Source: an uncultured Collinsella sp. (GTDB taxonomy: Bacteria; Actinomycetota; Coriobacteriia; Coriobacteriales; Coriobacteriaceae). Taken from it: a DNA stretch of 23,664 bases. The stretch spans positions 1 to 23,664 of the forward strand of contig CAKURW010000027.1 in the NCBI GenBank assembly GCA_934675795.1. The letters are read 5' to 3'. Position numbers and translations under genes: made by a program. The notes beneath the pieces were generated by a model. The model made no database searches. It had not been told where the DNA came from and saw only the letters and a list, made by a program, of their open reading frames with translations. Below, one piece after another: positions 1 to 23,664 of this stretch (position 1 is the first letter of the stretch; each line of letters opens with the position of its first letter).

Positions 1-23
1 GTCAGTCGATTTTTTCGACTGAC
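1..23. repeat. Perfect 9-bp hairpin upstream of queA
   Basis: Positions 1-9 (GTCAGTCGA) are the exact reverse complement of 15-23, with a TTTTT loop. It may be the end of the terminator of a gene before the window, but no T-run follows the 3' arm on either strand, so that role is uncertain. It lies just 5' of the queA ribosome binding site and could also sit in the queA leader. Confidence 0.5.
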
Positions 24-45
24 GCGCTTTGTGAAAGAGGCAAAG

Positions 46-1257
46 ATGCGTACCGATGATTTTGACTACAACCTTCCTGAGGAACTGATCGCCCAGGCGC
101 CTGCCGAGCCGCGCGACTCCTGCCGCCTGCTGGTGGTTGATCGCAAAGGCTCCGAGACAGGAACGCCGTTAGGGCATGGCGGCACCGTCGAGCACCGCAT
201 CTTCCGTGACATCATCGACTATATCGAGCCGGGCGACGTGCTCGTCATCAACCAGACGCGCGTGATGCCGGCCCGTCTTATCGGTCGCAAGACGGGCTCG
301 GGCGGCGTGGTCGAGACGTTGCTGCTCAAGCGCCGCGAGGATGTTGACCCGCTGGGCCATGTTTGGGAGTGCTTGGTCAAGCCGGGTAAGCGCCTGAAGC
401 CCGGTGCTCAGATTGAGTATCGCGCCGGTGGCGCTCATGCGCCCGAGGGGGCTCCCGTGGTGCTGACGGCCGAGGTCGTCGACTTTGTCACCGATAGTCG
501 CGGCGGCCGCCTGGTGCGTTTTGAGCCGGCCGGTTGCAATGCCGCCGGCGAGCCGCGCACGCTTGACGAGGCCATCCATGCTGCCGGTCACGTGCCGCTG
601 CCGCCCTACATTACCGATTACGAGGGCGATCCCGAGAAATATCAGACCGTGTACGCCATGAAGGAGGAGCACTCGGCTGCCGCTCCCACGGCGGGCCTGC
701 ATTTTACTCCTGAGCTCATGGCCGCTATCGAGGCCAAGGGTGCCAAGTTTGCCGCCGTCGAGCTCGAGGTGGGCATCGATACCTTCCGCTTGGTGGAGGA
801 GGACGACCCCACGCAGCACGTCATGCACACCGAGCGCTACCACGTGTCGCAGGAGGTTGTCGACGCCGTGCATAAGGCCAAGGCCGAGGGTCATCGTGTG
901 ATCGCCGTCGGCACTACCGCGGTGCGCTCGCTCGAGAGCGCGTTTGACACGGACGCGCCGGTGTCCGATCCGGCCGTGACGGCGCGCTATTTTGAAGGCC
1001 GCGAGGACGGGGCCGATACGCTTGGCCGCGGTGACATCGTGGTGCGCGAGAACGCCACGACGCAGCTTTACCTCATGCCCGGCTCGACCTATCACGTGGT
1101 CGACGCGCTGATCACGAACTTCCATGTGCCGCGCTCCACGCTCATGATGCTCGTGAGCGCGCTTGCCACCCGCGACCAGATCATGGATGCCTACGCCGCT
1201 GCCATCGAGGAGCGCTACCGCTTCTTCAGCTTTGGCGACGCGATGCTCATTTGTTAG
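46..1257 (+). CDS. queA: S-adenosylmethionine:tRNA ribosyltransferase-isomerase QueA
   Basis: QueA transfers and isomerises the ribosyl part of S-adenosylmethionine onto 7-aminomethyl-7-deazaguanine in tRNA, making epoxyqueuosine in the wobble position of GUN-anticodon tRNAs, in the cytoplasm. Family signatures are clear: an N-terminus reading FDYNLPEELIAQ, the motif AAPTAGLHFT, the block GTTAVRSLES and the C-terminal stretch DALITNFHVPRSTLMMLVSA ending in FFSFGDAMLI. The product is 403 residues, longer than the usual roughly 340-360 because of extra residues in the central region around 95-160. I chose ATG 46 over GTG 31 because AGAGG lies five bases before it and homologues begin MR-x-x-DFD. 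The stop codon lies in the first arm of a perfect hairpin. The partner gene tgt is 3.8 kb downstream, separated by two unrelated genes. Confidence 0.96.
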   Translation: MRTDDFDYNLPEELIAQAPAEPRDSCRLLVVDRKGSETGTPLGHGGTVEHRIFRDIIDYIEPGDVLVINQTRVMPARLIGRKTGSGGVVETLLLKRREDVDPLGHVWECLVKPGKRLKPGAQIEYRAGGAHAPEGAPVVLTAEVVDFVTDSRGGRLVRFEPAGCNAAGEPRTLDEAIHAAGHVPLPPYITDYEGDPEKYQTVYAMKEEHSAAAPTAGLHFTPELMAAIEAKGAKFAAVELEVGIDTFRLVEEDDPTQHVMHTERYHVSQEVVDAVHKAKAEGHRVIAVGTTAVRSLESAFDTDAPVSDPAVTARYFEGREDGADTLGRGDIVVRENATTQLYLMPGSTYHVVDALITNFHVPRSTLMMLVSALATRDQIMDAYAAAIEERYRFFSFGDAMLIC

Positions 1258-1284
1258 TTACGCGGTTCTACGAACCGCGTAACT
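1256..1284. repeat. 13-bp hairpin overlapping the queA stop codon
   Basis: AGTTACGCGGTTC (1256-1268) and GAACCGCGTAACT (1272-1284) are perfectly complementary around a TAC loop. The matching hairpin after the dehydrogenase gene (4601-4629) keeps the apical GTTC-TA(A)C-GAAC but has different lower-stem bases that still pair. No T-run follows, so it is not a textbook terminator. It is the first module of composite repeat copy 1. Confidence 0.8.
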
Positions 1285-1287
1285 GCT

Positions 1288-1430
1288 CGACGCTGCGCGG
1301 GCCGCATTTGGACAATCTGACGTTCAACTTCAAGGGCGCGACCAGAAGGTCAGCGCCCTTTCGTTTCACGTCACCTTGTCTCAAATGCGGCCCGCTCGCT
1401 GTCGTTGCCAAAACATCGGCGTTGCCGTGG
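1288..1430. repeat. Composite repeat copy 1: long hairpin with GACC-AGAA-GGTC apex
   Basis: Bases 1298-1394 form one imperfect hairpin of about 97 nt. CGGGCCGCATTTG pairs with CAAATGCGGCCCG. Inside it come GACAA/TTGTC, TGACGT/ACGTCA, AAC/GTT and AAGGGCGC/GCGCCCTT, separated by small internal loops, up to the apex GACC-AGAA-GGTC (1340-1351). The flanks CGACGCTGCGCGG (1288-1300) and a 37-nt 3' block (1394-1430) recur at 4633-4645 and 4740-4776; the 37-nt blocks differ at five positions. The stem sequence is not shared with copy 2, but the apex and the ability to fold are. Function unknown; I do not recognise it as a named RNA family. Confidence 0.75.
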
Positions 1431-1439
1431 TTGTCGCTG

Positions 1440-1553
1440 TAGTCATTGGGTAGTCATTGGGGACGTTCTTAAATGACTAGTCAAAGGGGACACTCTTACG
1501 GCACTTGGCACTTGGGGACGTTCCTTTTGTGCCGGCACCTGGGGACAGTCCTT
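1440..1553. repeat. GACTAGTC / GGGGAC dispersed repeat modules, copy 1
   Basis: An 11-nt tandem duplication (TAGTCATTGGG twice, from 1440) leads into GGGGACGTTCTTAAATGACT and then AGTCAAAGGGGACACTCTT, ending at 1497. Two units of the form GGCAC(C/T)TGGGGAC(G/A)(T/G)TCCTT follow (about 1507-1553). The first module recurs at 4799-4845 and, inverted, at 4911-4942. The second recurs at 4846-4879 and 21171-21202. No coding potential is evident. These are lineage-specific intergenic repeats of unknown role. Confidence 0.65.
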
Positions 1554-1604
1554 ATGTCAAGAGATCGGTGCAAGAGGGATAGGTTGCCTTGCGTCGATCT
1601 AAAT

Positions 1605-1672
1605 AAGTTGCGGTGAGATAGTTCTTGAATTGGCCTTTTTGGGGCTAAACAGAAACTTTCTCACCGCAACTG
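1605..1672. terminator. Palindromic repeat P, copy 1, between convergent genes; probable bidirectional terminator
   Basis: AGTTGCGGTGAGA (1606-1618) pairs perfectly with TCTCACCGCAACT (1659-1671), and the inner TAGTTCT pairs with AGAAACTT. The same arm sequence occurs at 7873-7939 and 14435-14503. It sits between queA (+) and the coiled-coil gene (-), 27 nt past the stop of the latter. A TTTTTT run follows on the + strand after a short gap. Termination is inferred from position and fold. Confidence 0.6.
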
Positions 1673-1698
1673 AGTTGAGGCGTTTTTTGGCAGCTGGT

Positions 1699-3492
1699 TT
1701 ACTTGCTCGCGAACAGCCAGATCAGGATGATTGCCAGAATCACGGCGACGATGCAGACGATGGCGCCAGTGAATTTGATGCGTGAGTCGCGGGTACGCTC
1801 GCGCACCGCGTCCTCGGTGGCCTCGAACTGGGCGACTTCTTGCTCGGTCTCGGCGTGTTCGGCTTTGTCTCGGGCCAAGGATCCTGCAAGCGACTCAGTG
1901 ATCTCTGGATGGTCATGCACCTCGGTCGCCTGCTCGATGATCGACTGTGCATGTGCGGCATCTGCTTGGGCGTTGGCGATGCTTTGCTCTTGGTCGCGGC
2001 GTGCCTTGTCCTCGGCGGCTATCTTCTCGCGCAGTTCGCGCTGGCGCGTCGTGGCGGCAGTTTTCGCCGTCTGCAGCTCGTCGCGCGCGGCATCGGCCTC
2101 AGTCGTCACGGCTTGGTGTGCGCGTTTGGCTTCGGCAATGGGGGCTTGAGCCTGCTCGACGGCCTGCTCGGCTGCGGCAAGCGAGTGCTCAAGGTCGGCG
2201 GTGATGCGCGGGACATCTTCTTCGGCTTTTCGCAGGGCATCTGCCGTGTCGGAGATCTGCATCGAGAGCTCGCTGGTGCGCACCGTATAGTTGGCGGGAT
2301 TTGCCGAGGGATTGCGTTGCAGCTCGGCATACTCATGACGCAGCGTCTCGAGCTGGGCGCGCGTGGCGTCGACGGTTTGTTGTGCGGCCGCAATGCCGGC
2401 GTCTCGCTCGGCCTTCACCTTGTCGCGGATGCGCTTGGAATCCTCAAGACGTCGAACGAGGCGGTTGCCGGTCTCGCGAGAGCTCGCCTCGCGGGCCTCC
2501 ACGGCGTCGAGCGCGGCCTTCAGGCGGAGCTCAGTCGCGTCATCCTCTGTCTTCATTTGTTCGAGCTGACCCTTGAGCTCTGCTACTTTGGAAGCATGGA
2601 CATCGCGATCGATTTCGGCTGCCGCAGCGGTCTTTTGCGCCGTGGCGATCGCCTGGCGCTGGTCGGCGACGATCTGGTCGTAGCGGCCTGCGATATCCTG
2701 GCGCGTCTCGAGTTCCTCGGCCTGATCGGCAATGCGCTGCTCAAGTTCGGCCAGGTGGGCGCGGGCATCGGCAAGTGCCTTTTTCGCGGCGTTCATCTCG
2801 CGCATGGCCGAGGCGCCCTGGGCGATAAAGGTGCCCACGGCGTTCGCGGTGTTCGAGACAGCGGTCCCCAGATCGCGGCTCGCGGCGGGGGAGTGCGGGG
2901 CGGTCGGGCGAGTGGTGTCGGCAGCGTCCGCATCGGCAGTCTGCGGCGCGGCGATATTGCCGGTACCGCCCTCGACCACAGAAAAGCCTGCTGCGTGCGG
3001 ATCGACCGCATCGGCGCCAATCGTGGGGTGCTCGAGCTGGAGAAACGAGGGCATGGTACTGCCCTGGTCGGCAACCGGAGTCTCGCCGGGCACAAAGGTC
3101 GAGGCCGCCTCGGCGGCCTCCTCTTCCTCGGCATCAATATCGGCATCGGCGACGGCGTCTTTCATCGCTTTGACGGCATCCATCATGGAGTCCATGACGG
3201 CATCGAGCTCTTCTTCCGAAGACACCTCGATGGGGCCTGCCGCCTGTGGCGCGGGGTCTGTGTCGGGTTCGGCATCGCTCGGCTCCGGCTGCTCGCTTTC
3301 GTCATGCTCGACAGTATCGTCTGTGTCTGTTGCTTTATCCGCATCGGCGTGCACATCTGCGGCAGCGGGCGCATCTGCGGTGGCGGGCGCATCGGTGGAG
3401 GCGTCGACGCAGGTAGGAGTATCGCAGTCGTCGACGGCGTCTGCGGAATGATCAATATGCTCTTGAGTCTGGGGGTCCAGCTCGTCTGTCAT
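1699..3492 (-). CDS. Tail-anchored coiled-coil protein with acidic disordered N-terminus
   Basis: I do not recognise a named family. The 597-residue product has three parts. Residues 1-205 are rich in Asp, Ala, Glu, Thr and Pro and look disordered. From about 227 to 545, repeated Glu/Ala/Lys/Gln heptad-like sequence predicts a long coiled coil (runs such as LADARAHLAELEQRIADQAE). A single hydrophobic helix at about 570-594 (FTGAIVCIVAVILAIILIWL) is followed by only FASK. There is no N-terminal signal peptide, so the body should lie in the cytoplasm, anchored by its C-terminus. I chose ATG 3492 because GAGGAG lies nine bases upstream; ATG 3498 is only three bases from it. It is transcribed alone, divergent from the dehydrogenase. 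A role in envelope or chromosome organisation is possible but unsupported. Confidence 0.8.
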   Translation of the reverse strand: MTDELDPQTQEHIDHSADAVDDCDTPTCVDASTDAPATADAPAAADVHADADKATDTDDTVEHDESEQPEPSDAEPDTDPAPQAAGPIEVSSEEELDAVMDSMMDAVKAMKDAVADADIDAEEEEAAEAASTFVPGETPVADQGSTMPSFLQLEHPTIGADAVDPHAAGFSVVEGGTGNIAAPQTADADAADTTRPTAPHSPAASRDLGTAVSNTANAVGTFIAQGASAMREMNAAKKALADARAHLAELEQRIADQAEELETRQDIAGRYDQIVADQRQAIATAQKTAAAAEIDRDVHASKVAELKGQLEQMKTEDDATELRLKAALDAVEAREASSRETGNRLVRRLEDSKRIRDKVKAERDAGIAAAQQTVDATRAQLETLRHEYAELQRNPSANPANYTVRTSELSMQISDTADALRKAEEDVPRITADLEHSLAAAEQAVEQAQAPIAEAKRAHQAVTTEADAARDELQTAKTAATTRQRELREKIAAEDKARRDQEQSIANAQADAAHAQSIIEQATEVHDHPEITESLAGSLARDKAEHAETEQEVAQFEATEDAVRERTRDSRIKFTGAIVCIVAVILAIILIWLFASK

Positions 3493-3786
3493 AGGCATGT
3501 GCTCCTCATCGTTGTTTGTCACCCTATGATAAGGTCTCGCGCCGACATCCCGCGCGCCGCAGCAAAGTTTCAAAACGTGTTCGATGGCTCGATCTGATAA
3601 CAATAACTCGGCCGTTTTATCCAGTTTGTACTTGACAATCCCTTCGCCGAACTACGTGGTGCCGTTCGCCTACCGCGGTCTTTTATTTTTGCTTGAACAC
3701 GCTAAAGTTGCATCTCAGCTTTTGGCGCGTGAAGTTGGATACGCGCAGTCGGCGGGCGTGCCCGTCGCGATTTGAAAGGACTTTGT
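3493..3786. other. Divergent intergenic region between coiled-coil gene and dehydrogenase
   Basis: This gap of 294 bases must hold the promoters of both flanking genes. A perfect TTGACA (3632-3637, + strand) has no good -10 hexamer at 15-18 bases. The stretch 3680-3720 is relatively AT-rich. No hairpin, repeat or convincing small gene is visible. Confidence 0.4.
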
Positions 3787-4587
3787 ATGGGACTTTTCAC
3801 TGGTAAGACCGTGATCGTCACCGGCGGCGGCAAGGCCACGCTTAAGGACGGTTCCGCTGGCTCCATCGGCTACGGCATCGATATCGCATTTGCCAAGGAG
3901 GGCGCGAACCTCGTCATCACCGGCCGCAACGTCGCCAAGCTCGAGGCCGCCAAGGAGTCTCTCGAGGCCGAGTACGGTGTCAAGGTTCTGCCTGTTCAGG
4001 CCGATGTCTCGGCTGGTCAGGACAACGAGGCCGTCGTCCAGAACGTCATCGACAAGGCCATTGAGGAGTTCGGCCGCATCGACGCCGTCGTCAACAATGC
4101 TCAGGCTAGCGCCTCGGGCGTGACCATCGCCGATCACACCATGGATCAGTTTAACCTGGCCATTTACTCCGGTCTGTATGCTACCTATCTGTACATGCAG
4201 AAGGCCTATCCGCACCTGAAGGAGACCAAGGGCTCCGTGGTCAACTTTGCCTCGGGCGCCGGCCTGTTTGGCAACTATGGCCAGTGCAGCTATGCTGCCG
4301 CCAAGGAGGGCATCCGCGGCCTGACCCGCGTTGCCGCCAACGAGTGGGGCAAGGACGGCATCAACGTCAACATCGTGTGCCCGCTTGCTTGGACCGCTGC
4401 GCTCGAGAACTTCCAGGATGCCTATCCCGAGGCGTTCAAGGCCAACGTCCACATGCCGCCGGCTGGTCACTACGGCGACGTCGAGAAGGAAATCGGCCGC
4501 GTGGTCGTTCAGCTCTGCGGTCCCGACTTTAAGTACATGAACGGCGAGACCGTCACCCTCGAGGGTGGCATGGGCCAGCGGCCGTAG
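3787..4587 (+). CDS. Short-chain dehydrogenase/reductase (SDR) family oxidoreductase
   Basis: A classical SDR, predicted to reduce or oxidise a hydroxyl/keto substrate with NAD(P)(H) in the cytoplasm. The 266-residue product has a Rossmann N-terminus (TVIVTGGG, residues 8-15), the NNA block at 103-105 followed by Gln instead of the usual Gly, catalytic Ser156, Tyr169 and Lys173 (Y-A-A-A-K), and a C-terminal G-E-T-V-T-L-E-G-G. The cofactor loop is unusual: about seven extra residues (KATLKDG) separate TGGG from SIGYG. Arg47 after beta-2 could favour NADP(H). Codon use is strongly biased to C/G-ending codons, suggesting high expression. ATG 3787 has GAAAGGA six bases upstream. The substrate cannot be read from sequence; a hydroxysteroid or sugar/polyol substrate is possible but unproven. 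Confidence 0.9.
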   Translation: MGLFTGKTVIVTGGGKATLKDGSAGSIGYGIDIAFAKEGANLVITGRNVAKLEAAKESLEAEYGVKVLPVQADVSAGQDNEAVVQNVIDKAIEEFGRIDAVVNNAQASASGVTIADHTMDQFNLAIYSGLYATYLYMQKAYPHLKETKGSVVNFASGAGLFGNYGQCSYAAAKEGIRGLTRVAANEWGKDGINVNIVCPLAWTAALENFQDAYPEAFKANVHMPPAGHYGDVEKEIGRVVVQLCGPDFKYMNGETVTLEGGMGQRP

Positions 4588-4600
4588 GGGTTACGTCTCA

Positions 4601-4629
4601 GGTTCCGCCGTTCTAACGAACGGCGGACC
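4601..4629. repeat. 12-bp hairpin downstream of the dehydrogenase gene
   Basis: GGTTCCGCCGTTC (4601-4613) pairs with GAACGGCGGACC (4618-4629) around TAAC, with one bulged T. It matches the hairpin after queA in its GTTC-TA(A)C-GAAC apex and position, but its lower stem has different, still complementary bases. First module of composite repeat copy 2. Confidence 0.75.
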
Positions 4630-4632
4630 AGC

Positions 4633-4776
4633 CGACGCTGCGCGGTCACCAGAGCGACAACTTGTCATTCAAAGAGGACGGCATGACCAGAAGGTCTATG
4701 CCGTCCTCTTTTCATGCCAATTTGTTCGCTCTGGCGACCGCTCGCTGACGTTGTCAGAGCATCGGCGTTGCCTTGG
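4633..4776. repeat. Composite repeat copy 2: long hairpin with GACC-AGAA-GGTC apex
   Basis: Bases 4642-4741 fold into one hairpin of about 100 nt. GCGGTC-x-CCAGAGCGA pairs with TCGCTCTGG-x-GACCGC, and GAGGACGGCAT pairs with ATGCCGTCCTC, topped by the same GACC-AGAA-GGTC apex (4685-4696) as copy 1. The outer flanks CGACGCTGCGCGG and the 37-nt 3' block (4740-4776) are shared with copy 1, whereas the stems are different sequences that each stay self-complementary. It follows a + strand gene, as copy 1 does. Confidence 0.75.
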
Positions 4777-4798
4777 CCGTTGGAAATAATCCCAGATG

Positions 4799-4845
4799 TA
4801 GTCGTTGGGGACGTTCTTAAATGACTAGTCGAAAGGGACGCTCTT
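4799..4845. repeat. GACTAGTC / GGGGAC dispersed repeat module, copy 2
   Basis: This block nearly repeats 1451-1497: TAGTCGTTGGGGACGTTC, then TTAAATGACTAGTCGAAAGG and GACGCTCTT. It lies about the same distance after the long hairpin as in copy 1 (roughly 22 nt), so hairpin and module travel together as one composite element. Confidence 0.7.
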
Positions 4846-4879
4846 GCCGGCACCTGGGGACGGTCCCTAAGTGCCGGCA
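4845..4879. repeat. GCCGGCAC hairpin within the GGGGAC repeat family
   Basis: TGCCGGCAC (4845-4853) and GTGCCGGCA (4871-4879) form a perfect 9-bp stem enclosing CTGGGGACGGTCCCTAA. The internal unit belongs to the same GGCACCTGGGGAC family seen at about 1507-1553 and 21171-21202. No T-run follows. Confidence 0.6.
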
Positions 4880-4910
4880 GATTGGGACACTTCTTTGCAA
4901 GATGGCGCTG

Positions 4911-4942
4911 AAGATTGTCCCCGACGACTAGTCGTTTAATGC
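4911..4942 (-). repeat. Inverted copy of the GACTAGTC module upstream of tgt
   Basis: Read on the - strand, this gives TTAAACGACTAGTCG, then TCGGGGACAATCTT, matching TTAAA(T)GACTAGTC...GGGGAC(A)CTCTT of the direct copies at 1466-1497 and 4813-4845. It ends about 40 bases before the tgt -10 box. Confidence 0.55.
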
Positions 4943-4982
4943 ATCAGTTTCTGTCGAGTCGGTGCTTCTTGCGGGTTGCCCG

Positions 4983-4988
4983 TATAAT
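4983..4988 (+). promoter_or_regulatory. Probable -10 box of the tgt promoter
   Basis: A consensus TATAAT lies 37 bases before the tgt start codon. The -35 region at 17 bases (about 4960-4965, CGGTGC) is poor, so the promoter is inferred mainly from the perfect -10 and its position. Confidence 0.5.
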
Positions 4989-5025
4989 GGTTTGCGTATG
5001 AACCGCAACCAAGGAGTTCCAGTTT

Positions 5026-6165
<1,140 letters not shown>

Positions 6166-6214
6166 GGACGGCGCGGACGTTTGCGAGGCGTGAGCAACGG
6201 CAAAGGTCAAGCGG

Positions 6215-6261
6215 CGGTCGGTCGTCGCGTTCGCTAACACGGCCTGCACGACCGCTGACCG
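6215..6261. other. Imperfect inverted repeat in the tgt - LOG intergenic gap
   Basis: CGGTCGGTCGT (6215-6225) pairs with ACGACC-GCT-GACCG (6248-6261) with a three-base bulge and a 22-base loop. No T-run follows. It may end tgt transcription or may be chance in GC-rich DNA. The rest of the gap (6166-6375) shows no gene and no strong promoter. Confidence 0.3.
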
Positions 6262-6375
6262 ATGCCTTGTAAGCGCTTGATGCATCGTGGGTACCATACC
6301 GAATGGTTGATGTTCGGGCGGGTGTTTGACGCATGGCGTCGACCCCGTCCGTTTCTATTTTCGATAGGAGTACCC

Positions 6376-7134
6376 ATGATTAAGAATGAGAACGTCGAGA
6401 GCGAGCCCGCCTACGACGAGACGTACCGCCGCGGCCCCGTGGTCATGCGCGGCCCCATGATTCCTAAGGACAACACCTACGCCAACCTGCTGGCGCCTGA
6501 GGACTCGACCGACTGGTTGCATGCCGACCCGTGGCGCGTGCTGCGCATTCAGGCCGAGTTTGTCGATGGCTTTGGCGCGCTTGCCGAGCTTGGGCCCGCG
6601 GTGACCATCTTCGGGAGCGCCCGTACGCCCAAGACCGATCCGCTCTACAAGGCGGCGCGCACGGTCGGTCGCAAAATCGCCCAGCGCGGCGTGGCGGTTA
6701 TCACCGGCGGCGGTCCCGGCGTCATGGAGGCGGCCAACAGGGGAGCGGCGAGTGCCAACGGCAAGTCGGTCGGCTTGGGTATCGAGCTTCCGCATGAGCA
6801 TGGGCTCAACAAGTACGTGAACCTCGGCATGGATTTCCGTTACTTTTTTGTGCGCAAGACCATGTTCGTCAAATACAGCTCGGGCGCCATCGTGTTCCCC
6901 GGCGGCTTTGGCACGCTCGACGAGATGTTCGAGGTACTCACGCTGGTGCAGACGCACAAGGTCAAGCGCATGCCGCTTGTGCTGGTAGGCAGCGAGTACT
7001 GGCAGGGCCTATTCGACTGGCTTAACGGTCCGGTGATGGACGCCGGTATGATCAGCCCGCTCGATCCGGATCTGGTACACATTACCGATAACCTCAACGA
7101 AGCCGTCGACATTGCGCTCAGCGGGTTGATGTAG
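6376..7134 (+). CDS. LOG family (TIGR00730-type) Rossmann-fold protein
   Basis: LOG-family proteins hydrolyse the N-glycosidic bond of nucleoside 5'-monophosphates (cytokinin ribotides in plants and some bacteria, purine or pyrimidine nucleotides in others). Here GGGPGVMEAANRGA (residues 111-124) and PGGFGTLDE (175-183) give the two family motifs that bind the phosphoribosyl group and carry the catalytic Glu/Arg. The 252-residue product has an N-terminal extension of about 60 residues before the Rossmann core, as in the longer bacterial subgroup once misnamed lysine decarboxylase. ATG 6376 has ATAGGAG five bases upstream. In-frame codons run back to 6262 but have no ribosome binding site. It follows tgt by 210 bases and is the last gene before the low-GC block. 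Cellular substrate unknown. Confidence 0.9.
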   Translation: MIKNENVESEPAYDETYRRGPVVMRGPMIPKDNTYANLLAPEDSTDWLHADPWRVLRIQAEFVDGFGALAELGPAVTIFGSARTPKTDPLYKAARTVGRKIAQRGVAVITGGGPGVMEAANRGAASANGKSVGLGIELPHEHGLNKYVNLGMDFRYFFVRKTMFVKYSSGAIVFPGGFGTLDEMFEVLTLVQTHKVKRMPLVLVGSEYWQGLFDWLNGPVMDAGMISPLDPDLVHITDNLNEAVDIALSGLM

Positions 7135-7166
7135 AGCAATCGTGTCTACCGCGACATGAATATGCA

Positions 7167-7200
7167 TGGCAATCTGATGCTATCTAACGTCAGGTTGCCA
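7167..7200. promoter_or_regulatory. Probable operator of the toxin-antitoxin operon
   Basis: TGGCAATCTGA (7167-7177) and TCAGGTTGCCA (7190-7200) form an inverted repeat of 10 matches in 11 with a 12-base centre. It lies about 50 bases before the antitoxin start and just upstream of a TATACT hexamer. RelB/DinJ-type antitoxins repress their own operons through such palindromes, so this is the likely autoregulatory site. Confidence 0.5.
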
Positions 7201-7211
7201 TTTATATTGGG

Positions 7212-7217
7212 TATACT
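7212..7217 (+). promoter_or_regulatory. Candidate -10 box of the toxin-antitoxin operon
   Basis: TATACT lies 31 bases before the antitoxin ATG and 11 bases after the inverted repeat. No good -35 hexamer exists at 16-18 bases, which would fit a promoter that overlaps its operator. Tentative. Confidence 0.4.
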
Positions 7218-7248
7218 GATGCAAAAGACGAGGGCAAGGAGGTCGCGT

Positions 7249-7548
7249 ATGTCTACTGCAACGGTTAAGCCTACGACGGTTCGCCTCGAAGAGGGGCTCA
7301 AGGAGCAGGCGACTGAGTTCTTGGATTCGGTCGGCCTCAGCCTCAATTCCTATCTCAATCTTGCCGTTCGGCAGCTGGTAAATCAGCGAAAGATTCCTTT
7401 TGAGATTGTAGGAAGGGCGGAGATGCCCAACGAGGCGACGAGGCGTGCCATGGTGATCGCCGAGGCTCATGAGTTGGGGATTTTGCCGGACGATAGCCCG
7501 TCATTCAATAACGCTGATGAGCTTATGTCATTCCTCGATGAGGAATAG
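7249..7548 (+). CDS. RelB/DinJ family antitoxin
   Basis: A 99-residue ribbon-helix-helix antitoxin, predicted to bind and neutralise the toxin encoded next to it and to repress its own promoter. The N-terminal half (KPTTVRLEEGLKEQATEFLD, then SVGLSLNSYLNLAVRQLV) is the usual DinJ/RelB DNA-binding and dimerisation fold. The middle contains IPFEI, typical of DinJ proteins. The acidic C-terminus (NNADELMSFLDEE) should wrap the toxin. ATG 7249 has AAGGAGG six bases upstream. Upstream in-frame codons to 7156 overlap the operator and -10 box and are not coding. Its stop is two bases before the toxin ATG. Base composition is lower in GC than in the flanking housekeeping genes. Confidence 0.9.
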   Translation: MSTATVKPTTVRLEEGLKEQATEFLDSVGLSLNSYLNLAVRQLVNQRKIPFEIVGRAEMPNEATRRAMVIAEAHELGILPDDSPSFNNADELMSFLDEE

Positions 7549-7550
7549 CG

Positions 7551-7859
7551 ATGTTCGAGATTAAAGTCGAGGCTCAATTTAAGGCGGACTACAAACGAAC
7601 GATGCGCATGCATCCGCAGCTAAAAAGTGAGTTTAAAGCGGCGGTTGCAGAGCTTGTGGCTCATGGGTCACTTCCGGCGGAGTATGGCGCCCACGAGCTC
7701 TCAAACCCGGGCGGAAACTACAACGGCCACATCGATTTCCACCTATCCGATGGCTTGGTCGATGTGGTCGTTCTTTATCTTCCCCATAAGACTAACCCAG
7801 TGATTAGGCTGGTGAGAATGGGCTCGCATGAGGAACTGTTTCAGGGTCCGCTGGGCTGA
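7551..7859 (+). CDS. YafQ-family (RelE superfamily) mRNA interferase toxin
   Basis: A 102-residue predicted ribosome-dependent endoribonuclease, the toxin of the DinJ-YafQ type. Aligned by eye to E. coli YafQ, the key residues keep their positions: His48 (YafQ His50), His64 (His63), Asp71 (Asp67), His93 (catalytic His87) and Phe97 (Phe91), the last two in GSHEELF. The position equivalent to YafQ Trp68 is Val72, a difference that may change substrate use. The segment PGGNYNGHIDFH matches the family's QG-x-W-x-G-x-R-D-x-H region, with His60 in place of the Arg. Translation is almost surely coupled to the antitoxin (two-base gap). A palindromic repeat begins 13 bases after the stop. Confidence 0.9.
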   Translation: MFEIKVEAQFKADYKRTMRMHPQLKSEFKAAVAELVAHGSLPAEYGAHELSNPGGNYNGHIDFHLSDGLVDVVVLYLPHKTNPVIRLVRMGSHEELFQGPLG

Positions 7860-7871
7860 TCGCCGATTTCC

Positions 7872-7940
7872 AAGTTGCGGTGGAATAGGGACTGATTTGC
7901 GGTCGATTGGCCAAAAACAGTCCCTATTTCACCGCAACTG
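7872..7940. terminator. Palindromic repeat P, copy 2, between convergent toxin and helicase genes
   Basis: AGTTGCGGTG-g-AATAGGGACTG (7873-7894) pairs with CAGTCCCTATT-t-CACCGCAACT (7918-7939): 21 pairs with a single mismatch. It starts 13 bases after the toxin stop and ends 41 bases before the helicase stop on the other strand. Position suggests a bidirectional terminator, but no T-run follows directly on either strand. Confidence 0.6.
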
Positions 7941-7980
7941 ATAGGCGCGCCCCGTTCGCTGCTGCGGCCCCCGGTTCTCC

Positions 7981-10935
7981 TCATTGCTGGATTTCGCTCA
8001 AAAACTCAGCGGCGACTTCGTTGCTTTTGAAACGGATGCTGCGGTCTTCTTTCTTGGGGAATGCCAGCAGCGGGATAGTCCCGTACCAGACAGTTTCCTC
8101 GTCAATCACGGCCGCGCACAGCCGCCCTTTGGCCTTGACGGAATAGTCGACGTTCATCTCGGCAAAAATCGCTTTCGCGTCATCGCGCGGAGGTGAGGCA
8201 ACATAAACCTCAAGGGTAATCCCACGGGCGGCTGCGCCTGCGAGTGTGGTGGTGAGTTTCGTGAGGCATGCGGCGGATGCGTAGGATGCGGCTATGAAGG
8301 CACTCTTTGTGGCACCGGTGATGTCTTTAATTAATGCCTCAATAGCGTTTGCCGGCTCTATGAGAATGTTGTAATCGGGTTGCTCGCTGTCCTCTGCTGA
8401 ATAAATTTCGTACCCCAACTTGGCGTACGTCTTGAGTCTTTTCTGGTACATGCGGGCGAGCATGGGTATCGACAGGTCAATGTAGTCGAATATCTCAACC
8501 TGTTGCTTGCCCTCGTGGCTTCTATGCAGTCTGCCCACCTGCTGCGTTACACTGCCGTCCCAAGATATCGGCGTGGCGATGAATAGGGTGTCAAGGTAGG
8601 ACAGATCGAAGCCCTCGCTCAGAAGGCTTTCGGTGGCGACGATGATCCGATGTTCATGCTCAAAGCCGGGAAGACTGTTCAGTATCGCTTTTCTTTCTTT
8701 GGCGCCGATTTCTCCAGTTAAGAGTATGGGCTCGTGTCTGCGATCATTAAGCAACCTGAACAGTTCCTCAGCATGCTTTTTCCTTTTGGATAGTATGAGC
8801 GGATGCCGACCGTTTGACGCTGCTTCGAGGGCGTCATCGACAATCAATTCGTTTCTTGCCGCATGTGCACACAGCAGATCAAGAATTTGATTGAAGCTTG
8901 CACCCGGCTCGTAGGTGGATAGCCGAATGCCGGTAAATCTCGGTCGCACGATGCGCTGGATGCCCTGCTGGATCGCTTGCGTTTTTGGATCGATGACATA
9001 GCGAAGCGGGCCGCAGAGCATGGAGAGCGCCCGCGTAAGGCCGTCGGATCGTTCGGGCGTCGCAGAAAGGCCGTATACGTATTTGGCCGGGGCAGACTTG
9101 AGAACAAGCTCGAGCTGTGGCGCGGCGGCGTGGTGACATTCGTCGCAGATAATGAGGCCGTAATTACGCACAAGGTCCTTAACTATCGGCTCCCCGGTTT
9201 GAGGGTCTTTGCCAGACAGCGACTGGAACGAAGCGACGTCGACGAGGCCGCTTACGGCATTTTTGCCTCCTCCTATTTGTCCGATGACCGGAGGCTGCCT
9301 TTTGCTGATTCGTCCTTTTGGGGTTCGGACGGGTTCTCTGTTGTCCGTAATGTCGATAAATCGCTCGAGCTGGGATTTCCATTGGGTTATGAGTGCGGTC
9401 TTGGGAACGATGACGAGCGTTGGAAGACCAGTGGCGGCAATAAGGTAAGCCCCGATGACGGTTTTACCGAAGCCTGTCGGAGCAGACATGATTCCGTCTT
9501 CGTATATGAGCATCTGATCGGCGGCGATTTGCTGCTCAGGGCGAAGGGCGCCTTTAAATGCCATCACAATTTGATTGTCAGATTTGCGTTCGTCTGAATA
9601 GCGGGCAGAGACGCCGGTTTCTTGGAGCAGTCGCTCAAGTTGAGTTTTGCAGCCTCTGGGAATCGCGACGCAGCCGCCTCTAAGCTCGCTGAGGTCTATG
9701 AGCCGCGGTTTACCGAATACTGATTGATGCATAGATTGCGCACGGAAGAACTCCGGGTTGGCAAATGTCGCAAGCCTGCGGACTTCCATTTGAGCTGCTG
9801 GGCTCAGAGACTTTTCGGGGATATAGAGCATATCGGCTTGTGTGACGGGCAGGTTCGAGGGGAAGTCTCGTGGCGTGAGCGGGAGCCGCTTTCGTGGCTT
9901 TTGGACATTGCGCCTGGTTTTGTTTGTCGCTGCAGCTGTTGCTATTCCAAGCGGTTTGTTTTCGGTACCCTCGATCAGACGATCCACCGTCGCACGCGAG
10001 ATTAGTTGGATTTGCGAAAGGTAAAGCCATTGGTCGGGAAAGGGCTCGAACCGTTCGTCAACAAATACGCTGTTTCCTTTCCGCTGTGCTTTTCCCTGAA
10101 AGGGCAGCGCAACGAGATTTCCAAAGCCGCCCTCAGGAATGGTGGACTGCGCGGGTATCATTCGGTCAAAGGCTTCGAAGGTGATTGTCTTGCTGAGTGC
10201 CGCTGCTTCGGCGATAAGGCAGCTGCCGAAATCTCGTGCTGTCTTTGCGTTCATAGGTTCTAGGAAGAAAAACCAGATATGCGCGCCGTTGCCTGACCTT
10301 GATCGCTCGACCGCAGCGTTAATTCCATGGCTTCTTACGACAAGCCTGATAGCATTTGTCGCTTCTTTCCAATCGGCTTTGTCAAAATCAATGACAAGGA
10401 CATTTGTGTTGCAGTCTTTGTCGAGAACATATTGCCCTATGACGTCCCGGAGCCCGTCGTCACTGCCTTTGAAATGGGCGATAATGGCGGCATCGTTCAG
10501 CTCAAGGAATGTGCGGCTGCGACATTCTGCGCATTTAATTCTCTGATGGCTTGCTTTGGGACAAATGCCTGGCTTCCACTCATTTGCACAGGCAGGTGTA
10601 TAGCCGATGCCCCCGTCTTTTCTGCGATACCCGTGAGCGTGCACATCTTTGCGGCCGGTAAAAAGATTGCGAAAGAGCTCGAGTTTGTCGCGCGCTGGGC
10701 TCGCGCTGGTAACGATGCCCTCGGTCTGTGCACGTTCGTCGAAAGATTTGCCGGCTTTGTCCCATTCTTCGAGTGTTGCGTAACGGATGTCTGGACCGTT
10801 GCTACAGATTACGATTTGCTTACGCGGATCCGAAGCGTGGACGACCGTTTTATTGAGTTTGAATAAGGCGTTCCCGAAAAGGGCGTATTGATGCACGGCG
10901 TTGCTCATTTGAATGCCATTCTTGTCAGCGTTCAT
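7981..10935 (-). CDS. TOTE-type archaeo-eukaryotic primase / SF2 helicase / PLD-like fusion protein
   Basis: A 984-residue multidomain protein of the kind found in TOTE conflict systems. In order: a small Cys/His cluster (Cys125, His130, Cys135, Cys138); an AEP primase domain with metal ligands Asp183 and Asp185 (VIDFD), SGNGAHIW with His219 and FEAFDR at 253-258; an SF2 helicase with Walker A APTGFGKT (485-492), DECH (598-601), SAT (624-626) and motif VI QQVGRLHR (798-805); and a C-terminal PLD-like region. In that region H-x-K-x4-D-x6-G reads R938-x-C940-x4-D945-x6-G952, so both catalytic His and Lys are lost. It should act on nucleic acid, probably in defence or element maintenance. Two starts are possible (10935 or 10908), neither with a good ribosome binding site. 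GC content is clearly lower than in neighbours, suggesting transfer. Confidence 0.85.
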   Translation of the reverse strand: MNADKNGIQMSNAVHQYALFGNALFKLNKTVVHASDPRKQIVICSNGPDIRYATLEEWDKAGKSFDERAQTEGIVTSASPARDKLELFRNLFTGRKDVHAHGYRRKDGGIGYTPACANEWKPGICPKASHQRIKCAECRSRTFLELNDAAIIAHFKGSDDGLRDVIGQYVLDKDCNTNVLVIDFDKADWKEATNAIRLVVRSHGINAAVERSRSGNGAHIWFFFLEPMNAKTARDFGSCLIAEAAALSKTITFEAFDRMIPAQSTIPEGGFGNLVALPFQGKAQRKGNSVFVDERFEPFPDQWLYLSQIQLISRATVDRLIEGTENKPLGIATAAATNKTRRNVQKPRKRLPLTPRDFPSNLPVTQADMLYIPEKSLSPAAQMEVRRLATFANPEFFRAQSMHQSVFGKPRLIDLSELRGGCVAIPRGCKTQLERLLQETGVSARYSDERKSDNQIVMAFKGALRPEQQIAADQMLIYEDGIMSAPTGFGKTVIGAYLIAATGLPTLVIVPKTALITQWKSQLERFIDITDNREPVRTPKGRISKRQPPVIGQIGGGKNAVSGLVDVASFQSLSGKDPQTGEPIVKDLVRNYGLIICDECHHAAAPQLELVLKSAPAKYVYGLSATPERSDGLTRALSMLCGPLRYVIDPKTQAIQQGIQRIVRPRFTGIRLSTYEPGASFNQILDLLCAHAARNELIVDDALEAASNGRHPLILSKRKKHAEELFRLLNDRRHEPILLTGEIGAKERKAILNSLPGFEHEHRIIVATESLLSEGFDLSYLDTLFIATPISWDGSVTQQVGRLHRSHEGKQQVEIFDYIDLSIPMLARMYQKRLKTYAKLGYEIYSAEDSEQPDYNILIEPANAIEALIKDITGATKSAFIAASYASAACLTKLTTTLAGAAARGITLEVYVASPPRDDAKAIFAEMNVDYSVKAKGRLCAAVIDEETVWYGTIPLLAFPKKEDRSIRFKSNEVAAEFLSEIQQ

Positions 10936-11220
10936 TGGGATGAGGGTACGTCATTTCAGCTATTTGAGATACTCGACTTTGATTTTGGTTCGGTGATAGT
11001 GGGGTGCCGCTCCGTGAGTGGCATTCAGCGGTTCGCTGTCTTTCGACTATTCGGCCCCCTTCCCGCCGCAATTCCTAAAGGGATGCCGGCGCGCCTTGAG
11101 TTGGGGTGCGCCGGCATGATGGCTTTGCTACGGCTGGTTGTGCCTTGGTTGTTCGATAGCCCCTGCCTGCCCGATCTTGTCAGGCTGGTATTTGTTGGCG
11201 CTGGACGTTTGCCCGGATAA
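10936..11220. other. Intergenic region upstream of the primase-helicase
   Basis: No convincing gene. One strong hairpin occurs at 11083-11117: ATGCCGGCGCGCC pairs with GGTGCGCCGGCAT, 13 pairs with one G-T wobble. On the - strand it lies between degV and the helicase and is followed by CCCTTTAGG, so it could be a backup terminator for degV. A + strand open frame here (10888-11220) has no ribosome binding site and no recognisable product. Confidence 0.4.
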
Positions 11221-11257
11221 AACCTGCCAAAATAAACCTGTCCCTATTTGGCAGGTT
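11221..11257 (-). terminator. Terminator overlapping the degV stop codon
   Basis: On the - strand AACCTGCCAAA (11257-11247) pairs exactly with TTTGGCAGGTT (11231-11221), which is followed by TTATCC; reading on from the stem gives GGTTTTAT. The degV stop codon begins in the loop, directly after the 5' arm, so the last codons of degV form that arm. Fits an intrinsic terminator with a short U-tract. Confidence 0.6.
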
Positions 11258-12104
11258 GGTAGCGGGGACAGTAGCTGATGGCGATGGCGTCCACGCCTAC
11301 GTGGGTGGCGATAGTGCAGCCGATGGGGCCGGTGCCGGCATCTACGTAGTCCTGGCCTGCGAGCGCTTGGTTGACGAGCTCCTGCTCCTCGGCGGCGCCG
11401 GTCGTGAGCACGCGCACGCTGGAGCCCGGATGCTCGGTCAAAAATGCGAGGCAATCGGCCATGGTGTTGGCAACGATGCGTTTGGCGCCGCGGCCCTTTT
11501 TGATGGCCTTGATCTCGCCCGATTTCCACTCCGGCGAAACGGCCAGGCGAATGTTGAGCATCTGCGTGAGCTGGCCGGCGAGTTTGGGCGCGCGGCCGTT
11601 CTTAACGAGGTTCTCGAGCGTGCGCGGAATCAGCAGCAGATGGGCGTCGGGCAAGGTTGCGCGAATTTGAGCCTCGGTCTCGTCCAGGCTGCGGCCGTCC
11701 TCGCGCATGGCGAGCGCGTACTCCACCAGCAGGCCCTCGGCGCCCGAGCCAGTGCGCGAATCGATGCAGCGCACGTCGAGCTCGTGGGTATCGGCCACCT
11801 GGCACGCGTTGGCGTAGCAGGCCGACCACTCACTGCACAGCGAGATGAAGATGGCGCTGTCGTAGCCGTCGGCGCGCACGCGATCGAAAAGCTCCTTGAA
11901 CTCGCCGGCGCTTGGCTGCGAGGTGTGCGGCAGCTGCTCGGAGCCGGCCATACGGGCGACGTACTCCTCGGCGGTGATCTGCACCTGGTCGAGCAGGTCC
12001 TCGCCTTCGATAATCACATGCAGCGGAATCACGTAGATGCCGAGCTCTTGGGCGCGGACGGGGGAGATGTCCGACGTGGAGTCGGTTATGATGGCAAAAG
12101 ACAT
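11244..12104 (-). CDS. DegV family fatty-acid-binding protein
   Basis: DegV/FakB proteins bind a fatty acid and present it to the kinase FakA for phosphorylation, feeding exogenous or recycled fatty acids into phospholipid synthesis. The 286-residue product starts SFAIITDSTSDIS, the family's N-terminal signature, and carries HTSQPSAGEF, the second lipid-site motif. It ends in the usual GTGPIGCTIATHVGVDAIAI region. ATG 12104 was chosen because AAAGGTG lies five bases before it and the sequence begins directly at the conserved strand. The upstream in-frame ATG (12161) would overlap the probable promoter. It is divergent from the HAD gene. No fakA lies in the window. Confidence 0.92.
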   Translation of the reverse strand: MSFAIITDSTSDISPVRAQELGIYVIPLHVIIEGEDLLDQVQITAEEYVARMAGSEQLPHTSQPSAGEFKELFDRVRADGYDSAIFISLCSEWSACYANACQVADTHELDVRCIDSRTGSGAEGLLVEYALAMREDGRSLDETEAQIRATLPDAHLLLIPRTLENLVKNGRAPKLAGQLTQMLNIRLAVSPEWKSGEIKAIKKGRGAKRIVANTMADCLAFLTEHPGSSVRVLTTGAAEEQELVNQALAGQDYVDAGTGPIGCTIATHVGVDAIAISYCPRYQPAK

Positions 12105-12160
12105 AATTGCACCTTTCGTTGGGGCGCCTGCGCGCCGCCTTCTGAGAGCAAAGTGCGTCA

Positions 12161-12189
12161 AGTATAGTGGAGTTGTTCCACATTGCCAG
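12161..12189 (-). promoter_or_regulatory. Probable degV promoter
   Basis: On the - strand CTGGCA (12189-12184) and TATACT (12166-12161) are separated by 17 bases, matching -35 and -10 consensus at four and five of six positions. This places the start about 50 bases before ATG 12104 and supports that start codon over 12161. A small GTGGA-GTTGT-TCCAC palindrome lies in the spacer and may be an operator. Confidence 0.5.
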
Positions 12190-12260
12190 CTTTATTTGTT
12201 GAATAGTCAACGGTTTGAAGCTGTGGTGTGGAAATCGTCAACTGGGGAAGAGGGATGCCC

Positions 12261-12923
12261 ATGGCGGCATTACAGCTATGTGAGCGGCCGATCGTGCTGT
12301 TCGATTTTGACGGCACGGTGGCCGACACGGGCCGGGCGGTGATGACCTCGACGCGCAAGACGCTGGCTGCGCGCGGGTTTTCGGAAGCGCAGATGGGTGA
12401 CCTGCGCCGCATGATCGGGCCTCCGCTGTGGAAGAGCTTCCACGACTTTTACGGCTTTACGCGCGAGGAGTCGCCCGTGGTGGCTGACGAGTACCGCGCC
12501 TTTTTTGATGAGCTGGGGCCGGAGGAGTATCCCGTGTTCGACGGGATCCCCCAGCTGCTCGACGGTCTTGCCGCACAGGGGCGCCGCATGGCGGTCGCGA
12601 CGTCGCGCATGGAGGCAAAGTGCATCGACATGGTGCATGAACTGGGACTTTGCCAGTTCGAAGCCGTGGTCGGCATGAATCCGCCGCAAGGGCGCGAGAC
12701 CAAGGCGGATTCGATCCGCGACGCGCTGGCAGCCCTGGGCGTGACCGCGAACGAGGCCGTGATGATCGGCGACCGCTTTAACGACGTCGAGGGTGCGCAC
12801 GCGATGGGCGTGCCGTGCATCGGCATCTATTCGGGCGCGGCGGCGCCGGGGGAGCACGAGGCCGCGGGCGCCGATGCGGTGGTGCACTCGGTGGCCGAGC
12901 TTGCTAAACTTTTCGCTATCTAA
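12261..12923 (+). CDS. HAD family hydrolase, phosphoglycolate phosphatase-like
   Basis: A 220-residue HAD phosphatase with an alpha-helical C1 cap, resembling Gph and PpaX proteins. Motif I is DFDGTVADT (nucleophile Asp15, acid/base Asp17). Motif II is ATSRMEAK, motif III the Lys in GRETKADS, and motif IV GDRFNDVEGA. The cap holds the MIGPPLWKSFHDFYGF segment common in this branch. Substrate is not set by sequence; phosphoglycolate, pyrophosphate or other small phosphoesters are possible. ATG 12261 is six bases after GAAGAGGG; ATG 12255 directly abuts it and is less likely. The dipeptidase gene follows after 53 bases on the same strand, so the two may be cotranscribed. Confidence 0.88.
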   Translation: MAALQLCERPIVLFDFDGTVADTGRAVMTSTRKTLAARGFSEAQMGDLRRMIGPPLWKSFHDFYGFTREESPVVADEYRAFFDELGPEEYPVFDGIPQLLDGLAAQGRRMAVATSRMEAKCIDMVHELGLCQFEAVVGMNPPQGRETKADSIRDALAALGVTANEAVMIGDRFNDVEGAHAMGVPCIGIYSGAAAPGEHEAAGADAVVHSVAELAKLFAI

Positions 12924-12976
12924 GGACTTAATGTGAGGGCGGGCGTGCTCGCCGCTCATTGGTAAGGAGGTCGTCC

Positions 12977-14413
12977 ATGAATCAGGTGGAGCAGAGCGTT
13001 GCCGAGTATGTCGACGAGGTTTGGGAAGACGTCGTCGCCGACATTGCGCAGCTGGTGAGCTATCCGTCTGTCGCCGTTACTGCCGATGCGGAGCCCGGTG
13101 CGCCGTTTGGCCGCCCGGTCCGTGACGCACTCGATTGCGCGCTCGGCATCGCGCAAAAGCTCGGCTACCAGACGAGCGACGATGAGGGCTATGTGGGTAT
13201 CGCCGATATCCCGGGCCGCGGCGACAAACAGCTCGCGACCATCTGCCACGTGGACGTGGTGCCCGCCGGTCCGGGTTGGAACACTGACCCGTTTGCGATG
13301 GAGCGTCGCGAGGGCTGGCTGCTCGGTCGCGGTGTGATTGACGACAAGGGCCCGGCCGTGCTGTCGCTCTACGCCGGCGCCTACCTGCTCAAGCACGGCA
13401 TTACCCCGCGCTACACCTTCCGCGCGCTGCTGGGCTGCGATGAGGAAGTGGGCATGTCCGACGTTCAGCATTATCTGGAGAACTACCCGAACCCCGACTT
13501 TTTGTTTACGCCCGATGCCGAGTTCCCGGTCTGCAATGCCGAGAAGGGCCAGTTTGGGGCGACGTTTGTGAGCCTCAAGATCGACGGCGGGCGCATTGTG
13601 TCCTGGAGCGGTGCCGAGGCGAGCAATGCCATTCCGTCGCAGTCCATTTGTGAGCTTGCGATTGCCGCCGAGGAGCTGCCGGCGCCGGTCGAGAACGTCG
13701 ACCGTCTGGAGATCACGGCGCTCGAGAATGGCAATGCACAGATTTTCGCCCACGGTATCGGCGGCCACGCCTCGATGCCCGAGGGCACGATCAATGCCGT
13801 CGGCCTGATCGTGGCGTACCTGCGCGAGGTCGAGGACGCGTTTGGTGCGCGTGACGAGCGCCTGCTGACGCCTGCCGAGCACGAGTTTGTCAAGTTCCTG
13901 GCCTTCGTGCACGCGGATGCCTATGGCCGCGGCCTAGGGATTGATGCGACGAGCGCGGCGTTTGGCCCGCTCACCTGCAATCCCGGTGTCATCCGTGTGG
14001 CGGATGGCCATATTGAGCAGGTCATCGACGTGCGCTTCCCCGACAGCACGAGCGCCGACACCATTTGCGAGCAGCTGGAGCCGCTCGTCGGGCGTTTTGG
14101 CGTGACGTGTCGCTTGGGCCGTGCTAAGGTGCCGTTCTCGGTGTCCGCCGACGATCCGGCCGTGAAGGCGCTCATCGACACCTATAACGAGTTTACGGGC
14201 AAGCACGCCGAGCCCTTCGCCATGGGCGGCGGCACGTACGCGCGCAACTTTGCCCGCGCCGTGTCGTTTGGTCCCGAGGAGACCGGCCTGGAGCTGCCCG
14301 CGTGGGGCGGCCAGATGCACGGCCCCAACGAGTGCGCCAACGAGGAACAGCTCAAACAAGCGCTCAAGATCTATATTGTTGCGATCCTCCGTTTGAATGA
14401 ATTGGAGCTTTAA
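12977..14413 (+). CDS. M20 family metallopeptidase, PepV/Sapep-like dipeptidase
   Basis: A 478-residue zinc or manganese dipeptidase of the PepV type, hydrolysing dipeptides in the cytoplasm. Metal-site motifs in order: CHVDVVP (His91, Asp93), GRGVIDDKGP (bridging Asp122), GCDEEVG (catalytic Glu156 and ligand Glu157), TPDAEFP (Asp180) and a C-terminal QMHGPNE His. The GGGTYARN block near the C-terminus is typical of PepV. The lid domain lies between about residues 190 and 380. ATG 12977 has AAGGAGG six bases upstream; a TTG at 12959 in the same frame lacks one. It ends 21 bases before a strong hairpin with a T-rich tail. It probably supports amino acid scavenging from peptides. Confidence 0.92.
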   Translation: MNQVEQSVAEYVDEVWEDVVADIAQLVSYPSVAVTADAEPGAPFGRPVRDALDCALGIAQKLGYQTSDDEGYVGIADIPGRGDKQLATICHVDVVPAGPGWNTDPFAMERREGWLLGRGVIDDKGPAVLSLYAGAYLLKHGITPRYTFRALLGCDEEVGMSDVQHYLENYPNPDFLFTPDAEFPVCNAEKGQFGATFVSLKIDGGRIVSWSGAEASNAIPSQSICELAIAAEELPAPVENVDRLEITALENGNAQIFAHGIGGHASMPEGTINAVGLIVAYLREVEDAFGARDERLLTPAEHEFVKFLAFVHADAYGRGLGIDATSAAFGPLTCNPGVIRVADGHIEQVIDVRFPDSTSADTICEQLEPLVGRFGVTCRLGRAKVPFSVSADDPAVKALIDTYNEFTGKHAEPFAMGGGTYARNFARAVSFGPEETGLELPAWGGQMHGPNECANEEQLKQALKIYIVAILRLNELEL

Positions 14414-14434
14414 GGTCTCGCGGTTTCCCAATCT

Positions 14435-14512
14435 AAGTTGCGGTGGAATAGTTCCTAGAATGGGCCATTTGATGGCCAAGCAGGAACTATTTCACCGCAA
14501 CTTTGTTTTTAT
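14435..14512 (+). terminator. Palindromic repeat P, copy 3: dipeptidase terminator
   Basis: AAGTTGCGGTG-g-AATAGTTCCT (14435-14456) pairs with AGGAACTATT-t-CACCGCAACTT (14482-14503): 21 pairs with one mismatch, and an inner GGGCCAT/ATGGCC pair. It is followed by TGTTTTTATT, making this copy a convincing intrinsic terminator. Arms and inner bases closely match copy 1 at 1605-1672. Confidence 0.75.
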
Positions 14513-14577
14513 TGGTGTAAAAGGTGCGCCATGTTCGGCGCTGGATTGTTATCCGTTTGTAAAGGCTGGGCAGAGCT

Positions 14578-14681
14578 TGCGGTAAGGGTCTATCAAATGA
14601 CCGTAAGAAACCGCAGTTGGCGCGGGCGCTACCCGATCGGGGCCGTATCTTTCCAAACAGCAAAGCGGGCAGGGTGCCCGC
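14578..14681 (+). promoter_or_regulatory. Structured leader upstream of pstS
   Basis: Two possible stems precede pstS. TGCGGT (14578-14583) pairs with ACCGCA (14610-14615), enclosing GGTC/GACC. GCGGGCA (14665-14671) pairs perfectly with TGCCCGC (14675-14681) around GGG, 26 bases before the start codon. No clear Pho box or -35/-10 pair was found. A regulatory role is inferred only from position. Confidence 0.35.
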
Positions 14682-14706
14682 GAGTCGCATGTATGAAAGG
14701 AAGATC

Positions 14707-15645
14707 ATGCTCGATCAGGCTTATTCTCGTCGTCAGTTCCTCGGCCTCGCTGGTGGTCTTGCCAGCATCGTCGGTCTCGGTCTCGTTGGTTGCGGCGGCT
14801 CCGGCGCATCCGATGCCGCTGACAAGGGTAGCGCCGCTGCTGCCGGGTCCGTCTCCGGCGAGGTGACCTACGATGGTGCCTCTTCGTTCCAGGCTCTCGT
14901 CGAGGCCGCTGCCGAGAAGTTCATGGACGCCAACCCCGACGTCTCCGTTTCCGGCTCGGGTAACGGTTCGGGCAAGGGCCTGACCGCTGTCGCCGCAGGC
15001 ACCGTCACCATCGGCAACTCCGACGTCTTCGCCGAGACCAAGCTCGAGGCCGATCAGGTCAAGAACCTCGTCGACCACGAGGTCGCCGTCGTGGGCATGG
15101 GTCCCGTCGTCTCCAAGAACGTCAAGGTCGACGACCTGTCCCTCGAGCAGCTCAAGGGCATCTTCTCCGGCCAGATCACCAACTGGAAGGAGGTCGGCGG
15201 CGACGACGCCAAGATCGTCGTCCTCAACCGCAAGGCCGGCTCCGGCACCCGCGCCACCTTCGAGGCCGCCGTCTTTGGTGACGAGGCCGTCGACTTTAAG
15301 GGCGACGCCGAGCTCGACAAGTCCGGCGACGTCCAGACTCAGATGGGCAGCACCGACAACGCCATCTCCTACCTCGATTTCTCGCACTTCGATGACTCCA
15401 AGTTCAACGCCATCAAAGTCGAGGGCGTCGAGCCCAAGAGCAAGAACGTCACCGACGACTCCTTCAAGATCTGGGCGACCGAGCACATGTACTGCTCCAA
15501 GGACGCCGACGAGGCTACCAAGGCTTTCCTTGAGTTCATGCTCTCCGACGACGTCCAGGGCAAACTCGTCGAGGAGCAGGGCTTTATCCCCGTCTCTGCC
15601 ATGAAGGTCGTCAAGGACGCCAGCGGCAAGGTCTCCGCTAAATAA
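14707..15645 (+). CDS. pstS: Phosphate ABC transporter substrate-binding protein PstS (Tat lipoprotein)
   Basis: PstS captures inorganic phosphate outside the membrane and delivers it to PstCA. The 312-residue product begins with a twin-arginine signal (SRRQFLGLAG), a hydrophobic stretch and a lipobox ending LVGC, so it should be exported by Tat and lipid-anchored at Cys29. Phosphate-binding signatures are GSGNGSGKG near residue 80, then TIGNSD, and the AGSGTR loop near 180. ATG 14707 is preceded by AAAGGA. Codon use is extremely biased to C-ending codons (GTC, GAC, AAC, TCC), a sign of very high expression. It leads the pstSCAB operon, with 25 bases to pstC. Confidence 0.95.
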   Translation: MLDQAYSRRQFLGLAGGLASIVGLGLVGCGGSGASDAADKGSAAAAGSVSGEVTYDGASSFQALVEAAAEKFMDANPDVSVSGSGNGSGKGLTAVAAGTVTIGNSDVFAETKLEADQVKNLVDHEVAVVGMGPVVSKNVKVDDLSLEQLKGIFSGQITNWKEVGGDDAKIVVLNRKAGSGTRATFEAAVFGDEAVDFKGDAELDKSGDVQTQMGSTDNAISYLDFSHFDDSKFNAIKVEGVEPKSKNVTDDSFKIWATEHMYCSKDADEATKAFLEFMLSDDVQGKLVEEQGFIPVSAMKVVKDASGKVSAK

Positions 15646-15670
15646 GTAATCGTCCCCGGAAAGGTTTGCA

Positions 15671-16579
15671 ATGGTAAAACAGCTGCCAAAGCGCGACCTT
15701 GAGAACGTGGGCCTGGGCGTCACGGGCGCGTGCGTAGCGCTCGTGACGCTTGTCGTTGCCGCGCTCATCTTTATGGTCGCCCAAAAGGGCCTCTCGGCTT
15801 TTGTCAAGGACGGCGTCTCGGTCGTCGAGTTTTTCACCGGCACCAAGTGGGACCTGGCCAACACGGCCGAAAACGGCCTGCCTTATACCGGCGCCCTGCC
15901 CCTGATCGTCACCTCGTTTGCGGTCATGGTGCTCTCCACGCTCATCGCGCTGCCCATCGCCATCGGCTCTGCCATCTTTGCGGTCGAGATTAGCCCTAAG
16001 TTTGGCTCCAAGGTCTTTCAGCCGCTCATTGAGCTTTTGACCGGTATTCCCTCGGTCGTCTTTGGCCTGATTGGCTTTCACGTGGTCGTCGGCCTTATGA
16101 AGAGCGTTTTCCACGTGAGTACGGGTCTGGGCATCTTGCCCGGCGCCATCGTGCTGGCTGTCATGATTCTGCCGACCATGACCACGCTTTCGGTCGATGG
16201 CCTGCGCGCCGTGCCCGACGGCTACCGCCAGGGCTCGCTCGCGCTGGGCTACACCCGCTGGCAGACCATCTGGCACGTGGTGCTCAAGTCCGCCATGCCG
16301 TCGCTCATGACCGCGGTTATCTTGGGCATGACCCGCGCCTTTGGCGAGACGCTCGCCGTGCGCATGGTCATCGGCGGCATCGAGGCCATGCCGACGTCGC
16401 TGCTGTCGCCGGCTTCGACCATCACCACCACGCTCACCACGTCCATGGCGGTTTATGCCGAGGGCTCGGCCCAGGACGATGTTCTGTGGGCACTCGGCCT
16501 GCTGCTGATGGGCATGAGCCTCATCTTTATCCTGATCATCCACCTTATCGGCCGCAAGGGGGCGAAGGCTCGTGGCTAG
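15671..16579 (+). CDS. pstC: Phosphate ABC transporter permease PstC
   Basis: One of the two membrane subunits of the phosphate importer. The 302-residue product has about six predicted membrane helices (first: VGLGVTGACVALVTLVVAAL; last: LLLMGMSLIFILIIHLI) and the binding-protein-dependent permease loop, seen as GYRQGSLALGYTRWQTIWHV, which contacts the ATPase. The order PstS-PstC-PstA-PstB is conserved here. ATG 15671 has GGAAAGG upstream. Its stop codon overlaps the GTG start of pstA by eight bases, implying translational coupling. Confidence 0.94.
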   Translation: MVKQLPKRDLENVGLGVTGACVALVTLVVAALIFMVAQKGLSAFVKDGVSVVEFFTGTKWDLANTAENGLPYTGALPLIVTSFAVMVLSTLIALPIAIGSAIFAVEISPKFGSKVFQPLIELLTGIPSVVFGLIGFHVVVGLMKSVFHVSTGLGILPGAIVLAVMILPTMTTLSVDGLRAVPDGYRQGSLALGYTRWQTIWHVVLKSAMPSLMTAVILGMTRAFGETLAVRMVIGGIEAMPTSLLSPASTITTTLTTSMAVYAEGSAQDDVLWALGLLLMGMSLIFILIIHLIGRKGAKARG

Positions 16580-17494
16580 CACGCGCATCCATATCGACGA
16601 GGCGAGACTCGGGCGCGTCCAAAGGCAGGACCGCATCGCCACGGGCGTGCTGGCGGCAATCGTCGCCATCGTCATGCTCATCGTCGTCTCTATGGTGGCC
16701 TATATTCTGTTCGAGGGCATCTCGACGCTGTTCCAGCCGGGCTTTCTCACGCAGCCGTCGCGCGCCAACGGGACCCAGGGCGGCGTGCTCTACCAGCTGT
16801 TCGACTCGTTCTATCTGCTGTTGATCACCCTGGTCATCTCGGTGCCCATCAGTCTGGGCGGAGCGGTCTTCCTGGTTGAGTACGCGCCGAACGGCCCTAT
16901 CCGCGACATCGCCTCTACCGCCATCGAGACGCTGTCCTCGCTGCCTTCCATCGTCGTCGGCATGTTCGGCTTTCTGGTGTTCTCGGTGCAGCTGGGCTGG
17001 AAGTACTCCATCATTTCCGGCGCTGTCGCGCTCACCATGTTCAATATCCCCATTCTGGTACGCGTGATCCAGCAGGCGCTCGAGGACGTGCCGCAGGCCC
17101 AGCGCGATGCGTGCCTGGCCATGGGCCTCACCCGCTGGGAGGCCACGCTGCACATCCTGATCCCCGAGGCCATGCCTGCCATCGTGACGGGCATCGTGCT
17201 TTCGGCCGGTCGCGTGTTTGGCGAGGCCGCAGCACTGCTTTTTACCTCGGGTATGAGCTCGCCGGTTCGTCTGAACTTCTTGAGCTTTAACCTGTCGAGC
17301 CCCACCTGCGCCTGGAACGTGTTCCGCCCCGGCGAGTCGCTCGCCGTGCACATCTACAAGATCTATGGCGAAGGCAGCCCCGAGGCCCAGCAGATTGTTT
17401 GGGGCACCGCGGCGCTGCTGATGATTTGCGTGCTGCTGTTTAACGTAATCGCCCGCATTGTGGGCAAGCAACTGGCAAGGAAGATGACGGCCGA

Positions 17495-17498
<4 letters not shown>
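16572..17498 (+). CDS. pstA: Phosphate ABC transporter permease PstA
   Basis: The second membrane subunit of the phosphate channel. The 308-residue product has a first helix at about residues 20-42, a periplasmic-side loop and five further hydrophobic segments. The coupling loop reads AQRDACLAMGLTRWEATLHI. ETLSSLPSIVVGMFGF is a hallmark of PstA. The gene starts at GTG 16572 inside the end of pstC, with only a weak GAAGG upstream, consistent with coupled reinitiation. It ends in an ATGA overlap with pstB. No frame disruption is seen. Confidence 0.94.
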
Positions 17499-18367
<869 letters not shown>

Positions 18368-18423
18368 TCCGGGACATGCTTGAGGCCCGCGGCGGCCACG
18401 GTTGCCACGGGACTGATTGGAGA

Positions 18424-18460
18424 GGCGGGTCATCTCTTTTGGGAGATGGCCCGCCTTTTT
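18424..18460 (+). terminator. Intrinsic terminator of the pst operon
   Basis: GGCGGG-t-CATCTC (18424-18436) pairs with GAGATG-g-CCCGCC (18443-18455), with a six-base loop and a TTTTT tail (18456-18460). A textbook Rho-independent terminator 57 bases after the pstB stop. Confidence 0.92.
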
Positions 18461-18489
18461 GTGTCGTGTGCGGCCCGCCTTTTCGCTGC

Positions 18490-18495
18490 TATTAT
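18490..18495 (+). promoter_or_regulatory. Candidate -10 box for the ABC-F operon
   Basis: TATTAT lies 36 bases before the ABC-F start codon and downstream of the pst terminator. A matching -35 is not evident (TGTGCG at 17 bases). Tentative. Confidence 0.35.
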
Positions 18496-18530
18496 GGACA
18501 ACGTTGAATTTCTACGAAGGAGCAGGGCAT

Positions 18531-20387
18531 ATGGCGATTCTTTTGGGATGCGATTCCGTCAGCCTAGAGTTTCCCACCAAGCATATTTTCGATAGCGTGA
18601 CGCTCGGCGTGGGCGAGGGCGACCGTATTGGTATTGTCGGTAAAAACGGCGACGGCAAGTCGACGCTGCTGAGCGTGCTCGCCGGCACGCTGGAGCCCGA
18701 CGACGGCCGCGTGACGCATCGTCGCGGCACCACGATCGGCCTGCTCGGCCAAAAGGACCAGCTTGTCGACACCGACACCGTGCACCATGCCGTCGTGGGC
18801 GACACGCCCGAGTATGAGTGGGCGTCGAGCCCCCGCACGCGCCAGATCCTCGCCGGTCTCATTAGCGATGTGCCCTGGGAGGGCACGGTGGGCGAGCTTT
18901 CGGGTGGCCAGCGCCGCCGCGTGGACCTCGCGCGCCTGTTGATCGGCGACTACGACGTGCTCATGCTCGACGAGCCCACTAACCATCTGGACATGCGCAC
19001 CATCAACTGGCTTGCACGCCATCTTAAGGCTCGCTGGCAGCGCGGTCAGGGCGCGATGCTCGTGGTCACGCACGATCGCTGGTTCTTGGACGAGGTTTGC
19101 ACCAGCATGTGGGAGGTCCACGACGGCCAGGTCGATCCCTTCGAGGGCGGCTACTCCGCATATATCCTGCAGCGCGTGGAGCGCGACCGCATGGCCGCGG
19201 TTACCGAGGAACGCCGTCGCAACATGGCGCGCAAGGAGCTCGCGTGGCTGAGCCGCGGCGCCCAGGCGCGTTCCACCAAGCCCAAGTTTCGCGTTGATGC
19301 CGCTCGCGAGCTGATCGCCGACGTGCCGCCCGTGCGTGACGAGCTGGAGCTCAAGCGCCTCGCCGTGAGCCGCCTGGGCAAGCAGGTTATCGATGTGGTC
19401 GACGTGGACGCCGGCTATGCGGATACCGATGGCGCGCCCAAGCAGGTGCTCTCTGACGTGACCTGGCTCATTGGTGCGGGCGACCGCTATGGCCTGCTGG
19501 GCGAGAACGGTGCCGGCAAGTCGACGCTGCTCGACGTGATCCAGGGCAAGATTGAACCCACGCGCGGCCGCGTGAAGATTGGCCAGACAGTGCGCTTTGG
19601 CGTGCTGTCGCAGCAGCTCGAGGAGCTCGAACCCTACATGGGCGACACGATCCGCGAGGTGCTCGGCAACTATAAGAAGTACTACGTCATCGACGGCAAG
19701 GAGACTTCGCCCGAGAAGCTCTGCGAGCGTCTGGGCTTTACGACGCAGCAGCTCTGGAGCCGCATCGGCGATCTTTCGGGCGGCCAGCGCCGTCGCCTGT
19801 CGCTGTTGCTGACGATTCTGGACGAGCCCAACGTGCTCATCCTGGACGAGCCGGGCAACGACCTGGATACCGACATGCTCGCGATTGTCGAGGACCTGCT
19901 GGACGGCTGGCCCGGCACGCTGATCCTGGTGACACACGATCGCTTTTTGATGGAGCGCGTGACCGACCAACAGTGGGCACTGCTCGATGGCCATCTGACG
20001 CATATGCCCGGCGGCGTGGACCAGTACCTGCGCCTGTGCAACGCTACCGCCGAGGGCGAGCCCGTAGGCGCGCCGAGCGCTAAGACCGGCACGTTCGACA
20101 CCGGTGCGGCGGCTGCTGCCGACAAGCCCAAGTCGAGCGGTCAGCCCAACGGCCTTTCCAACGCCGAGCGTCAGAAGCTCCGCCGCGAGGTGAGCTCGCT
20201 CGAGCGCAAGATGGAGACACAGCGCGCCCGCGTGGAGGAGGCCGAGGCCGCCATGGCCCAGGTCGATCCCACCAACTACACGGCGCTCGGCGAGCAGCAG
20301 GCAAAGATCGACGAGGCTCACGCCGCCATGGACGAGCTGGAGATGGCGTGGCTCGAGGCGAGCGAAAAGCTCGAGGGCGAGGAGTAG
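18531..20387 (+). CDS. ABC-F family ATPase, Uup-like
   Basis: ABC-F proteins carry two ATPase domains and no membrane domain; they bind ribosomes or, for Uup, affect branched DNA intermediates and ribosome function. The 618-residue product has Walker A GKNGDGKST (37-45), signature LSGGQ (123-127), DVLMLDEPTNHLD (142-154), a linker with RKELAWLSRGAQARSTK (234-250), then GENGAGKST (324-332), a second LSGGQ and LILDEPGNDLD. The linker motif and the C-terminal coiled coil (about 545-618, KLRREVSSLERKMETQRAR) match Uup rather than EttA. ATG 18531 has AAGGAG eight bases before it. It is cotranscribed with the HAD gene six bases later. A role in antibiotic protection cannot be excluded from sequence. 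Confidence 0.9.
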   Translation: MAILLGCDSVSLEFPTKHIFDSVTLGVGEGDRIGIVGKNGDGKSTLLSVLAGTLEPDDGRVTHRRGTTIGLLGQKDQLVDTDTVHHAVVGDTPEYEWASSPRTRQILAGLISDVPWEGTVGELSGGQRRRVDLARLLIGDYDVLMLDEPTNHLDMRTINWLARHLKARWQRGQGAMLVVTHDRWFLDEVCTSMWEVHDGQVDPFEGGYSAYILQRVERDRMAAVTEERRRNMARKELAWLSRGAQARSTKPKFRVDAARELIADVPPVRDELELKRLAVSRLGKQVIDVVDVDAGYADTDGAPKQVLSDVTWLIGAGDRYGLLGENGAGKSTLLDVIQGKIEPTRGRVKIGQTVRFGVLSQQLEELEPYMGDTIREVLGNYKKYYVIDGKETSPEKLCERLGFTTQQLWSRIGDLSGGQRRRLSLLLTILDEPNVLILDEPGNDLDTDMLAIVEDLLDGWPGTLILVTHDRFLMERVTDQQWALLDGHLTHMPGGVDQYLRLCNATAEGEPVGAPSAKTGTFDTGAAAAADKPKSSGQPNGLSNAERQKLRREVSSLERKMETQRARVEEAEAAMAQVDPTNYTALGEQQAKIDEAHAAMDELEMAWLEASEKLEGEE

Positions 20388-20393
20388 GCGAGG

Positions 20394-21164
20394 ATGATCA
20401 AAGCCGCGTTTTTCGATATCGACGGCACGCTGCTGAGTTTTAAGACCCACCAGATTCCGGCGTCGGCGCAGCGGGTGCTCGACAGCTTTCGCGAGCAGGG
20501 GATCGCGTGCGTAATCGCCACGGGTCGCCCGACCTACCAGATGCCGGATTGGCTGTTCGACCTGGGTTGGGATGCGTACATTACGCTTTCGGGTCAGCAC
20601 TGCTTTGATGCCGAGGGGGTTTACCGCAGCTGTCCGATCGATCCGGACGACGTTGCGGTGATCGTGGACCAGGTGGCGCAGGGGTGCTATGACTCGCTGT
20701 GCATGCAGGGCGAGAACTCGTTTGTGAACCGCCTGTCCGAGCGCGTGGTGACGGCTGGCAGCAACGCGGGAATCGTCTATCACGAGGAGCCGTTTGAGCA
20801 CGCCTTTGACGCACCGGTCTACCAGTTTTGCGCCTTTGTTGATCCGGCCGACGAGCATGTCGTGACCGATGCCGTGTCGCATTCGCTCACCACGCGCTGG
20901 TGCGACCTGTTCTGCGACATTATTCCCGCTAACGGCGGCAAGGACCTGGGTGTGGCGGCGACGCTGGAGCGCCTGGATATCGACGCGAGCGAGGCGATCG
21001 CCTTTGGCGACGGCGAGAACGACCTATCGATGTTTTCCGCCGTGGGCACGAGCGTGGCCATGGGTAACGCACAGGACACGGTGAAAGCTGCGGCGACCTA
21101 TGTGACGACTGCCGTGGACGACGACGGCATCTACAACGCTGCGAAGCACTTTGGACTCGTGTAG
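20394..21164 (+). CDS. Cof-type HAD-IIB family phosphatase
   Basis: A 256-residue haloacid dehalogenase phosphatase with a C2b cap, usually acting on sugar phosphates or nucleotide-derived phosphates. Motif I is FFDIDGTLLSF (Asp8, Asp10), motif II ATGRPTYQ, the Lys of motif III lies in NGGKDLGVAATL, and motif IV is FGDGENDLSMF followed by SVAMGNAQDTVKAAA, the Cof signature. ATG 20394 lies six bases after the ABC-F stop; AGGAG at the end of the ABC-F gene is its ribosome binding site. It is the end of this operon and is followed by a hairpin with a T-rich tail. Confidence 0.93.
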   Translation: MIKAAFFDIDGTLLSFKTHQIPASAQRVLDSFREQGIACVIATGRPTYQMPDWLFDLGWDAYITLSGQHCFDAEGVYRSCPIDPDDVAVIVDQVAQGCYDSLCMQGENSFVNRLSERVVTAGSNAGIVYHEEPFEHAFDAPVYQFCAFVDPADEHVVTDAVSHSLTTRWCDLFCDIIPANGGKDLGVAATLERLDIDASEAIAFGDGENDLSMFSAVGTSVAMGNAQDTVKAAATYVTTAVDDDGIYNAAKHFGLV

Positions 21165-21170
21165 CTGCGG

Positions 21171-21224
21171 GCCGGCACCTGGCACCTGGGGACACTCCTT
21201 GCGGGGCGTCCCCATTTTGTTTTC
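21171..21224 (+). terminator. Terminator of the ABC-F operon, within a GGCAC-TGGGGAC repeat
   Basis: GGGGAC (21188-21193) pairs with GTCCCC (21208-21213), followed by ATTTTGTTTTC. The 5' part, GCCGGCACCTGGCACCTGGG starting at 21171, is a copy of the dispersed repeat at about 1507-1553 and 4846-4879. Here the repeat appears to supply half of a working terminator. Confidence 0.6.
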
Positions 21225-21244
21225 GTCCCGCACGTTTTGTGAAA

Positions 21245-21306
21245 CACGGCTAACTTTTAGGCAAAGTAGTAAGACATGGGCAACTTTTGCGGTAAAGTTA
21301 GCCGTG
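21245..21306. promoter_or_regulatory. Inverted-repeat operator upstream of the metalloregulator
   Basis: CACGGCTAACTTT (21245-21257) and AAAGTTAGCCGTG (21294-21306) are perfect 13-base inverted repeats with a 36-base centre. Related half-sites recur between and after them: GGCAACTTTT (about 21280) and AAGGCTAACTAGC (about 21318). Clustered GGCTAACTTT half-sites 46-107 bases before the start codon are what an autoregulated DtxR/MntR-type gene would show, though the motif is not the textbook 19-base DtxR box. Confidence 0.55.
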
Positions 21307-21351
21307 GAAAGTATCCAAAGGCTAACTAGCAATCATCGCGAAAGGCGGCCC

Positions 21352-21741
21352 ATGGCCCTACGTGAATCCGGAGAAGACTATCTCGAATCGATCTACGTTC
21401 TGTCGGAACGTCAGGGCATCGTGCGCTCGATCGACGTTGCGGAGTACCTCGGCGTAACCAAGGCGAGCGTCTCTAAAGCCATGGCGACGCTGGAGAACAG
21501 CGGCTATGTCGAAATGGGCAAGCGCGACGTTCATCTGACGGAGCGTGGTCTGGAGGTCGCTCGCCAAATGTGGGAGCGTCACTGCTTTTTCGTGGGGCTG
21601 CTAGAGGATGCGGGTGTTTCGGCTGAGGTCGCGTCGCAAGAGGGCTGCCACATGGAGCACTGCCTAAGCGAGGAAAGCTTCGAGAAACTGAGGGCGATGC
21701 TGAACCGGGGCGAGGCGACGGGCCAAGCGGCGGAATCCTAA
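21352..21741 (+). CDS. DtxR/MntR family metal-dependent transcriptional regulator
   Basis: A 129-residue regulator that should bind DNA when loaded with divalent iron or manganese and repress metal-uptake genes. It has an N-terminal winged helix (about 5-65, recognition helix TKASVSKAMATLE) and the metal-sensing dimer domain. It lacks the SH3-like third domain, as MntR does. Aligned by eye, likely ligands are Asp9 and Glu12 (MntR Asp8, Glu11), His77, Cys99, Glu102 and His103. Cys99 is the DtxR/IdeR-type residue where MntR has Glu99, while Asp9 is MntR-like where DtxR has Met10, so the site is a hybrid. ATG 21352 has GAAAGG six bases upstream. It is convergent with the metal ATPase gene. Confidence 0.88.
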   Translation: MALRESGEDYLESIYVLSERQGIVRSIDVAEYLGVTKASVSKAMATLENSGYVEMGKRDVHLTERGLEVARQMWERHCFFVGLLEDAGVSAEVASQEGCHMEHCLSEESFEKLRAMLNRGEATGQAAES

Positions 21742-21761
21742 CGAACCCCCAGTAGCGCGGA

Positions 21762-21802
21762 GTTCGCGCAAAGCGCGAACCAGCGACCGGGACCAGCGGT
21801 CC
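21762..21802. repeat. Two short hairpins after the metalloregulator gene
   Basis: GTTCGCGC (21762-21769) pairs perfectly with GCGCGAAC (21773-21780) around AAA. GGACC (21790-21794) pairs with GGTCC (21798-21802), followed by TTTCGG. The second could be a weak terminator. The layout, small hairpins before one very long hairpin, resembles the composite repeats after queA and the dehydrogenase, but the sequences differ. Confidence 0.5.
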
Positions 21803-21877
21803 TTTCGGCCAAGTCCATTTCAGCAAAGGAACCCCGCCAGCAAGCGATGCCCAAGAACTGCCACCTACGTCACCGCA

Positions 21878-22004
21878 GGCCGGGGCCGGGTTTGGTTTTG
21901 AAAACACTCCACAGCGCGAGGCCCGCCTTTCCGTTGCTCCGCAGGAGCAGGAAAGACGGGCCTCATGCGCGAGGACGTTTTCAAAACCAAGCCCGGTCCC
22001 GGCC
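21878..22004. repeat. 127-nt long hairpin between convergent genes
   Basis: The outer arms are 28 bases each: GGCCGGGGCCGGG with TTTGGTTTTGAAAAC (21878-21905) pairs fully with 21977-22004, allowing two G-U wobbles. Inside, GCGC pairs with GCGC, GAGGCCCG with CGGGCCTC, CTTTCC with GGAAAG, and the apex is TGCTCC-GCA-GGAGCA. It ends 16 bases before the ATPase stop codon. Its position suggests a transcription barrier or an RNA processing site between two converging genes. No T-run flanks it. Confidence 0.75.
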
Positions 22005-22020
22005 GGACAGTCCACGAACG

Positions 22021-23664
22021 CTACAGGTTCTTGACACCCATCGCGCGCATGGCATTCAGGATGGCGATAATCGCCACGCCTACGTCGCCGAACACGGCAA
22101 GCCACATGTTGGCGATGCCCAGTGCCGCAAGCACCAGAATCAGCAACTTAATACCCAGCGCAAAGATGATGTTCTGCCAGACAATCGCCATGGTCTTGCG
22201 TGCCACGCGGATCGCGCGGGAAATGTTGGACGGCTTGTCATCCATGAGCACGACGTCCGCCGCCTCAATTGCGGCGTCCGAGCCCATGGCGCCCATGGCG
22301 ATGCCCACATCGGCACGGGTAAGCACGGGTGCGTCGTTGATACCGTCGCCGACAAAAGCGAGCTTGCCCTTGCCGTTCTCGCTCGCAAGCAACGCCTCAA
22401 CACGCTCGACCTTATCGCCCGGCAGCAGCTGCGCGTGGAACTCGTCGAGACTGAGTTGCTTGGCCACAGACGCCGCAACCTCCTCGCGGTCGCCCGTGAG
22501 CATGACGGTGCGCTTGACGCCGGCGGCGTGCAGGTCGCTGATCGTCTGCTCGGCATCGGCCTTGACGGTGTCGGCAATTACAATGTGGCCGGCATAGATG
22601 CCATCGACCAGCACGTGAAGGATCGTACCGACGACCTCGCAATTGGGCGCTTCGACGCCGGTCGCTGCGAGCATCTTAGCGTTGCCGACGACGACGTGCC
22701 TGCCGTCGATGTTCGCCGTCACGCCATGGCCCGCGTCGTTGGTGGAGTCGCTTACGCGCTTGGGGTCGAGTTCGCCCTGGAAGGCGGCGCGCACCGACTG
22801 CGCGATGGGATGATCGGAGAATGACTCAGCGAGGGCTGCGACCTCAAGCAGCGATTGCTCGGTATAGCCGGCTTCGGGGTGTACTGCCACGACCGAGAAC
22901 GTGCCGTTGGTGAGCGTGCCGGTCTTGTCGAAGACGACGGTGTCCACGTCGGCGAGCGTCTCGAGGTAGTTAGAACCCTTGATGAGAACGCCCAGCTTGG
23001 AGGCGCCGCCGATGCCGCCAAAGAAGCTCAGCGGGACGCTGATCACGAGCGCGCACGGGCAGCTGACGACCAAGAAGGTCAGGCCGCGCAGGATCCAGTC
23101 GGACCAGGCGCCGGTGATCAAGCCGCCGCCGAGCGCGAGTACCGCGGCCGCGCCGGTGACGGCGGGCGTGTAGACGCGGGCGAAGCGCGTGATGAAGTTC
23201 TCGGTGCGCGCCTTCTTTTCGCTGGCATTTTCCACGAGCTCCAGGACGCGTGCGACGGTGGACTCGCCAAAGGGCTTGGTGGTGCGCACGTGGATGAGGC
23301 CCGTCATGTTGATGCAGCCGCTGATGATATCGTCGCCGGACTTGGCGGGGCGGGGGACTGACTCGCCCGTGAGCGCGGCGGTATCGAGCTGTGTCTCGCC
23401 CTCGACGATGACGCCGTCGATAGGCACGCGCTCACCGGGCTTGACCACGATCACGGTGCCGACGGCGATGTCATCGGGGAAGACCTGCTCGAGTGTGCCG
23501 TCGGGCTGCTCGACGTTAGCGTAGTCGGGCGCGATGTCCATCATGGCACTGATCGACTTGCGGCTCTTGCCCACGGCGTATGCCTGAAACAGCTCGCCGA
23601 CCTGGTAGAACAGCATGACGGCGGCGCCTTCGGCCATGTGCGGGTCGGTGTCGGGGAAGAGCAC
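22021..23664 (-). CDS. Heavy-metal translocating P1B-type ATPase (5' end beyond the window)
   Basis: The gene enters from beyond the window's right edge; 547 or so C-terminal residues are present and the true start is not. It should pump a soft or transition metal across the membrane using ATP. In the visible part: a membrane segment (HMAEGAAVMLFYQVGELFQ), actuator motif TGES (99-102 of the visible peptide), the channel motif SCPCALV, the phosphorylation site DKTGT, SDHPIA with the P1B-specific His-Pro, and GDGINDAP. The last helices contain FGDVGV, the Asp of the Zn/Cd/Pb (ZntA/CadA, P1B-2) subgroup, so zinc or cadmium is the best guess. N-terminal metal-binding domains cannot be judged. It faces the DtxR/MntR-type gene, which may or may not regulate it. 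Confidence 0.93.
   Translation of the reverse strand: MLFPDTDPHMAEGAAVMLFYQVGELFQAYAVGKSRKSISAMMDIAPDYANVEQPDGTLEQVFPDDIAVGTVIVVKPGERVPIDGVIVEGETQLDTAALTGESVPRPAKSGDDIISGCINMTGLIHVRTTKPFGESTVARVLELVENASEKKARTENFITRFARVYTPAVTGAAAVLALGGGLITGAWSDWILRGLTFLVVSCPCALVISVPLSFFGGIGGASKLGVLIKGSNYLETLADVDTVVFDKTGTLTNGTFSVVAVHPEAGYTEQSLLEVAALAESFSDHPIAQSVRAAFQGELDPKRVSDSTNDAGHGVTANIDGRHVVVGNAKMLAATGVEAPNCEVVGTILHVLVDGIYAGHIVIADTVKADAEQTISDLHAAGVKRTVMLTGDREEVAASVAKQLSLDEFHAQLLPGDKVERVEALLASENGKGKLAFVGDGINDAPVLTRADVGIAMGAMGSDAAIEAADVVLMDDKPSNISRAIRVARKTMAIVWQNIIFALGIKLLILVLAALGIANMWLAVFGDVGVAIIAILNAMRAMGVKNL

What the first reader, a model, noticed from the sequence alone, without database searches (positions are those of the whole stretch)
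1288..4776. Two long hairpins with different stems but an identical apex and conserved flanks
Hairpins at 1298-1394 and 4642-4741 share GACC-AGAA-GGTC at the tip, CGACGCTGCGCGG on the 5' side and a 37-nt 3' flank (five differences). The roughly 40-bp stems between are unrelated in sequence yet each self-complementary. Small hairpins just before them (1256-1284, 4601-4629) show the same pattern: constant GTTC-TA(A)C-GAAC tip, different paired arms. Compensatory change of this extent suggests selection on the fold, as in a structured RNA, a protein-bound cruciform, or a mobile hairpin element. I do not recognise it as a named family.
Basis: partly seen in the sequence, partly recalled or inferred. 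Interest (0 to 1): 0.78.

Follow-up and report, generated by a model that had tools for sequence, protein, structure and literature searches.

The report
Swapped hairpin repeats after stop codons
Collinsella and related gut bacteria carry dozens of long DNA hairpins placed just behind the stop codons of ordinary genes, and the hairpin at a given gene can be a quite different one from strain to strain, which makes it an apparently undescribed, fast-changing kind of gene-end repeat.

Summary
The hairpins are real (fold z -9.6 and -10.2) and belong to a family with 29, 44 and 40 places in three genomes. A covariance model matches 124 of 297 Coriobacteriales genomes; in a phylum-wide draw 6 of 149 match, all of this order. 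Rfam: no match. Of 174 instances with a gene called upstream, 171 follow a gene on the same strand and 152 start within 60 nt of its stop codon. The fold persists while stems vary: 93.4% of cells paired, 32 of 38 pairs changed on both sides. Stems form discrete types that differ as blocks at fixed sites: at 14 of 26 loci shared by three genomes LH identity falls below 85%. Mosaics keep an old 5' half up to its tip before a complete copy, or an old 3' half after one. Elements sit where relatives often have terminators. The antisense strand folds better in 76 of 77 elements, against a plain sense-RNA reading. Best reading: a recombining palindromic gene-end repeat standing in for terminators; mover and acting strand unproven.

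The parts
1256..1284 (+). small hairpin SH1 (GTTACGCGGTTC-TAC-GAACCGCGTAAC); it overlaps the queA stop codon (TAG 1255-1257)
   Evidence: queA ORF 31-1257 (gene name from my knowledge of the translation; no family search run)
1288..1404 (+). long hairpin LH1, type A; apex 1340-1351
   Evidence: R2 match 1288-1397, 117.2 bits, E 1.3e-22
1405..1430 (+). conserved tail
4590..4600 (+). stub GTTACGTCTCA, read as remains of an older small hairpin behind the stop codon (TAG 4585-4587) of the short-chain dehydrogenase gene (SDR)
   Evidence: comparison with L005 and other strains; inference
4601..4629 (+). small hairpin SH2 (GTTCCGCCGTTC-TAAC-GAACGGCGGACC)
4633..4743 (+). long hairpin LH2, type B; apex 4685-4696
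   Evidence: R2 match 107.2 bits, E 2.1e-20
14411..14430 (+). comparison site without the element: stop codon of a peptidase-like gene (14411-14413) followed by a stub resembling half a small hairpin; a related genome (L315, gene end 94% identical) carries a complete element here
   Evidence: the stub reading is inference

Best explanation
The two hairpins are copies of a dispersed, non-coding palindromic repeat of Coriobacteriales built as stop codon - small hairpin - 3 to 5 nt - long hairpin (about 105-117 nt) - tail. SHOWN: it lies mostly just behind stop codons in the sense orientation; the fold with its internal loops is kept while stems differ; stem types are discrete and differ as whole blocks at fixed gene ends; half-hairpin remnants border complete copies, and the three upstream ones break at the old hairpin's tip; at several orthologous ends without it an ordinary terminator is found. 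INFERRED: it takes over the 3'-end job of the terminator (stopping transcription or shielding the message), and a new copy enters an old one at or near the apex, by ectopic recombination or template switching at the hairpin, after which recombination between repeated flanks removes the remaining half. This explains an identical apex and flanks around different but self-complementary stems: whole hairpins move together, so pairing is inherited with each block. Copying from one arm to the other may also keep arms matched (my reading of the near-perfect palindrome L137 and of the 5' arm of L039).
For: Placement: of 174 instances with a gene called upstream (185 in all; redundant orthologs included), 152 start <=60 nt after a same-strand stop, with peaks at 30-36 nt (small hairpin between) and a minor group at 2-8 nt; 171 of 174 upstream genes are on the same strand. 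Fold: 93.4% of cells paired against 70.2% shuffled and 31-43% when slid; 32 of 38 pairs with both-side changes, 0 of 500 shuffles. Swapping: 67 of 105 queA pairs and 76 of 136 SDR pairs of strains differ in type although gene-end identity is alike in same-type and different-type pairs (0.945 vs 0.945; 0.958 vs 0.953); L269/L270 have an identical 300-nt gene end but 71% LH identity; arms pair with their own partner (mean 0.73 and 0.75) better than across types (0.57). Three few-contig genomes: 11 of 12 loci shared by all three and 3 of 14 shared by two have an LH pair under 85% identity, with upstream identity mostly 92-99%. Mosaics: 5' halves ending at the old apex in L133, L272, L283; 3' halves in seven distinct Collinsella sequences, from about three loci by my reading. 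Terminators: 0 of 23 element-bearing gene ends have a terminator-like site within 70 nt of the stop and 4 of 23 have one beyond LH within about 320 nt; 10 of 14 fetched orthologous ends without the element have one within about 200 nt; 0 terminator-like sites in either window region by the stricter tool. Allelic pair: element in L110, plain bidirectional terminator in L057, gene end 97% identical.
Against: No expression data exist here, so a 3'-end role is inferred from position only. At a third allele of the L110/L057 gene end (L055) I see neither the element nor an obvious terminator, and only 56 of 131 other gene ends score at all in my scan. No copy with both halves of an old element around a new one was found (0 instances). 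No within-genome homogenisation, which simple gene conversion might predict (A: 156 of 500, B: 441 of 500 permutations as high). Own-arm and cross-arm pairing overlap at the edges (queA own minimum 0.691, cross maximum 0.714). Most long-diverged types keep their sites. One chimera has a broken outer stem (L143/L276), so pairing is not strictly required. Most genomes are short-read assemblies in which repeats may be mis-joined; G001, G002 and G024 (3, 1 and 3 contigs) are the safer ones. The instance finder requires [CT]GACGCTG, so copies without it are missed.
Confidence: 0.55

Rival explanations
1. The folded bottom (antisense) strand is the working form: an antisense RNA, or single-stranded DNA, recognised by a protein through tandem G-A mismatches and a stable apical loop.
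For: Antisense folds better than sense in 76 of 77 thinned elements, mean 9.5 kcal/mol with RNA and 4.25 with DNA parameters. The conserved sense loops TC/TC and TC/CC read GA/GA and GA/GG on the bottom strand; the 11 sense apices CCGAAG read CTTCGG there.
Against: No promoter, partner protein or expression evidence was sought or found for the bottom strand, apart from a consensus promoter scan with 0 hits on either strand of both window regions. The sense strand also pairs well. Orientation follows the upstream gene, which a sense-strand role explains more simply.
Confidence: 0.2
2. A sense-strand structured RNA (3'-UTR element or 3'-UTR-derived small RNA) under base-by-base compensatory selection.
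For: Strong covariation, sense orientation in 171 of 174, and spread through the order.
Against: No G-U excess (23 G-U vs 28 A-C distinct mismatches); sense fold weaker than antisense; within the main clade stems differ as blocks.
Confidence: 0.15
3. A REP-like transposable element moved by a Y1/RAYT transposase.
For: Y1_Tnp genes occur in 11 of 14 tested Collinsella and 175 of 297 genomes of the order; tandem and nested copies exist.
Against: 28 of 30 fetched Y1_Tnp loci (about 1.5 kb to each side) show none of the searched motifs and the other two one short motif each; one RAYT locus (L165) has other repeats of the TTGGGGACAGAC kind beside it. Element-bearing genomes G183, G195, G096, G115, G272 and G179 (10-21 element rows) have no Y1_Tnp match.
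Confidence: 0.08
4. The type differences reflect only old alleles reshuffled between strains by ordinary homologous recombination, plus assembly errors; no special element dynamics.
For: Same type at the same locus is slightly more alike than at other loci (0.981 vs 0.965, type A); several contigs end inside the element.
Against: The same types occur at many loci, so type must have moved between loci at some time; differences are seen in few-contig genomes; remnants carry half hairpins.
Confidence: 0.1

Closest known systems
REP / BIME / REPIN repeats with RAYT transposases
   Same: Intergenic palindromic repeats; in E. coli 446 of 4,072 predicted REPs lie within 15 nt of a stop codon, and such REPs are reported to stall ribosomes (passages of PMC12306157).
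   Different: REPs are given as 20-40 bp, most with a GTAG or CGTC tag (PMC3733652, abstract and passages); this is a 105-117 nt hairpin plus a separate small hairpin, mostly just behind a stop codon in one orientation, with differing stem types and no transposase found beside it.
ERIC, NEMIS/Correia and similar roughly 100-150 nt palindromic repeats (recalled)
   Same: Long imperfect palindromes, dispersed, often transcribed with the gene upstream.
   Different: The stop-codon rule, conserved loops with variable stems and block swapping are not features I recall for them. No sequence comparison with them was made here.
Intrinsic transcription terminators
   Same: Position behind the stop codon; in some types a GC-rich apical hairpin is followed by a T-containing stretch (8 of 23 score in my scan).
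   Different: No site by the stricter tool in the window regions; far longer; a repeated family with conserved internal loops.
Integron attC sites (recalled)
   Same: Structure-conserved, sequence-variable hairpins right behind stop codons, active as folded bottom strand.
   Different: Integrase and core-site boxes were not searched for; the two window neighbours look like housekeeping chromosomal genes, not cassettes.

Membership tests
REP/RAYT (GTAG- or CGTC-tagged) | 20-40 bp palindrome | tested here: not met
   LH 105-117 nt; the small hairpin alone (about 28 nt) would fit that size
REP/RAYT (GTAG- or CGTC-tagged) | RAYT gene flanked by the repeats | tested here: not met
   28 of 30 fetched Y1_Tnp loci without any searched motif, 2 with one short motif match
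REP/RAYT (GTAG- or CGTC-tagged) | unpaired GTAG or CGTC tag at one end | tested here: inconclusive
   by eye only: GTAG precedes some copies where it contains the stop codon; CGTC lies in the paired base of LH on the bottom strand
Intrinsic terminator | GC hairpin followed by a T tract | tested here: not met
   0 found in either window region by the scan tool; by my looser scan the LH's own apical hairpin scores in 8 of 23 element ends, LH2 among them
Intrinsic terminator | terminates transcription | not testable with these tools
   no expression data
Known structured RNA | reaches an Rfam gathering score | tested here: not met
   0 in the window; only hits far below gathering scores
ERIC/NEMIS-like repeat | sequence of the family | not tested
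   recalled family; no reference sequence used
attC site | integrase recombination with core-site boxes | not tested
   resemblance recalled only

The most novel reading that the evidence does not exclude
An order-wide class of gene-end elements whose functional form is the folded bottom strand (tandem G-A helices), which copy themselves into the tip of an existing copy and overwrite it, so that each gene's 3' end is a docking site cycling through a pool of interchangeable hairpins in place of a terminator.
Probability: 0.2. Interest if true: 0.85.

Novelty: new variant of a known kind. Interest (0 to 1): 0.62.

Why it matters
Fixed gene ends whose long hairpin differs en bloc between strains while the fold and internal loops stay constant give a natural test of how DNA palindromes spread, survive and keep both arms matched, and of how a repeat can take over a terminator's place. 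It also means that the 3' UTRs of a common gut genus can differ radically between strains with identical proteins.

Tried and rejected
Known RNA families: none. Viral contigs: the exact conserved pattern has 0 matches. RAYT as driver: not supported. Wobble asymmetry as a sign of RNA selection: negative. Within-genome homogenisation: negative. Old 5' half and old 3' half around one new copy: 0 instances. Literature: seven searches (listings seen) and passages of three papers (PMC8040213, PMC3733652, PMC12306157) gave no description of this element. PMC8040213 reports 250 palindromic candidates from human microbiomes in tables that I did not see, so an earlier unnamed listing cannot be excluded.

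Rows dropped: 8 of 88 pattern loci from other taxa treated as chance (L001, L012, L020, L045, L046, L070, L074, L088). 21 of 82 copies had no recognised 3' end at first extraction, partly recovered. 11 of 185 instances had no gene called upstream. 8 of 87 loci had no readable orientation, which also used at most 30 loci per genome. 6 of 21 queA and 3 of 20 SDR loci had no complete single LH. Of the ends without the element, one search used the 9 fetched queA loci and 5 SDR loci; 12 further queA matches were not fetched, and L259 was left out because it has an LH-like hairpin. Three queA copies (L267, L268, L282) have own-arm pairing under 0.7. L239 is visibly damaged. A first hand reading gave 13 of 26 differing loci; the recount by identity gives 14.

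Full report
WHAT IS THERE. The window carries queA (ORF 31-1257, +), a coiled-coil ORF (1699-3603, -), a short-chain dehydrogenase gene (SDR, ORF ending at 4587, +) and tgt (5026-6165, +) (gene names are mine from the translations). Directly behind the queA and SDR stop codons lie a small hairpin (SH) and a long hairpin (LH). Both regions fold at z -9.6 and -10.2 with 0 of 200 shuffles as good. No Rfam family reaches its gathering score, and lax searches gave only hits far below it.

A REPEAT FAMILY. A pattern scan of genome contigs for the 5' flank plus apex returned 88 stretches, 80 of them in Collinsella (taxa of all 88); 0 in viral contigs. A first covariance model gave 22-42 rows in 21 of 43 genomes of the genus and 0-7 in the other 22 (rows include opposite-strand duplicates). 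A second model from 32 diverse copies matched 124 of 297 genomes of the order, in 34 of 107 genera, at E <= 1e-3 (stricter filters, 12 candidates per genome scored). In a draw over the phylum 6 of 149 genomes matched, all from this order, which serves as the negative control (also stricter filters). In 12 chosen genomes of other genera there were 2-42 rows. The loci I read from other genera and families mostly keep the same order of parts with different sequences: stop codon, SH (sometimes absent), [CT]GACGCTGC, LH, CGCTG.

STRUCTURE. On the diverse alignment with a named structure, 93.4% of cells form standard pairs (70.2% after shuffling, 31-43% when partners are slid), and 32 of 38 pairs show changes on both sides. 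The structure was derived from this alignment, which favours it somewhat. Conserved unpaired positions form 2x2 loops, mostly TC/TC and TC/CC on the sense strand; type B differs at one of them.

PLACEMENT. Using a simple codon-usage gene caller, 174 of 185 instances have a gene called upstream. In 171 it lies on the same strand; 152 start within 60 nt of its stop (peaks 30-36 nt, a minor group at 2-8); several of the rest are second copies in tandem. Instances include orthologs. Of 23 distinct element-bearing gene ends, 0 have a terminator-like site within 70 nt of the stop, 4 have one beyond LH within about 320 nt, and in 8 the LH's own apical hairpin scores; among 131 other gene ends 56 score, 32 of them within 70 nt. 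At 14 fetched orthologous queA or SDR ends without the element, 10 have a terminator-like site. At one gene end, strains with 97% identical genes carry either the element (L110) or a bidirectional terminator (L057); a third allele (L055) shows neither to my eye.

BLOCK SWAPPING. LH sequences fall into discrete types; type A and type B copies at different loci are about 96% identical within type. All 21 fetched queA loci and 19 of 20 fetched SDR loci of the main clade carry an element or part of one (L239 is damaged), but the type varies. Same-type and different-type pairs have alike gene-end identity; one pair has identical gene ends and 71% LH identity. Among G001, G002 and G024, 26 loci are shared; 11 of 12 three-way and 3 of 14 two-way loci have an LH pair under 85% identity. 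By eye, SH and tail also vary in combination with LH. In L133, L272 and L283 the 5' half of an older LH runs up to its apex and is followed by a complete new SH-LH; in seven distinct Collinsella sequences, from about three loci, the 3' half of an older LH follows a complete copy; two more such cases lie in another genus. In L272 seven nucleotides before the new SH (TTTGTAG) match the gene end beside another element (L139), which is suggestive only. L248 and L255 have lost most of the LH between short direct repeats. L137 is a nearly perfect palindrome with an inverted apex, and L351 also has an inverted apex.

WHICH STRAND. Isolated mismatches show no G-U excess (23 vs 28 A-C). The antisense strand folds better in 76 of 77 thinned elements (of 151 unique) with RNA parameters (mean 9.5 kcal/mol) and in 76 of 77 with DNA parameters (4.25); I ascribe this to the conserved loops, which become G-A rich there. 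This is the main reason not to call the element a sense-strand RNA.

MOVEMENT. Y1/RAYT transposase genes exist, but in 28 of 30 fetched loci no searched motif lies nearby, and several element-bearing genomes lack a Y1 match. No other mover was searched for. Ectopic recombination or template switching at the hairpin tip is inferred from the breakpoints.

VERDICT. A real, order-wide and, as far as the searches named here show, undescribed palindromic gene-end repeat with conserved loops and interchangeable stems. It may work like a terminator-replacing REP/ERIC-type repeat but fails two of the three REP membership tests made here, the third being inconclusive. Function and mover remain to be shown.

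Noticed in passing
window 1450-1560 and 4798-4940: Downstream of both elements lie repeats with TTGGGGACGTTC or GGGGACAGTC cores. One RAYT locus (L165) has similar TTGGGGACAGAC repeats beside it, so these may be Collinsella's own REP families.
   Followed up: partly
window 1604-1676, 7871-7941, 14434-14504: A third palindromic repeat (AAGTTGCGGTG...CACCGCAACT) occurs three times; the copy at 14434 ends in a T-rich stretch and may act as a terminator.
   Followed up: no
window 21878-22004: Another long hairpin (55-nt arms, 78% complementary, 17 nt between) lies directly behind the stop codon of a gene on the - strand that I read as a P-type ATPase; the R2 model does not match it at E <= 1e-3.
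   Followed up: no
called genes in the Collinsella and related loci: Stop codon usage looks unusual: TAG 264, TAA 163, TGA 16 of 443 called gene ends, in a rough gene call biased to element-bearing loci and with orthologs counted repeatedly.
   Followed up: no
L267, L269, L256 and others, downstream of or inside the 3' end of LH: A shared sequence beginning CATATGACCCAATCCGCTGTC follows the LH directly in several strains, perhaps another insertion that meets the element there.
   Followed up: no
L073 and L259: Older-looking LH-like hairpins without SH or the GACGCTGC base lie directly behind the stop codon, with an ordinary-looking terminator further on.
   Followed up: partly
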